Translations under genes and position numbers: made by a program
Source of the DNA: an uncultured Pelagibacteraceae bacterium
GTDB lineage: Bacteria; Pseudomonadota; Alphaproteobacteria; Pelagibacterales; Pelagibacteraceae
Assembly (NCBI GenBank): GCA_902566705.1
Contig: CACFJT010000003.1
Coordinates: 59,286 to 123,285, forward strand
Reading direction: 5' to 3'
Length of the DNA: 64,000 nt
Shown: in pieces, positions 1 through 64,000 of the stretch
Layout of the letters: each line of letters begins with the position of its first letter
How positions within the stretch are numbered: the first letter of the stretch is position 1
Notes under the pieces: model-generated
Databases searched by the model: none
The model's input: only the letters and a program-made list of their open reading frames with translations
What the model was told of the DNA's origin: nothing

Positions 1-723
1 GATGCAAAATTGATTTTAGAACAAGCAAGGGTAATAAAGTCACCTGATGAATTAATTTGTATGAAAGCAGCAATAGAAGTTGCAGAAAAAGGTGTATCAA
101 AAATGAGATTAGATCTTAAACCAGGAATGACTGAAGATGAATTGTGGTCAATTTTACATAAAACGAATATTGAAAATGGAGGCGAGTGGATTGAGTGTAG
201 GATTCTATCTTCTGGTGAAAGAACAAATCCATGGATGCAAGAGAGCAGTAATAAAGTTATGCAACAGGGAGAAATTGTTGCATTTGATACAGATATGGTT
301 GGTCCCTATGGATACTGTGCTGATATATCAAGGGCCTTTGTAGTTGGACATAAATTTAATGATGAGCAAAAAAAACTATATTCAATGGCTAGAAATCAAA
401 TTGATCATAATTTTAGATTAATAAAACCAGGAATGAGTTTTAAAGAATTTATAAAAAAATCTTGGGTTTTGCCTGATGAATATTATGGAAATAGGTATTC
501 ATGTATGGTTCATGGAATTGGTTTGTGTGATGAGTGGCCCCAAATAAGATATCCAACTGATGGTGGAGAAGAAGGTGGAACTTTTGAAAAGAACATGACA
601 ATCACACTAGAAAGTTATATTGGAAAAGTTGGTGGTAAAGAAGGTGTAAAACTTGAACAACAGTATCTTGTTGGTGAAAATGGACTTGAATTAATGTCCC
701 ATCATCCTTTAGAAGATATTTAA
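1..723 (+). CDS. M24 metallopeptidase-fold protein, DddP (DMSP lyase)-like, 5' truncated by window edge
   Basis: Frame open from base 1 (DAKLILEQARV...). M24 metal-ligand pattern FDTD..GYCADISRAF, MVHGIGLCDEWP, TLESYIG, KLEQQYLV. The 'HGxGLCDE' stretch resembles DddP more than generic aminopeptidase P. N-terminal domain is outside the window. Confidence 0.6.
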   Translation, partial: DAKLILEQARVIKSPDELICMKAAIEVAEKGVSKMRLDLKPGMTEDELWSILHKTNIENGGEWIECRILSSGERTNPWMQESSNKVMQQGEIVAFDTDMVGPYGYCADISRAFVVGHKFNDEQKKLYSMARNQIDHNFRLIKPGMSFKEFIKKSWVLPDEYYGNRYSCMVHGIGLCDEWPQIRYPTDGGEEGGTFEKNMTITLESYIGKVGGKEGVKLEQQYLVGENGLELMSHHPLEDI

Positions 724-1133
724 TGAAAATTATTTTAGTAATGGGTTTACCTGGAGCTGGTAAAACAACTCTAGCAAATGAAATGGCACCACTATTAAAT
801 GCAAAAAGACTAAATGCAGACGAAGTGAGAAAAGCTGCAAATGATTGGGATTTTTCAGAGGAAGGAAGGGTAAGACAAGCAAAAAGAATGGCTGAAGCAG
901 CTTTAAAAATAAAAGAACAAGGTCATTATGTAATTGCTGATTTCATTGCACCAACACCTAAAGCAAGAAGCATGTTTCCATCAGATTTTAGAGTGTGGGT
1001 CGATACAATTAAAAAAGGAAGATTTGAAGACACTAACCAAATGTTTGTTAATCCTAAGAATTTTGATTTTCATGTAACAACTCAGGATGCAAAAAATTGG
1101 GCACCAAAAATAATAGAGGAGATAAAAAAATGA
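723..1133 (+). CDS. P-loop kinase, adenylylsulfate kinase-like
   Basis: Walker A GLPGAGKTT near N-terminus; short 136 aa kinase; overlaps upstream stop codon. Confidence 0.7.
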   Translation: MKIILVMGLPGAGKTTLANEMAPLLNAKRLNADEVRKAANDWDFSEEGRVRQAKRMAEAALKIKEQGHYVIADFIAPTPKARSMFPSDFRVWVDTIKKGRFEDTNQMFVNPKNFDFHVTTQDAKNWAPKIIEEIKK

Positions 1134-1504
1134 CACACCAATGGGATAACAAAAAACCAACAGCACAAATGCTAGGAAGATGGCAACCTTTTCACGATGG
1201 GCATTATACTTTATTTAAAGAAATTATAAAAAAAACTGGACAAGTTTGTATTCAAATCAGAGATGTGCAAGGTGTGGATGATAATCCTTTTGATTTTGAA
1301 ACAGTAAAAAAAAACATTGAAGACAGATTAAATCCTGAATTTAAAGGACAATTTAAAATTATGTTAGTACCTAATATTACAAATATTTGTTATGGTAGGG
1401 GAGTTGGATATAAGATTGAGGAAATAGTTTTAGATGAAGAAACTCAAAAAATATCAGCTACTAAAATAAGAGCAAAAATGAGAGAAGAAGGAAAGTTAAA
1501 ATAA
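1130..1504 (+). CDS. Nucleotidyltransferase (adenylyl/cytidylyltransferase family)
   Basis: GRWQPFHDGH (HxGH) and ISATKIR motifs; ATGA overlap with upstream kinase supports start at 1130 rather than 1097. Confidence 0.75.
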   Translation: MTHQWDNKKPTAQMLGRWQPFHDGHYTLFKEIIKKTGQVCIQIRDVQGVDDNPFDFETVKKNIEDRLNPEFKGQFKIMLVPNITNICYGRGVGYKIEEIVLDEETQKISATKIRAKMREEGKLK

Positions 1505-1510
1505 AATTAA

Positions 1511-2362
1511 ATGAACGATAGACTTAAGACTATTGTAGATTTAGAAAAATATCCAATACACGATTTGAATTCACCAATAATTAAAAATCTAGTTAAAAAA
1601 TGTAAAGAAGAACTGGATCAACATAGTTGTTCAAGAATTCCAAATTTTATTTTACCTAAATCACTTAAGGTCATGAATTCTGAGTTAGAAAAACAACTAG
1701 ACGAAGTTTATATGTCTAAAGAAAGTATAAATGCATACTTATATGCAAAGGATGATCCTTTATTACCAAAAGATCATCCAAAAAGAACTTTTATGAATAG
1801 ATATAATGGATATTTAAATTCAGATTGTTTTCCAAAAGATTCAGAGATGAAATATCTATACGAAACTGAAGAACTGTTAAAATTTGTATCTGCTTGTTTA
1901 GACGTTTCACCTATTTACAGATGGGCAGATCCTTTAGCATGTCATGCGTATAATGTTATGAAACCAGATGGAGTACTCCCATGGCATTTTGATAGTTGTG
2001 AATTTACGCTTAGTTTAATGATCCAAAAACCTGAGAAGGGAGGTGTATTTGAGTACTGTCCAAATATTAGAGAACCAGGAAACGAAAATTTTGAAGAAGT
2101 GCAAAAAGTTATAGCAGGAGACAGAACAAGAGTAAGACAATTAAAATTAGAGCCAGGAGATTTACAAATATTTAAAGGTAGATTTACATTGCATAGGGTA
2201 ACCAAAGTTGAAGGCCAAAAATCAAGATATATGTGTATTCCAGCTTATGTTTTAGACCCATGGAGAGTAAACACCCCAGAACATTCCAAAGCTATTTATG
2301 GCAAAGTTTTACCAATTCATATAGAAAGAAATCATGTTAGATCCGATGGATTAACTGATTAA
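1511..2362 (+). CDS. 2-oxoglutarate/Fe(II)-dependent oxygenase-like protein
   Basis: WHFD...LHRVT facial-triad pattern (HxD...H) with downstream R (KSRYMC). Confidence 0.65.
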   Translation: MNDRLKTIVDLEKYPIHDLNSPIIKNLVKKCKEELDQHSCSRIPNFILPKSLKVMNSELEKQLDEVYMSKESINAYLYAKDDPLLPKDHPKRTFMNRYNGYLNSDCFPKDSEMKYLYETEELLKFVSACLDVSPIYRWADPLACHAYNVMKPDGVLPWHFDSCEFTLSLMIQKPEKGGVFEYCPNIREPGNENFEEVQKVIAGDRTRVRQLKLEPGDLQIFKGRFTLHRVTKVEGQKSRYMCIPAYVLDPWRVNTPEHSKAIYGKVLPIHIERNHVRSDGLTD

Positions 2363-3142
2363 ATGACTAGTAACATTAAAATTAAAAAAATTAACAACGA
2401 AGTTTCATCAATTATCATTGATGAACCAAAAACTTATAATTCTTTATCATTCAAAAATCTTTCAGATTTATTAAAAGCATTAAAAAAATTAGATACTGAT
2501 AAAAAAGTTAAAGTAATAATATTAGAGGGTGCTGGTAAAGGATTTAGCGCAGGACACAATTTAAAAGAAGTTAAAGGTTTAAAAAAGAGAGATAAATATT
2601 TAAAATTATTTAATCTTTGTTCAAAAGTAATGCTTCAAATTGTTGAAGGAAGAAAACCAGTAGTTGCTAAAGTTCATGGGGCGGCATTTGCAGCTGGTTG
2701 TCAATTAGTTGCAAGTTGTGATTTAGCATATAGCACAAAAGATTCATTGTTCGCTACTCCAGGTGTAAATATAGGTTTATTTTGTAGTACACCAATGGTT
2801 GCTGTAAGTAGAAAAATAAATCGAAAACCAATGATGAAAATGTTGTTAACAGGAGAACCTATCAATGCAAATTATGCTAAAGAAATAGGTTTAATTAATG
2901 ATTATTTTTCAAAAACAAAATTAAATAATGAAGTGCTAAAGGTGGCAAACAAAATTGCTTCTAAATCTAATTTAACAATAAAAATTGGAAAACAAGCTTT
3001 TTATAAACAATTAGAAATGCCTCTGAATAAAGCTTATGCTTATACAAGCAAAATGATGACCCTTAACATGATGGCAATGGATGCTAAAGAAGGAATTTCT
3101 GCTTTTTTAGAAAAAAGAAAACCAAATTGGAAAAATAAATAG
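2363..3142 (+). CDS. Enoyl-CoA hydratase/isomerase family protein
   Basis: GAGKGFSAGHNLKE and HGAAFAAGCQLVASCDLAY crotonase motifs. Confidence 0.9.
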   Translation: MTSNIKIKKINNEVSSIIIDEPKTYNSLSFKNLSDLLKALKKLDTDKKVKVIILEGAGKGFSAGHNLKEVKGLKKRDKYLKLFNLCSKVMLQIVEGRKPVVAKVHGAAFAAGCQLVASCDLAYSTKDSLFATPGVNIGLFCSTPMVAVSRKINRKPMMKMLLTGEPINANYAKEIGLINDYFSKTKLNNEVLKVANKIASKSNLTIKIGKQAFYKQLEMPLNKAYAYTSKMMTLNMMAMDAKEGISAFLEKRKPNWKNK

Positions 3143-3324
3143 TGATAAAAAATATTTTAATAGTAGTTTTTATTATTATTGGTGTATTAGTAATTTATAA
3201 TTTTAAGGATCATAATCAAAAAAGAGCGATCGAAGCATGCGTAGCTGGAACTAAAACGTTGGAAAAACCAATGACTGCTTCTGAGGCAAGAATATTTTGT
3301 GAGAAACAAATTAAAAATAATTAA
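3142..3324 (+). CDS. Small single-TM hypothetical protein
   Basis: 60 aa, GTG start, N-terminal TM helix, packed between genes with stop/start overlaps. Confidence 0.6.
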   Translation: MIKNILIVVFIIIGVLVIYNFKDHNQKRAIEACVAGTKTLEKPMTASEARIFCEKQIKNN

Positions 3325-3758
3325 TGAGTAATATTAAGGAAATTCTTTCAAAATATAATACTATTGCTATGGTGGGAGTAAGCAATGATCCAACTAAAGC
3401 ATCAACTATTGTAATGAAATACATGCAAGAATATGGATATAAAGTTTATCCAGTTAACCCCAGAGCCGAGGGTCAAAAAATTTTAGGGCAAGAAGTTTTT
3501 GCTAAAATATCAGATATTAAAGATCAGATTGATATCGTAGATGTGTTTAGACCATCTAAAGAAGTCTATGCTATAGCAGAGGATACTATTAAAATCGGAG
3601 CTAAAGTTTTATGGTTACAGCTTGGTATACGAGACGAAAAGGCAAAGGATTTGATGGAAAAAAATGATATTAAGTATGTTGAAAACAAATGTACAAAAAT
3701 GGAATATCAAAAATATTTTCTAAAAGTTAGACAGGCGTTTCCAGTTTTGAGTGACTAA
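3324..3758 (+). CDS. CoA-binding (YccU-like) protein
   Basis: IAMVGVSNDPTKASTIVMKYMQEYGYKVYPVNP Rossmann-like CoA-binding motif. Confidence 0.85.
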   Translation: MSNIKEILSKYNTIAMVGVSNDPTKASTIVMKYMQEYGYKVYPVNPRAEGQKILGQEVFAKISDIKDQIDIVDVFRPSKEVYAIAEDTIKIGAKVLWLQLGIRDEKAKDLMEKNDIKYVENKCTKMEYQKYFLKVRQAFPVLSD

Positions 3759-5368
3759 TGAACAAAGTAATTAAGTTTTTAGATAGTACTTTTTTAGACT
3801 TGGGTCGACAATTTAAGTGGACTTACTTACCACCATTAATGGTATATATGGCTGCAGGTATATCTGGTTTAACAGGTATAGTTGGTACGTTCTTTGTAAA
3901 AGATTATTTAAATTTATCTGCTGCATTTCTTGCAGGCCTAGGTTTTTGGGCAGGTATTCCTTGGGCATTAAAAATGCCACTAGGTCATCTAGTAGACCTT
4001 ATTTGGGAAAGAAAAAATTATATGGTTTACTTTGGTGCGTCTCTAATAGCTTTAAGTTTACTTATTATGTATGGGCTAATTGTTCATACAGAAGAAATGT
4101 CTCAAGTTTTTTCTGTAGAGACTTGGTTTGTGATTAGTGTGATTTTGGCTCCCGTTGGTTATGTAGTTCAGGATGTAGTCGCTGATGCTATGACTGTCGA
4201 AGCTGTTCCTTTAGTTGATGAAACTGGAAATAATTATTCCAAAGATCAAATAAAAATAATGCATACAACAATGCAAACTCTTGGACGGTTCGCAATTATT
4301 GGTGGTACTGTCCTTGTAGCGTTAGTTAATGTAATTTTGTTTAGAGACGTAGAGAGTTTAGAGCAAACTGAAAAGATAAATTTATATGGAACTATTTATA
4401 TCTACGCACTTGTAATACCTTTAGTTTCTATCTTAGGTGTAATTTTAGCTAATTATTTAAGATATAAAAAAATACAAACTTTAAAATCTAAAGGTCTAGA
4501 ATATAAAGATGAAAGAGGTAATGAGAAAACAAAAATAAACTGGTGGATATTAGGAGGAAGTTTAGTTTTTGTTATTTTCACATTGTCCATTGGGTCCTTT
4601 AAAGTACCTTTTGCTCAAGAAATCGTATTTTTAGGTTCAGTAGTAATTATTTTGTTTTTAATGTTTAAGCTTATAAAGGAATTACCTCAGGAATTAAGGT
4701 TAACTATAGTAGGTACAGCAGTTATTATTTTTATATTTAGAGCTATGCCTGGACCTGGACCAGGATTGACATGGTTTGAAATTGATGAGCTCGGATTTAA
4801 TGAGCAATTTTTTTCTATATTATCATTACTTGCATCAATTTTAACATTAGCTGGTATTGTTTTGTTAAGACCATTTATGGCAAATAATTCAATTGCTAAA
4901 ATTATTGTTGTTTTAAGTATTGCAGGAGCAATTTTATTTTTACCAAGTGTTGGAATGTATTATGGTTTTCATAATTGGACAGCTTCATTAACAGGTGGAG
5001 TAGTTGATGCAAAGTTCATCGCATTAATAAACACAGCTCTTGAATCTCCTCTGGGACAAGTCTCAATGATTCCTCTTTTAGCATGGATAGCAAAAAATGC
5101 TCCAGCACATTTAAAAGCAACTTTTTTTGCAGTTTTTGCATCCTTTACAAATCTTGCATTATCAGCAAGTGCATTAGGAACTAAGTATTTAAATGAAATT
5201 TTTACGGTTACAAGAGAAGTGAAAGATAAAGTTTCAGGTGAAATTCAAACTACAGCAGATTATTCTGAACTTGGGATTTTATTAATTGTTGTGACACTTT
5301 TGACATTAATTCTTCCAATATTATTTGTAATTATTATCAATAATAGTAAATACAAAACATCAGAGTAA
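3758..5368 (+). CDS. MFS-type transporter, possibly folate-biopterin transporter (BT1/FBT)-like
   Basis: Polytopic 536 aa; GYVVQDVVADAMTVE segment reminiscent of BT1 family. Confidence 0.55.
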   Translation: MNKVIKFLDSTFLDLGRQFKWTYLPPLMVYMAAGISGLTGIVGTFFVKDYLNLSAAFLAGLGFWAGIPWALKMPLGHLVDLIWERKNYMVYFGASLIALSLLIMYGLIVHTEEMSQVFSVETWFVISVILAPVGYVVQDVVADAMTVEAVPLVDETGNNYSKDQIKIMHTTMQTLGRFAIIGGTVLVALVNVILFRDVESLEQTEKINLYGTIYIYALVIPLVSILGVILANYLRYKKIQTLKSKGLEYKDERGNEKTKINWWILGGSLVFVIFTLSIGSFKVPFAQEIVFLGSVVIILFLMFKLIKELPQELRLTIVGTAVIIFIFRAMPGPGPGLTWFEIDELGFNEQFFSILSLLASILTLAGIVLLRPFMANNSIAKIIVVLSIAGAILFLPSVGMYYGFHNWTASLTGGVVDAKFIALINTALESPLGQVSMIPLLAWIAKNAPAHLKATFFAVFASFTNLALSASALGTKYLNEIFTVTREVKDKVSGEIQTTADYSELGILLIVVTLLTLILPILFVIIINNSKYKTSE

Positions 5369-5379
5369 TTATTTTTAAA

Positions 5380-5841
5380 ATGAAAATTATTTTTAAAGTA
5401 TTAATTTTATTATTGATATCTTCGACTTTTTCAAATGCTGACTTATTAAATCCCAATAGCACTATAAAACCAAAAGAAGTTATTAAGATTCAACTAACTG
5501 GGCTTCAAAAAAATGATTCAAAATTTAAAGATAGTGGAATTGAACAAACATGGAATTTTGCTCATCCAAACAACAAGAGAGTAACAGGACCATTAAGTAA
5601 TTTTAAGATGATGTTAAAAAGCGACTCTTATGGGATGATGATTGACCACCTAAGTCACACAATCACTGAACTTGGAAGTAGTGACAAATGGGCTCAATTT
5701 GAAGTTATCATTCTTGATAAGGATAAAATTTATCACAAATTCAATTGGCAAGTCGAAAAGTACACCTCTGAGGGAACTTTGAAAGATTGTTGGTTAACCA
5801 CAATGGTATCTAACCCAATCCCTCTTGGAAGCTCAATTTGA
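5380..5841 (+). CDS. Secreted protein, DUF4864-like
   Basis: Signal peptide then small NTF2-like sequence (IQLTGLQKNDSKFKDSGIEQTWNFAHPNN). Confidence 0.55.
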   Translation: MKIIFKVLILLLISSTFSNADLLNPNSTIKPKEVIKIQLTGLQKNDSKFKDSGIEQTWNFAHPNNKRVTGPLSNFKMMLKSDSYGMMIDHLSHTITELGSSDKWAQFEVIILDKDKIYHKFNWQVEKYTSEGTLKDCWLTTMVSNPIPLGSSI

Positions 5842-5898
5842 TTGTCTACAGATACATTTTTGTTTCGTTACAATTAAAAATTTAGTAGGAATTGCTAA

Positions 5899-8331
5899 AT
5901 GAAAACAAAAACTAAAGTTGTAGTAGTTGGTGGAGGAGTTGTAGGAGTTAGCGCTCTTTATCATTTAGCAAAAAAAGGTTGGTCCGATGTAGTTCTTGTT
6001 GAAAGAAAAGAGTTAACCTCAGGATCTACTTGGCACGCTGCAGGATTATTACCTTTATTTAATATGAGTTATTCTGTGGGACAACTTCATAAGTATGCGG
6101 TTAATCTTTACAAAACACTTGAAGAAGAAACTGGAAAAAATGTTGGTTTTAGTGTTGTTTCAAATATTCGTTTAGCAAGTACAAAAGATAGAATGGATGA
6201 ATACCATCAATATGCAGGTGTTGCTCGAACTATTGGAGTAGATGTTAAATTTTTGAAACCAGAGCAAGTAAAAGAAATCTGGCCATTATGTAATACAGAT
6301 GATTTAGTTGGCGCAATACAACACCCTGAAGATGGATATATCCAACCAGCAGATTTAACACAAGCATTAGCAACAGGTGCAAGAAATAGAGGAGCTGAAA
6401 TTTATAGAAATACAACTGTCCTATCAATGAGACAAACTAAAGAAGGATGGGTTGTAGAAACAGACAAAGGATCAATAGAGTGTGAACATGTTATTTCATG
6501 TTCAGGAAATTTTGCACGACAAACAGGTGAAATGGTAGGATTAGATATTCCAGTAATACCTGTTGAACATCAATACATTGTTACAGAACCGCATCCTGCA
6601 ATTCAAAAAAGAAAAAAAGACGGATTACCAGAAATGGGTGTCTTAAGAGATAGTGATAGCAGATGGTATATGAGGGAAGAAGCCGGAGGATTAATTTTAG
6701 GTCCTTATGAAGATGGTGCACCAGCTTGTTATGTAGAAGGGCCATCAAAAAATTCGGAATATGAATTATTTCAAGAAGACTTAGACAGATTAGCACCACA
6801 TATTGAAGGAGCAATTCATAGAGTTCCTGCGTTTGGAGAAGTTGGAGTAAAAAAAGTTTATAACGGAGCAATTTGCTATACTCCTGATGGAAATCCAATT
6901 GTTGGACCAGCCTGGGGACTTAAAAATTTTTGGATTAATGAAGGACATAGTTTTGGAATAACGGCAGCAGGTGGTGCAGGTTGGCAATTAGCAGAGTGGA
7001 TTGTTGATGGTGAACCTACAATTGATATGTTAGGTGTTGAACCAAGGCGTTACGGTAACTATGCAACTAAATCTTATTTGAAAGCAAAAAATGAAGAAGC
7101 ATATAGCCATGTATTTATTGTTCACTATCCAGATGAAGAAAGGCCAGCAGCAAGACCACTAAGAACAGCCCCTTGTTATGAAAGAATGAAAAATTTAGGA
7201 GCAGTTTTTGGTCAGAAATTTGGATGGGAAAGACCTAATTTTTTTGCAACTGATGGAATGGAGCAAAAAGATGATTGGTCATTTAGAAGATCAAAATGGT
7301 TTGATGCTATTAAAAAAGAATGTCAAAATGTGAAAGAAAATGTTGGTCTTTTAGATATGACTGCGTTTGCAAAATGTAGAATTAAGGGACCTAAAGCAGA
7401 AGAATTTTTAGATTATTTAGTTGCAAACAAACTTCCAAAGAAAATTGGAAGGATAAATTTATGTCATGCTTTAAACACTAAAGGTGGAGTGCATTCAGAA
7501 TTTACAATAATGAAAGAAGCAGAGAATAGTTACTATTTAGTTTCTGCTGGAGCAAATTTAAGATTAGATCATGATTGGATACAAAAATGGATGCCGGATG
7601 ATGGATCTGTAATTTTTGAAGATTTAACTAATAGTACAGGAGTTCTAGTAGTAGCGGGTCCTAAAGCTAGACAATTAATGCAAAAAGTTTCAACGGATGA
7701 TTTTTCAAATGAAAATTTCAAATGGCTAACTGCTAAAAATGTAAATGTTGGATACGCTCCAGTAAATGCGATGAGAGTAAACTTTGTTGGTGAGCTTGGT
7801 TGGGAATTACATCATCCAATTGAATATCAAAATCATATTTTTGACAAATTAATGGAAGCGGGTAAAGATTTAGGAATAAAACCTTTTGGAATTAGAGCCA
7901 TGAATAGCTTAAGAGTTGAAAAATCTTACAAATTAGTTGGCACAGAATTATCAATTGAATACTCGCCATACGAGTCTGGCCTTGATAGATTTGTTCATCC
8001 AAATAAAGGAAACTTTATTGGTTTAGAGGCACTTAATAAATGGAGAGAAAAAGGCTTTGATAATAAATTAGTTACTTTAGAGGTTCATAATACTAAAGAT
8101 GCTGATGTATTGGGAAATAACCCAATTTTTAAAGATGGGAAAGTTGTTGGAAGAGCAACGGGTGGTGAATTTGGATTTAGATTAGATAAATCAATAGCTC
8201 TTGCAATGGTTAAACCAGATTGTTCAAATGTGGGCGACAAATTACAAGTTGATATATTAGGTGAAATGTACGAGGCTACTGTACTTGATGAAAGTCCATA
8301 CGATTCAGAAAATAATTTATTGAGAGCTTAA
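5899..8331 (+). CDS. Dimethylglycine/sarcosine dehydrogenase-like FAD oxidoreductase with GcvT-like C-terminal domain
   Basis: [24 protein letters not shown] motif, [11 protein letters not shown]-terminal aminomethyltransferase domain; 810 aa. Confidence 0.88.
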
Positions 8332-9080
8332 TGAAAATTTTAGTAGCTGTAAAAAGAGTTATTGATTACAACGTGCAAATCAGAGTAAAAGAAGATGGAA
8401 CTGGTGTAGTTACTGACAATGTTAAAATGTCAACTAATCCCCCTGATGATAATGCAATAGAGGAAGCTGTAAAAATTAAAGAGGCAGGCAAAGCTACAGA
8501 AGTAGTTGCAATAACTGTCGGTGAAGAAAAAGCTCAAGAGACTGTCAGAAAAGCTTTAGCAGTTGGTGCAGATAGAGGTATTCACGTAAAAGCAGATGGA
8601 ATACTAGAGCCACTCGCTGTTTCAAAAATTTTACAAAAAATAGTTGATAAAGAAAAGCCAGATTTAGTGTTTATGGGTAAACAAGCAATTGATGATGATT
8701 GTAATCAAACAGGTCAAATGTTGAGTGCTTTACTAAATTGGCCACAAGCTACATTTGCTTCAAAGATTGATGTTAAAGATAATAAATTAGAAGTAACTAG
8801 AGAAATAGATGAAGGTCTTGAAACAATTGAAATAAATGTTCCAGCCATTGTGACATGTGATCTTAGGTTGAATGAACCAAGATATGCTTCATTACCAAAT
8901 ATAATGAAAGCAAAGAAAAAACCAATTGAAGAAATTGCTGCCTCTGATTTAGGTGTGGATGTGTCTCCAAGATTAGAACAAATAAAGGTAGAAGAACCTC
9001 CAAAAAGAAAAGCAGGCATTAAAGTAGCAAATGTTGCTGAATTAGTTCAAAAATTAAAGAATGAGGCAAAGGTTATATAA
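8331..9080 (+). CDS. etfB: Electron transfer flavoprotein beta subunit
   Basis: [20 protein letters not shown]; adjacent to etfA. Confidence 0.95.
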
Positions 9081-10033
9081 TGGCAGTTTTACTTATAGCT
9101 GAGCATAATAATAAAGAATTAAGACCATTTACTCTTAATGCAGCTACAGCAGCATCTCAAATTGACTCAGAGGTTCATGCTGTAATTATTGGTCAAGATA
9201 CTGCAGAAGCCACAAAACAATTATCTGAACTACCAGTAGTTAAAAAAATATTAAGTGTTGAAGCAGCTCACTATGAAAACTTCACAGCAGAAAATTTTGC
9301 ACCAGTGATTGTTAAACTTGCTGAAAATTATTCTCATATTGTTTGTTCAGCAAATACATTTGGGAAAAATTTGATGCCAAGGATTGCAGCTCATCTTGAT
9401 ACATCGCAAGTAAGTGACATTATTAAAGTAATATCATCAGATACTTTTTTAAGACCCATTTATGCTGGAAATGCTTTTGCAACGATTAAAAGCAATGATG
9501 TTAAAAAGTGCGTAACAATAAGACCTACCTCTTTTGATCCTTGTGAGAGTACAGGTGGATCAGCCCAAATTGAAAAAGTAGATGCTAGTGAAGAGTTTTC
9601 AAAAACAAAATTTATCAAAAGAGAAGAAATTAAATCTGATCGACCTGAGCTTGGTACAGCCAGAATTGTTGTCTCAGGTGGCAGAGGAATGCAAAGTGGA
9701 GATAATTTTAAATTAATTACAGAAATTGCTGACAAGCTTGGAGCAGCTATCGGAGCTTCAAGAGCTGCAGTAGATGCTGGTTATATAAGTAATGATCATC
9801 AAGTAGGGCAAACAGGAAAAGTTGTTGTCCCAGATTTGTATATTGCTATCGGAATTTCTGGGGCAATTCAGCACTTAGCTGGAATGAAGGAAAGTAAAGT
9901 TATTGTTGCAATAAATAAAGATGGTGAAGCACCAATTTTTAGTGTAGCAGATTATGGTCTTGAGGCAGATTTATTTGAAGCAATACCTCAGTTCATGGAA
10001 GAGCTGAACAAATTAAACACTATACAAAAATAA
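9080..10033 (+). CDS. etfA: Electron transfer flavoprotein alpha subunit
   Basis: [14 protein letters not shown] and [27 protein letters not shown]. Confidence 0.95.
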
Positions 10034-10056
10034 TCCTTACAGTTAAAAACTAGGTT

Positions 10057-11676
10057 ATGTCTAGAGAATCAATGGAATATGATGTTGTAATTGTTGGTGG
10101 TGGTCCATCAGGATTATCAACTGCAATTAAATTAAAACAATTAGATCCAAATTTGAATGTTTGTTTATTAGAAAAGGCATCAGAAATTGGAGCACATATT
10201 TTAAGTGGCAATGTATTTGAAACACGTGCGCTAGATGAATTGTTACCTAATTGGAAAGAACTAAATTCACCAATTAAAACAAAAGTAACTAAAGAAAAAT
10301 TTTTATTTTTAGGAAAAAGTAAATCATTAAGTTGGCCAACTTGGTTACTTCCAGCAGTTCAACAAAATCATAAAAATTATATTATTAGTCTCGCAAATTT
10401 ATGTAGATGGCTCGCCGAACAAGCTGAGACTCTTGGTGTTGAAATTTTTCCAGGATTTCCAGCTAGTGAAATTTTATATAATGAAGATGGATCAGTTAAG
10501 GGTGTAGCCACTCAAGACATGGGTATAGATAAAGAAGGAAATAAAAAAGATAGTTTTGAACCTGGAATTGAACTTACAGGTAAAGTAACTGTTTTTGCAG
10601 AGGGCTGCAGAGGTCATTTAGGAAAACAACTAATTGAAAAATTTGAACTAAGCAAAGGTAAAGATCCTCAGCAATATGGAATTGGATTTAAAGAAATTTG
10701 GGAAATAGAGGATAAAAATCATGAGGAAGGTTTAGTTATGCATACAGCTGGATGGCCGCTAGATAACAATACTTATGGAGGAAGTTTCATGTACCATGCA
10801 GAAAATAAACAAGTTTTTTTAGGCTATGTAATTGGTTTAGATTACAAAAATCCACATTTATCTCCTTATGATGAATTTCAGAGGTTTAAAACACATCCTG
10901 CAATTAAAAAAATTATAGAAGGTGGAAAAAGAATTTCATACGGTGCAAGAGCTTTAATTGAAGGTGGATTTCAGAGTTTACCAAAAATGTTTATGCCTGG
11001 AGCTTTGTTAGTTGGTTGTGACGCTGGAACTTTAAATATGCCAAAAATTAAAGGCTCTCATACTGCGATGAAGAGTGGAATAATTGCTGCTGAAACTATT
11101 AATGAATATATAAAAGAAAACAAAGATTTATCTATTTATGAAGATAAATTCAAAAATAGCTGGTTATATAAAGAACTTTTTGAGGCTCGAAATGTAAAAC
11201 CTAGTTTTAGCTGGGGATTAATTTTAGGAATAATTTTCACAGGTATTGATCAAATTTTATTTAGAGGAAAACTTCCTTTTACACTTAAACATAAACATGC
11301 TGATCATGAAACATTGAAGCCCGCAAATCAAATGCCAAAAATAGATTATCCAAAATATGATAATGTAATAACTTTTGACAAAACAAGTTCAGTTTATCTA
11401 ACGGGAACTAATCATGCGGATAATCAACCAGTTCATTTAAAACTTAAAGATCCTGATTTACCAATAAATTATACTTTAGAAAAATTTGATGAACCTGCTC
11501 AAAGATATTGTCCTGCAGGTGTGTATGAAGTCCAAAAAGAAAATGACGTAAATAAATTTGTTATTAACTCTCAAAATTGTATTCATTGTAAAACTTGCGA
11601 TATTAAAGAACCATCTCAAAATATTACTTGGGTTACTCCAGAGGGTAGTGGTGGTCCGAGATATGGAAATATGTAA
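10057..11676 (+). CDS. Electron transfer flavoprotein-ubiquinone oxidoreductase
   Basis: FAD motif VVIVGGGPSGLSTAIKL, C-terminal CIHCKTCDIKEPSQNI 4Fe-4S site. Confidence 0.95.
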   Translation: MSRESMEYDVVIVGGGPSGLSTAIKLKQLDPNLNVCLLEKASEIGAHILSGNVFETRALDELLPNWKELNSPIKTKVTKEKFLFLGKSKSLSWPTWLLPAVQQNHKNYIISLANLCRWLAEQAETLGVEIFPGFPASEILYNEDGSVKGVATQDMGIDKEGNKKDSFEPGIELTGKVTVFAEGCRGHLGKQLIEKFELSKGKDPQQYGIGFKEIWEIEDKNHEEGLVMHTAGWPLDNNTYGGSFMYHAENKQVFLGYVIGLDYKNPHLSPYDEFQRFKTHPAIKKIIEGGKRISYGARALIEGGFQSLPKMFMPGALLVGCDAGTLNMPKIKGSHTAMKSGIIAAETINEYIKENKDLSIYEDKFKNSWLYKELFEARNVKPSFSWGLILGIIFTGIDQILFRGKLPFTLKHKHADHETLKPANQMPKIDYPKYDNVITFDKTSSVYLTGTNHADNQPVHLKLKDPDLPINYTLEKFDEPAQRYCPAGVYEVQKENDVNKFVINSQNCIHCKTCDIKEPSQNITWVTPEGSGGPRYGNM

Positions 11677-11677
11677 A

Positions 11678-12052
11678 TTAGGACAAATCTATTGCAAACT
11701 TTTTTAAAGTTTCAATAGGTACATATTTAAGAGTATTTTCGTGAGTTCTTTTCAAAAATATTGGACATCCTTTACCGGCTTCAACCGCTCTTGCATACCA
11801 ACTAGCACACAAACACCATCCATCTCCATCTTTTAAACCTGAAAACCCAAATTCAGGATGTGGAGTAATTAAATCGTTACCTGCTTCTTTCATCCACTCT
11901 AAGCATTCGGTAGTAACTTTAGCACAAACTGTATGAAGTCCATGATCATTCTCGTCAGTATTACAACAACCATCGCGAAACCATCCCGTTAAAGGATCAT
12001 TTGAACATTCCTCCAAGTCTTCCCCCAAGACATTTTTTTGTTTTTCACTCAT
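11678..12052 (-). CDS. DUF2237 family protein
   Basis: Cys-rich pattern NVLGEDLEECSNDPLTGWFRDGCCNT...GDGWCLCASWY. Confidence 0.85.
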   Translation of the reverse strand: MSEKQKNVLGEDLEECSNDPLTGWFRDGCCNTDENDHGLHTVCAKVTTECLEWMKEAGNDLITPHPEFGFSGLKDGDGWCLCASWYARAVEAGKGCPIFLKRTHENTLKYVPIETLKKFAIDLS

Positions 12053-12520
12053 TTAAATTTTTGTTGGGTTTGGTTGTCCTTTATAAACTTCTTCTGGATC
12101 AAATTTTTTTTCTTTTTCAAGAAATTTCATTTCAACTTTTCTTCCATTATCGATTGGTCCCATTGGAATTGATCTATAAAAACATGATCTATATCCTACA
12201 TGACAGCTAGCACCATCACCTATATCAACTGTTAACCATATAGAGTCTTGATCATCATCAATTCTAATTTCTGTTACTTTTTGGGTAAATCCACTTGTTT
12301 TACCTTTATGCCAAATAGCTTTTCTAGATCTGCTATAATAATGTGCTTCTTTAGTTTCAATTGTTTTTTTGAGAGCTTCTACATTCATGTATCCGTGCAT
12401 TAAAATATCTTTTGTTTTTGAGCACATGGTAATCACAGGAATCAATCCATCATTATCAAACTTGGGTGAGAGAAGATTTCCTTCCTCAATTTCATAGATA
12501 TTTTCTCTTTTTTTGAACAT
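12053..12520 (-). CDS. hisI: Phosphoribosyl-AMP cyclohydrolase
   Basis: MHGYMNVEALKKTIET, YYSRSRKAIWHKGKTSG, CHVGYRSCFYR. Confidence 0.93.
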   Translation of the reverse strand: MFKKRENIYEIEEGNLLSPKFDNDGLIPVITMCSKTKDILMHGYMNVEALKKTIETKEAHYYSRSRKAIWHKGKTSGFTQKVTEIRIDDDQDSIWLTVDIGDGASCHVGYRSCFYRSIPMGPIDNGRKVEMKFLEKEKKFDPEEVYKGQPNPTKI

Positions 12521-12597
12521 ACGGGGTGATTATTTAGCACATATCTAAATATATTAAATATTTTTAAATTGAAGTATTTACTGTATAAAAAGGCGCT

Positions 12598-13218
12598 ATG
12601 AAATTAGTAAAAGACACAGACAACAATAATTTAGTAACAAAAAAAGTTTCCGATAAAGAAGCTGAGGAAGCTATTAGAACAATTTTATCCTGGATGGGAG
12701 AAGATCCCAAAAGAGAGGGACTGCTGGAAACCCCTAAAAGAGTTGTAAAAGCATTTAAAGAATATTTTCAAGGTTATAATGAGGATGCAAAAAAAGTATT
12801 AGATAAAACTTTTGGTGATGTAGAAGGTTATAGTGATATGGTGGTTCAAAAAAATATTTCAGTACAAAGTCACTGCGAACATCACATGGCTCCAATTATA
12901 GGTAAAGCACATGTTGCATATATACCAAATGAAAGAGTTGTTGGATTAAGTAAAATTGCAAGAGTAGTTGAAATATTTTCAAAAAGATTACAAACACAAG
13001 AGAGATTAACCGTACAGATAGCAAACAGCTTAATGGAGGCGTTAGATGCAAAAGGTGTTGCTGTTACAATAGATTCAACTCATCAGTGTATGACTATGAG
13101 GGGTATAAAAAAAGAACAAGCAACAACTGTAACTAATTTTTACTTAGGTCAATTTAAAGAGGATTTGAGTTATCAAAATAGATATTTACGATTTATCAGC
13201 ACTGAGTTAAAAGACTAG
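12598..13218 (+). CDS. folE: GTP cyclohydrolase I
   Basis: SHCEHHMAPIIGKAHVAYIP, VVGLSKIARVVEIFSKRLQTQERLT. Confidence 0.96.
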   Translation: MKLVKDTDNNNLVTKKVSDKEAEEAIRTILSWMGEDPKREGLLETPKRVVKAFKEYFQGYNEDAKKVLDKTFGDVEGYSDMVVQKNISVQSHCEHHMAPIIGKAHVAYIPNERVVGLSKIARVVEIFSKRLQTQERLTVQIANSLMEALDAKGVAVTIDSTHQCMTMRGIKKEQATTVTNFYLGQFKEDLSYQNRYLRFISTELKD

Positions 13219-13219
13219 T

Positions 13220-14221
13220 GTGTCAGACCAATTTAAAGCACTGATTCTTAATCAAGAAGGCGAAAACTTCTCACGTGAAGTTAAATCTATTGATAAAAGT
13301 TTTCTTAAACATGGAAACGTCACTGTAAAAGTAGATTATTCTGACCTTAATTTTAAAGATGGAATGATTTTAAAGAATGGTGGACGATTAGTTAAAGAAT
13401 TTCCACATATTCCAGGGATAGATTTTTCAGGAAAAGTAATTGAAAGTGAAAATTCAAAATTTAAAGAAGGAGATGAGGTAATTTTAACTGGGTTTAGAGT
13501 TGGAGAAATATTTTTTGGAGGATATTCACAAATTGCAAAAGTAAATGCAGATTTTTTAGTTAAAAAACCTGATAGCTTAACAAGTAAACAAGCTATGATT
13601 TTAGGTACAGCAGGTTTTACTTCGTTAATGAGTGCTTTCGCAATTCAAGCGAGGGAAAGTATTTTATTGGGAGAAAAAATAAATGATGTTTTGGTAACAG
13701 GTGCAACAGGAGGAGTTGGAAGTGTAGCAATTATGGCTTTAACTAAAATGGGATACAACGTTTCTGCTGTAACTGGTAAAGACTCAAAATCAGATTATTT
13801 AAAATCATTGGGTGCGAAAAACGTTATAAATAGGGCTGAATTTGACAAAGATCCACGACCAATAGACAAAGGTCTATGGGATGGAGTAGTAGACACAGTT
13901 GGTGGAAAAATTTTGGCAAATGCAATTGCTCAAACAAAATCAAATGGGATAATATCAGTGTGCGGAAATGCAAACAGTAATGAACTTAATACAAATTTAT
14001 TACCGTTTATGTTGAGAGGTATTAAAGTTTGGGGCATGGACTCTGCTAATTGTAGTATAAAAAGAAGAGGTTTCATTTGGGGAGAAGCAAAAAATTTAAT
14101 TGATTTTGATTTATTGGAAAAATCGGTTTTAACAGTAAGTTTGGAGGAATTGATTGAGACTTATCCTAAAATTTTAAAAGGTGAAATTTCTGGAAGAGTA
14201 TTAGTTGATTTAAATAAATAA
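13220..14221 (+). CDS. MDR-family acrylyl-CoA reductase-like (AcuI/YhdH)
   Basis: YSDLNFKDGMIL, GTAGFTSLMSAF, VTGATGGVGSVA; GTG start. Confidence 0.85.
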   Translation: MSDQFKALILNQEGENFSREVKSIDKSFLKHGNVTVKVDYSDLNFKDGMILKNGGRLVKEFPHIPGIDFSGKVIESENSKFKEGDEVILTGFRVGEIFFGGYSQIAKVNADFLVKKPDSLTSKQAMILGTAGFTSLMSAFAIQARESILLGEKINDVLVTGATGGVGSVAIMALTKMGYNVSAVTGKDSKSDYLKSLGAKNVINRAEFDKDPRPIDKGLWDGVVDTVGGKILANAIAQTKSNGIISVCGNANSNELNTNLLPFMLRGIKVWGMDSANCSIKRRGFIWGEAKNLIDFDLLEKSVLTVSLEELIETYPKILKGEISGRVLVDLNK

Positions 14222-15108
14222 TGGATTGGGATAAATTAAAAATTTTTCATGCTGTAGCTGAAGCAGGTAGCTTCACAAACGCTACTGTTAATTTGAATCT
14301 AAGTCAATCTGCTATAAGTAGACAAATTCAATCTTTAGAACAAGATTTAAAAGTTCAATTATTTGAAAGACATGCAAGAGGATTAACTCTTACAGAAAAT
14401 GGAGAATATGTCTTTAAAACAGCTCACGAAGTTATTACAAAACTTAAAGAAGTTGAAACCTCACTAGGTGATCAAAAAAGTAAACCTTCAGGAAAATTAA
14501 CTATTACAACTGTGAGAAGTTTTGGTACTCACTGGTTAACACCAAGAATTCAAGAATTTATGAGGCTAAATCCAGAAATTGAGATTGAGCTAGTTTTCGA
14601 TGATAAAGAGTTAGATTTAAGTACTCGGCAGGCAGATATTGGAATTTTTATGAGAAGACCAAAACAACTTAATTATATTCAAAAAAAATTAGTTGATATT
14701 AAATATTATATTTATGGGTCAAGTAAATACTTGGAAAAAAACGGTATGCCCAAAACAGTTAATGATTTAAATAAACACAAATTTATTTCATTTGGAAAAG
14801 GAGCACCTTCACCAGTCTACAATCCTGATTGGGCTTTAAAAATTGGAATGCATGATGGAAAGAAAAGAAAATCAATTATGAAAGTAAATAGTGTAAGCGG
14901 GTTATTGTATGGTGTTGAGTCTGGTGTAGGATTAGCTGCACTACCAGAATATTTGGTATCTAATTCTGCAAACATAATCAAAGTCCTACCTAAAGTAGAG
15001 GGACCAATAACTGAGGCACACTTCGTATACCCTCAATCACTCAAAAATACAGCTAGGGTCCAAGCTTTCAGAAACTTCCTATTCAGTAAAATAGGCGACT
15101 GGAAGTAA
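14221..15108 (+). CDS. LysR-family transcriptional regulator
   Basis: N-terminal wHTH FHAVAEAGSFTNATVNLNLSQSAISRQIQSLE. Confidence 0.93.
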   Translation: MDWDKLKIFHAVAEAGSFTNATVNLNLSQSAISRQIQSLEQDLKVQLFERHARGLTLTENGEYVFKTAHEVITKLKEVETSLGDQKSKPSGKLTITTVRSFGTHWLTPRIQEFMRLNPEIEIELVFDDKELDLSTRQADIGIFMRRPKQLNYIQKKLVDIKYYIYGSSKYLEKNGMPKTVNDLNKHKFISFGKGAPSPVYNPDWALKIGMHDGKKRKSIMKVNSVSGLLYGVESGVGLAALPEYLVSNSANIIKVLPKVEGPITEAHFVYPQSLKNTARVQAFRNFLFSKIGDWK

Positions 15109-15158
15109 GAATTTAGCAAAAACATATCCAAATAATACTTGTAAATTGCGACATTATA

Positions 15159-15195
15159 TGCGATTGATAATCATTCGCATTGAGAATAATTCTCA
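15159..15195. promoter_or_regulatory. Tandem Fur/iron-box-like palindromes
   Basis: TGCGATTGATAATCATTCGCA (15159-15179; 9 of 10 arm pairs symmetric) followed by TGAGAATAATTCTCA (15181-15195; perfect arms), 35 bp upstream of the iron ABC gene. Confidence 0.75.
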
Positions 15196-15229
15196 TTCGC
15201 AAACAATTTAGGGTAAAGATAAGGACAAA

Positions 15230-16258
15230 ATGAAAAAAGTAACACTTTTGGCATTATTTGCATCTTTAATAGTTTCATCTTTTGTAACTGCTAATGAGGT
15301 AAATATTTTCAATGCCAGACACTATAAAGCTGATAACGAACTTTATAGCAAATTTACTGAAAAAACTGGAATTAAAGTAAATTTAATAAACGGAAAAGCT
15401 GGTGCATTAGAAAAAAGAATTATAGAGGAGGGTGCTGACTCTTTAGCAGATCTTTATATTACTGCTGACGCAGGTAGATGTGGAGCATTTAAGGCTAAAG
15501 GAATGACACAAAGTGGTCTAGTGTCTCCAACAATTAAATCATCAGTTCCAAAAAGTTTTAGAACTACACACTGGGTTGGAGTAGCTAAAAGAGCTAGAAT
15601 AATTTATTACTCACCAGAGAGAGTAACTGGAGCTGAATTATCAGGACTTACCTACGAAGGCTTAGCTGATCCAAAATGGAAAGGCAGATTAGTAATTAGA
15701 AAATCAAGTAACATTTACAATAAGTCACTGGTAGCTTCATTAATTGAAAATAATGGCAAGAAGTCCGCTGCAGAATGGTCTAAAGGAGTGGTTGCAAATA
15801 TGGCAAGAACACCAAAAGGAAATGATAGAGCCCAAATTATGGCAGTTGCAGCCGGAGAAGCTGATATTGCTGTAGCTAATACATACTACTTAGCACTTAT
15901 GTTATCTGGTAACAAAGGAGCAGAACAACAAGCTGCTGCAAAAAAAGTCAAAGCATTTTTTCCTAATCAAAATGACAGAGGAACACATATGAATATTAGT
16001 TGTGCAGCTTTAGTTAAAGGAGCACCTAATAAAGCAAATGCAATTGCACTTGTAGATTTCTTATTATCACCAGAAGCTCAAGAACATTTTACAAACAATA
16101 CTTTTGAGTTTCCAATGATAGCTGGTGTATCTCCAAATCCATTGGTAGTAAATAATTTAGGATTAGATTTTAAACAAGATCTAACAACTAAAGTTTCAAG
16201 CTACGGAAAAAATCAAGCAGCAGCATTAGAGGTAATGACAGCGGCTGGGTGGAAGTAA
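15230..16258 (+). CDS. Ferric iron ABC transporter substrate-binding protein (FutA/FbpA type)
   Basis: Signal peptide; EVNIFNARHYKADNELYSKFTEKTGIKVN; ADLYITADAGR. Confidence 0.88.
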   Translation: MKKVTLLALFASLIVSSFVTANEVNIFNARHYKADNELYSKFTEKTGIKVNLINGKAGALEKRIIEEGADSLADLYITADAGRCGAFKAKGMTQSGLVSPTIKSSVPKSFRTTHWVGVAKRARIIYYSPERVTGAELSGLTYEGLADPKWKGRLVIRKSSNIYNKSLVASLIENNGKKSAAEWSKGVVANMARTPKGNDRAQIMAVAAGEADIAVANTYYLALMLSGNKGAEQQAAAKKVKAFFPNQNDRGTHMNISCAALVKGAPNKANAIALVDFLLSPEAQEHFTNNTFEFPMIAGVSPNPLVVNNLGLDFKQDLTTKVSSYGKNQAAALEVMTAAGWK

Positions 16259-16265
16259 GGAACAA

Positions 16266-16460
16266 GTGAAAAAAAATTTATTTGATTTTAATTTAAGTAT
16301 TTCTCAAAATAACAGTAGTTCACTCGAAGGTCAGATAACTTGTGAACCGTGTTTGTCTGAGTGTGAAAAAATTAAAAAAAAAATAAATAATAGAAAATTA
16401 TCAGAGATCAAAAATAATGATATTGATCGTGTCATTAATGTTTTTGGTTTAAAAGATTAA
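16266..16460 (+). CDS. Small Cys-motif protein inside iron ABC operon
   Basis: 64 aa ORF, GTG start 7 nt after the binding-protein stop, CEPCLSEC motif. Confidence 0.55.
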   Translation: MKKNLFDFNLSISQNNSSSLEGQITCEPCLSECEKIKKKINNRKLSEIKNNDIDRVINVFGLKD

Positions 16461-16469
16461 TTTTCAAAA

Positions 16470-16518
16470 AGTGAACATAATTCAATAGTTATTTACCCTA
16501 CTATTGATTATGTTCACT
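16470..16518 (+). promoter_or_regulatory. Strong intra-operonic hairpin with loop complementary to the downstream translation-initiation region
   Basis: GTGAACATAATTCAATAG / CTATTGATTATGTTCAC (17 bp with one bulged T); 12-nt loop TTATTTACCCTA. Confidence 0.8.
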
Positions 16519-16534
16519 GAAACAAAAGGGTAAA

Positions 16535-18163
16535 ATGTATTTTAATAAAATAAATATTTGGTTTTTGTTTTCTTTGTTGGTATCAATTTTTGTTGCTATA
16601 CCAATCGTAACCGTATTTACAAGTTTTTTTGAGGATACATCGAATTATTATCAAATTCTAAAAGATACTTTTTTATTTGAATATATTTTTAATTCATTAA
16701 TTTTGCTGGTTGGTGTTTTAGTTTTAACCTTTTTTATTGGAACTAGTACAGCTTATCTAGTCTCTTTTTATAAATTCCCTTTAAGTAATTTTTTTAAATG
16801 GGCTTTGATATTATCTTTTGCAGTACCTCCATACATTTATGCTTATTCTTTAACAGCTTTCTTTGAAAATTATGGAACTTTATATTCGATATTGAAAAAT
16901 GTATTCGGAGAAGCAAATTATAACCAAAGCATCCCAAAGTTTGATGGTTTAATAGGCGCTGTACTTTCGCTATCTTTTTCACTATTTGCTTATGTTTATA
17001 TTCTCTCAAGAGCATCATTTCAGTATCAATCTCAAAATCTAATTGATTTAGGTAGAAATTTAGGATTTTCTAAAATGAAGTCCTTTTATTCTTTAATATT
17101 GCCAGCAGCCAGACCTGCAATCGTTGCAGGTCTTTCTTTGGTAGCGATGGAAACTTTAGCTGAATTTGGAGCAGTTGATTTCTTTTCTATAAATACCTTA
17201 ACTACGGGTATTTACAATTCTTGGATCACTTTTGATGATTTAGCTTTCTCAAACAGGATATCTTTTTTTCTTCTTTTATTCATTTTTGCAGTATTCATTT
17301 TAGAAAATTTATCTAGAAAAAAGGCAAGGTACCATTCAAGTACAAAAGGTGGATTTAAACAAAAAGAAAAAATTCAACTTTCAGGAGCAAAAGCATTTTA
17401 TGCATTTTCATTTTGTTTTGTTGTTTTCTTTTTAAGTTTTTTATTTCCACTAAGTCAAATGTTATATTGGACTTTAAAGTTTCCAGAAAATCTTTTCGAT
17501 ATACCGGTCATTACTTTGACATTAAATACACTTTACTTGGTGTTATTATCGAGTTTAGTTTTAATAACTTTTTCTTTAATTTCTAATTATGGAAATAGAG
17601 TTTCAAAAAATAATACCTTAAATGCTTTGTCTACTTTATCTATCTCAGGTTATGCTATTCCAGGAGTAATCTTAGCTGTAGCTTTTATAACTTTTATAGC
17701 CTGGTTTGATGACAACGTAGTTAAAGCGCTAGGCTTTTTATCTGTTAAAAAAATATTTATTGGTTCTATACTTGGTTTAGTTCTTGTTTATTTTATTAGG
17801 TTCTATTCTTTAGCTTTTAATGGAATAAAATCTGGATACGAAAAAATAAATATTTCAGTTGATGAAAGTTCATACCTACTTGGTTATTCTAAAAAAAAGA
17901 CATTCATGAATATTCATATACCCTTCTTAAGAAAATCTCTGTTATTTGTAGGAATTCTTATTTCCTTAGAAATAATAAGAGAACTACCGATCACCTTGAT
18001 TTTAAGACCTTTTAATTTTGAAACATTCGCTACTACTGCATATATATCTGCCTCCGAAGACTTGCTAGAAGCTGCAGCCGTACCTTCATTATTTTTAATT
18101 CTTATTGCAAGTTTTTTTATAATGCTTACATCTAAATATATTTTGAGGGATAATGAGCAATAG
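16535..18163 (+). CDS. Iron ABC transporter permease (FutB/FbpB-type, fused duplicate)
   Basis: 542 aa, two permease halves (EFGAVDFFSINTLTTGIYNSW; ELPITLILRPFNFETFATTAY). Confidence 0.9.
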   Translation: MYFNKINIWFLFSLLVSIFVAIPIVTVFTSFFEDTSNYYQILKDTFLFEYIFNSLILLVGVLVLTFFIGTSTAYLVSFYKFPLSNFFKWALILSFAVPPYIYAYSLTAFFENYGTLYSILKNVFGEANYNQSIPKFDGLIGAVLSLSFSLFAYVYILSRASFQYQSQNLIDLGRNLGFSKMKSFYSLILPAARPAIVAGLSLVAMETLAEFGAVDFFSINTLTTGIYNSWITFDDLAFSNRISFFLLLFIFAVFILENLSRKKARYHSSTKGGFKQKEKIQLSGAKAFYAFSFCFVVFFLSFLFPLSQMLYWTLKFPENLFDIPVITLTLNTLYLVLLSSLVLITFSLISNYGNRVSKNNTLNALSTLSISGYAIPGVILAVAFITFIAWFDDNVVKALGFLSVKKIFIGSILGLVLVYFIRFYSLAFNGIKSGYEKINISVDESSYLLGYSKKKTFMNIHIPFLRKSLLFVGILISLEIIRELPITLILRPFNFETFATTAYISASEDLLEAAAVPSLFLILIASFFIMLTSKYILRDNEQ

Positions 18164-19214
18164 CTATTTAGAGATAAAAAATGTTGATTTTACAATAAGT
18201 GGGAAGACTAAAGTCAAGAACGCATCTTTCGTAATTGAAAACGAGGGAGATACTTTATGTATTTTAGGCCCATCAGGAATTGGAAAGACAACAATACTAA
18301 GAACTATTGCTGGTTTAGAAAAAATTGAAAAAGGTACAATTAAACTAAACGGTAAAATATTATCTTCCAAAGATCAAAATGTAGAGCCTGAGGATCGAAA
18401 TATATCCTTAGCTTTTCAAGATAATAGTTTGTTTCCACATTACACAGTTGAAAAAAATATTTTATTAGGTGCTGAAAGAAATCAGGGTAAAAGAAAAAAA
18501 AAACTTAGCTTTAAGGAGATAGTAGATTTTCTTCATATAGAACAAATTTTAACAAAATACCCGCATGAAATTAGTGCTGGAGAAGCTCAAAGAGCTTCAC
18601 TTGCTAGATCACTTTTAACACAACCTGATCTCTTGCTTTTAGATGAGCCATTATCAAATGTTGATCAAAGTTTTAAAGAGGAGATACAAGTAAAATTAAA
18701 AAAAATATTAAGTAAATTGAAGATTACAACAATTATAGTGACTCACGACTCATACGAAGCTTTTTACCTTGGACACAAATGTGCAATTGTATTAGATGGT
18801 CAAATTAAACAGTTTGACGATCCTTATAATGTTTATCATTTTCCAAACTCTGAAGAAGTAGTTAATTTTTTAAATAGAGGTATTTTAATTCCTGCAAAAG
18901 TTACAGGAGAAAATTCATTAGAAAACGAAGACCTAGGAACAATTAAAGGCAATTTCATTAAGCATTATCCAAAAGGATCAAATGTAAAATTATTATTACA
19001 GCCAGAAGATCTTGAGCATGATGATAAGAGCAATCTAAAATTAGAGGTGGTTGATAGAAAATTTAGAGGTACAAACTTTATTTATACTTTAAAAACGAAC
19101 AGCGATTTACTTATACCAGTTTTTGTTCATTCCCATCATGAACACCAACACGAAGCAGATGAGAAGTTTGGAATAAAAAGACCGATTCATATTGATCACA
19201 TAGTTTGTTTTTAA
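18153..19214 (+). CDS. Iron ABC transporter ATP-binding protein
   Basis: GPSGIGKTT, SAGEAQRASLARSL, LLLLDEPLSNVD. Confidence 0.93.
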   Translation: MSNSYLEIKNVDFTISGKTKVKNASFVIENEGDTLCILGPSGIGKTTILRTIAGLEKIEKGTIKLNGKILSSKDQNVEPEDRNISLAFQDNSLFPHYTVEKNILLGAERNQGKRKKKLSFKEIVDFLHIEQILTKYPHEISAGEAQRASLARSLLTQPDLLLLDEPLSNVDQSFKEEIQVKLKKILSKLKITTIIVTHDSYEAFYLGHKCAIVLDGQIKQFDDPYNVYHFPNSEEVVNFLNRGILIPAKVTGENSLENEDLGTIKGNFIKHYPKGSNVKLLLQPEDLEHDDKSNLKLEVVDRKFRGTNFIYTLKTNSDLLIPVFVHSHHEHQHEADEKFGIKRPIHIDHIVCF

Positions 19215-19226
19215 TAAAACAAGCTA

Positions 19227-19913
19227 ATGCTTTCAAAAAAACAATTATTCACCAGAGGTATGCTGGATATTTCTCCGCATATGCTTTCAGTAATTCCATT
19301 TGGAATAATTTGTGGAGCAATTGGAGTTGAACTTGGTTTTAATCCTTATTTAGTTTATGCAATGTCTTTCATTATTTTTGGAGGTGCTTCTCAGATAGTT
19401 TTTTTGCAGCTTTTATCAGGAGGTGCGTCTAGTTTGGTTGCTGTTACCTCTGTAGGAATTATTAATTCTCGTCATTTATTATATGGAGCAGTTTTATCTG
19501 AATATCTAGAAAAATTATCTTTTATTAAAAAATTATTAATTTCATATGTAATTGTTGATCAAGGATTTGCAGAGTCTAATAAATTTTTTAAAAAAAATAA
19601 ATCTGAGGAATATTTGCATTATCATTTAATAGGCACTGGGTGCACGATGTGGGTTTGTTGGCAAATTGCTACACTTTCAGGAATCATTTTAGGATCATTT
19701 GTTCCTGAAGAACTTGGACTAAAATTTGCAATTCCTCTGACATTTATTGCAATAGTTGTACAAGATTTAAAAAAAATTGATCATGTGATTGTAATGATTA
19801 CTTGTGGTTTAAGCTCATTGTTATTTTTTGATGCACCATTTAAATCCTATATAATTATTTCACCAGTTATTGCTTTATTTGTAGCTTCGTTATTATTGAG
19901 GTTAAAAAAGTGA
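19227..19913 (+). CDS. azlC: AzlC-family branched-chain amino acid exporter subunit
   Basis: IPFGIICGAIGVELGFNPYLVYAMSFIIFGGASQIVFLQLL. Confidence 0.88.
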   Translation: MLSKKQLFTRGMLDISPHMLSVIPFGIICGAIGVELGFNPYLVYAMSFIIFGGASQIVFLQLLSGGASSLVAVTSVGIINSRHLLYGAVLSEYLEKLSFIKKLLISYVIVDQGFAESNKFFKKNKSEEYLHYHLIGTGCTMWVCWQIATLSGIILGSFVPEELGLKFAIPLTFIAIVVQDLKKIDHVIVMITCGLSSLLFFDAPFKSYIIISPVIALFVASLLLRLKK

Positions 19914-20227
19914 CTTTAGTATCAATTATCTTTGCTGGTATATTAACTTACTTTACTAGAATGACTATGGTTGCATTAATTAGTAGAGATATGTTGGGAG
20001 ATAAAGTTAAAGCTGTATTAGAATATGTTCCATCTGCAGTATTCCCAGCCATAATATTTCCTGGAATATTTATTAACGATTATGGAACTTTTATAGAAAT
20101 CAATGATCCAAAAATTTTTGGAGCATTAGTTGCAGTTATTGTAGGTTATTTTTCAAAAAATATTATTGCAACTATTTTAGCAGGATTAGTTTCTTATTGG
20201 TTTTTAATTTTTGTGATTTTTAGTTAG
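19910..20227 (+). CDS. azlD: AzlD-family subunit
   Basis: Small 4-TM partner following AzlC with start/stop overlap; GTG start. Confidence 0.82.
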   Translation: MTLVSIIFAGILTYFTRMTMVALISRDMLGDKVKAVLEYVPSAVFPAIIFPGIFINDYGTFIEINDPKIFGALVAVIVGYFSKNIIATILAGLVSYWFLIFVIFS

Positions 20228-20903
20228 CACCTAATTTAATATTACTTCTAATATTGCTATCCATTAACTCAGGTTTAGATAAATTAAGATTTGACATTAT
20301 TTCAGCATATTCATCAGCGTTATTAACTTGAAGTCTTGGATTTAATTTTTTTTCATTTCCTATAGTACTAACGAGTTTACCGTTATAATCATGCCCTGGA
20401 TAAAGAAAAGTATCCTCAGGTAGTTTAAGCAATTTATTAAATAAAGAATTATAAGCATCTTTTGAGCTACCATTTTGAAAATCTGTTCTACCTGTTCCAT
20501 TAATTAGAAGGGTATCTCCAGAAAATAAATATTTATCCATCAAAAAACTATAACTATCTGAAGTATGACCTGGTGTATACATCGCTTTAATTTCAATTTG
20601 ATCAATTTTAATTATTTCTTCATCTTTTACTTTGATTTCTACTGCATCAGCAGGGGTGTGCTCTCCCATGATTGTAGAACAATTTGTAACTTTTTTTAAT
20701 TTTGAGGCACCTGTTATATGATCTGCATGAATATGTGTATCAATTACTTTTACAAGTTTAAGATCCAATTCATTAAGTAAAGTTATATAGCTATTAACAT
20801 TTTCAATAACTGGATCAATAATTACTGCTTCGCGACCTTTTGCCGATGCAATTAAATAAGTGTAAGTAGACGATTTTTTATCAAATACTTGTTTAAAAAT
20901 CAT
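20220..20903 (-). CDS. MBL-fold hydrolase, persulfide dioxygenase (ETHE1)-like
   Basis: DTHIHADHITGASKL, MYTPGHTSDSYSF, YPGHDYNG. Confidence 0.85.
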   Translation of the reverse strand: MIFKQVFDKKSSTYTYLIASAKGREAVIIDPVIENVNSYITLLNELDLKLVKVIDTHIHADHITGASKLKKVTNCSTIMGEHTPADAVEIKVKDEEIIKIDQIEIKAMYTPGHTSDSYSFLMDKYLFSGDTLLINGTGRTDFQNGSSKDAYNSLFNKLLKLPEDTFLYPGHDYNGKLVSTIGNEKKLNPRLQVNNADEYAEIMSNLNLSKPELMDSNIRSNIKLGAN

Positions 20904-20925
20904 TTTTCATTAATATCAAATTATT

Positions 20926-21369
20926 GTGAATACCTCTACTGCTACATTTCATTGGTCGTGTAAGCATACTTGGAAAAGAAGCGCAAAAAATACAGCTTGG
21001 TGTGTATTAGGTTGTGCTATAGGTGATTTTGGTACAATTTTATTTTTTCAATTAACTGAAATTCCTTTTCCAGTTTTAGGAATTATGATTTTAGCAATCA
21101 TTAATGGTTTGATTACAAGTATTATTTTAGAAACTATTATTTTAATGACACAAAATTTTAATTTTATTAATGCTTTTAAAACTGCTTGTGGAATGAGTTT
21201 AATCTCAATGATCAGTATGGAAATTATGATGAATTTGACAGATTATGTTTTAACTGGTGGTGCCATATTAACTTGGTGGGTTATTCCAATAATGTTAATT
21301 GTAGGTTTTTTAACTCCATGGCCATACAATTATTGGAGATTAAAAAAATACGGAGTAGCTTGTCATTAG
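20926..21369 (+). CDS. DUF4396-like membrane protein
   Basis: FHWSCKHTWKRSAKNTAWCVLGCAIGDFGTI; several TMs; GTG start. Confidence 0.65.
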   Translation: MNTSTATFHWSCKHTWKRSAKNTAWCVLGCAIGDFGTILFFQLTEIPFPVLGIMILAIINGLITSIILETIILMTQNFNFINAFKTACGMSLISMISMEIMMNLTDYVLTGGAILTWWVIPIMLIVGFLTPWPYNYWRLKKYGVACH

Positions 21370-21370
21370 T

Positions 21371-21898
21371 TTAAAGCATTCTTTTCAATAAATTATCTTT
21401 AAATAATATTTTGTGAGCTATCACCGCTAAAATATGAAGTGATATTAAAGCTATAATTGTATAATTTGAATATATATGAATATTATAAAATTGATCTGCT
21501 AATTCAAAATTATCTTTAATTTTTATCTCTTTAAAAAAAATTATTAAAGTCTCTCCATTAAATAATTTTTTTAAAATTCCTGAAATTGTGATTGACAAAA
21601 TTGCCACATATAAAAGAACATGGTTTAATTTTGCTATAAATTTTTGTCCAACGAAAATACTTGGATTAAGTTTGGGTTTAGGATTAAATATATTATTTAA
21701 TAACCTTAAAATTACTAAGTAAAATATAGTTAAACCTATTGTAACATGAATATTTTCTATAGTTATTCTCTCTTCACCAAAATCTAAATCAACTAAATAA
21801 AAACCTAATGGGATTTGAATTAGAAGCAATAACGCACTTAGCCAATGTAACAGCTTTGAAATAATACCATACTCTGTTAGGGTATTTGTAACATGCAT
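21371..21898 (-). CDS. Cytochrome b561 family protein
   Basis: YGIISKLLHWLSALLLLIQIPLGFY, paired His in TM helices. Confidence 0.85.
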   Translation of the reverse strand: MHVTNTLTEYGIISKLLHWLSALLLLIQIPLGFYLVDLDFGEERITIENIHVTIGLTIFYLVILRLLNNIFNPKPKLNPSIFVGQKFIAKLNHVLLYVAILSITISGILKKLFNGETLIIFFKEIKIKDNFELADQFYNIHIYSNYTIIALISLHILAVIAHKILFKDNLLKRML

Positions 21899-22360
21899 AA
21901 ATTATTTAATCACATAACCTCATTTATTAAAATATTATTGTTATCTATTTTTACTGTGCTTTTGGTCTCAGTTAGTAATGCCGAACAAAGCGTTGAAGAT
22001 ATTATAAAGGGGAGAAAAGCATTATTTAGTAAGAATTATAGCACTGCTAAAAGAGTGCAAGCCTTTGCATCAAATGGAGATTTTGACGAGTCAATAGAAT
22101 TAATGTTAGAAATGAGCGAGAATTATAAAGTTCTGATTGATTTATTTCCTGAAAACACCAAGGAAGGATTTAAAACAGAAGCCTTACCAATCATTTGGGA
22201 AGAAAAAGATGCTTTTAATGCTCTAATGAAAAAAGCATCTGATGATATGGTTACACTTGCATCTGTTATTGAAGATAGCGATGATATTAGAGGTACATTG
22301 AAACAATTAATGTGGAGTAATTGCAAAGCTTGTCATAGCAAGTACCGGATGCCCCATTAA
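21893..22360 (+). CDS. Cytochrome c'-like secreted haem protein
   Basis: Signal peptide; C-terminal CKACHSKYR haem site. Confidence 0.87.
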   Translation: MHKLFNHITSFIKILLLSIFTVLLVSVSNAEQSVEDIIKGRKALFSKNYSTAKRVQAFASNGDFDESIELMLEMSENYKVLIDLFPENTKEGFKTEALPIIWEEKDAFNALMKKASDDMVTLASVIEDSDDIRGTLKQLMWSNCKACHSKYRMPH

Positions 22361-22370
22361 AATTACTTTT

Positions 22371-22414
22371 AAGGGTTCGCTCTTTAAGCGAATACCTAAA
22401 GAGCTCCCTTTTTT
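22371..22414 (+). terminator. Rho-independent terminator downstream of cytochrome c gene
   Basis: AAGGG-TTC-GCTCTTTA...TAAAGAGC-T-CCCTT followed by a T-run. Confidence 0.8.
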
Positions 22415-22650
22415 AAGCCTCTTTGGCATTTTAATCCAAACGGATTTTAATGTTATTAACTTTTTTGGTATTTAAAAGACTTCAGCTAAGTATCAGGTGG
22501 TGAAAGTATTAACATAAACCTCCTTCTAAAAAAAAGGTAATTATATTTAATACAAATTCAATAAATTTATTTTAGTTTTGGTTAAATAAAATTCTTGAAT
22601 ACAACCTGGTGCTTTAGTAGATTCCCGGTATCTTATATATCTACTTTAAA

Positions 22651-23508
22651 TTATTTTTTATTAATCAATTCACTAATAAAATTTTCACCAAAACCGTCGT
22701 CAACAGCTTTTTGAAAATAATTTTTGTTAACTTCAGCAACTTTTTCTGCTTCAGGAAAATCTTTTAATAAGTCTTGAATATAAGTTAAATCTTTTACAGA
22801 ATTACTGGCGGTAAATTTAAATCCAGTAAAATCTCCTTTTAATAAATTATCAAAAACTCTATTTAGAGCTGCAGAATTACCAGAACCAAGCTTAGCAACA
22901 TCAAAAACTTTTTTTAAATCTAAACCCATTTCTTTTGCACTTTTAGCTAAATGATTAACTAGTGCAGCATTTCCAAGGGATAAAAAATTATTTAAAAGTT
23001 TCGATTTTGCACCCATCCCGACAGTTCCAAAATGAAAATATTCTTTACAAAAAAACTTAAAATAGGGTTCAGCTATTTTAAAATTTTCATCTGATGCCCC
23101 TACTATCCCTCCTAAAACTCCTTCTTCAGCTTGAACAGGACCACCCATTACAGGACATTCAACATACTTAATATTATTTTTCTTAAATATAGCATCAGTT
23201 TCTATAGAACCAGTTTTGTTATGAGTTGTAATATCAATAATTATAGTTTTATTGTTTAAAATTGCTGAAATTTTTTCAGATACTGATTTTGCAATCGGGG
23301 TATTTGTTACACACATAAATAAGGCATCAAGATTTTTATTTGCAAAATCCTCAAAAGATTTTACTTCTTGTGCACCATCATTGACAATTTTTTCAATTGG
23401 TTTTCTATTTTTATTTGCAATAACAAAAAGTTTGTTTTTATGTTTTAAAATATTTTTGGCTATTCCATAGCCCATATAACCAACACCAATAAATCCAATA
23501 TTTTTCAT
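22651..23508 (-). CDS. 3-hydroxyisobutyrate dehydrogenase-like (beta-HAD) protein
   Basis: IGFIGVGYMGYGIAKNILK, CPVMGGPVQAEEG, LLNNFLSLGNAALVNHLA. Confidence 0.85.
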   Translation of the reverse strand: MKNIGFIGVGYMGYGIAKNILKHKNKLFVIANKNRKPIEKIVNDGAQEVKSFEDFANKNLDALFMCVTNTPIAKSVSEKISAILNNKTIIIDITTHNKTGSIETDAIFKKNNIKYVECPVMGGPVQAEEGVLGGIVGASDENFKIAEPYFKFFCKEYFHFGTVGMGAKSKLLNNFLSLGNAALVNHLAKSAKEMGLDLKKVFDVAKLGSGNSAALNRVFDNLLKGDFTGFKFTASNSVKDLTYIQDLLKDFPEAEKVAEVNKNYFQKAVDDGFGENFISELINKK

Positions 23509-23522
23509 ATTAGTTTCAATAA

Positions 23523-24389
23523 TTAACTTTTCTTTGTGCCTTCTGTTCTTATAAACATTATACCAAAAACAATAATTCCTACCACACCTACAATTTTGTT
23601 ATAATCAAAGGGTACACCAAAAATTAAGAAGTTAATAATTGTTGACCAAACAAGTTGTGAATATTGAAAGTTTGTCACAAATGATAAATTAGACAGCTGA
23701 ATTGCATAAATTATTAGAGAATGACTAACAAAGCCCGCTACTCCAAGTAATAATAAATAAAACCAAAAAATATTCTTTTCTAATGGAACCCAATTAAAAA
23801 AAATAAAAATACTAAATATAATTGCACCTAAAATTGAGGTATAAAATATTGCAGCAAATGGGTCATTGTCACCTGATACAAGTTTAGTAAAAAATTGATA
23901 AAGAGCCCAACAAATTGGCGGAACTATTGGAAAAATTAAATCAATGCTAAATATTTTCATACTTGGTCCTAATGAGTAAATAATTGAACCAAAGCTAAGT
24001 AACATTAAGAGTATACCCTTAGGTGTTAAAATATCTTTTAAAAAGTATGCTGAGAGCAAAGAAACTATCAAAGGAGCTGTAAAGAAAACTACGTATATGT
24101 CTACTAAGTCAAATTTTTGTAAAGAATAAAACATAAATGAAGTTGCTGTAACCATCAATATTGATCTTATTATTTGAACTTTAAAATTTTTTTTTAAATT
24201 TACTTTTGGTTTAAATATTAAAAAAAATATAATCAAAGAAACTAGGTGAAAAAAAAATCTACCCCAAATTGCTTGCGTAACTGGCATAACTGTACCAAGG
24301 TACTTTGCTGTGGAATCCATACATACAAACATGAAAAAGCCACCTGCAGCTAATAAAATTACGTTAATTAATGATGTTTGCTGTGGCAC
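23523..24389 (-). CDS. EamA/DMT-family transporter
   Basis: Ten-TM pattern with DMT duplication (CMDSTAKYLG...FFTAPLIVSLLSAYFLKD). Confidence 0.85.
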   Translation of the reverse strand: MPQQTSLINVILLAAGGFFMFVCMDSTAKYLGTVMPVTQAIWGRFFFHLVSLIIFFLIFKPKVNLKKNFKVQIIRSILMVTATSFMFYSLQKFDLVDIYVVFFTAPLIVSLLSAYFLKDILTPKGILLMLLSFGSIIYSLGPSMKIFSIDLIFPIVPPICWALYQFFTKLVSGDNDPFAAIFYTSILGAIIFSIFIFFNWVPLEKNIFWFYLLLLGVAGFVSHSLIIYAIQLSNLSFVTNFQYSQLVWSTIINFLIFGVPFDYNKIVGVVGIIVFGIMFIRTEGTKKS

Positions 24390-24401
24390 TGGAAATTAAA
24401 A

Positions 24402-25907
24402 TTACATCACTACGCCTACTTGCCAAGGATTAAACTCCTCGTCACCGTAACCGTTGATTTCACTCTTTGATTTATTTCCTGAAGCAGTGTTAACAATTAG
24501 TTCAAATATTTTTTGACCAACTTCTTCAACTTTTTCTTTACCTTCAGCAATTGTTCCACAATTAATATCCATATCTTCAGACATTTTTTCATACATTGCT
24601 GAGTTTGTTGAAAGTTTTAAACTTGGAACTGGTTTGCAACCAAAACAAGATCCACGTCCTGTTGTAAAACAAATTACATTAGCACCTGATGCTACTTGAC
24701 CTGTAACAGAAACAGGATCGTAACCAGGAGAGTCCATAAAATTAAATCCTTTGCTTTTTAAAGGTTCTGCATAGTGCAGTACATCTTGAAGAATAGAATT
24801 ACCTCCTTTTGCAACAGCACCTAAGGATTTTTCTAAAATTGTTGTAAGGCCACCCTTTTTATTTCCAGGGGCTGGGTTGTTATCCATAGAACTATTATTG
24901 ATTGAAGTATAATGTTTCCACCATTCAATTCTTTTAATTAGTTTATCGGCAGTCTTTTGTGAGCTAGCTCTATTAATTAATAAATGTTCAGCTCCATAAA
25001 TCTCTGGAGTTTCAGATAAAATTGAACTTCCACCTTTCTTAACCAATAAATCTGCTGCAACACCTAATGCAGGATTTGCAGTTATTCCAGAATATCCATC
25101 TGAGCCACCACACTGAAGAGCTAAAGTTAGATGACTTACAGGTTGTGAAGTTCTCTCCACATTGTTTGCTTCTGAAAGCAAATTTTTAATTTGAGATAAT
25201 ACTTTTTCGACTATTTTTTTAGTCCCACCTTCATCTTGAATTGTCAAAAAATGTATTCGGTTATGTTTCTTTAATGATTCATCAAACAAACTGACTTGCG
25301 CACATTCACATCCTAAACCGATTACAAAAACATGAGAAAAATTAGGATGATTTTTAAATCCATCAATAGTTCTTTGGAAAATTTGCATCCCTTCACTTTC
25401 TGTGTTCATTCCACATCCTGTTGAGTGAGTAATTGGCACTATGCCATCAATATTTGGGTGATCTTTTAAAATGTCAGAATATTTAATCCTTTCAACAATC
25501 ATTTTAGTGACAGTCGCTGAGCAGTTTACTGTGCTCACTATTCCAATATAATTTCTAGTAGCGACCTGTCCATTATCTCTTAAAATTCCATTGAAGAAAG
25601 TATCTGCTTTTTCATCTACAAAGTGTTTTTTGTCTGTTACTTTAAATTCTCTTTTAAACTCTCTAAATTCTAGATTATGTGAGTGGACATGTTGTCCAGG
25701 TTTAATTTCATCTAATGCAAAACCAATAATTTGATCATATTTAATGATTGGTTCACCCTTTTTGATTGTTTTTAAACAAACTTTATGTCCAAAAGGGATT
25801 GGATCAATAGTACTAATCTCATGACCTTCAATTTTTGTTTTTTCAGGGATTATGAATTGACTAACACCCACATTGTCATTCTTATTTAAAACTATTAGAT
25901 TATTCAT
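24402..25907 (-). CDS. UxaA-family (altronate/sugar-acid) dehydratase
   Basis: N-terminal SAF domain, THSTGCGMN, LQCGGSDGYSGITANPALG, TTGRGSCFGCKPVPSLKLSTN. Confidence 0.88.
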   Translation of the reverse strand: MNNLIVLNKNDNVGVSQFIIPEKTKIEGHEISTIDPIPFGHKVCLKTIKKGEPIIKYDQIIGFALDEIKPGQHVHSHNLEFREFKREFKVTDKKHFVDEKADTFFNGILRDNGQVATRNYIGIVSTVNCSATVTKMIVERIKYSDILKDHPNIDGIVPITHSTGCGMNTESEGMQIFQRTIDGFKNHPNFSHVFVIGLGCECAQVSLFDESLKKHNRIHFLTIQDEGGTKKIVEKVLSQIKNLLSEANNVERTSQPVSHLTLALQCGGSDGYSGITANPALGVAADLLVKKGGSSILSETPEIYGAEHLLINRASSQKTADKLIKRIEWWKHYTSINNSSMDNNPAPGNKKGGLTTILEKSLGAVAKGGNSILQDVLHYAEPLKSKGFNFMDSPGYDPVSVTGQVASGANVICFTTGRGSCFGCKPVPSLKLSTNSAMYEKMSEDMDINCGTIAEGKEKVEEVGQKIFELIVNTASGNKSKSEINGYGDEEFNPWQVGVVM

Positions 25908-25952
25908 AAAATTATTATATAACTATAAATCTAAAGAGACCATTAAACAATT

Positions 25953-27737
25953 ATGCCTAAAAAAAGAAAAAAAAGTTTCAGAAGTCAGCAGTGGTTTAAT
26001 AACCCAAAAAACCCAGATATGACGGCTTTGTATCTAGAAAGATATTTAAATTATGGTCTAACTAGAAAAGAATTACAATCTGGAAACCCAATAATAGGAA
26101 TAGCTCAATCTGGTAGTGACCTTTCACCATGTAATAGGCATTTTATGTCACTAAGTAAGAGAATAAAAGATGGAGTCAGAAGAGCAGGGGGTATACCCAT
26201 GGAGTTTCCAACTCATCCAATTCAAGAAACAGGAAAAAGACCAACAGCAATGTTGGATAGAAATCTTTCATATTTATCTTTAGTAGAAGTTTTATATGGT
26301 TACCCTCTTGATGGAGTAATCTTAACAACAGGATGTGATAAAACTACTCCTGCAGCTTTAATGGCAGCTGCGACTGTAAACATTCCTGCAATAGTTTTAT
26401 CTGGTGGCCCTATGTTAGATGGAGTTTATAAGGGAAAATTAGCTGGATCAGGAATGGTAGTTTGGGAAGCCAGAAAAATGTTAGCTAAAGGAGAGATTAA
26501 ATATGAGGAATTTATGGATATGGTTTCATCATCCTCACCAAGTGCTGGCCATTGTAATACAATGGGAACAGCTTCTTCAATGAACTCAGTAGCAGAAGCA
26601 TTAGGAATGTCTTTACCAGGAGGTGCGGTTATTCCCGCTCCTTACAGAGAAAGAGAGCAAATTTCTTACGAAACAGGAAAAAGAATTGTTGGAATGGTTT
26701 ATGAAGATTTAACCCCATCAAAAATTATGACACGTAAAGCTTTTGAAAACGCAGTAGTAGTAGCAAGTGCTATAGGAGGATCTAGTAACTGCACAGCCCA
26801 TTTAAGTGCTATTGCAAAACATATGGGTATTAAATTTGATCTTTCTGATTGGCAAAAACTTGGGCATAACATTCCTTTATTGGTAAATTGCCAACCTGCT
26901 GGAGAATATTTAATGGAAAGTTTTCACAGAGCTGGAGCAATACCTGCAGTAATGAAGGAATTAATTAAAAATAAAAAAATTCATACAAATATAAAGACAG
27001 TTACGGGTAAAACTGTTGGTGAAAATTTAAGAAAGAAAGTAGATATAGACAATAAAGTAATTAAAACTTTTAAAAATGCATTAACTGAAAAAGCTGGTTT
27101 TTTAGTTATGAAAAGTAATTTTTTCTCGTCTGCTATAATGAAAACATCTGTAATCAGTAAGGAATTTAAAGATCAATACTTATCAAATCCTAAACACCCT
27201 AATGTTTTTGAATGTAAAGCTATAGTTTTTGAAGGTCCTGAGGATTATCACAAAAGACTTAATGATAAAAAATTAAAAGTAAATGAAAACTCAATATTAA
27301 TTATTAGAGGTTGTGGACCGGTTGGATATCCTGGATCAGCAGAAGTAGTTAATATGCAACCACCCAACAGATTATTAAAAAAAGGAATAAGACATTTACC
27401 AACTTTGGGAGACGGAAGACAGAGTGGAACATCTGAGAGCCCGTCAATACTTCATGTTTCGCCAGAGTCAGCAGTAGGTGGAGATCTAGGCATTGTTAAA
27501 ACTTACGATAAAATAAAAATAGACTTAAATAAAAGAAGAGTTGATTTATTGATTTCCCAAGCTGAATTTAAAAAACGAAGAAAAAACAAAAAAGTATTTA
27601 AGCCAAAAAATCAAACTCCTTGGCAGGAAATATTTAGAAATACTGTTGGTCAATTGGATGATGGTGCATGCATTAATTCTCGAGGTAAATATTTAGATGT
27701 ATCACATACCAAAGGTTTACCAAGAGACTCTCACTAA
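25953..27737 (+). CDS. IlvD/Edd-family dehydratase (arabonate/xylonate-type)
   Basis: GIAQSGSDLSPCNRH, LTTGCDKTTPA, AGHCNTMGTASSMN, LGDGRQSGTSESPSILHVSPE. Confidence 0.88.
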   Translation: MPKKRKKSFRSQQWFNNPKNPDMTALYLERYLNYGLTRKELQSGNPIIGIAQSGSDLSPCNRHFMSLSKRIKDGVRRAGGIPMEFPTHPIQETGKRPTAMLDRNLSYLSLVEVLYGYPLDGVILTTGCDKTTPAALMAAATVNIPAIVLSGGPMLDGVYKGKLAGSGMVVWEARKMLAKGEIKYEEFMDMVSSSSPSAGHCNTMGTASSMNSVAEALGMSLPGGAVIPAPYREREQISYETGKRIVGMVYEDLTPSKIMTRKAFENAVVVASAIGGSSNCTAHLSAIAKHMGIKFDLSDWQKLGHNIPLLVNCQPAGEYLMESFHRAGAIPAVMKELIKNKKIHTNIKTVTGKTVGENLRKKVDIDNKVIKTFKNALTEKAGFLVMKSNFFSSAIMKTSVISKEFKDQYLSNPKHPNVFECKAIVFEGPEDYHKRLNDKKLKVNENSILIIRGCGPVGYPGSAEVVNMQPPNRLLKKGIRHLPTLGDGRQSGTSESPSILHVSPESAVGGDLGIVKTYDKIKIDLNKRRVDLLISQAEFKKRRKNKKVFKPKNQTPWQEIFRNTVGQLDDGACINSRGKYLDVSHTKGLPRDSH

Positions 27738-28705
27738 TGAGGCCAAAAATATTAGTTTCTAGAAAAATATCAGATTTAGCTGAAGAAAAACTTCAAAAAG
27801 AATTTGAAGTAACTTTAAATCCAAAGGACGAACCCATTCCAGAAAGTGACTTAATAAAAATTGCAAATGATTATGATGGAATGATTTCAACAAGTTTTGA
27901 TAAAATTAGTGAAAATTTTTTTAATAATTTAAATGGTAAATTAAAAATTATTGCTCAAGTTGGTGTTGGTTATGATAATATTTCAATAAAATCTGCAAAA
28001 GAAAAAAAAATTAAAGTTACAAATACACCTAATGTTTTAAATGAAGCAGTAGCAGAAACGACTATTCTATTAATTCTGGCAGCTTCAAGAAGAATTGGTG
28101 AAGCATACAGTCTAGTGAAAACCAATAATTGGAAAAATCAAAAATCTGATGTTACTAAATTTATGATTGGAAACTCTGTTACAGGTAAAACTTTAGGTAT
28201 CATTGGCATGGGTCGTATTGGAAGAATGGCTGCAAAAAGAGCTAAAGCATTTGGAATGAGGATAATTTATCATAACAGAAATAAACTCTCTTATGATCAA
28301 GAGGATGGGGCACAATATTTTTCTGATATTAAGTCTATGCTACCTGAGTGTGACTTTGTTAGTATTCATACACCAGCAACATCTGAGACCAAATATATAT
28401 TAAATGCTTCAACTATAAATTTATTACCTAAGCATGCTGTTGTTATAAATACCTCAAGAGGATCAACTATTAATGATGATGATTTAATTGATGCCCTCGA
28501 GAATAAAAAAATCTATGCGGCTGGTTTAGATGTATTTAATAATGAACCTAATTTAGATAAAAGATATTTAAAATTAGATAACTGTTTTGTTTTACCACAT
28601 ATTGGTAGTGCGACTCATGAGACTCGATTGGCAATGAGCATGATGGCAGTAGATAACATTTATTGTTTTTTTAATAAAAAACCCCTAATTTCTGAAGTAG
28701 TTTAA
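27737..28705 (+). CDS. D-isomer 2-hydroxyacid dehydrogenase
   Basis: LGIIGMGRIGRMAAKRAKAFGM, VVINTSRGSTINDDDL, VLPHIGSATHETR. Confidence 0.9.
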   Translation: MRPKILVSRKISDLAEEKLQKEFEVTLNPKDEPIPESDLIKIANDYDGMISTSFDKISENFFNNLNGKLKIIAQVGVGYDNISIKSAKEKKIKVTNTPNVLNEAVAETTILLILAASRRIGEAYSLVKTNNWKNQKSDVTKFMIGNSVTGKTLGIIGMGRIGRMAAKRAKAFGMRIIYHNRNKLSYDQEDGAQYFSDIKSMLPECDFVSIHTPATSETKYILNASTINLLPKHAVVINTSRGSTINDDDLIDALENKKIYAAGLDVFNNEPNLDKRYLKLDNCFVLPHIGSATHETRLAMSMMAVDNIYCFFNKKPLISEVV

Positions 28706-28761
28706 AACAACTGAGAGTTGTTAGTTTAGAAAATATATATAATTTCTATATATAAATATTA

Positions 28762-28773
28762 AACGAATTCGTT
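28762..28773. promoter_or_regulatory. Palindrome AACGAATTCGTT upstream of TRAP operon
   Basis: 12-bp perfect inverted repeat in the 126-bp gap before dctP. Confidence 0.4.
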
Positions 28774-28830
28774 GATCTCAAAAAACATTTGTGATTAAAT
28801 TTCAAAAATAACACAAACGAGAGGAATATA

Positions 28831-29847
28831 ATGTTTAAACTTATATCTAAAACTATAGCTGCAGTAGCTATTGTTTCAGTTGCTTTATTTGGTTCTGTTC
28901 ATGCAAAGACTTTAAAGATTGAAACACACTTTACTGCTAGTTCACCAAATGGTGAAGTTGCCGCTCAATTCGCTAAAAACGTTGAAAAGTTTTCTGGCGG
29001 AAGCTTAAAAGTGCAAATGTTCTATTCATCGTCAGTAACTGGTAAATCAGCTGAGGTATTTAACTCTGCACAAACTGGAATTATTGACTGTGATATGACT
29101 GGTGCGGGATACCAAACTGGTAAAAATGCAGCATTTCAATTTGCAGGAGATGTAATGGGTGGGTACGATAACCCTTATCAACAATATGAATTCCTAAATT
29201 TCCCAGGAGCTCAAGAAGCTGTTGATGCACTTTATAACAAATATGGAATGACTTTGATTGGTTGGTGGATACCAGGACATGAGTCTTTAATTTCTAGCAG
29301 ACCAATTCCAGATGTTGCTTCATTGAAAGACTTTAAATTTAGATCGCCTCCAGGAATGGAAAGTATGATCTTTACAGCATTAGGTGCTAAGCCAATTGTT
29401 ATGGACTTTGGTGAAGTTCCTACAGCTTTACAAACTGGTCTAATCGATGGTGCAGATTACTCATCTTTAGCGACTAATTATGCAGGTGGACACTATGAGC
29501 AAAATAAATATGCTACTTATCCAGGTTTCCACTCTATGCCAGCTGACCACTTAGCTTGTAACACGAAAGTATGGAACAAGTTAAAACCTCATGAAAAAGG
29601 TGCAATGTTAGCTGCAATCGAAATCTGTGGAAGAACTATCACTAGTTTGGTTGAAAGAAAAAATGCAGAGGCAGTTAAAGCTTTAAAAGAAATGGGAGTT
29701 ACTCTCCATGACTGGTCTAAAGAAGATAGAGCTAAATTTAGACAAGCTGCACTTGGTGCTTGGGAAGAATGGAAGACTAAATCACCTGAGGCTGCTGCAC
29801 TTATAGAGATACATAAAGCTTACATGAAAGCTAACGGTATCCTATAA
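28831..29847 (+). CDS. TRAP transporter substrate-binding protein (DctP-type)
   Basis: Signal peptide; KFRSPPGMESMIFTALGAKPIVMDFGEVPTALQTGLIDGAD. Confidence 0.93.
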   Translation: MFKLISKTIAAVAIVSVALFGSVHAKTLKIETHFTASSPNGEVAAQFAKNVEKFSGGSLKVQMFYSSSVTGKSAEVFNSAQTGIIDCDMTGAGYQTGKNAAFQFAGDVMGGYDNPYQQYEFLNFPGAQEAVDALYNKYGMTLIGWWIPGHESLISSRPIPDVASLKDFKFRSPPGMESMIFTALGAKPIVMDFGEVPTALQTGLIDGADYSSLATNYAGGHYEQNKYATYPGFHSMPADHLACNTKVWNKLKPHEKGAMLAAIEICGRTITSLVERKNAEAVKALKEMGVTLHDWSKEDRAKFRQAALGAWEEWKTKSPEAAALIEIHKAYMKANGIL

Positions 29848-29869
29848 TAAATAGTATATTAAAAAGCTT

Positions 29870-29891
29870 GAAGGGCCTGAAAAGGCCCTTC
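29870..29891 (+). terminator. Intra-operonic hairpin between DctP and DctQ
   Basis: GAAGGGCCT-GAAA-AGGCCCTTC, 9-bp perfect stem with GAAA tetraloop; no strong T-run follows. Confidence 0.75.
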
Positions 29892-29910
29892 CTAAATAAA
29901 TTTTTAACCT

Positions 29911-30495
29911 ATGCGTGACAAAGAATTGCAAGATAAACAGTTACAAGAGCAAAGTGAAAAAGTTGCAAGTAAAGATGATTTTCCAATAAATTGGATTGAT
30001 AGAATTTCATTATTTTTAAGTCACACCATCAAATATTTAATTCCTATAATAGTAGTTGTAATGATGTACGAAATTTTTATGAGATATGTTTTATTTAAAC
30101 CAACATTGTGGGCTAACGAATTATGTTTATGGTTGGCTGGTGTTTGTTATTTAGTAGGCGGAATATATGCTACAAGACTAAGAAGTCACATTAGAATAGT
30201 ATTATTATATGATTATGTCAGCAGACCAGTTCAGAGAATTTTTGATTTAATTAGCACTACTATAATTGTGGTTTTTGCTGCTGCTGTAATTTATGGCGGA
30301 TTTGAGGATGCGCATAGATCGTTCATAAATTGGGAGAGATTTGCAACATATTGGGACCCACCAATTCCAGCTACTATGAAACCTCTTACATTGATATGCT
30401 TATTTCTTATTGCACTTCAGTCTGTAAATAATTTAATTATTGATTGGAAAAATCCTAAAGAAAAACAATACCAACCAGCTAAAGATTTAAAATAA
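29911..30495 (+). CDS. TRAP transporter small permease (DctQ-type)
   Basis: Four-TM, WANELCLWLAGVCYLVGGIYATRLRSHIRI. Confidence 0.9.
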   Translation: MRDKELQDKQLQEQSEKVASKDDFPINWIDRISLFLSHTIKYLIPIIVVVMMYEIFMRYVLFKPTLWANELCLWLAGVCYLVGGIYATRLRSHIRIVLLYDYVSRPVQRIFDLISTTIIVVFAAAVIYGGFEDAHRSFINWERFATYWDPPIPATMKPLTLICLFLIALQSVNNLIIDWKNPKEKQYQPAKDLK

Positions 30496-30496
30496 G

Positions 30497-31819
30497 ATGG
30501 AATTAGAGATAGGTACACTCTCGATCATACTTATTGTTGGATTATTAGCTCTTATTTCAATTGGTGTTCCAATGGGTTTTGCATCTGGATTTATGGGTGC
30601 CGTACTTGTATTTTTATATATTGGTGAGCACGCTTTAGGAATTTTACTCTCAAGATACTATTCTCTTGTTGTTACTTACTCCTTTTTATCTGTTCCTTTA
30701 TTTATATTCATGGCCTCCTTGCTAGAACGCTCGAACATTGCGAGAGATTTATATGACGCTTTAAATGCTTGGTTAAGAAAAACTAGAGGTGGAGTAGGGG
30801 TAGTAACTGCGATCATGGCAACAATCATGGCAGCAATGAGTGGAATTATTGGGGGAGAAATAGTTTTATTAGGATTGATTGCACTCCCTCAGATGTTGAG
30901 ATTGAAATACGATCAGGATATGTCAATAGGTATTATTTGTGCATCTGGTTCGTTAGGTACAATGATACCTCCATCTATCGTTTTAATTATTTATGGATTA
31001 ACTACAGAAACTTCAATTACAATGTTATTTCAAGAGGCAATTGTTCCAGGTTTAATGATTTCAGGATTAATTATTACTTACATTCTTATCAGAACAAGAT
31101 TACAACCTCATCTTGCACCACTAAGTGATGAACCAGCTTTAACTTTAAAAGAAAAAATGTCTTACCTTCCAGGTCTTTTGCCACCAATTGGTATTGTAAT
31201 AATTGTTTTAGGTTCAATTTACTCTGGTATGACTGGTATTACAGAAGCAGCTGGTATGGGTGTTGTTGCAACTTTAATTATAATTTTTGCAAGAAGAGAG
31301 CTAACATGGTTTTTATTTAAAGATGCATTGGTTAGAACATTTAAAGCTTCAGGAACGATTTTAACAATTACTTTTGGTGCCACAGTGCTTGCAGGTGCTT
31401 ATTCACTTGCTGGCGGACCAACTTATGTTGCGGAAACTATTTTAGCTTATGATTTAAAACCAATGTATTTAATTTTCATGATGCAAATAATGTTTCTAAT
31501 TATGGGAGCATTTATGGATTGGGTTGGGATTGTTTTATTAGCAATGCCGGTATTTTTACCAATTGTTATAGCATTAGGTATGGACCCGATTTGGTTTGGA
31601 ATATTGTTCTGCGTAAATATGCAAGTTTCATTTTTAAGCCCACCATTTGGTCCTGCAGCTTTTTATTTGAAATCAGTTGCACCTCCACATATTTCTTTAA
31701 CAGATATTTTTAGAGGCTTTGCTCCCTTTATAGTAATTCAATTAATAGTATTAGCATGTGTTATGTTCTTCCCAGAAGCAATGACGCAAAACTTCCACGA
31801 GTTTAAACCGAAACCATGA
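30497..31819 (+). CDS. TRAP transporter large permease (DctM-type)
   Basis: SVPLFIFMASLLERSNIARDLYDAL, GTMIPPSIVLIIYG, FLSPPFGPAAFYLK. Confidence 0.95.
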   Translation: MELEIGTLSIILIVGLLALISIGVPMGFASGFMGAVLVFLYIGEHALGILLSRYYSLVVTYSFLSVPLFIFMASLLERSNIARDLYDALNAWLRKTRGGVGVVTAIMATIMAAMSGIIGGEIVLLGLIALPQMLRLKYDQDMSIGIICASGSLGTMIPPSIVLIIYGLTTETSITMLFQEAIVPGLMISGLIITYILIRTRLQPHLAPLSDEPALTLKEKMSYLPGLLPPIGIVIIVLGSIYSGMTGITEAAGMGVVATLIIIFARRELTWFLFKDALVRTFKASGTILTITFGATVLAGAYSLAGGPTYVAETILAYDLKPMYLIFMMQIMFLIMGAFMDWVGIVLLAMPVFLPIVIALGMDPIWFGILFCVNMQVSFLSPPFGPAAFYLKSVAPPHISLTDIFRGFAPFIVIQLIVLACVMFFPEAMTQNFHEFKPKP

Positions 31820-32685
31820 TGAGAATAGGCTTTATTGGAACAGGTCTTATGGGCCTGCCAATGGCTAAAAATTTATTAAAATCAGGTTTTAAATTAAAAG
31901 TTTTCAACCGTTCAATAAATAAAGCTGAGCCTTTAAAAGAGTTTGGCGCTGAAATATCAAAAACATTAGGTGAAGTAGTTAAAGATAGTGAATTTATTAT
32001 AACAATGTTAACAGACGATAACGCTGTTGATGCAATAATGAATAATTCAGATTTTTTAAATAATTTAAAATCTGGATCAACAGTTATTGATATGAGTTCT
32101 ATTAAACCAACGACAGCAACAAAATATGGAAATATTTTGAAATTAAAAAATGTTAATTACTTAGATGCACCAGTTTCAGGAGGGACCATCGGAGCAGAGG
32201 AAGCATCTTTAGCAATTATGGTTGGAGGTGAACAAGGTGTTTTTGATAATTCGCTCAATATTTTTAAAGCCATGGGAAACCCAACTTTGGTAGGTCCTAT
32301 TGGAAGTGGACAAGTCTCTAAGTTGGCAAATCAAATTGTAGTAGGGGTTACAATAGGAGCAGTTGCTGAGGCGATAACCTTGTGTGAAAAAGCAGGTGCT
32401 GATCCAGTAAAACTAATTAAAGCCCTTTCTGGAGGTTGGGCAGATAGTAAAATTCTACAAACTCACGGAAAAAGAATGATAGATAAAGATTTTAGTCCAA
32501 AAGGCAAAACATCAACTCATTTAAAAGATATGAATAACATTTTAGAGTGTGCAAACTTCTATAATACGCATTTACCTATTTCAAATTTGGTCAAAGGAAT
32601 GTATAAAACACTTGTCGATAATGGTCATGGAAACACTGATCATAGTTCACTTTATAATGAAATCGAAAGGATAAATAAAAAATGA
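31816..32685 (+). CDS. Beta-hydroxyacid dehydrogenase (GarR/HIBADH-like)
   Basis: MRIGFIGTGLMGLPMAKNLLK, DAPVSGGTIGAEEASLAIMVGG. Confidence 0.9.
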   Translation: MMRIGFIGTGLMGLPMAKNLLKSGFKLKVFNRSINKAEPLKEFGAEISKTLGEVVKDSEFIITMLTDDNAVDAIMNNSDFLNNLKSGSTVIDMSSIKPTTATKYGNILKLKNVNYLDAPVSGGTIGAEEASLAIMVGGEQGVFDNSLNIFKAMGNPTLVGPIGSGQVSKLANQIVVGVTIGAVAEAITLCEKAGADPVKLIKALSGGWADSKILQTHGKRMIDKDFSPKGKTSTHLKDMNNILECANFYNTHLPISNLVKGMYKTLVDNGHGNTDHSSLYNEIERINKK

Positions 32686-33425
32686 GTGGAAGATTAGAAG
32701 GTAAAAAAATTCTAGTAACAGCAGCAGGTCAAGGAATTGGAAAAGCAACAGCAGTAGCATTTCATAAAGAAGGTGCTCATGTAACTGCTACTGATTTAAA
32801 TGATAAAACTCTAGCTGATTTAAACAAAGAATATCCTGAGATTAAAGTACGAAAGTTAGACTCAACAGATAATAATGCGATCTTAGAATTTACTAAAACT
32901 TTAGAAAGAGTCGATGTTTTATTAAATGCTGTTGGATTTGTTCATCATGGAACAATATTAGAATGTGATGAAAAAGATTGGGATTTTTCTTCTAATGTAA
33001 ACGTCAAGTCTATGTACTTTATGTGTAAAGCTATATTACCTTTAATGATCAAACAAAATGGTGGAAGTATTATTAATATATCTTCATGTGCATCTAGCTT
33101 TAAAGGTTTTCCAAATAGATTTGTTTACGGAACAACAAAAGGTGCAGTGATTGGTTTAACAAAAGCGATTGCGGCAGATTTTGTTAAAAAAAATATTAGA
33201 TGTAATTCTATTGCACCAGGAACAGTTTTTTCACCATCATGGCAAGATAGGGTTAATCAAAGTCCAGATCCTGTCCAAGCAAAAAAAGATTTTATAGCAA
33301 GACAACCTATGGGAAGATTAGGTACTGCAGAAGAAATAGCAGCTGTGGCTGTTTATTTAGCTAGTGATGATGCAACATTTACAACAGGAAGTACAATTCA
33401 TGTTGATGGTGGAATTTCAATATAA
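32682..33425 (+). CDS. Short-chain dehydrogenase/reductase
   Basis: TAAGQGIGKATA, YGTTKGAVIGLTKAIAADF, CNSIAPGTV. Confidence 0.93.
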   Translation: MSGRLEGKKILVTAAGQGIGKATAVAFHKEGAHVTATDLNDKTLADLNKEYPEIKVRKLDSTDNNAILEFTKTLERVDVLLNAVGFVHHGTILECDEKDWDFSSNVNVKSMYFMCKAILPLMIKQNGGSIINISSCASSFKGFPNRFVYGTTKGAVIGLTKAIAADFVKKNIRCNSIAPGTVFSPSWQDRVNQSPDPVQAKKDFIARQPMGRLGTAEEIAAVAVYLASDDATFTTGSTIHVDGGISI

Positions 33426-33446
33426 TTAAACAACAAAAGGATAAAT

Positions 33447-34289
33447 ATGAAATTATTAAGAGTAGGACAAAAAGGAAGCGAAAAACCAGCTGCATTAGAT
33501 AAAAATGGTAAAATTAGAGATATAAGCTCTCATGTTAAAGATTTAAATCCTGATTTTTTAAACTTTGAAACTTTTGCAAAGTTACAAAATACTGATTTCT
33601 CTAATTTACCTGAATTATCCTCAAATGAAAGAATAGGCTCTTGCATAACTAGCCCACGTAAGTTTATAGCTATAGGTCTTAATTATTCAGATCATGCTGC
33701 TGAAGTTGGTGCTGATATTCCAAAAGAACCAATAGTTTTTATGAAAGCAACAAGCTGTATAGTTGGACCTAATGATGATGTTGAAATAGTTTCAGGATCA
33801 AAAAAATTAGACTGGGAGGTAGAGCTTGGTATTGTAATTGGTAAAGAAGCCAAACATATTGCAGAAAATCAATCACAAGATCATATTTTAGGTTATTGTT
33901 TAGTAAATGATGTAAGTGAACGTGAGTGGCAACTTGAAAAAATGGGACAATGGGTTAAAGGAAAATCTCATGATACTTATGGCCCTGTTGGTCCACATTT
34001 AGTTACAAAAGACGAAATTACAGACGTAAATAATTTAAAAATGAGCTTAGATGTAAATGGAAAAAGAATGCAAACAGGTAATACAAGCACAATGATATTT
34101 AATGTTGATGTTATAGTATCTTATTTAAGTAAGTATATGACTCTTTTACCAGGAGATATTATTACTACTGGGACACCTCCAGGAGTAGGCATGGGAATGA
34201 AGCCACAGCAGTTCTTAAAAGCTGGTGATATGATGAAATTATCAGTTGAAAACTTAGGGGAGCAAAACTCAAAGGTAGTTGCTCTATAA
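33447..34289 (+). CDS. Fumarylacetoacetate hydrolase family protein (diketo-deoxy-fuconate-hydrolase-like)
   Basis: GLNYSDHAAEVGADIPKEPIVFMKATSCIVGPNDDV, LDWEVELGIVIGKEAKHI, TGTPPGVGMGMKP. Confidence 0.9.
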   Translation: MKLLRVGQKGSEKPAALDKNGKIRDISSHVKDLNPDFLNFETFAKLQNTDFSNLPELSSNERIGSCITSPRKFIAIGLNYSDHAAEVGADIPKEPIVFMKATSCIVGPNDDVEIVSGSKKLDWEVELGIVIGKEAKHIAENQSQDHILGYCLVNDVSEREWQLEKMGQWVKGKSHDTYGPVGPHLVTKDEITDVNNLKMSLDVNGKRMQTGNTSTMIFNVDVIVSYLSKYMTLLPGDIITTGTPPGVGMGMKPQQFLKAGDMMKLSVENLGEQNSKVVAL

Positions 34290-34296
34290 TTTTGTT

Positions 34297-35469
34297 GTGA
34301 AAATAACTTCTATTAAAAGTCATGTACTTAAATACGAGTTAGAAAAAGAACTTGGATACTCACAACAATATTATAAACATCGTACAGCTCATCTAGTTGA
34401 AGTTCAAACAGATGAAGGAATAACGGGTTGGGGTGAGTGTTTTGGTCCTGGAAACATAGCCTTAGCAAACAAGTATATTGTTGAAAAGGTTATACAGCCT
34501 TTGGTGATTGGTGAAGACCCTTTAAACAAAGAACATATCTGGCAAAAAGTTTACAATCTTTTAAGAGATAGTGGTCAAAAAGGGATGCCGATACAAGCTT
34601 TATCAGGAGTAGATATAGCTCTATGGGATATCTTAGGAAAAAAAACAAACGCTCCCCTTTACCAACTTATTGGTGGAAAATGTAATGATGATGTTCCTGT
34701 ATATGGATATGGGATGATGTTGCAAAAAAAATCAGTTGACGAGTTAGTTCCATTATTTCAAGAAGAAGCCAAACAGATTAAATCAAAAAACTTTAAAGCT
34801 ATGAAAATGAAAGTTGGATTGGGTCCAAAAGAAGATTTAAAGTTAGTACAAGCAGTTAGAAACTCTATAGGTAAAGACTTTAAATTAATGGTTGATGCAA
34901 ATCATGCTTATAATTTGAAAGATGCACTTTACGTTGGAAAAGGTTTAGATGAATTAGATATTTATTGGTTTGAGGAACCTGTTACTCCTGAGGATTATGA
35001 TGGATATAAGGAATTAAAACAAAAAATCTCCACTAGTATTGCAGGAGGTGAGGCTGAATTTACAAAATATGGCTGGAATAAACTAATATCAAACAAATGT
35101 ATTGATATTGCTCAACCAGAGGTTTGTGGACTTGGTGGAATAACCGAGTATTTAAAAGTTGCAGCATTAGCTCAAGCAAATTTTGTTCCAGTAGTAAATC
35201 ATGTTTGGGGCTCAGCAGTTAGTATTGCAGTTAATCTTCATTTATTGACAGCACAACCAGATATGCCTGGTAGTTTATTTCCATCAAAATCTATGCTTGA
35301 GTTTGATACTACAGAAAAAAATATCTTTATAACAGATCTGCCAAAAGAGAATTTTTCAATTTTAGATCAAGTTAAAGATAATAATGGATTTGCATCAGTT
35401 ACAGACAATGCGGGTATTGGTATAAACCCAAACGAGGACTTTATTAAAGAGTTTGAAGTAAATGAATAA
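34297..35469 (+). CDS. Mandelate racemase/enolase-superfamily dehydratase or cycloisomerase
   Basis: KMKVGLGPKEDL, LMVDANHAYN, WFEEPVTPEDYDGYKEL, HVWGSAVS; GTG at 34297 fits the family N-terminus better than TTG at 34279. Confidence 0.88.
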   Translation: MKITSIKSHVLKYELEKELGYSQQYYKHRTAHLVEVQTDEGITGWGECFGPGNIALANKYIVEKVIQPLVIGEDPLNKEHIWQKVYNLLRDSGQKGMPIQALSGVDIALWDILGKKTNAPLYQLIGGKCNDDVPVYGYGMMLQKKSVDELVPLFQEEAKQIKSKNFKAMKMKVGLGPKEDLKLVQAVRNSIGKDFKLMVDANHAYNLKDALYVGKGLDELDIYWFEEPVTPEDYDGYKELKQKISTSIAGGEAEFTKYGWNKLISNKCIDIAQPEVCGLGGITEYLKVAALAQANFVPVVNHVWGSAVSIAVNLHLLTAQPDMPGSLFPSKSMLEFDTTEKNIFITDLPKENFSILDQVKDNNGFASVTDNAGIGINPNEDFIKEFEVNE

Positions 35470-36373
35470 AATTAAAACTACAGAACCGAAACCAATTTGG
35501 AAATTAAGATGCACTTTAGGTGAGGGAACATTGTGGGTAAAAGAACATAACTCTATTTATTTTGTAGATATTAAGAAAAAGAAAATTTGTTCTTTAAATA
35601 TTAAAAGTAAAAAAAAGAAAATATTCCGAGTTAATAAAGAAATAGGCTTCATTGCTCATATTCAAGATCATATTTTTATTTTAGGTCTTCAGGGAGAATT
35701 AAGAATTCAAAATTTAAAATCAAAAAAAGTTTTAAAATCAATACCTATAGAGCCAAAAATAGAGTTAAATAGAATAAATGATGGTAAAACAGATCCTGCT
35801 GGAAATCTTTGGTTTGGTACCATGGATAATTTAGAAAGAAATGTTGAAAAAGGATCTTTGTATAAGTTAGATAAAAATCTTAGATTAACTAAAGTTGACA
35901 AAAATTATAGAATTACAAATGGTCCAGCATTTATTGATGAATATAACCTTTACCACACTGATAGTCGGAAAAAAACTATTTATAAAATTAAGATTAATAA
36001 AAAAAATAAAATAATTAGCAAAAATATATTTAAAAAGTTTTCTCCTGAGGAAGGAGTTCCAGATGGAATGACTTTAGATAAAAATAAAAATTTATGGGTC
36101 GCACATTTTCGTGGGGCATGTGTCTCAGTATTTAACAGCAAAGCAAAATTAATTCATAGAATTACTTTTCCAGCTAAAAACATTACTAACTGTGCATTTG
36201 GAGGTAAAAATAATCAAGAACTCTATGTTTCAACAGCAACAAAAGGAATGAACAAGGCAGATTTGCGAAAATTTAGATATTCTGGCTTCTTTTTTAGTGT
36301 AAAAACTAACTCGAAAGGAATTTTACAGAAAAAATTTATTCTAAGTAATGAAGAAAAGAGATCTTTACTATGA
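35462..36373 (+). CDS. SMP-30/gluconolactonase family lactonase
   Basis: CTLGEGTLWV, NRINDGKTDPAGNLWFGTMD, PDGMTLDKNKNLWVAHF. Confidence 0.9.
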   Translation: MNKIKTTEPKPIWKLRCTLGEGTLWVKEHNSIYFVDIKKKKICSLNIKSKKKKIFRVNKEIGFIAHIQDHIFILGLQGELRIQNLKSKKVLKSIPIEPKIELNRINDGKTDPAGNLWFGTMDNLERNVEKGSLYKLDKNLRLTKVDKNYRITNGPAFIDEYNLYHTDSRKKTIYKIKINKKNKIISKNIFKKFSPEEGVPDGMTLDKNKNLWVAHFRGACVSVFNSKAKLIHRITFPAKNITNCAFGGKNNQELYVSTATKGMNKADLRKFRYSGFFFSVKTNSKGILQKKFILSNEEKRSLL

Positions 36374-39038
36374 GCGAATACCTACAAAGCTTTTAAGAGA
36401 AGATTTTAGATTATTAGGAACTTTTCTTGGAAAAGTAATAAAAGATCAAGAAGGCAATATTTTTTTTAATATTGTTGAAAAATTTAGGTTATTATCAAAG
36501 AATACTCTAACAGATAAAAATAAAAGTAAAGTTTTTTCAAAAATATCAACAGAAGTAAAAAAACTTTCACCTGAAAATACATTTAAATTAACAAGAGCAT
36601 TTTCACATATTCTAAATTTATTAAACCTAGCAGAATCAATTGATGCTTCAAGAAAGCTTAATGAATATGAAAATCCATATTTTAAAAATAAAAATCAAAA
36701 TTTATTTATTGAGGATTTAATTGAAGGCCTTTTTAAAAATAAGAAAATTTCTGATAAAAAAATTTATGAACAGGCTACAAATCTAGATATTGGAATTGTT
36801 TTAACGGCACATCCTACAGAAGTAAAAAGAAGGACCTTAATTCAAAAATATGCAAATTTAATTTATATACTGGAACAAAGGCATCTTTATAAAAAATATC
36901 CATCCAAGATTATCGAATTAGACAGACAGCTATACTCGGAAATTTCCATAATATGGAAAACTGATGAACTCAAAAGAACTAAACCTTCACCACTAGATGA
37001 AGCAAAATGGGGTTTAGCGGTAATTGAAGATAGTTTATGGGATACAATACCTAAGGTTTATAAGAGACTTAACGATATATTTAGAAAAAATTTAAAGAAA
37101 GATTTGCCTAGAGATTTTAATCCTATTCAATTTGGATCTTGGATGGGAGGGGATAGAGACGGAAACCCAAACGTGACTGCTGAAGTAACCAAGAAAGTAT
37201 TACTATTTTCTAGATGGCAAGCTGCAAAATTATACGACAAAGAACTTACAAAATTAATACAAGATTTATCAATGGAAGAATGTTCGACAAAAATTAAAAA
37301 AGTAACCGGAAATAGTTTTGAGCCGTATAGAGTATTTCTAAGACCAATCAGAGATAAAGTAAGATTAACACATCAGCTAATCGAAAATCATTTAAATAAT
37401 AATTCGATACTAGATGAAAAGAAATTGATACAAAATAAATATGAAATTACACTTCCATTGAGAGAAGTAAGAAATTCTTTAAAATTAAATAAGGGAGACC
37501 ATATTGCAAATGCAGATTTACTAGACTTAATGAGACGAGTAAGATGTTTTGGTATCAATCTTGCTAGATTAGATATAAGACAAGAAGCAGATCGACATAG
37601 TAAACTTCTAAATGAACTTTTTAGAAAAAAATATAATATTAAATACAATTCTTTAAGTGAAAAAGAAAAAATAAAATTATTAAATAAATCAATTAAAGAA
37701 AAAAAATATTTTGTTGATAAAATAAAAATAACTGACAAAGAAAATAAGGAAGTTTGGAATACATTTAAACAGATATCAAAATCCCCCAACGAATGTTTGG
37801 GTGCTTATGTTATTTCAATGACATCTAAAGCATCTGATATTTTGTCAGTTTATTTTTTACAAATACAAGCGCAAATAAAGAATTTTTTAAGAGTTGTACC
37901 ACTTTTTGAAACCTTAGATGACCTAAAAAATGCAAACAGTGTTATGAAAAATTTATTCAAACTTTCTTGGTACAGAAAAATGACAAGTGCTAAACAAGAA
38001 GTAATGATTGGATATTCAGATTCAAGTAAGGACGCAGGCAAATTATCAGCTAGCTGGCATCAATACAAACTTCAAGAAGAATTAAGAGGTCTAGCTAAAA
38101 AAAATAAGTTTGATTTGGTTTTCTTCCATGGTAGAGGAGGATCTCCAGGAAGAGGAGGTGGTCCAATTCAGGCAACATTAAAATCTCAACCAGCTGGAAC
38201 TGTAAATGGTAAAATCAGAATTACTGATCAGGGAGAAGTAATTCAACAAAAATATGGATACAAACCTATAGCTGAATACAATCTTTGTAGCTACATCGGA
38301 GCGGTTATGGATGCCTCTTTAAATCCACCCCCTAGATCAAAGCCTAATTGGCGAGAGTTAATTCAGAGTATGTCTGAAATTTCAACATCTGCTTATAGAA
38401 AATATTTAAATCAAAGCGAAGACTTTATCAGATACTTTAAAACAGTAACACCTCACAAGTCTCTTGGAAAGTTAGCTATAGGCTCCAGACCAACAAAAAG
38501 GAAGAATGTTGATAATATTCAGGGTTTAAGAGCAATACCATGGGTATTTGCATGGACACAAATTAGATTAATGTTACCAGCTTGGTTAGGAACAACAGAG
38601 GCTTTGAGATATGGATCAATAAAAAAGTTTAAAAAAACTATGATGGATATGGAAAAGAACTGGCCATATTTTGTTTCGACTATGGATATTTTAGACATGG
38701 TAATTTCAAAAGTTGATCCAGAAATATCAGTTATTTATGAAAATAATTTGGCTGATGCTCCATTAAGGAGAATTGGTAAAAAATTAAGATATCAATTTGA
38801 TGCACTGGTCAAATTGCACAATAAAATAACTCCAAAGGAGGTGGTAAAAGAAAGAAAAAAATTTAGAAAAGCACTGTTCATTAGGAGCAATTATACGGAG
38901 ATGTTAAACATTTTACAGGCAAATATAATGAATAAATTAACAAATAAAAAATACAAAAAGTTAGATAAAAAATTTCTTGAAGATGCTTTAATGACATCTA
39001 TAGCAGGTATATCTGCTGCAATGAAAAATACTGGATAA
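36348..39038 (+). CDS. ppc: Phosphoenolpyruvate carboxylase
   Basis: VLTAHPTEVKRRT, GSWMGGDRDGNPNVT, GYSDSSKDAG, FHGRGGSPGRGGGP. Confidence 0.97.
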   Translation: MKKRDLYYERIPTKLLREDFRLLGTFLGKVIKDQEGNIFFNIVEKFRLLSKNTLTDKNKSKVFSKISTEVKKLSPENTFKLTRAFSHILNLLNLAESIDASRKLNEYENPYFKNKNQNLFIEDLIEGLFKNKKISDKKIYEQATNLDIGIVLTAHPTEVKRRTLIQKYANLIYILEQRHLYKKYPSKIIELDRQLYSEISIIWKTDELKRTKPSPLDEAKWGLAVIEDSLWDTIPKVYKRLNDIFRKNLKKDLPRDFNPIQFGSWMGGDRDGNPNVTAEVTKKVLLFSRWQAAKLYDKELTKLIQDLSMEECSTKIKKVTGNSFEPYRVFLRPIRDKVRLTHQLIENHLNNNSILDEKKLIQNKYEITLPLREVRNSLKLNKGDHIANADLLDLMRRVRCFGINLARLDIRQEADRHSKLLNELFRKKYNIKYNSLSEKEKIKLLNKSIKEKKYFVDKIKITDKENKEVWNTFKQISKSPNECLGAYVISMTSKASDILSVYFLQIQAQIKNFLRVVPLFETLDDLKNANSVMKNLFKLSWYRKMTSAKQEVMIGYSDSSKDAGKLSASWHQYKLQEELRGLAKKNKFDLVFFHGRGGSPGRGGGPIQATLKSQPAGTVNGKIRITDQGEVIQQKYGYKPIAEYNLCSYIGAVMDASLNPPPRSKPNWRELIQSMSEISTSAYRKYLNQSEDFIRYFKTVTPHKSLGKLAIGSRPTKRKNVDNIQGLRAIPWVFAWTQIRLMLPAWLGTTEALRYGSIKKFKKTMMDMEKNWPYFVSTMDILDMVISKVDPEISVIYENNLADAPLRRIGKKLRYQFDALVKLHNKITPKEVVKERKKFRKALFIRSNYTEMLNILQANIMNKLTNKKYKKLDKKFLEDALMTSIAGISAAMKNTG

Positions 39039-39746
39039 ATGTTTGAATATCTAATTGCTTTTGGAGCAGGACTAATAAGTTTTTTGTCTCCATGTGTTTT
39101 ACCTTTAATACCTGGATATATTTCTTATATCTCTGGTCAATCCTTACAAGAAATATTAAATAAAAAAGAAATAAACTTTTTTCCGTTAATTTTATTTTGT
39201 TTAGGGTTCTCAACAGTTTTTATTCTTTTGGGAGCTTCTGCATCATTTTTAGGTCAAACACTTTTACAAAATTCAGAAATATTAAGAATTGTAGCTGGGA
39301 TAGTTATAATAATTTTTTCTCTTCAATTGATTGGAATAATCAATATTCCCTATTTAAATTTTGAAAAAAGATTTGATGCTAAAGAATCAAGAAATATTCT
39401 TTTTCCATATGTAATTGGTGTTGCTTTTGGTTTTGGTTGGACACCATGTATTGGTCCAATTTTAGGTTCAATTTTAGCCTTAGCATCTATTGAAGAAACT
39501 TTAACAAGAGCAGTCATATTATTAATTTTATACTCATTAGGACTTGCAATTCCTTTTGTTTTGTCAGGATATTTAATTCAAAGATTTTTATTATTTTCTA
39601 AGAACTTTAGGAAAAATATTAATTTAATATCAAAAATTGGTGGAATTATTCTTTTAGTAACAGGTATTTTGATCCTAACTAACCAATTACAAGCGATTGG
39701 ATTTTATATAATTGAAATCTTTCCTTTTATGCAAAAATTCGGATAA
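39039..39746 (+). CDS. ccdA: Cytochrome c biogenesis protein CcdA/DsbD-like
   Basis: FGAGLISFLSPCVLPLIPGYISYISG; GFGWTPCIGPILGSILALAS. Confidence 0.92.
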   Translation: MFEYLIAFGAGLISFLSPCVLPLIPGYISYISGQSLQEILNKKEINFFPLILFCLGFSTVFILLGASASFLGQTLLQNSEILRIVAGIVIIIFSLQLIGIINIPYLNFEKRFDAKESRNILFPYVIGVAFGFGWTPCIGPILGSILALASIEETLTRAVILLILYSLGLAIPFVLSGYLIQRFLLFSKNFRKNINLISKIGGIILLVTGILILTNQLQAIGFYIIEIFPFMQKFG

Positions 39747-39755
39747 AAGGTATTA

Positions 39756-40343
39756 ATGAAGATTTATCAAATAGACTCAAGTGCAAGAAAAAAAGGATCA
39801 ACCTCACGTGCACTTGCTAAAAAACTTTTAGAGAAAATTAAAAAACCTGGAGATGAGGTGATTTATCGTGATTTAGATGATGAAATGTTTTTTGTAAGCG
39901 GACTTACAGAGTCGGGTATGAAAATTGATGAAAAAGATCAGACAGAGCACCACAAAAAAATGTTCGAACTTTCTGATAAATTAGTAAAAGAGTTAAAAGA
40001 AAGTGATGTGATTATAATTTCAGCTCCTATTTATAATTATGGTCCTCCTGCAACACTTAAAGCTTGGTCAGATTTAGCAGCTAGAATTGGAGAAACATTT
40101 AGATTTAAACCTAATGGGAGACGGGAAGGGTTATTAAAAAATAAACATGCCTATTTAGTAATAACCTCTGGAGGAACCAAATTGAACAGCTCTGAGGATT
40201 TCTTAACTCCATGGTTAAAATTTATTCTTAATTTTTTTGGAATTGAAAAAGTAGATATTGTCAGTGCAGATCAAATGGCATTAGATTATGAAAAATCAAT
40301 AAGCGATGCAGAGGCACAAATAGAAAAATTATTTAAAGATTAA
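39756..40343 (+). CDS. NAD(P)H-dependent FMN reductase/azoreductase-like flavodoxin-fold protein
   Basis: IDSSARKKGSTSRALAKKLLEKI, APIYNYGPPATLKAWSDLAAR. Confidence 0.82.
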   Translation: MKIYQIDSSARKKGSTSRALAKKLLEKIKKPGDEVIYRDLDDEMFFVSGLTESGMKIDEKDQTEHHKKMFELSDKLVKELKESDVIIISAPIYNYGPPATLKAWSDLAARIGETFRFKPNGRREGLLKNKHAYLVITSGGTKLNSSEDFLTPWLKFILNFFGIEKVDIVSADQMALDYEKSISDAEAQIEKLFKD

Positions 40344-41436
40344 ACTTTCTTTTTAAATGTCTAAGTTTCCCCTCGGTACTATCAAAATCAATATAACAAC
40401 CTTGTAAAAATCTTTCACCTTCTTTAGTTTCATAAGATGTTCTACCATGTAGTAATCGATGATTATCCATCATTATTAAGTCTTTAGGCTCAAGTTTAAA
40501 TTCAATTCTATATTTCCCAGAATTATACATTTCAGATAGTTTCTTTCTTGCTTGATAATAAAGATCTAATTTTTCTTTATCTAAAATTGGAACATAGTCT
40601 AGTCTAGGACTGAATCTAACTTGTTTAAAACTTTTATCATCGTTAAGTTCAATTAAGGGAGAGATGTTTTCAAGAATTACCTCTTTATCTACAAATTTAA
40701 ATCTAACTTTTACTTCTGTTAAAATTTCATAAAATTTCGGAAATTCACTTTTTAATTTTTCCGTAACAGTATAACCGTCAACTAAAGATGACAGTCCACC
40801 TGATACTTTACTTTCAATACAATGTAATAACTGAATACACGGTACAGGATTTCTATAGGGATTATCAGTATGAGGAGCCAAGGCTAAAGATGTATAAGCA
40901 AGATCATTAGGGTCTGGTTTAGATTTAACATTAAAATATTCTCCAAAATTTGTTCTTCGTACACTTCCTATGGAATTTGCAAATTCTACAATATAGTTTT
41001 TTGTTGTTGGAATATTTTTTATAATAACAAATCCATATTTATAAAAAGAAACGAGTAAATCATGCATTTCTTTACTTTCATAAAAATCTTTTTGATACTG
41101 AAAATTTTTAATATTTTTAAGTCCCGAGTCCCATTTAGTTTTTTCTATTGATTTAATAACAATATCCTCTTTAGAAAATTCTAAAGCAATTTTATCAATT
41201 TCTAGCTTTGAAGTTACACCATCATTAAAATCAATTTCCAAATATTTTTCATTAATATTTGCTTTATTTATTGAAATATTACTATTTAAGGAAGTAGGAT
41301 CGAAAAGTCTTTGTTGAGTTCCTTTATCTAAGTATTCTTCACCATTTACTCTTTCACGTAACCAGAATGGGTGAATTTCTTTTTTTTCGGATCCATTATT
41401 GTAAAAAACTTTATTTTGATTTAGCTCAATTTTCAT
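40333..41436 (-). CDS. Gamma-butyrobetaine/trimethyllysine dioxygenase-like TauD-family oxygenase
   Basis: N-terminal HPFWLRERVNGEEYLDKGTQQRLFD domain; LAPHTDNPYRNPVPCIQLLHC; MDNHRLLHGRTSYE. Confidence 0.85.
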   Translation of the reverse strand: MKIELNQNKVFYNNGSEKKEIHPFWLRERVNGEEYLDKGTQQRLFDPTSLNSNISINKANINEKYLEIDFNDGVTSKLEIDKIALEFSKEDIVIKSIEKTKWDSGLKNIKNFQYQKDFYESKEMHDLLVSFYKYGFVIIKNIPTTKNYIVEFANSIGSVRRTNFGEYFNVKSKPDPNDLAYTSLALAPHTDNPYRNPVPCIQLLHCIESKVSGGLSSLVDGYTVTEKLKSEFPKFYEILTEVKVRFKFVDKEVILENISPLIELNDDKSFKQVRFSPRLDYVPILDKEKLDLYYQARKKLSEMYNSGKYRIEFKLEPKDLIMMDNHRLLHGRTSYETKEGERFLQGCYIDFDSTEGKLRHLKRKFNL

Positions 41437-41503
41437 AATTATTACCTGAGGATTATTAAAAATTTAACTTTAATCAACATAAATTAAATAGTAAGAGTTC
41501 TTT

Positions 41504-42310
41504 GTGATTAATTTTGATAGAAAAAAATACCCTATATACGCTAGTTTTTTAAACCAATTAGCAAAGGATTTAACTAAGTTCTATAATTCAAAGTTGAACA
41601 GAACCTTTAAAGTATCTAACAAGCTAAAAGGTAAAGGTTATGATCCAGTAACTACTTCAGACAGAGCCTTTGAAAAATTTATACGCACAAAGATTAAAAA
41701 AAAATTTCCTTCACATCAAGTTATTGGTGAAGAATATGGTTCAACAAATTCTAAAAGTGATTATACTTGGGTAATTGATCCTATAGATGGAACAAGATCC
41801 TACGTTATAGGAAACCCAACTTGGAGTAACTTAATTTCATTAAATTTTAAAGGAATACCAATTCTAGGATTAGCAAACTTTCCAGTTCTTAAAAAATATT
41901 ATTTAAATTATTCGGATAAACTTGCTTATGTTGTTTCTCAAGGAAAAAAGAAAAAATTATCAGTAAATAAAAAAGCTACTTTTAAAAGTGTAAAGGTTTC
42001 TGCAGCCTTTCATGGATGGCTGTCATTAAATCAACAAAAAAAAATTCCAAAAATTTTGAAATTAATGCAATTTCCATGCAGTGATGCTTTAAGTTATTCT
42101 CACTTAGCAGAGGGAAGAGTAGACATAGTAATACAGTGCTCAAATAAAATTTGGGATATCCACCCACTTATACCAATTATTAAGGCAGCAGGTGGTATCA
42201 TTAGTACCTGGGACAATAGAGATGCCGCTAATGCTGGAAATATCTTAGTTTCTTCAAATAAAAAAATTCATAATAATTTTCTAAAATTATTGAAACCAGT
42301 CTCTAAATGA
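41504..42310 (+). CDS. Inositol monophosphatase family, histidinol-phosphatase (HisN)-like
   Basis: TTSDRAFEKFIR, VIGEEYG, WVIDPIDGTRSYVIGNPTW; GTG start. Confidence 0.85.
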   Translation: MINFDRKKYPIYASFLNQLAKDLTKFYNSKLNRTFKVSNKLKGKGYDPVTTSDRAFEKFIRTKIKKKFPSHQVIGEEYGSTNSKSDYTWVIDPIDGTRSYVIGNPTWSNLISLNFKGIPILGLANFPVLKKYYLNYSDKLAYVVSQGKKKKLSVNKKATFKSVKVSAAFHGWLSLNQQKKIPKILKLMQFPCSDALSYSHLAEGRVDIVIQCSNKIWDIHPLIPIIKAAGGIISTWDNRDAANAGNILVSSNKKIHNNFLKLLKPVSK

Positions 42311-42870
42311 TACCAGAAAGAGCACAAGTTATTTTAGATTTTTGGTTTAAAGAAACTCCTTTTGAAATGCGTTTCAAAAAAGATGACATCTTTGATAAGA
42401 AAATTAGGGAAAATTTTCTAAAAGATTATGAGCTTGCATGTAATAATGAGTATGACGATTGGCAAGATAACCCAATGAGCTGTCTGGCTCTTGTAATTTT
42501 GTTTGATCAGTTTTCTCGTAATTTATTTAGAGAGAATAAAAGAGCTTTTGCTCAAGACCAAAAAACAAGATTGATAGTAAATGATGCAGTTTATTCTGGT
42601 TATTTAGAAACAATGAATGTTGATCAAAGATTTTTTATGCTATTACCTTTAATTCATAGTGAGGAAATTAGTGATCACGAAATGGCATATTATTTATTAA
42701 ACAAATATTTAAGAGAGCATGAAGAATATAATAAAATTAAAAAGTTTTGGCAGGATCATACAAAAGCTATTAGATTATTTCATAGATATCCACATAGAAA
42801 TGAAATTTTAGGACGAGAGTCTACTGACGAAGAAAAAGAATTCTTAAAAGGTCCAAACTCTTCCTGGTAA
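42307..42870 (+). CDS. DUF924 family protein
   Basis: ILDFWFKE, CLALVILFDQFSRNLFRENKRAFAQD, HRYPHRNEILGRESTDEE. Confidence 0.9.
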   Translation: MIPERAQVILDFWFKETPFEMRFKKDDIFDKKIRENFLKDYELACNNEYDDWQDNPMSCLALVILFDQFSRNLFRENKRAFAQDQKTRLIVNDAVYSGYLETMNVDQRFFMLLPLIHSEEISDHEMAYYLLNKYLREHEEYNKIKKFWQDHTKAIRLFHRYPHRNEILGRESTDEEKEFLKGPNSSW

Positions 42871-42871
42871 A

Positions 42872-43243
42872 ATGAATTTAGAGTTTATTTTCAAAATTAT
42901 TGATAAAGATGAATGGCAAAAAGCCAAACAAACGGGAACTTATGGAGGATCAAAAAGAGATATTGAAGACGGTTACATACATTTCTCAGAAGAAGATCAA
43001 GTAGAGGAAACTCTAAGAAGACATTATCCAAAAAAAGATAATTTACTTTTATTAAAAGTGAATGCATTTAAACTTGAGCACTTACTATGGGAACAAGCTT
43101 CAAATGGAGATATGTATCCTCATTTATATTCGCCTTTAGACATTACAAATGTTGAGGAAGAGTTTGAGTTGCCATTAAATGATGATGGAAATCATATACT
43201 TCCAGAGATTTTAAAAAAATATCAGTTTAGCCGTCCAAGATAA
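42872..43243 (+). CDS. DUF952 family protein
   Basis: IDKDEWQKAKQTGTYGGSKRDIEDGYIHFSEEDQV. Confidence 0.85.
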   Translation: MNLEFIFKIIDKDEWQKAKQTGTYGGSKRDIEDGYIHFSEEDQVEETLRRHYPKKDNLLLLKVNAFKLEHLLWEQASNGDMYPHLYSPLDITNVEEEFELPLNDDGNHILPEILKKYQFSRPR

Positions 43244-43557
43244 TTAACCATAATTACACCAACAATAATTAATATTATTCCTACAATTCCATAAATATTT
43301 GGGACCTGATTAAGTTTTAACACTGCAAACAAAACAACTCCCGTTACTGTTAGCCCGCTATATGTTGCATAAGCAAAACCAACCGGAAGAGCATGCATTG
43401 CTTTTGCAATTGAAAACATTGTAATACACATAAACAGAATGCATAAAACAGAAGGAGTTAATTTTGTAAATCCTTCAGAAATTTTGGCCAAGCTATTAGA
43501 TGCAATTCCAAAAGAAATACCTAAAGCTAAAAATAAATAGCCTAACAATGGTTTCAT
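43222..43557 (-). CDS. SMR-family small multidrug transporter subunit
   Basis: Four-TM 111 aa; ALPVGFAYATYSGLTVTGVVL. Confidence 0.87.
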   Translation of the reverse strand: MKPLLGYLFLALGISFGIASNSLAKISEGFTKLTPSVLCILFMCITMFSIAKAMHALPVGFAYATYSGLTVTGVVLFAVLKLNQVPNIYGIVGIILIIVGVIMVNYLGRLN

Positions 43558-43558
43558 A

Positions 43559-43891
43559 TTATTGATTTCCTAATAAATTTACCATTAATACTCCAACTAT
43601 AATAAATGCTAGGCCTATCATAGAATATAAATTGGGAACTTGATTATATTTAATTACACCAACAATGACTGTTGCAATAATTGTAAGTCCAGCGAAAGAA
43701 GCGTAGGTAATTCCCATAGGAATATTTTTCATTACTAATGAAAGTGCATACATACACAATACAATTGTAATTGCTGTAATTATACTTGGAACAAATAGTG
43801 TAAAACCCTCAGCACTTTTTGCAAAACTGTTTGAAGTAACACCTAAAAATACTGCAATACCTAAAAATAAATATGAACTAGCAAGACTCAT
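43559..43891 (-). CDS. SMR-family small multidrug transporter subunit (tandem paralogue)
   Basis: Four-TM 110 aa; NIPMGITYASFAGLTIIATVIVG. Confidence 0.87.
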   Translation of the reverse strand: MSLASSYLFLGIAVFLGVTSNSFAKSAEGFTLFVPSIITAITIVLCMYALSLVMKNIPMGITYASFAGLTIIATVIVGVIKYNQVPNLYSMIGLAFIIVGVLMVNLLGNQ

Positions 43892-43929
43892 ACAATGACT
43901 TTAAATGAATTTTAAGAAAATATATAGAA

Positions 43930-44520
43930 TTATTTAAGAGACCATTTAATAGCATCTTCCATTCTATCATCTCCCCAGAAGATTTCATTTTTCACTATAA
44001 AAGATGGACTACCAAAGATTTTATTTTCACGAGCTGAATTTGTATTTTCGTTATATTTGGTCTCTATAATTTTCGATTTTGCCTCTAATATTATTTCATC
44101 CTTATTTAAATTTAATTCATTACAAACCTCAGAAATACTAGGTTCAATTGCAGGTTCTTTGCCTTCTTGGAACCATTTTTTATAAGTCAGCATTACAAAT
44201 TTTTCTCCCCAGCCTTTTTCAAAACCAAAGATTGCTATTTGATTTGCTAAATCGAATTCAGACAAAGGGTAGGGAACTGGTGTCTTAGCAAAAAAACCAT
44301 ATCCTTCTGCTCGTCTTTCAATATCTCTCCACATGTAATTGACTTTATTAATCTTATCTTTTGGAAATGGGATATTATTCATTTCCTTCATAATTGCTCT
44401 AACTGAAAAGGGTTTCCAATTAAATTTTACTTGATGTTGTTTTTCAACATCAAGTATTCTAGTTACTGAAAGATAGGTGTAAGTACTCCCTATCGAAAAA
44501 TAAAAATCTATACCACTCAC
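43930..44520 (-). CDS. 2-hydroxychromene-2-carboxylate isomerase-like DsbA-fold protein
   Basis: IDFYFSIGSTYTYLS, NEIFWGDDRMEDAI. Confidence 0.82.
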   Translation of the reverse strand: MSGIDFYFSIGSTYTYLSVTRILDVEKQHQVKFNWKPFSVRAIMKEMNNIPFPKDKINKVNYMWRDIERRAEGYGFFAKTPVPYPLSEFDLANQIAIFGFEKGWGEKFVMLTYKKWFQEGKEPAIEPSISEVCNELNLNKDEIILEAKSKIIETKYNENTNSARENKIFGSPSFIVKNEIFWGDDRMEDAIKWSLK

Positions 44521-44841
44521 TTACTTTGGCATAGGTGTAGCACCAGTTTCTAAACTAATAATTTTTCCATTATCATATTTATAAACTGCCATTACAGCCT
44601 CTACATTTCCATCATCAAATGTAACAAATGAATGATGAACACCAACTTCATCATTTTCATAAACAACTCTTACTTTATCTTGATTTATGTCACCGCTCAT
44701 TGCCCATTTGACAACATCAGCTTTGCCTAAAACATTTCCTGACTTATGCATTGTGAATTTAAAATCATCGTGCAAAAGATCATTCATTGTTGCTTCATCT
44801 TTATTTTTTATTGCAGCACTATATTTTTCTAATATAGACAT
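44521..44841 (-). CDS. NTF2/SnoaL-like protein
   Basis: LEKYSAAIKNKDEATMNDLLHDDFKFTMHKSG. Confidence 0.7.
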   Translation of the reverse strand: MSILEKYSAAIKNKDEATMNDLLHDDFKFTMHKSGNVLGKADVVKWAMSGDINQDKVRVVYENDEVGVHHSFVTFDDGNVEAVMAVYKYDNGKIISLETGATPMPK

Positions 44842-44857
44842 AATTATTCCTCTCTAT

Positions 44858-45181
44858 TTATTCACCTGGTTTTTTATAACTTTTTGAAACATCAGCTGCC
44901 TTTTTAAATGCACTGTTGTAATCAAATACTTCATGAACCATTAGATCCGACATCATTCCGCTATTTAAAACAGTTACTTTCATAGCAAGAACACTTTCGT
45001 AATCTCCTTCAACGCAGAAAAGAACATCAAAACGTCCTCTTAACCACTCGTAACTTATAGCTTTTACGCCCAAGCTATCACACATGGATTTCATTACTGC
45101 ACCTCTGTCTGCAGCAGGGTCAGCATGCATTTTTTTTAATAACTCAGGACTTGCTTTTCCAATCACATAAAATTTAGACAT
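44858..45181 (-). CDS. GYD-domain-like small protein
   Basis: Ferredoxin-like barrel pattern YEWLRGRFDVLFCVEGDYESVLAM. Confidence 0.55.
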   Translation of the reverse strand: MSKFYVIGKASPELLKKMHADPAADRGAVMKSMCDSLGVKAISYEWLRGRFDVLFCVEGDYESVLAMKVTVLNSGMMSDLMVHEVFDYNSAFKKAADVSKSYKKPGE

Positions 45182-45185
45182 TGTT

Positions 45186-45479
45186 TCATCCTTTGTGATT
45201 TACAACTGACTCATCAGTCATCATAGTCATTTTAGATTGATCCATAATAACTCCAGCATCAATTCTTGCTTGAGTCAGTTCTTGATCTCCACCAAAGCCT
45301 TTTAAACCCTCTGGTGACTCAAAATTAATAATAACAGTCATGGCATTGTCATCTTCTTTATCTGCACCTGCAAAGACTACTGTCATACCATATTTTTTTA
45401 GCTTTTCACCATTTGCAAGCATCATTGTCTTCCAAGAATTAAAACCCTTTGAAAGCTTCTGTTGTATTTTTACGTACAT
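45186..45479 (-). CDS. Small dimeric alpha/beta-barrel-like protein
   Basis: 97 aa ORF in tight operon; size and pattern consistent with a dimeric alpha/beta barrel. Confidence 0.5.
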   Translation of the reverse strand: MYVKIQQKLSKGFNSWKTMMLANGEKLKKYGMTVVFAGADKEDDNAMTVIINFESPEGLKGFGGDQELTQARIDAGVIMDQSKMTMMTDESVVNHKG

Positions 45480-45541
45480 ATTTTCCTCATTAGTTTATTT
45501 ATTTTGTTTTTAGTATACCCCTGATTTGACTATCTTATCAA

Positions 45542-45717
45542 TCACACTTTTTGAATTAGGGAAACTAACTCAAGTTCATCCTGAGGAATCATGCTATTTG
45601 CATAATAAATTCCCGCACATTCAATTGCTTTTTTTTTTGATCTTTAGTTTAATGGCCATCTGCAAAACAAACAATTGGACTAAAGATTATTACTAAATAA
45701 CAAAGTATTTTTTTCAT
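45542..45717 (-). pseudogene. Decayed small secreted-protein gene (in-frame stop plus shift at an A10 tract)
   Basis: Minus strand ATG overlapping upstream stop: MKKILCYLVIIFSPIVCFADGH*TKDQKK[shift]AIECAGIYYANSMIPQDELELVSLIQKV*. Confidence 0.5.
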
Positions 45718-46193
45718 TAATAAGTATATTCACCACTCATTTGATTCATTGAGTGTGCCATACCAGCTTTACCTCTTATATTTTGTCGACTTGAATTACC
45801 ACTCCCAGAAATATTTTCATATTTTCCAGTTCCACCAACAATAACAAAAGTACCAGTTCCGCCTTGGCCGCCAGTTCCTTTACCTTTGTAGTTAATGAAA
45901 ACCTTTTCACCATCCATTAGATAAAAAGTACACATACCTGTTTCATCATCAAACTTTCCAGATACTAATGTTAGTCCACCAATACAATGCATAGTAGATT
46001 TATCAAAAATACTTCCAGGCTCTTTATCCATTAGTCCAGCATTACCGTCGTAAGTAATACTCATGTTTCCATTTCCAGCATCCATCGCATTTAAAGACCA
46101 TGATCCTGCTCCAGCGGCATTAAATTTTCCTGTTTCTGCTAATGAGTAATTTGAGATTGTTAAAAAAATTATTAAAAATAAAATTTTCTTCAT
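45717..46193 (-). CDS. Secreted hypothetical protein
   Basis: Signal peptide MKKILFLIIFLTISNYSLAE; Gly-rich beta-type sequence. Confidence 0.7.
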   Translation of the reverse strand: MKKILFLIIFLTISNYSLAETGKFNAAGAGSWSLNAMDAGNGNMSITYDGNAGLMDKEPGSIFDKSTMHCIGGLTLVSGKFDDETGMCTFYLMDGEKVFINYKGKGTGGQGGTGTFVIVGGTGKYENISGSGNSSRQNIRGKAGMAHSMNQMSGEYTY

Positions 46194-46350
46194 TTTTACC
46201 TCCCTTAATTGTTTGCTTTAATGTTACACTGTTACATAATTGTTAAGGAGTCACTCGTGTTTATAGCGCGCGACAGTTATGCAATTTTAGGGGGTAAAAA
46301 ATGTTGATTATGCTGTTTTATTTAATTTAATTATTTGATAATAATTATCT

Positions 46351-46767
46351 ATGATCGAAAAATTTAATGGGATTGTTTATCTAATAATTTTTATTGTTCA
46401 TTTCCTTGTTTATGCTGTTTATGCTTTCAGAGCTATAGTTGGAACTAAGGGTTTTATGGATCAATATAATATCGATCATTCAGCAGCAGTGATCACAAGA
46501 TTTTTTGGAGCTCCTTTTGTTGGGTCTTTTTTAATGGCTCTTTATATCATGTTCGTAAGAGATGGTGGAGTAAATGGAACATGGGCATTCTTTAATTTAG
46601 TATTTGTTCAAAATTTAATGTACTTAATATTTGGTATTTATACCATTTACATAAATAAACTTGGACACACTGAAAAGACTAACAGTGAAGGTGTAATAGC
46701 TGCTGGAGTACTTACAATTTTAAGCGCTATTCTTACTTACGGATTAGCTGAGAAAATTTATATTTAA
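46351..46767 (+). CDS. Four-TM membrane hypothetical protein
   Basis: 138 aa hydrophobic ORF, ATG start, divergent from the secreted-protein gene. Confidence 0.7.
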   Translation: MIEKFNGIVYLIIFIVHFLVYAVYAFRAIVGTKGFMDQYNIDHSAAVITRFFGAPFVGSFLMALYIMFVRDGGVNGTWAFFNLVFVQNLMYLIFGIYTIYINKLGHTEKTNSEGVIAAGVLTILSAILTYGLAEKIYI

Positions 46768-47765
46768 AACCAATTAGGTATTGGCAGACCTTTTTCTTCT
46801 AAAAATTTTTTATTAAACATTTTAGTTGCGTATTTGTCACTTCTATCACAAAGAATGGTAACAATAGTTTTTCCTGGCCCTAACTCTTTTCCCATTCTAA
46901 TTGCTCCTGCAATATTTATTCCACAGCTTGTACCTAAACTTAATCCCTCGTTTTGAATTAAATCATAAAGTATTGGTAGTGCCTCATGATCATCTATTGA
47001 ATAAGCATCATCAATCTTAGCTTCACCAAAGTTAGCTGTTACTCTACTTGAACCAATTCCTTCAGTAATTGATCCACCCTCCGATTTAAGTTCACCATTT
47101 TTAATGTAATTATAAAGAGCAGAACCTTTTGGATCAGATAGGTAAATTTTTATATCTTTATTCTTTTCTTTAAGAGCATTGCTGACGCCTGAAATTGTAC
47201 CTCCAGTCCCTGAAGAACAAACAAAACCATCTACTTTACCATCAGTTTGTTCCCAAATTTCTTGACCTGTGCCTTCATAATGTCCTTTGGCATTTGCAGT
47301 ATTATCGAATTGATTAGCCCAAATCACTCCATTGTTATTAGAAGGTCTTAGTTCATCCGCAAGTCTTGCTGCTACTTTTACAAAGTTGTTTTCATCTTTA
47401 TAAGGCTTTGGTGGAACTAATCTTAATTCAGCTCCAAGGTTTCTAAGTAAATCTTTTTTCTCTTGTGTTTGATTGTCATTCATTACAATAATTGTTTTGT
47501 AACCTAGAGAGTTTCCTAAAAGACCCAAACCTATTCCTGTATTACCAGCTGTTCCCTCAACAACAGTTCCACCTTTAGAAATTAATTTTTTTTCTTGAGC
47601 GTCTTTTATTAATGCAAGTGCAGCTCTATCTTTTACAGATCCTCCAGGATTTAAAAATTCTGCTTTTCCATAAATGTTACAACCAGTAATTTCAGAAGCT
47701 GCTCTGAGTTTAATTAATGGAGTGTTTCCTATTCCAGAAATAAAATCGTTTTGGGTATTATTCAT
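46764..47765 (-). CDS. cysK: Cysteine synthase
   Basis: [55 protein letters not shown]; start trimmed from 47816 to 47765. Confidence 0.93.
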
Positions 47766-48342
47766 TATCTGATTTTTTATCACTATCAGATGTAATTCCA
47801 TAAGGTTTAAATTCACTATCTGCTATGCCAACACTTCTTGCAGGAATTCCAACCATTACAGCATTTTCTGAAACATCTTTCGTAATAACTGCATTTGCTC
47901 CAATTCTAGCACCTTTGCCAACGACAACAGGACCTAATACTTGTGCACCTGACCCAATAACCACATCTTCTTTTATAGTAGGATGTCTTTTCATATTTCG
48001 TTGGTCATTTGAATTAATACTCGGAGCAATTCCACCTAATGTAACCATATGATAGATTGTAACATTATCCCCAATATCCGAAGTTTCACCAATCACAACA
48101 CCCATTCCATGATCTATAAATAAATTTTTTCCAATTTTTGCGTTGGGGTGAATTTCTATTCCAGTTAAGAATCTTGAAAACTGAGAAATGATTCTAGCAA
48201 TCAAATGAAATTTTGCAGTACTAAAAAAATTTGCTATTCGATGAAAAAAAACTGCTTTAACACCAGGATAAGTTAATATTAAACTTAACTTAGACCTTGC
48301 AGCAGGATCTCTATCAATTATGGATTGTAAAAAATCACTCAT
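47758..48342 (-). CDS. cysE: Serine O-acetyltransferase
   Basis: Hexapeptide repeats [38 protein letters not shown]. Confidence 0.93.
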
Positions 48343-48422
48343 ATTTTGTTAGTTTAGTTGCTGTTGATTAAAAAATAATATGCCTTATATAGTATTTAAT
48401 TGCCTAATTTAAAGAGGTTTAT

Positions 48423-48833
48423 ATGTATAAAAATACTAATTGTTTTCATTTAGCTATCCCTTGCGGAGACCTAGAGGTTGCAAAGAAATTTTACAGTGAA
48501 ACTTTAGGATGTAGATTAGATAACTCAGCACAAGAGTGGGCAGATGTAGATTTTTGGGGCAATGAATTAACCTTACATAAAAGTGAACATAAATTAGATA
48601 ATGAGAGACACGATGTAGATATGGGAAATGTTTCAGTTCCTCATTTTGGTGTTCATTTATCAAGAAAAGACTTCGATGCTCTTAAACAAAGATTAAAGGA
48701 TAGTGGAACTAAGTATTACGACGAACCTTATTTGAGATTTAAAGGAACAAAATACGAGCAAGAAACTTTCTTTGTTAAAGACCCAAACGAAAATATACTA
48801 GAAATTAAAACTTTAACAGCAAATCCAGAGTAA
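48423..48833 (+). CDS. VOC/glyoxalase-superfamily protein
   Basis: FHLAIPCGDLEVAKKFYSETLGC, FFVKDPNENILEIK. Confidence 0.85.
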   Translation: MYKNTNCFHLAIPCGDLEVAKKFYSETLGCRLDNSAQEWADVDFWGNELTLHKSEHKLDNERHDVDMGNVSVPHFGVHLSRKDFDALKQRLKDSGTKYYDEPYLRFKGTKYEQETFFVKDPNENILEIKTLTANPE

Positions 48834-48845
48834 TCCAAAACCTTA

Positions 48846-49451
48846 ATGGAATACCTAGTATTAGGCTTCTTCACAGGGATAAGCTTAATTTTAGCTATAG
48901 GTGCCCAGAATATCTTTGTAATAGAGCAAGGTTTAAAAAAACAACACGTATTTATTGTTTGTTTAATATGCTCTTTATCAGATCTGATATTAATTTTTTT
49001 AGGTATTTTCCTTTTTCATTATTTTAATCAATATTTTAATTCTTTAATTGAACTGATTTTAAATTTATTTTTAATTTTATTTTTAATTCACTTTATTTAT
49101 AAAAAAATAAAATCTCATTATTCAGATTTTAATTTTAGTATTGAACCAAATAATATTTCAAAATTAAATATCATATTTAAAACTTTAGGATTTACTTATT
49201 TAAATCCACATGTTTATTCTGATACAGTTTTTTTTCTTGGAAATTTTTCAAAAAATTATTTATTAAATCAAAAAATTTTATTTGGGGTAGGTGCGTCTAT
49301 AGCATCGTTTTTATTTTTTTTTATATTGGGGTATTTATCTAATTATTTATCAAAGTATGCTAAAAGTAAAGAAATTTGGAAAGTAATTAATATATTTATT
49401 ATAGTTTTTATGACTGTCTTAATTTTTTTTATTATTGAGGAAATGTTTTGA
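48846..49451 (+). CDS. LysE/ArgO-family amino acid exporter
   Basis: GFFTGISLILAIGAQNIFVIEQGLKKQ. Confidence 0.88.
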   Translation: MEYLVLGFFTGISLILAIGAQNIFVIEQGLKKQHVFIVCLICSLSDLILIFLGIFLFHYFNQYFNSLIELILNLFLILFLIHFIYKKIKSHYSDFNFSIEPNNISKLNIIFKTLGFTYLNPHVYSDTVFFLGNFSKNYLLNQKILFGVGASIASFLFFFILGYLSNYLSKYAKSKEIWKVINIFIIVFMTVLIFFIIEEMF

Positions 49452-50203
49452 GTAATATTTATGTAGAGGACGTAGGTAAAGGGTTTCCATTTGTTTTTGT
49501 TCATGGTTATTTGGGCTCATCTGAAATGTGGAACTTTCAAAAAGAATTTTTTTCAAAACATTATCGTTTAATAATCCCAGCTCTTCCAGGGTTTGGTGAA
49601 AGTCATAATGTTAGATCTTTAGACTCTATAAATAAAATGGCCAGACAAATAATAGATTTATTAGATCAAAAAAATATTGATAAATTTAATTTAATTGGAC
49701 ATTCAATGGGAGGAATGATCGTTCAAGAAATTACAAAACTAATTGGTGATAGAGTTAATAAATTAATTTGTTTTGCTACTGGACCAATTGGAGAAATACC
49801 TGGTAGATTTGAAACAATAGATGAAACAAGAGAAAAATTAAAAAAAGATGGAATTGAGGTTTCATTTTCTAGAGTTCCAAAAAAATGGTTTGTTAAAGGA
49901 GATAAAGATAAAAATTATTATTTATGCAAAAATGCAGTTAAAGATGTTTCTTTAGAGACCGCTGATAATGCTTTGTTGGCAATGAAAAATTGGAGAGGTA
50001 AAGAAGATTTAAAAAATATAAAGAATGAAACTTTGATTATCTGGGGTGATAAAGATACTTCGTACAATTTTGATCAGGTTGATACACTAAATAAAAATAT
50101 TAAGAATAGTCGTTTAGAAATTTTTAAGGATTGTGCTCATAATGTTCATTTAGAACAGCCTGATCAATTTAATAATTTAGTGCAAAAATTTATCTCAGAA
50201 TAA
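49448..50203 (+). CDS. Alpha/beta hydrolase
   Basis: FVHGYLGSSEMW, LIGHSMGGMIVQE, HNVHLEQPDQF. Confidence 0.9.
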   Translation: MSNIYVEDVGKGFPFVFVHGYLGSSEMWNFQKEFFSKHYRLIIPALPGFGESHNVRSLDSINKMARQIIDLLDQKNIDKFNLIGHSMGGMIVQEITKLIGDRVNKLICFATGPIGEIPGRFETIDETREKLKKDGIEVSFSRVPKKWFVKGDKDKNYYLCKNAVKDVSLETADNALLAMKNWRGKEDLKNIKNETLIIWGDKDTSYNFDQVDTLNKNIKNSRLEIFKDCAHNVHLEQPDQFNNLVQKFISE

Positions 50204-50852
50204 TATTTTTATTCAGTCTATAAACTTTTTTTAAAGCTCCACTAAATTTTCTTGAGGAATGAAATTTTCCAGGAAAAATTATACATTTTATTTTAGCTCG
50301 CTTAGCTGAATTTAGGCTTTCTTGTGTATCTTCAATAGCCAAACAATCATTAGCTTTAAGCTTAATTTTTTTAAGCGCTAGCAAGTATATTGCTGGATTT
50401 GGTTTAAATTTTTTAACTAATTTTGAATTACCTACAAAACTAAAATCTTCTTTATTTATTGAATTTCTCAATGAATATAATATTGCATTTATATTATTCG
50501 CAGATGTTGATGAGACAAAAGCTAATTTTATTTTTTTTTTCTTACAGAATAAAATTAAATTTTTGACACCTGGCCTTAATTTAAGCTGGTTTTTTTTAAG
50601 GTAATTATTGAATATTTTAGTTTTTAAATTTCTTAAATATGTAGAGTTTACAATTTTTTTATTCTTCTTTGCGTATCTAGATATTCTGTCTTTTCCCCCA
50701 GATTTATTTAGTAAACTTAAATACTCTCGCTTAGTCCAATTCCAATCAAGCCCATATTGTTTAAATGCTTTGTTAAATGACTTTCTTTGAATCTCTGAAG
50801 TTTCGACAATTGATCCAATAGAACCAAAGAGTAAAGCTTTGTAATATTTCAA
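50190..50852 (-). CDS. HAD-superfamily hydrolase, beta-phosphoglucomutase-like
   Basis: LLFGSIGSIVETSEIQRKSFNKAF, FVSSTSANNINAIL, CLAIEDTQESLNSAKRAKIKCI. Confidence 0.8.
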   Translation of the reverse strand: MKYYKALLFGSIGSIVETSEIQRKSFNKAFKQYGLDWNWTKREYLSLLNKSGGKDRISRYAKKNKKIVNSTYLRNLKTKIFNNYLKKNQLKLRPGVKNLILFCKKKKIKLAFVSSTSANNINAILYSLRNSINKEDFSFVGNSKLVKKFKPNPAIYLLALKKIKLKANDCLAIEDTQESLNSAKRAKIKCIIFPGKFHSSRKFSGALKKVYRLNKNIILR

Positions 50853-51730
50853 CCTTTTACAGCTCCAGCAGTTAAACCACTAATAACCTGTCTTTGAAAA
50901 AACATCACCAACATAAATAGAGGAGCTGTTGCTGAAACTACCGCAGAAACTGCCCACATTAAATTACCTTCATGTTGATTTGTTCCTAAATAACTTTGAA
51001 TTTTTGGCACCATTGTATGATTTTCTTGGTTTAAAAGTAATGCGGTTACCGTAAAATCGTTATAAGCAAGCATTAAACTAAATAATCCTGCAGTAATTAC
51101 TCCTGGCCACATCACTGGCATGATAATATGTCTAAAAGCTTGAAAGTATGAACATCCATCTATTAAAGCACTTTCATCAAGTTCTTTAGGAACTGTTTTA
51201 AAAAATGAATATAATAACCATAATGTAAATGGTTGATTAATTGCTACTAACACAACTATAGTTGTTGGGAGAATTCCCCATATTTGCAGCTGAAAAAATG
51301 GAAATAAATATCCTGACACTAAAGTGATGTGGGGCATTGCTCTAAAAATTAATGCTGCAATTAATATCCAAAATGCATATCTTTCAGTTGACCTTGAAAG
51401 TGCGTAAGCTCCAAGTGTTCCTAAAAATAAGGAAATGCTTACAACAAATACAGTTACAATTATTGTATTTTTAGATGCTTTCCAAAACTCTCCTTCAGTC
51501 CAAGCTTGGGTATATGCATCTGTTGTAAATTTTCCACCAGTTTCAATTAAAGTATTGAAGGCAGAAATAGCATACCACCAATCAGATCTTGAGAAAAAAT
51601 CAGCTCTAACTTTAAATGATCCCCAAAAAGTCCAAATGAAAGGAAAGCAAGCAATTAAAAGCCAAACAATAATAAAAATTGTATTGAAAGTTTTTAAACT
51701 TGTTGATTTTCTATCTAAACCATAATCCAT
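50849..51730 (-). CDS. Sugar-type ABC transporter permease (MalG-like)
   Basis: ELDESALIDGCSYFQAFRHIIMPVMWPG EAA loop. Confidence 0.92.
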   Translation of the reverse strand: MDYGLDRKSTSLKTFNTIFIIVWLLIACFPFIWTFWGSFKVRADFFSRSDWWYAISAFNTLIETGGKFTTDAYTQAWTEGEFWKASKNTIIVTVFVVSISLFLGTLGAYALSRSTERYAFWILIAALIFRAMPHITLVSGYLFPFFQLQIWGILPTTIVVLVAINQPFTLWLLYSFFKTVPKELDESALIDGCSYFQAFRHIIMPVMWPGVITAGLFSLMLAYNDFTVTALLLNQENHTMVPKIQSYLGTNQHEGNLMWAVSAVVSATAPLFMLVMFFQRQVISGLTAGAVKG

Positions 51731-51732
51731 AA

Positions 51733-52761
51733 TTATCTCGCTGTCTTAAATTCTTTCCATGTTCTTATTAAAACTGGAGCTAATAAAATTGCTATACCAA
51801 CAATCGTCATCATAGAGGTTGCTGCAGCAGATCCAAATAATATTACTTCCTCATTTACTAAATTATCATAGATTAACCATGATAATGATTGTGCACTTCC
51901 CTCAGCACTAAAGCCAATTATTGGCTCAAAAACCCTGAAGTTATCCATTAATGAAATTAAAGCTACAAAAGTAACTACAGGATAAATATGCGGTAACACT
52001 ATATGTTTAATTCTTTGAAACCTTGATGCGCCATCAATAATTGCAGCTTCTACTGGTTCTTGTGGAACTGTCTGAAGAGCTGCATAAAATACCACAAATG
52101 CAAAAGGTGAATGATGCCAAATTCCATATATAATAATAGTGATCCAAGTTAATGTTTTAGAAGATTTAAGAGATAAATATGGATCATTCATTAAATTTTG
52201 AATATTAGCTCCAATAATCCCTTGAGAATCTATCATCCAAAATAATACAAGAGACCCTACTAGAGGCGTAACAATCATAGGCAATATCGTACCAAAAATT
52301 AGTGGCCCCCTGATTTTTCTGGCAACAGCATTTAAACTTAAAGCAATAATAAATCCTAATAAAAGAACATTCGGCGTAACAAATAGACAATAGGTAAGGG
52401 TAAATATTAATGCCTTGTAAAATGGAAGATTGGTTACTTGATCTACAAAAGCACCAAAGTTCTCAGTTTCATTCCAAAATTTTTTAATTTCATCAATAGC
52501 AAGATGATTTCTATCTACATATGTTCCAAATCCATTAAATTTACCAAGCGGCTTTTCTTCTCTTAATTTTGTAGTTTCTTCGTTATCTACAACTATTGAA
52601 ACAGTACAACCAAAAGGGTCACACTTTTTAACTTCTTTTACTACTTGATCGTGTTGAGCATAAAAAGATTGAATCCCTGTAGAGATAATTGGCAGCCCAA
52701 TAAACAGGATCATTGCTAAACCTGTTGGTAAAAAAAACCAAAAAAAAGTTTTATTAGGCAT
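51733..52761 (-). CDS. Sugar-type ABC transporter permease (MalF-like)
   Basis: EPVEAAIIDGASRFQRIKHIVLPHIYP EAA loop; start trimmed from GTG 52794, which lies in a hairpin, to ATG 52761. Confidence 0.9.
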   Translation of the reverse strand: MPNKTFFWFFLPTGLAMILFIGLPIISTGIQSFYAQHDQVVKEVKKCDPFGCTVSIVVDNEETTKLREEKPLGKFNGFGTYVDRNHLAIDEIKKFWNETENFGAFVDQVTNLPFYKALIFTLTYCLFVTPNVLLLGFIIALSLNAVARKIRGPLIFGTILPMIVTPLVGSLVLFWMIDSQGIIGANIQNLMNDPYLSLKSSKTLTWITIIIYGIWHHSPFAFVVFYAALQTVPQEPVEAAIIDGASRFQRIKHIVLPHIYPVVTFVALISLMDNFRVFEPIIGFSAEGSAQSLSWLIYDNLVNEEVILFGSAAATSMMTIVGIAILLAPVLIRTWKEFKTAR

Positions 52762-52773
52762 TAAATTTTGAGT

Positions 52774-52796
52774 AAGTGGGGAATTAATCCCCACTT
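52774..52796 (-). terminator. Intra-operonic hairpin between binding protein and MalF-like permease
   Basis: AAGTGGGGA-TTAAT-TCCCCACTT, 9-bp perfect stem 14 nt past the binding-protein stop. Confidence 0.8.
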
Positions 52797-52810
52797 AAAA
52801 GTTTTAGGTT

Positions 52811-54031
52811 TTATAGAAAGCCTTGTTCTTTAGCTTTACTAATGTAAGCAGCCTCAACATCTTTCAATGCTTGTTCTGCAGACTCTTTTCCTTGTAAAAA
52901 TTCAACAATTTCACTTCCTAATGCACCATGCATTAAACCCATTTGCGGTAACATTGGATATGGTTTTGCTCCCATTTTTACAGCTTCAATTACACCAATA
53001 GATTTTGGTGTTGGAACAAATCCTTCAACTAACCAAACAGCTTGGTCAGCAGCGTCAGCTACCATTTTCTTATTTGATGCTGCATGCGCTAAAGCTCTAA
53101 ATGTTGCTTCTGCGTCTGCATCCGATCTGTTTTTTGCAAGCGTGAAACCATCCCACCATAATGTAGCTGCTGGAATATTTCCACCACCCACTGTAGCTGG
53201 TCCAGATAGTTTTGTTGCTTTAGTAATGTTTGGATCTCCTTCATCATCTAAAAGAGTACCTGATCTTGAAGCCCATAATGTCATTAATGCAACATTACCT
53301 GACTCCCATTCAACTTTAATAGCTTCACTATCGTGAGTTAAGTAATCAGGATTACTTAGTTCAGATAATTTTTTAAGCATATTCAAAGTAGCAACACCTT
53401 TTGCGTTATTAATATTAGGTTGTGCACTGCCTGATTTAAAGAATTCACCACCATGACCAATAAACATGTTCACAAACTCTTCTGCTAAATTCCAACCCGC
53501 TTTATATGCAGCAGCATAAGGATATTGCATTTTACCTGAAGCTCTAATTTTTTCAGATGCAGCAACTACTTCCTCGTATGTTTTTGGAACTGCTATGCCC
53601 AGATCTTTTAAAACATCTTCTCTGTAGTATAAGTGTTGGGTATTAGCCATAAAAGCTACAGCCATTACTTTTCCATCAATTGTAATTAATTGTGAGTCCT
53701 GAATTCCTTTTCCATATTTTTTAACAAGATCGTCTAATGGTCTAATTAGATCTTGGTTCATTAAAGGAACAATTGAACTGTTAGCAGCAATCCTAGCTGA
53801 AAACTCAGAAGGATTTGCGGTTAATGCTGGCACTGCAATTTTATTATGCTCAGATGAGTGAGTCACTTTAAAATCAGCACTTCCTTTACATTGTTTAGAA
53901 GTTTCAACGAAAGTTCTTAATGCAGGAAAATCATTAGCCAAAATATTTATTGAACCACTTTTAATGTTACAATCTGCAAAAGCAGAAGTCCCAAATAGTA
54001 GAAACAATAAAGTAACTAGTATTTTTCTCAT
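52811..54031 (-). CDS. Sugar-type ABC transporter substrate-binding protein
   Basis: Signal peptide MRKILVTLLFLLFGTSAFA; extracellular binding-protein pattern; start trimmed from 54076. Confidence 0.9.
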   Translation of the reverse strand: MRKILVTLLFLLFGTSAFADCNIKSGSINILANDFPALRTFVETSKQCKGSADFKVTHSSEHNKIAVPALTANPSEFSARIAANSSIVPLMNQDLIRPLDDLVKKYGKGIQDSQLITIDGKVMAVAFMANTQHLYYREDVLKDLGIAVPKTYEEVVAASEKIRASGKMQYPYAAAYKAGWNLAEEFVNMFIGHGGEFFKSGSAQPNINNAKGVATLNMLKKLSELSNPDYLTHDSEAIKVEWESGNVALMTLWASRSGTLLDDEGDPNITKATKLSGPATVGGGNIPAATLWWDGFTLAKNRSDADAEATFRALAHAASNKKMVADAADQAVWLVEGFVPTPKSIGVIEAVKMGAKPYPMLPQMGLMHGALGSEIVEFLQGKESAEQALKDVEAAYISKAKEQGFL

Positions 54032-54114
54032 ATTTTTCTCTCTATATTTGTTAGTTAAATTATAATTTAAGTTCAAAAATTATATCTATTCCTCAAAAAG
54101 AATAAAAGAGATAA

Positions 54115-55242
54115 TTAAATCACTTTTGACGCAAGCTCTGAGCCTCTTACGAGCGCTTCGAGTTTTTTATAAACTATATTTTCGTCTACATTTCCAAAAC
54201 CAGCAAAGGTACTAAATCCACAGTCAGTTCCAGCTAATAGTTGATCTATATCAATCACTTTTGAATATGTTAAAATTCTATGTTTCACAACTTCCGGATG
54301 CTCAACAAAGTTAGTTGTAGAATCTATTACTCCAGGTGCAATAATTTTATCCTTTGGGATTTTTAAATTTTCAAAAATTTGCCATTCATGAGAGTGTCTT
54401 GGATTAGATGATTCAATTAGATAGGTTTCCACATTTGCCTTTAATGCTATCGGCATTATTTTTTCTAGGGCAATGTCGTGTAAATGTGGTCCCTCATAAT
54501 TACCCCAACAAATGTGAAGTCTTATATTTGAACTATCAATATTACTAATTGCACTATTTAGGCATTCAATTTGTTTTTCAGCTCTTAATAAAAATTCATT
54601 TTCAGAAAGATCTTTAAAAGTCATATGTCTAGCTAATGCTAAGTCAGGACAATCCAACTGTAATTTTATTCCATTAGAAGTAATTTCCTCATATTCTTCT
54701 TTCATTACATTTGATAAATTTTCTAAATACTCATCATCATCTTTATAAAATTTATTTGGTAAAAATGCAGATATAACACCTGGTGAAGCAGCATTCATAA
54801 ATCCATTTTTGTGATTATTTTTATTTAATGCTTCTTTAAAATTTTTTATATCTTTTGAAAGAGAAGTCTTATCTTTTATTTTTAGTTCATTTGTACAACA
54901 AGGCCTTGTATATGTAGGTGTTCCACCTGTTCTAGCTATTCTTTCTTTAAAAGATGGAAAATCGTCTAAATCTTTTGGTGCTTTTCTCTCACTTTCACCA
55001 GAAAAACCATCAATTCTATCCTTAACATAAGTAGCATAACTTATTTTTGACATTTCACCATCGCTGATAAAATCTATACCTACATCGATTTGTTTTTTTA
55101 CAACTTCCTTTACATCTCTATTAACTATTTGATCAAATACATCTAAATTAATTTTTTGTTTTTGATCTTTTTTAAATAAAAGATCTGATAACTCATTTGA
55201 TCTTGGTAGACTTCCTACATGTGTTGTTTTAATTTTGACCAT
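54115..55242 (-). CDS. Cobalamin-independent methionine synthase (MetE C-terminal)-like protein
   Basis: THVGSLPRSNEL; putative Zn ligands HICWGNYEG, ESSNPRHSHEW, AGTDCGFSTF. Confidence 0.85.
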   Translation of the reverse strand: MVKIKTTHVGSLPRSNELSDLLFKKDQKQKINLDVFDQIVNRDVKEVVKKQIDVGIDFISDGEMSKISYATYVKDRIDGFSGESERKAPKDLDDFPSFKERIARTGGTPTYTRPCCTNELKIKDKTSLSKDIKNFKEALNKNNHKNGFMNAASPGVISAFLPNKFYKDDDEYLENLSNVMKEEYEEITSNGIKLQLDCPDLALARHMTFKDLSENEFLLRAEKQIECLNSAISNIDSSNIRLHICWGNYEGPHLHDIALEKIMPIALKANVETYLIESSNPRHSHEWQIFENLKIPKDKIIAPGVIDSTTNFVEHPEVVKHRILTYSKVIDIDQLLAGTDCGFSTFAGFGNVDENIVYKKLEALVRGSELASKVI

Positions 55243-55245
55243 AGA

Positions 55246-56208
55246 TTATTTCATCAAAATTTGTTTCCAGATTGCAACTTCATCAAATAAAACCCACTCC
55301 CTTATAACATTTCCGTCAATTATTTCTGCATGATTAATACCCATGATAAAAATATTTTTATTTGTTGCTTCACCAAATTCGGAGGTATGATTTGAATGAA
55401 CTCCTTCTAAAAACCATCTAATTGATGCTTTATAATTTTTATTGGGTTCCTCCAAGTATCCAATATGTTCAACAGAAAATTTTATATTATTTAAAGCTTC
55501 CTTTAACAATTTCCAAAATTTCACAATATCTTCTCTACCATGTCCAATTCTATTACCTGGCCAATAAATACTTGATGCTCTTGCGTAATCGGAAAAATCA
55601 TAATCATCTTTAAAAACTTTATTAAGTATATTTGAATATTTAATTCCAACAGAGTTTTTTGGGGCAGGGGTTGGTTTATACTCTGAATTCATATCAGATT
55701 CAGAATTAAATAATTTTTGTGTTTTTTCTAACCCACCTTCATTTTCAATAATTTTTTGAGCAAATTCTTTAGGAGTGAAACCTATCTGTCTAACCATAGC
55801 ACCTTGATCTCTTACAATCCATTCATCGTAAACCTGATTATCTTTACATGCACAATCTGCAATAACTCTATAATAAATATTTTTTCCTGTTGGTTTACCG
55901 TAATAACCTTCTCCAAGATGAGTACCTTTGCTTAAAATTCTATGAGAGGAATGATAACCGGTATCATCGTTTCCATTCCAAATAACTTCCTCTCCCAATA
56001 ATTGTCTATTTGGGAATTCCTTTAATGTTTTAAACGTTGCATCAATAACTGGTTTATTTCCATAGGTAACTCCAAAAGGAGATCTTACAGGTAGATCATT
56101 GGTATAAAAATCTGCTATAGAGTTAACATCTCTATCTTCCCAAATTTGTTTTGTTATCTTTAGTATAAAATCAGGAAAACTTTTATATTTTTTATCAAAT
56201 CCTTTCAT
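55246..56208 (-). CDS. Tandem NTF2/SnoaL-like (polyketide-cyclase-like) protein
   Basis: Two NTF2-like halves (WEDRDVNSIADFYTNDLPVRSPFG; YARASSIYWPGNRIGHGREDIVKFWKLL). Confidence 0.7.
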   Translation of the reverse strand: MKGFDKKYKSFPDFILKITKQIWEDRDVNSIADFYTNDLPVRSPFGVTYGNKPVIDATFKTLKEFPNRQLLGEEVIWNGNDDTGYHSSHRILSKGTHLGEGYYGKPTGKNIYYRVIADCACKDNQVYDEWIVRDQGAMVRQIGFTPKEFAQKIIENEGGLEKTQKLFNSESDMNSEYKPTPAPKNSVGIKYSNILNKVFKDDYDFSDYARASSIYWPGNRIGHGREDIVKFWKLLKEALNNIKFSVEHIGYLEEPNKNYKASIRWFLEGVHSNHTSEFGEATNKNIFIMGINHAEIIDGNVIREWVLFDEVAIWKQILMK

Positions 56209-57152
56209 TAGATTTGAGTTACACAGTTCAATAAACTTTCTTTATCTTCATTAATTTCAATACTTACTTTTGAATTAATTGGAATGGAAATTGTATCTTT
56301 TGGATTTAGTTTTATACCAAAATCATCAATTTTTATCTGCCAACTTCCTTTCTGTGAGAACATAATTGTGGGCTTTGAAAATTTTAAATTTTCTAATTTA
56401 CCCTTTTTTGAGTTTAAAATTGATAAGTTAAAACCTGTATTCTGATTTATAACAGGATTAAACTTTTTATCTTGAAAAGTATCACCTAATACTTGAATTA
56501 AATTAAAATTCTCATTTATTTTATTTTCATGACTAATTCTGTCATAAAATTTGCAAATATATTTCTCAAGTTCATTTAATTTATAATTATCAAATTTTTT
56601 AATTTCTTCAGAAGAAATTGGTTCTAGGAGAGATTTGTTTTTAGGAATATAATCTATAGATAAATCTATTAAAGAATTGTCATTTAAAAGAGCCATTCCT
56701 GTCTGTTTAGCTTTTTCTAAGATGCTTGGAACCCAAGTTATTATTCCAGGATCATCTCCACCTAATACAACAAAAATTAATCCTTCTTTATTTCCTGCAT
56801 TCTCAAATCCTCTAAACATATTAGTTGGCATAGAAATTATATCTCCTGCACTTAGAATTGTTTCATCTTTACCTTCAGCGCCCCAATAAAACCTCCATTT
56901 ACCAGAATAGATAATAAAAACTTCAGCAGTTGTATGACTGTGGAGACCTGAGCCATTTTTTGGCAATGCTGAGACAGCTCCTAGATTAAAGCTATGAGGC
57001 ATTGCTATTTTAACAAATTGTTTACTATCTTCCGCAACTCCAGGACCTACAATAGAATAATTTTTTCTTTCTTTGTGTCCCTCAAGTTTCCCCTCAACAA
57101 ATGGCAAAGTGCTTGGTACAAGATCTTCAAATTTAGCTAATCGATTATTCAT
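56208..57152 (-). CDS. Cupin (bicupin) protein
   Basis: GLHSHTTAEVFIIYSGKWRFYWGAEGKDETILSAGDIISMPTNMFRGFEN; second degenerate cupin near C-terminus. Confidence 0.8.
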   Translation of the reverse strand: MNNRLAKFEDLVPSTLPFVEGKLEGHKERKNYSIVGPGVAEDSKQFVKIAMPHSFNLGAVSALPKNGSGLHSHTTAEVFIIYSGKWRFYWGAEGKDETILSAGDIISMPTNMFRGFENAGNKEGLIFVVLGGDDPGIITWVPSILEKAKQTGMALLNDNSLIDLSIDYIPKNKSLLEPISSEEIKKFDNYKLNELEKYICKFYDRISHENKINENFNLIQVLGDTFQDKKFNPVINQNTGFNLSILNSKKGKLENLKFSKPTIMFSQKGSWQIKIDDFGIKLNPKDTISIPINSKVSIEINEDKESLLNCVTQI

Positions 57153-57172
57153 ATTTTTTTAAACTATATTTT

Positions 57173-58288
57173 GTGATACTAAATTTATCTAACAAAAAAT
57201 TTATGCAAATAGAACAATTTGATACAGGTCTTAAGGGTCAGGAGAATGTAGAAAAAATAGATATAACTCCTGAAGAAAACTATAATTATAAACAGGTTGT
57301 TAGAAAATATTTAGGAACTATTGTAAAAGAGGGTATCTCTAGTCTTGATCAAAACCTTCAAAATATGTTCTCAAAGGATGTTAGTGTTAATTGTTTCTAT
57401 CCATTAAATGAATTTATTGGAATTGATGATTTTAAAGAAAAATTCTGGAAACCATTGTTTAACTCATTTCCTGATCTTGAAAGAAGAGAACAGTTAGTAA
57501 TTAGTGGGGCTTTTAGGGATAAAATTCAAGTCGGAACAATTTCTACTTTATCAGGAGTGTTTAAAAAAAAATGGTTGAACATCAAACCAAACAACAAAAT
57601 GATAAATCTAAAATGTTGTGAAATTCACGAACTAAAGGATAACAAGATTATTGAGAGTTATATTTTAATTGATTTAATTGATCTGTTAATTCAAACAGGT
57701 AAAAATCCATTAAAAAATTCAAGAGGCTCTGAAGGTAGTTGGCTGAACCCAATCAATACTGATGGTATAAATTTTTTTGAAAAAGACATGCAAATTTCGA
57801 AAAGTAATTTGGAACAATCACTTACTATGCAGAGAAGCTTAAATATAAAACCTGAATTGGAAGTTTCTTCTGACAAAGATCTTAAAGAAAGATTAATCAA
57901 TCATCCACAAAGTGATTATTGGCATGAAAAAATGATTTGGTATGGACCAAGTGGCATTGGTACTGCAAGAACTTTAGAGGGATTTGTAGATAATCATCAA
58001 TTACCCTTTAGAAAAACTTTTAAAGAAAGAAATTATTGGGAACTTGGTCATTATTGTGAATTAGGAGATGGAAAATTTTCTTTAACTGCTGGATGGAATA
58101 GTATTCATGCTACTTATGGAGCTGATGATTGGCTAGGTTTTAAATCTGAAAATCAAAAAGTAACCATGAGGGTTATGGATTTTTATCATCATGATGAAGG
58201 AAAAATTCGTGAAAACTGGGTTCCAATTGATATAATTCATATACTTAAACAGATTGGAGTAGATATTTTTGAAAATATAAAAAATTAA
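57173..58288 (+). CDS. Tandem NTF2/SnoaL-like protein
   Basis: Two NTF2-like halves; GTG start at 57173, alternative ATG at 57203. Confidence 0.65.
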   Translation: MILNLSNKKFMQIEQFDTGLKGQENVEKIDITPEENYNYKQVVRKYLGTIVKEGISSLDQNLQNMFSKDVSVNCFYPLNEFIGIDDFKEKFWKPLFNSFPDLERREQLVISGAFRDKIQVGTISTLSGVFKKKWLNIKPNNKMINLKCCEIHELKDNKIIESYILIDLIDLLIQTGKNPLKNSRGSEGSWLNPINTDGINFFEKDMQISKSNLEQSLTMQRSLNIKPELEVSSDKDLKERLINHPQSDYWHEKMIWYGPSGIGTARTLEGFVDNHQLPFRKTFKERNYWELGHYCELGDGKFSLTAGWNSIHATYGADDWLGFKSENQKVTMRVMDFYHHDEGKIRENWVPIDIIHILKQIGVDIFENIKN

Positions 58289-58289
58289 A

Positions 58290-59345
58290 ATGGCAAATAT
58301 AAAATTTACAGGTGTACATAAATCTTTTGGTTCAAATAAAATTATTACTGATTTTAATCTTTTAGGAAAAGAAGATGAGTTTCTTGTTCTTGTTGGACCA
58401 TCAGGATGTGGAAAATCAACATTACTAAGAATGATTGCTGGATTAGAAAAAATTGATGAAGGTGAAATTTTTATTAATGACCAAAAAATAAACGAACTTC
58501 ATCCATCAAAGCGTCAAACTGCAATGGTTTTTCAATCTTATGCACTTTACCCTCATATGAATGTTTATGAAAATATGTCGTTCGGTTTAAAAATAGAAAA
58601 AAGACCAAAAGAAGAAATCAATACTAAAGTTACGCAAGCGGCAAAAATTCTAAAAATTGAAGAACTTCTTGAGAGGAAACCAAAACAATTGTCTGGAGGT
58701 CAAAGGCAAAGGGTTGCAATAGGAAGAGCTATTACGAGAAATCCAAAGATATTCTTATTCGATGAACCATTATCAAATTTGGATGCAGCTTTAAGGGCTG
58801 AAATGAGAGTAGAAATATCAAAATTACACAATCAAATAAAAACCAACATGATATATGTTACTCATGATCAGGTTGAAGCTATGACTTTAGCAGATAGAAT
58901 AGTTATTCTAAATCAAGGTAATATTGAGCAGGTAGGAACTCCTGAAGAAATTTATAACGACCCTGCAAACATTTTTGTGGCTCAATTTATTGGTACACCC
59001 AAAATGAATATTTTAGAAATTGATGAAAAAAACGTAATTTCTGATAATAAAATTAAGTTATTAGGTAATGATATTATTTTTGATAATTTAAAACTCAATA
59101 AATCAAAACACTTTGTAGGTATTAGACCTGAACACTTAAAAGCAAATCAAGAAAATCAATTTACTTTTAATCCTGAGATTGAATTAATTGAAAACTTAGG
59201 TAACGAAAAAATTGCTTATATGAAAAAAGATGAACATCAATTAAGTGCCAAAATCCCAAGCAACATAGAAATTGGAAATAAAGTTGGATTTGATCTAAAT
59301 GACATTTTTATTTTTGACGAAAATGGAAAAAGGTTAAAATCTTAG
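58290..59345 (+). CDS. ABC transporter ATP-binding protein (MalK/UgpC type)
   Basis: GPSGCGKSTLLRMIAGLE, LSGGQRQRVAIGRAI, LFDEPLSNLDA. Confidence 0.95.
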   Translation: MANIKFTGVHKSFGSNKIITDFNLLGKEDEFLVLVGPSGCGKSTLLRMIAGLEKIDEGEIFINDQKINELHPSKRQTAMVFQSYALYPHMNVYENMSFGLKIEKRPKEEINTKVTQAAKILKIEELLERKPKQLSGGQRQRVAIGRAITRNPKIFLFDEPLSNLDAALRAEMRVEISKLHNQIKTNMIYVTHDQVEAMTLADRIVILNQGNIEQVGTPEEIYNDPANIFVAQFIGTPKMNILEIDEKNVISDNKIKLLGNDIIFDNLKLNKSKHFVGIRPEHLKANQENQFTFNPEIELIENLGNEKIAYMKKDEHQLSAKIPSNIEIGNKVGFDLNDIFIFDENGKRLKS

Positions 59346-59408
59346 CACAACTTCCAATTGACAAATTTCAATTTTTCCCCAATTTTTTGATATTTGCTAT
59401 GATACTAG

Positions 59409-59425
59409 CACATATCTGATATGTG
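59409..59425. promoter_or_regulatory. Operator-like perfect palindrome upstream of binding-protein gene
   Basis: CACATATC-T-GATATGTG, 17 bp, in the 143-bp gap before 59489. Confidence 0.6.
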
Positions 59426-59488
59426 ACAGTGAGTAGTTTGCGAAACATTCTCAAATTAATATAGTTTTATCTATAAATAGGAGGGGAA

Positions 59489-60820
59489 ATGAAAAATATA
59501 ATAAGACTGTTTTGCGTAATATCTTTTTTTATTTCAAGTATTGTTTACGCAGACATAAAGTTTTGGACAACAGAAGTTCAGCCTGCCCGAATGGCTAAGC
59601 AAGAGGAAATGGCAAAAGCTTTTGAAGCTAAAACAGGAATTAAAGTAGAGGTGATCCCAGTAGAAGAAAAAGATTTGGGAACTAGAGCTACAGCAGCTGC
59701 TGCCGCAGGTGATTTACCAGATGTGATCTACCACACTCTACAATATGTATTACCATGGGCTGAAGCAGGAATTTTAGATGTAGATGCTAACAATGCTGTT
59801 GTTAAAGACCTAGGTAAAGACACATTTGCACCAGGTGCACTTAACATGGCTAAAAAGGGTTCAAAGATTGCAGCTGTTCCAGTTGATGGATGGACTCAAA
59901 TGGTTGTTTATAGAAAAGACCTTTTTGATAATGCAGATTTAGCTCCACCAACAAGTTATGCAAACATTGTTGCTGCGGTTGAAAAATTATCAAAACAAAA
60001 TGGCATGTTTGGTTTTGTTGCTGCTACAAAAACCGATGAAAATTTCATGAGTCAGGTTTTAGAGCATGTTCTTTTAGCAAATGGTGTTAATATTGTTAAA
60101 AAAGGTGGTATCAAGAAACAAGGTAAGAAACTAAAGGAAGCATTAGAGTTTTATAAAGTAATTGCTAAAGCAAGTCCTCCAGGAGAATTATACTGGAAAC
60201 AGTCTAGAGCACTTTACTTTGCAGGTAAAACTCCAATGATAATTTGGTCTCCATTTATAATGGATGAACTTGCTGGTTTAAGAGACTCAGCTCCACCAAC
60301 AATTAACAGTGATCCAACGTCACCTGAACTTGCATCTAAAACTGGTTTCATTACTAATTTTAGTGGGCCTAGTAATAAAAAAGGTGCTGCATGGGCAGAT
60401 ATTAGATACTTTGGCATAACAGCTGATGCTGATACAGATGAAGCTAAACAATTTGTCATGTATTCTATGGACGAAGGTTACGCAAGCACGCTATCCATTG
60501 CTCCAGAGGGTAAATTTCCAGTAAGAAGAGGAAATTCAAGTGACCCTGAGGCTTTCACGAAAGCTTGGAGTAAACTACCTGTAGGAGTTGATAGAAAAGC
60601 TCCTTTATCAGATCTTTATGACCCAGATGTTATAAATAATATAGTAGCTGGTCTAGATACTGCAAATAGATGGGGTGTTAAAGAAGGCGAACTATCAAGA
60701 GCATCAAAAGTCATAAATTCTCAATTTATAAACAGAATCACTAGACTTTATATAGATGATCAAATTGATGTTGATGAGGCTGTTAAAATGATTAACGACT
60801 CATTAGCTAAATTCAAATAA
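59489..60820 (+). CDS. Sugar-type ABC transporter substrate-binding protein
   Basis: Signal peptide; KFWTTEVQPARMAKQEEMAKAFEAKTGIKVEVIPV. Confidence 0.92.
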   Translation: MKNIIRLFCVISFFISSIVYADIKFWTTEVQPARMAKQEEMAKAFEAKTGIKVEVIPVEEKDLGTRATAAAAAGDLPDVIYHTLQYVLPWAEAGILDVDANNAVVKDLGKDTFAPGALNMAKKGSKIAAVPVDGWTQMVVYRKDLFDNADLAPPTSYANIVAAVEKLSKQNGMFGFVAATKTDENFMSQVLEHVLLANGVNIVKKGGIKKQGKKLKEALEFYKVIAKASPPGELYWKQSRALYFAGKTPMIIWSPFIMDELAGLRDSAPPTINSDPTSPELASKTGFITNFSGPSNKKGAAWADIRYFGITADADTDEAKQFVMYSMDEGYASTLSIAPEGKFPVRRGNSSDPEAFTKAWSKLPVGVDRKAPLSDLYDPDVINNIVAGLDTANRWGVKEGELSRASKVINSQFINRITRLYIDDQIDVDEAVKMINDSLAKFK

Positions 60821-60833
60821 TTTAATTATAATA

Positions 60834-60865
60834 AAAAAGCGGATAATATTAATTATCCGCTTTTT
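60834..60865 (+). terminator. Terminator-grade hairpin abutting downstream permease start codon
   Basis: AAAAAGCGGATAAT-ATTA-ATTATCCGCTTTTT, 14-bp perfect stem, 4-nt loop; next base is the A of ATG at 60866. Confidence 0.9.
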
Positions 60866-62125
60866 ATGAATGATACTTTAGCAAATACAGAAAAAAAAAC
60901 TGCATACATATTAACTCTACCTGCAGTCCTTTTAGTTTTTGCAATAATTCTTTTTCCAATTTTTGCAAATGTTTGGATCAGCTTTAAAGAAGTTGAATTA
61001 AAAGATATAAGAATTCCTGAACCAAGAGCAAAAAAAATTGTAAAATCTATCTCTGACGAGCATTCTAAAATAAAAATATTATATAAATTAAGAAATAGCT
61101 CATTACTTCAAGAAATCAGAGATGTTTCATTTAAAGATAATTTTCCAAAAAATTTTGAAATTGAAAATTTGGATTCAAGATGTGAATATAAAAAATCCTC
61201 ATTAAAATGTGACTTTGGCAATTGGCCAGCTAAATATAAGGAAAATTTTCAAGTAATTTTTTCGACAAATGATGGATCAAAGATTGATAAAAAAAGCCTT
61301 AAATCAATTAAACCAAAACTAGATGGGAAATCGGATAATATTTTACTTAATACTAATTTTACTCTCAAAAACTTTAAAAAAGTTTTATTTGAGAATGAAT
61401 TTGTAGATTTACTACTTACAACTTTTTATTACACATTTTTTGGAACTGTTGGCTCTATTGTTTTTGGTATTTTAACTGCTCAAATGGTTAACCAAAAATT
61501 TTATGGAAGAACCTTTATGAGAAGTGTTTTACTTTTCCCATACGTTGCTCCGGTTGTTGCTTTAGCTTACACTTGGGAACTTCTATTAGACCCAAATAGC
61601 GGGACACTAAATAGTTTGTTATTAAATTATCAAATTATTGAAACTCCAATAAATTTACTTGGACAAAAATACATTGAAATTGGTGTTTTTGGTTTTGATT
61701 TTAAATTAAGATTAGCACTTACAACAGTTATAATGTTCGAAATTTGGAGGTATTTCCCTTTAGCTTTTTTATTTATTCTTGCAAGACTTCAAGCAATACC
61801 AAAAGAATTATATGAGGCTGCTGATGTTGATGGTGCCAGTCCTTTTCAAAAGTTTTTCAAAATTACACTTCCTCAAATTACTGCAGTAATTTCAATTCTT
61901 TTTATGATTAGATTTATATGGAATTTTAATAAATTTGAGGATGTTTTTTTATTAACAGGAGGCGCATCTGGAACAAGAACTTTACCAATAAATGTATATC
62001 AGCAAGGTTTCGCAATATCAGATATTGGAATGGGCTCAGCTGTTTCGATAGTAATTGTTGTATTGCTTTTAATGTTTATGTTTTTTTATTTCAGACTTTT
62101 AGGAAAGAGGGTAGATGAGAATTAA
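60866..62125 (+). CDS. Sugar-type ABC transporter permease (MalF-like)
   Basis: ELYEAADVDGASPFQKFFKITLPQI EAA loop; large insert after TM1. Confidence 0.92.
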   Translation: MNDTLANTEKKTAYILTLPAVLLVFAIILFPIFANVWISFKEVELKDIRIPEPRAKKIVKSISDEHSKIKILYKLRNSSLLQEIRDVSFKDNFPKNFEIENLDSRCEYKKSSLKCDFGNWPAKYKENFQVIFSTNDGSKIDKKSLKSIKPKLDGKSDNILLNTNFTLKNFKKVLFENEFVDLLLTTFYYTFFGTVGSIVFGILTAQMVNQKFYGRTFMRSVLLFPYVAPVVALAYTWELLLDPNSGTLNSLLLNYQIIETPINLLGQKYIEIGVFGFDFKLRLALTTVIMFEIWRYFPLAFLFILARLQAIPKELYEAADVDGASPFQKFFKITLPQITAVISILFMIRFIWNFNKFEDVFLLTGGASGTRTLPINVYQQGFAISDIGMGSAVSIVIVVLLLMFMFFYFRLLGKRVDEN

Positions 62126-63308
62126 GAACACAACTATATTTTCACTAATTTCTACCTTTTTCTTAATTTTTTTAATATCAATTTGGAAAATTTTAGCTAC
62201 GTTACAGGGTTTAAGTATCAATAGCTTTAACATAGAAATACTTTTCATTTTAGGATTTTTAATATCATTAGCTCACCTTGGAATAGGTAATAGAATTAAA
62301 TTAATTTATAAATCAATAATATTTTCATCTGTATTTGTTTTTTGTGATGGATATTTTATTCAAAAATTACCTATTTGGTATAATGTAGGTGTATTTTTAA
62401 TATTATATTTTTTTAGTTATAAAATTAGTAAATATAGTTTTAATGATTTACAGGAAGAGCACTCAACACAGGTAATTTTATTTGACTTTTTAACTTTATT
62501 TGGAATTTTATTTTTTTCTTTCGTAATATTATTTCCATTTTACATGATGTTAGTTACAAGTTTTAAGACACAGATTGCATTGTTAGTAAATCCTTTAGAT
62601 TTCAGCATTAACTTTGGTCAAGATATTAAAGATTTATTTAAATCCTACTTTGTTATTTTTAAATCCTATAAATTTGGAAAGTATATTTTGACTAGTACAA
62701 TCGTTTCTGTGGGCACAGTTATTATAACCCTTCTTTTTGCAATTCCTGCAGCTTACGCGGTTGCAAGATTGAATTTTTTTGGAAAAACATTTTTGTCTAC
62801 ATCCATACTTATAATATATATGTTTCCAGCAATTGTGCTTGTAATTCCACTTTACACAATTTTTAGTCAATTAGGATTACGAAATTCAATAGAGGGTTTA
62901 TTAATCGTGTATACAGCAACAACACTTCCAGTAGCCATTTATATGTTGCAAGGATACTTTAAGAGTATCCCAAAAGAATTAGAGGAAGCTGCAATACTAG
63001 ATAAATTAAGTTGGTTTGGAATTATAACAAAAATTATAATACCTCTAAGTATTCCTGCTATTTCATCTGTAGCATTATATGTATTTATGATTGCCTGGAA
63101 TGAGTTTTTGTTTTCTTTGATGTTTTTAGATAATCCAAATTCATTTACATTATCAAGAGCAATTCAATATTTAAGTGGAGACGCTGAAACCCCAAGGCAA
63201 TATTTAATGGCAGGATCAGTTGTGGTAACCTTACCTGTATTGTTTATTTTCGTTTACTTTGAAAAATATCTAGTTAGTGGTTTAACAGCAGGGAGTGTAA
63301 AGGGTTAA
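62115..63308 (+). CDS. Sugar-type ABC transporter permease (MalG-like) with N-terminal TM extension
   Basis: ELEEAAILDKLSWFGIITKIIIPLSIP EAA loop; about 110 extra N-terminal residues. Confidence 0.92.
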   Translation: MRIKNTTIFSLISTFFLIFLISIWKILATLQGLSINSFNIEILFILGFLISLAHLGIGNRIKLIYKSIIFSSVFVFCDGYFIQKLPIWYNVGVFLILYFFSYKISKYSFNDLQEEHSTQVILFDFLTLFGILFFSFVILFPFYMMLVTSFKTQIALLVNPLDFSINFGQDIKDLFKSYFVIFKSYKFGKYILTSTIVSVGTVIITLLFAIPAAYAVARLNFFGKTFLSTSILIIYMFPAIVLVIPLYTIFSQLGLRNSIEGLLIVYTATTLPVAIYMLQGYFKSIPKELEEAAILDKLSWFGIITKIIIPLSIPAISSVALYVFMIAWNEFLFSLMFLDNPNSFTLSRAIQYLSGDAETPRQYLMAGSVVVTLPVLFIFVYFEKYLVSGLTAGSVKG

Positions 63309-64000
63309 TGAAAGTTTCAATTAATCAAGCAAAAAGAACATTACTTGGTAATAGAAGAAAAGGATACACTTTGCCAACTAATAATAAACTTTACCCTGCT
63401 CAGTGGAATTGGGATTCAGGATTTATAGCTCTAGGATACTCTTACTTTAATTTAAACTTTGCATTAAAAGAAATTAACACATTATTAGACGGACAATGGA
63501 AAGATGGAATGGTACCACACATTTTATTTCATAACACAAAAACAAATTATTATCCAAATTACACTGCATGGAATTGTGGTAACAAAATTCATTCATCTGG
63601 AATAACTCAACCACCAATATTGGCAACGATTTTAAAAGAAATTTTAAATAAAAATAAAATTAATAAAACACAACTTTTAAATATAAAAAAAATAATTAAA
63701 AAAATTAAAAAATTCCATGAATGGTTAATTCAATTTAGAGATCCAAAAAAAACTGGTCTAGTTTCAATTTTACATCCTTGGGAGAGTGGATACGATAATT
63801 CTCCTTTATGGGATGAACCCATGAGCAAAGTAAAAATTGAAAAAAATATAAAATATAAAAGAGCTGATAACAAAGTTGTAAATCCAGATTATAGACCTCT
63901 TAATATAGATTACGATAGATATGTTACAATAAAAAATCATTTAAGAAAATTGAAATACAATCCAAAAAAAGTTTACAAATCCTCATTTTTTAACGTTGTA
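63308..64000 (+). CDS. GH63/MGH1-like glycoside hydrolase, 3' truncated by window edge
   Basis: Open frame to window end, absent from the supplied ORF track: MKVSINQAKRTLLGNRRKGYTLPTNNKLYPAQWNWDSGFIALGY...LLDGQWKDGMVPHILFHN...SILHPWESGYDNSPLWDEP. Confidence 0.8.
   Translation, partial: MKVSINQAKRTLLGNRRKGYTLPTNNKLYPAQWNWDSGFIALGYSYFNLNFALKEINTLLDGQWKDGMVPHILFHNTKTNYYPNYTAWNCGNKIHSSGITQPPILATILKEILNKNKINKTQLLNIKKIIKKIKKFHEWLIQFRDPKKTGLVSILHPWESGYDNSPLWDEPMSKVKIEKNIKYKRADNKVVNPDYRPLNIDYDRYVTIKNHLRKLKYNPKKVYKSSFFNVV

Follow-up and report, generated by a model that had tools for sequence, protein, structure and literature searches.

A potC-like hairpin at the sfuC-sfuB boundary of a SAR11 iron-uptake operon carries a loop complementary to the sfuB ribosome-binding site

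SAR11 bacteria dominate the surface-ocean bacterioplankton. The stretch of SAR11 (Pelagibacteraceae) genome analysed here, 64,000 nucleotides in length and referred to as the window, carries an operon for iron uptake with the gene order LysR regulator, sfuC, a 64-aa ORF, sfuB, sfuA and azlC, and a long hairpin lies between the small ORF and sfuB. The question raised by this locus is whether the hairpin is simply the end of the upstream message or whether its loop acts on the leader of sfuB, of sfuC, or of both. The order sfuC-sfuB-sfuA-azlC is also listed for Ca. Pelagibacter ubique HTCC1062 (PMC2864753). In HTCC1062, in which the hairpin type may differ, mRNA increased 16-fold for sfuC, 10-fold for sfuB and 5-fold for sfuA under iron limitation, while SfuC protein was up to 27-fold higher (PMC2864753); with the same reservation about hairpin type, this stepwise mRNA induction is in keeping with an expression step at the sfuC/sfuB boundary. 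Moreover, SfuC is a proposed marker of iron limitation at sea, and proteomics hinted at post-transcriptional control that was left unexplained (PMC2864753). Our literature search turned up no data on small RNAs or start sites at the sfuC-sfuB locus. The features of the locus are as follows.

15160..15201, + strand: Fur-box-like inverted repeats upstream of sfuC, a probable iron-responsive promoter (sequence pattern)
15209..15217, + strand: leader element TAGGGTAAA, conserved in the window clade; it complements the hairpin loop together with the A that closes the stem
15221..15225, + strand: AAGGA, probably the true Shine-Dalgarno sequence of sfuC (judged from the sequence)
15230..16258, + strand: sfuC, fbpA-type periplasmic ferric-iron binding protein (Pfam SBP_bac_6/8)
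16266..16460, + strand: small ORF of 64 aa with a GTG start and C-x2-C-x3-C, kept in most Pelagibacteraceae relatives
16470..16518, + strand: potC-like hairpin, 19-bp stem with one bulged base (fold prediction, covariation, potC models)
16490..16499, + strand: loop TATTTACCCT, with the core TTTACCCT complementary to both copies of AGGGTAAA (predicted fold, conservation)
16519..16526, + strand: 8-nt linker from the stem to the sfuB Shine-Dalgarno sequence, the steric minimum length for a 19-bp H-type pseudoknot
16527..16534, + strand: AGGGTAAA, Shine-Dalgarno sequence and spacer of sfuB, loop-complementary (sequence, conservation)
16535..18163, + strand: sfuB, ABC permease (Pfam BPD_transp_1)
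18153..19214, + strand: sfuA, ABC ATPase (Pfam ABC_tran)

Among PDB entries, SfuC matches iron-binding proteins such as 2pt1 (E=6e-88), and a Pfam search of the 64-aa ORF gave no match. The Fur-box-like region is 0.96-1.00 identical in most relatives, in which coding identity is just 0.77-0.84; from the sequence of these repeats, we infer that their regulator is iron-responsive.

The hairpin and its relation to potC RNA

The predicted fold of the hairpin has a free energy of -21.8 kcal/mol (z = -4.9), indicating that it is non-random, and in this fold the loop spans 16490-16499 while A16500 pairs with T16489 to close the stem. Among 19 distinct sequences, six stem pairs have two-sided changes and the observed covariation scores were reached by no shuffle; when the stem and the loop-Shine-Dalgarno helix are taken together, 98.4% of the alignment cells are paired. 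The region from the hairpin to the Shine-Dalgarno sequence is ~0.92 identical among relatives compared to 0.77-0.82 for coding DNA. The hairpin is present at one locus per genome, any second hit being the antisense of its own palindrome, which excludes a dispersed or mobile repeat. An intrinsic terminator is excluded in the window lineage, in which the stem is followed by GAAACAAAAGGG rather than a U-run, and a terminator scan of the window did not list 16470-16518. Near the site, Rfam also gave DicF and mir-203 below cut-off, and these matches were judged to be chance.

potC RNA (RF01751) is a cis-regulatory candidate from a 2010 survey, in which it is listed as exclusively marine (Weinberg et al. 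2010, PMC2864571). The window hairpin matches the Rfam model with 30.4 bits (E=1.5e-4 for 201 nt searched), thus missing the gathering cut-off of 44 bits, and a search of the window-clade loci L112-L118 with RF01751 reported nothing at E<=0.5. A model built from potC sequences only (R1), from which the window hairpin and L109 were excluded, matches 16469-16519 at E=0.0018 in 298 kb, with the next best match in the window at 0.31; it also matches most window-clade hairpins at ~1e-3 in 298 kb and L109 at E=1.1e-5. Above-threshold potC RNAs occupy the equivalent slot in the orthologous operons of L050, L057 and L075. More generally, among 397 Pelagibacterales genomes, 26 potC matches are in Pelagibacteraceae and all of these lie directly 3' of sfuC, mostly after the small ORF, while a 27th match, which is sub-threshold and from a different family, lies elsewhere than the sfuC locus. 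The gene 3' of the potC RNA is sfuB in some lineages, and in others a peroxiredoxin-like gene has been inserted before sfuB; because potC matches precede either gene, sfuC and the small ORF upstream are the constant partners in this sample and the downstream gene is the variable one.

Window hairpin and potC RNA are alike in their position after sfuC and the small ORF in marine SAR11 and in having a long hairpin with a conserved loop, UUUACCC(U) in potC RNA. They differ in that potC RNA has an outer stem, an internal loop and a separate inner stem, whereas the window hairpin has a shorter continuous 19-bp stem with a single bulge, and in that a loop-complementary sfuB Shine-Dalgarno sequence accompanies the window hairpin but not proper potC RNAs. 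L109 and L258 are intermediates that combine potC-like outer stem bases with a AAGGGTAAA sfuB site. Because of the shared slot, the match to the potC-only model, and these two intermediates, we regard the window hairpin, on comparative sequence grounds, as a divergent potC-family element even though it failed the formal cut-off.

Two further arrangements were observed at this slot. The peroxiredoxin-like gene, recognised by eye from its FSLPGAFTPTCS motif, separates the hairpin from sfuB in L084-L088, L093, L095, L096, L098, L099, L106, L108 and L136. In L103, L104, L105 and L107, the sfuB start codon is only a few nt from the base of the potC hairpin and there is no recognisable Shine-Dalgarno sequence.

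Complementarity of the loop to the sfuB ribosome-binding site

TTTACCCT in the loop is complementary to AGGGTAAA at 16527-16534 in the Shine-Dalgarno region of sfuB. We compared the loop, the sfuB site and the leader at the loci of ~170 relatives. The UUACCC loop core is near-invariant wherever the element occurs, with a partner or without, and every full window-type hairpin has an sfuB site that complements its loop over 6 to 9 bp, with one G-U pair in L123. In the window clade, the TTTACCCT loop is unchanged in 47 of 47 loci and the Shine-Dalgarno octamer is altered in one; the match is also present in lineages with only 69% SfuC identity. The outer pair of the helix has two-sided changes, to C-G in L230 and to A-U in the L134/L257/L259 group. 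The covariation score of the loop-Shine-Dalgarno helix was equalled by 14 of 500 shuffles, but a single edge pair contributes to this score and slid controls score similarly; because six of the eight pairs are fully or nearly invariant, most of the helix gives no covariation signal. Of note, most of L199-L266 came from a search model with the Shine-Dalgarno columns included, and this inflates the loop-Shine-Dalgarno association, and statistics on related genomes count shared ancestry. In L128, L159 and L160, which lack the hairpin, the leader motif is preserved, and at two of the three loci the sfuB site has drifted to GGGCAAA. These three loci have lost both the small ORF and the hairpin, and sfuB begins within ~18 nt of the sfuC stop codon.

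Our working hypothesis, which we advance tentatively and at somewhat less than even confidence, is that a potC-family hairpin at the operon boundary uses its loop to pair with the sfuB ribosome-binding site and thereby lowers permease translation. Specifically, the hairpin would end the sfuC-small-ORF segment of the iron-regulated operon and so mark where the abundant binding protein gives way to the permease; in the window lineage, the UUUACCCU loop would pair with the AGGGUAAA ribosome-binding site of sfuB in the same mRNA, and this pairing would repress sfuB, lowering translation of the permease relative to the binding protein. A boundary role, in which the hairpin may protect or end the sfuC message, fits with the relatives L073, L127, L129 and L131, because these have U-tailed intrinsic terminators at the equivalent place. 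A conserved loop complementary to a downstream Shine-Dalgarno sequence, as found in the window hairpin, is also what characterises pseudoknots that sequester such sequences. If the window loop pairs with the downstream Shine-Dalgarno sequence, the topology would be that of the H-type pseudoknots of the SAM-II and SAM-V riboswitches, both of which are found in SAR11 (PMC2704228); the window element differs in being operon-internal, in its 19-bp stem, in showing no sign of a ligand pocket, and in that its pairing is predicted. With a potC variant at the sfuC-sfuB boundary whose near-invariant loop has a partner at the start of sfuB in the window lineage, the orphan motif would become a testable hypothesis on how the ratio of binding protein to permease is set.

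Two sets of observations delimit this hypothesis. First, in a simple A-form calculation, a 19-bp H-type pseudoknot needs a linker of at least 8-9 nt, compared to 8 nt in the window and 7 nt in some relatives. In L255, the stem and the Shine-Dalgarno sequence are separated by ~1 nt, and with such a linker a cis pseudoknot could form only if the lower stem opened. On this geometry, the short linkers call for caution and would speak against the simplest cis pseudoknot model. Second, proper potC RNAs keep UUACCC with no complementary partner at the start of sfuB or of the peroxiredoxin gene, and with grouping at 98% identity there are 26 loop-bearing groups without an sfuB match. Because the loop persists in proper potC RNAs that lack any complementary site in the vicinity, pairing with the Shine-Dalgarno sequence is not the core function of the potC family, and the loop must have, or have had, another role in the wider family.

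The sfuC leader element and alternative explanations

The alternative that survives best, unlikely as we consider it, is that the hairpin only ends, stabilises or helps to process the sfuC-small-ORF message and that the matches of its loop to sfuB and to the leader are side effects of a Shine-Dalgarno-like sequence. This would explain why a hairpin is at this slot in nearly all relatives, whichever of sfuB or the inserted peroxiredoxin gene lies downstream, and it agrees with the U-tailed terminators of the four relatives above and with the potC types that keep the UUACCC loop without a partner; however, it leaves unexplained both the invariant loop and the matching, edge-compensated sfuB site that accompanies each full window-type hairpin. 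Intergenic hairpins located 3' of binding-protein genes, such as REP-like stabilisers and internal attenuators, likewise lie between binding-protein and permease cistrons, but the window hairpin differs from these in its invariant loop, which complements the flanking leaders, and in its single copy per genome.

The original prediction assigned the loop a second target, the sfuC leader, on which a processed hairpin fragment or long-range pairing could in principle act together with the sfuB leader. The sequence relation itself is as predicted: TAGGGTAAA at 15209-15217, placed 12 nt before the sfuC ATG at 15230, is an exact 9-nt complement of TTTACCCTA at 16492-16500, and the sfuC and sfuB leaders have the loop-complementary element AGGGTAAA in common. 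All nine complementary bases had been assigned to the loop; eight of these are single-stranded in the predicted fold, whereas A16500 belongs to the stem. TAGGGTAAA was found twice against 0.92 expected per window, and the second copy is the antisense of the loop. At 45 window-clade loci, the diversity of the leader octamer is 0.017 compared to 0.169 for the adjacent spacer and 0.168 for four-fold sites.

Beyond the window clade, the expected conservation of the motif in orthologous operons is found in part. AGGGTAAA is present in the leaders of the window clade, of L229-L231 and L255 (~69% SfuC identity) and of L260, and with one change in L123; among the ~170 loci compared, it is absent from the hairpin-bearing lineages L109, L134, L232, L233, L253, L254, L261 and L262 and from L257-L259. 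Conversely, L128, L159 and L160 retain the leader motif despite the loss of the hairpin and the small ORF. In L072 and L076, the 9-mer is missing from the leader and there is a shifted 8-nt match instead. SfuC of these two loci groups with a potC-type relative with modest support in the sfuC tree; apparently, sfuC and its leader were exchanged with a potC-type lineage while the hairpin and sfuB are still window-type. After collapsing the loci to 36 lineages, the leader motif is associated with the sfuB motif (Fisher p = 0.003) and shows no association with the loop (p = 0.43). The loop change in L230 is matched at the sfuB site and unmatched in the leader motif, and the sole two-sided change of the loop-leader helix, at the outer pair in L229-L231, is a single clade-level evolutionary event. 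In L255, the loop is carried by an unrelated stem and matches the leader over 9 nt.

Dissociations of the type seen in L128 and L072 first suggested, at 80 loci, that the leader motif is independent of the hairpin, a conclusion then weakened by the triads of leader motif, loop and sfuB site in L229-L231 and L255. We conclude from these comparisons that the shared leader element is real and non-trivial, while the evidence does not establish that the loop acts on the sfuC leader as proposed: motif and hairpin dissociate, and the loop-leader association is unsupported. A fragment could possibly act on the sfuC leader, and the conserved leader element, its co-occurrence with the sfuB motif, the match in L255 and the outer-pair change in L229-L231 would all agree with control of both leaders; nevertheless, the many hairpin-bearing lineages without the leader motif, the three hairpin-less lineages with it and the single origin of the two-sided change lead us to consider dual control improbable. 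Similarly doubtful is a version in which the anti-Shine-Dalgarno loop pairs in turn with the ribosome-binding site of sfuB and with the leader of sfuC, making it an RNA that sets the ratio of binding protein to permease; if true, the orphan potC family would gain a post-transcriptional role in SAR11 iron uptake.

A third alternative is that AGGGUAAA in both leaders is a shared site for an RNA-binding protein or for ribosome recruitment, and that the loop competes for or mimics this contact. This would account for the leader motif tracking the sfuB motif better than the loop and for both motifs surviving the deletion of the hairpin in L128; we nevertheless consider it very unlikely, as the candidate protein is putative and the motif also serves as the ordinary Shine-Dalgarno sequence of two unrelated genes, CoaBC-like and betaine-homocysteine methyltransferase-like (named by eye from their N-termini).

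To what extent are these matches special within the genome? In a sample of 435 gene leaders of 35 nt each, covering ~41% of the genome, exact AGGGTAAA is present in three leaders compared to 0.46 expected, and two of the three are those of sfuC and sfuB. By duplex energy with the loop, sfuC ranks 3 and sfuB ranks 5 of the 435; of 300 shuffled loops, not one equalled the real loop in matching both leaders. These tests of complementarity are post hoc; the ranking gains support because the loop, the Shine-Dalgarno sequence and the leader are conserved in the window clade. Chance, in the form of a short Shine-Dalgarno-like match in an AT-rich genome, is already unlikely from the comparative sequence data and in our estimate highly improbable: the motif is short, its selection was post hoc, and GGG with A-rich spacers is frequent in Shine-Dalgarno sequences, but loop, Shine-Dalgarno sequence and leader are conserved, both leaders rank near the top of the sample, and the match recurs in diverged lineages.

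In the same ~41% of the genome, a search for AGGGTAAA near gene starts gave no sign of an iron regulon; a broad RyhB-like regulon is excluded within this sample, as the motif lies near sfuC, sfuB and a few non-iron genes. The window hairpin resembles iron-responsive sRNAs (RyhB, PrrF, NrrF) and 3'UTR-derived sRNAs in its iron-regulated context and its exposed, C-containing loop, but differs from RyhB, PrrF and NrrF in having no set of motif-bearing iron-protein targets and in being known here from DNA alone.

Finally, hairpins with a different loop were observed at the same position. In L130, L135, L138, L139, L143, L145 and L163, the loops contain TCTCC or CTCCTT, resembling the anti-Shine-Dalgarno sequence of 16S rRNA, and in most of these lineages a conserved TATAAGGCGGATTATAA precedes sfuB.
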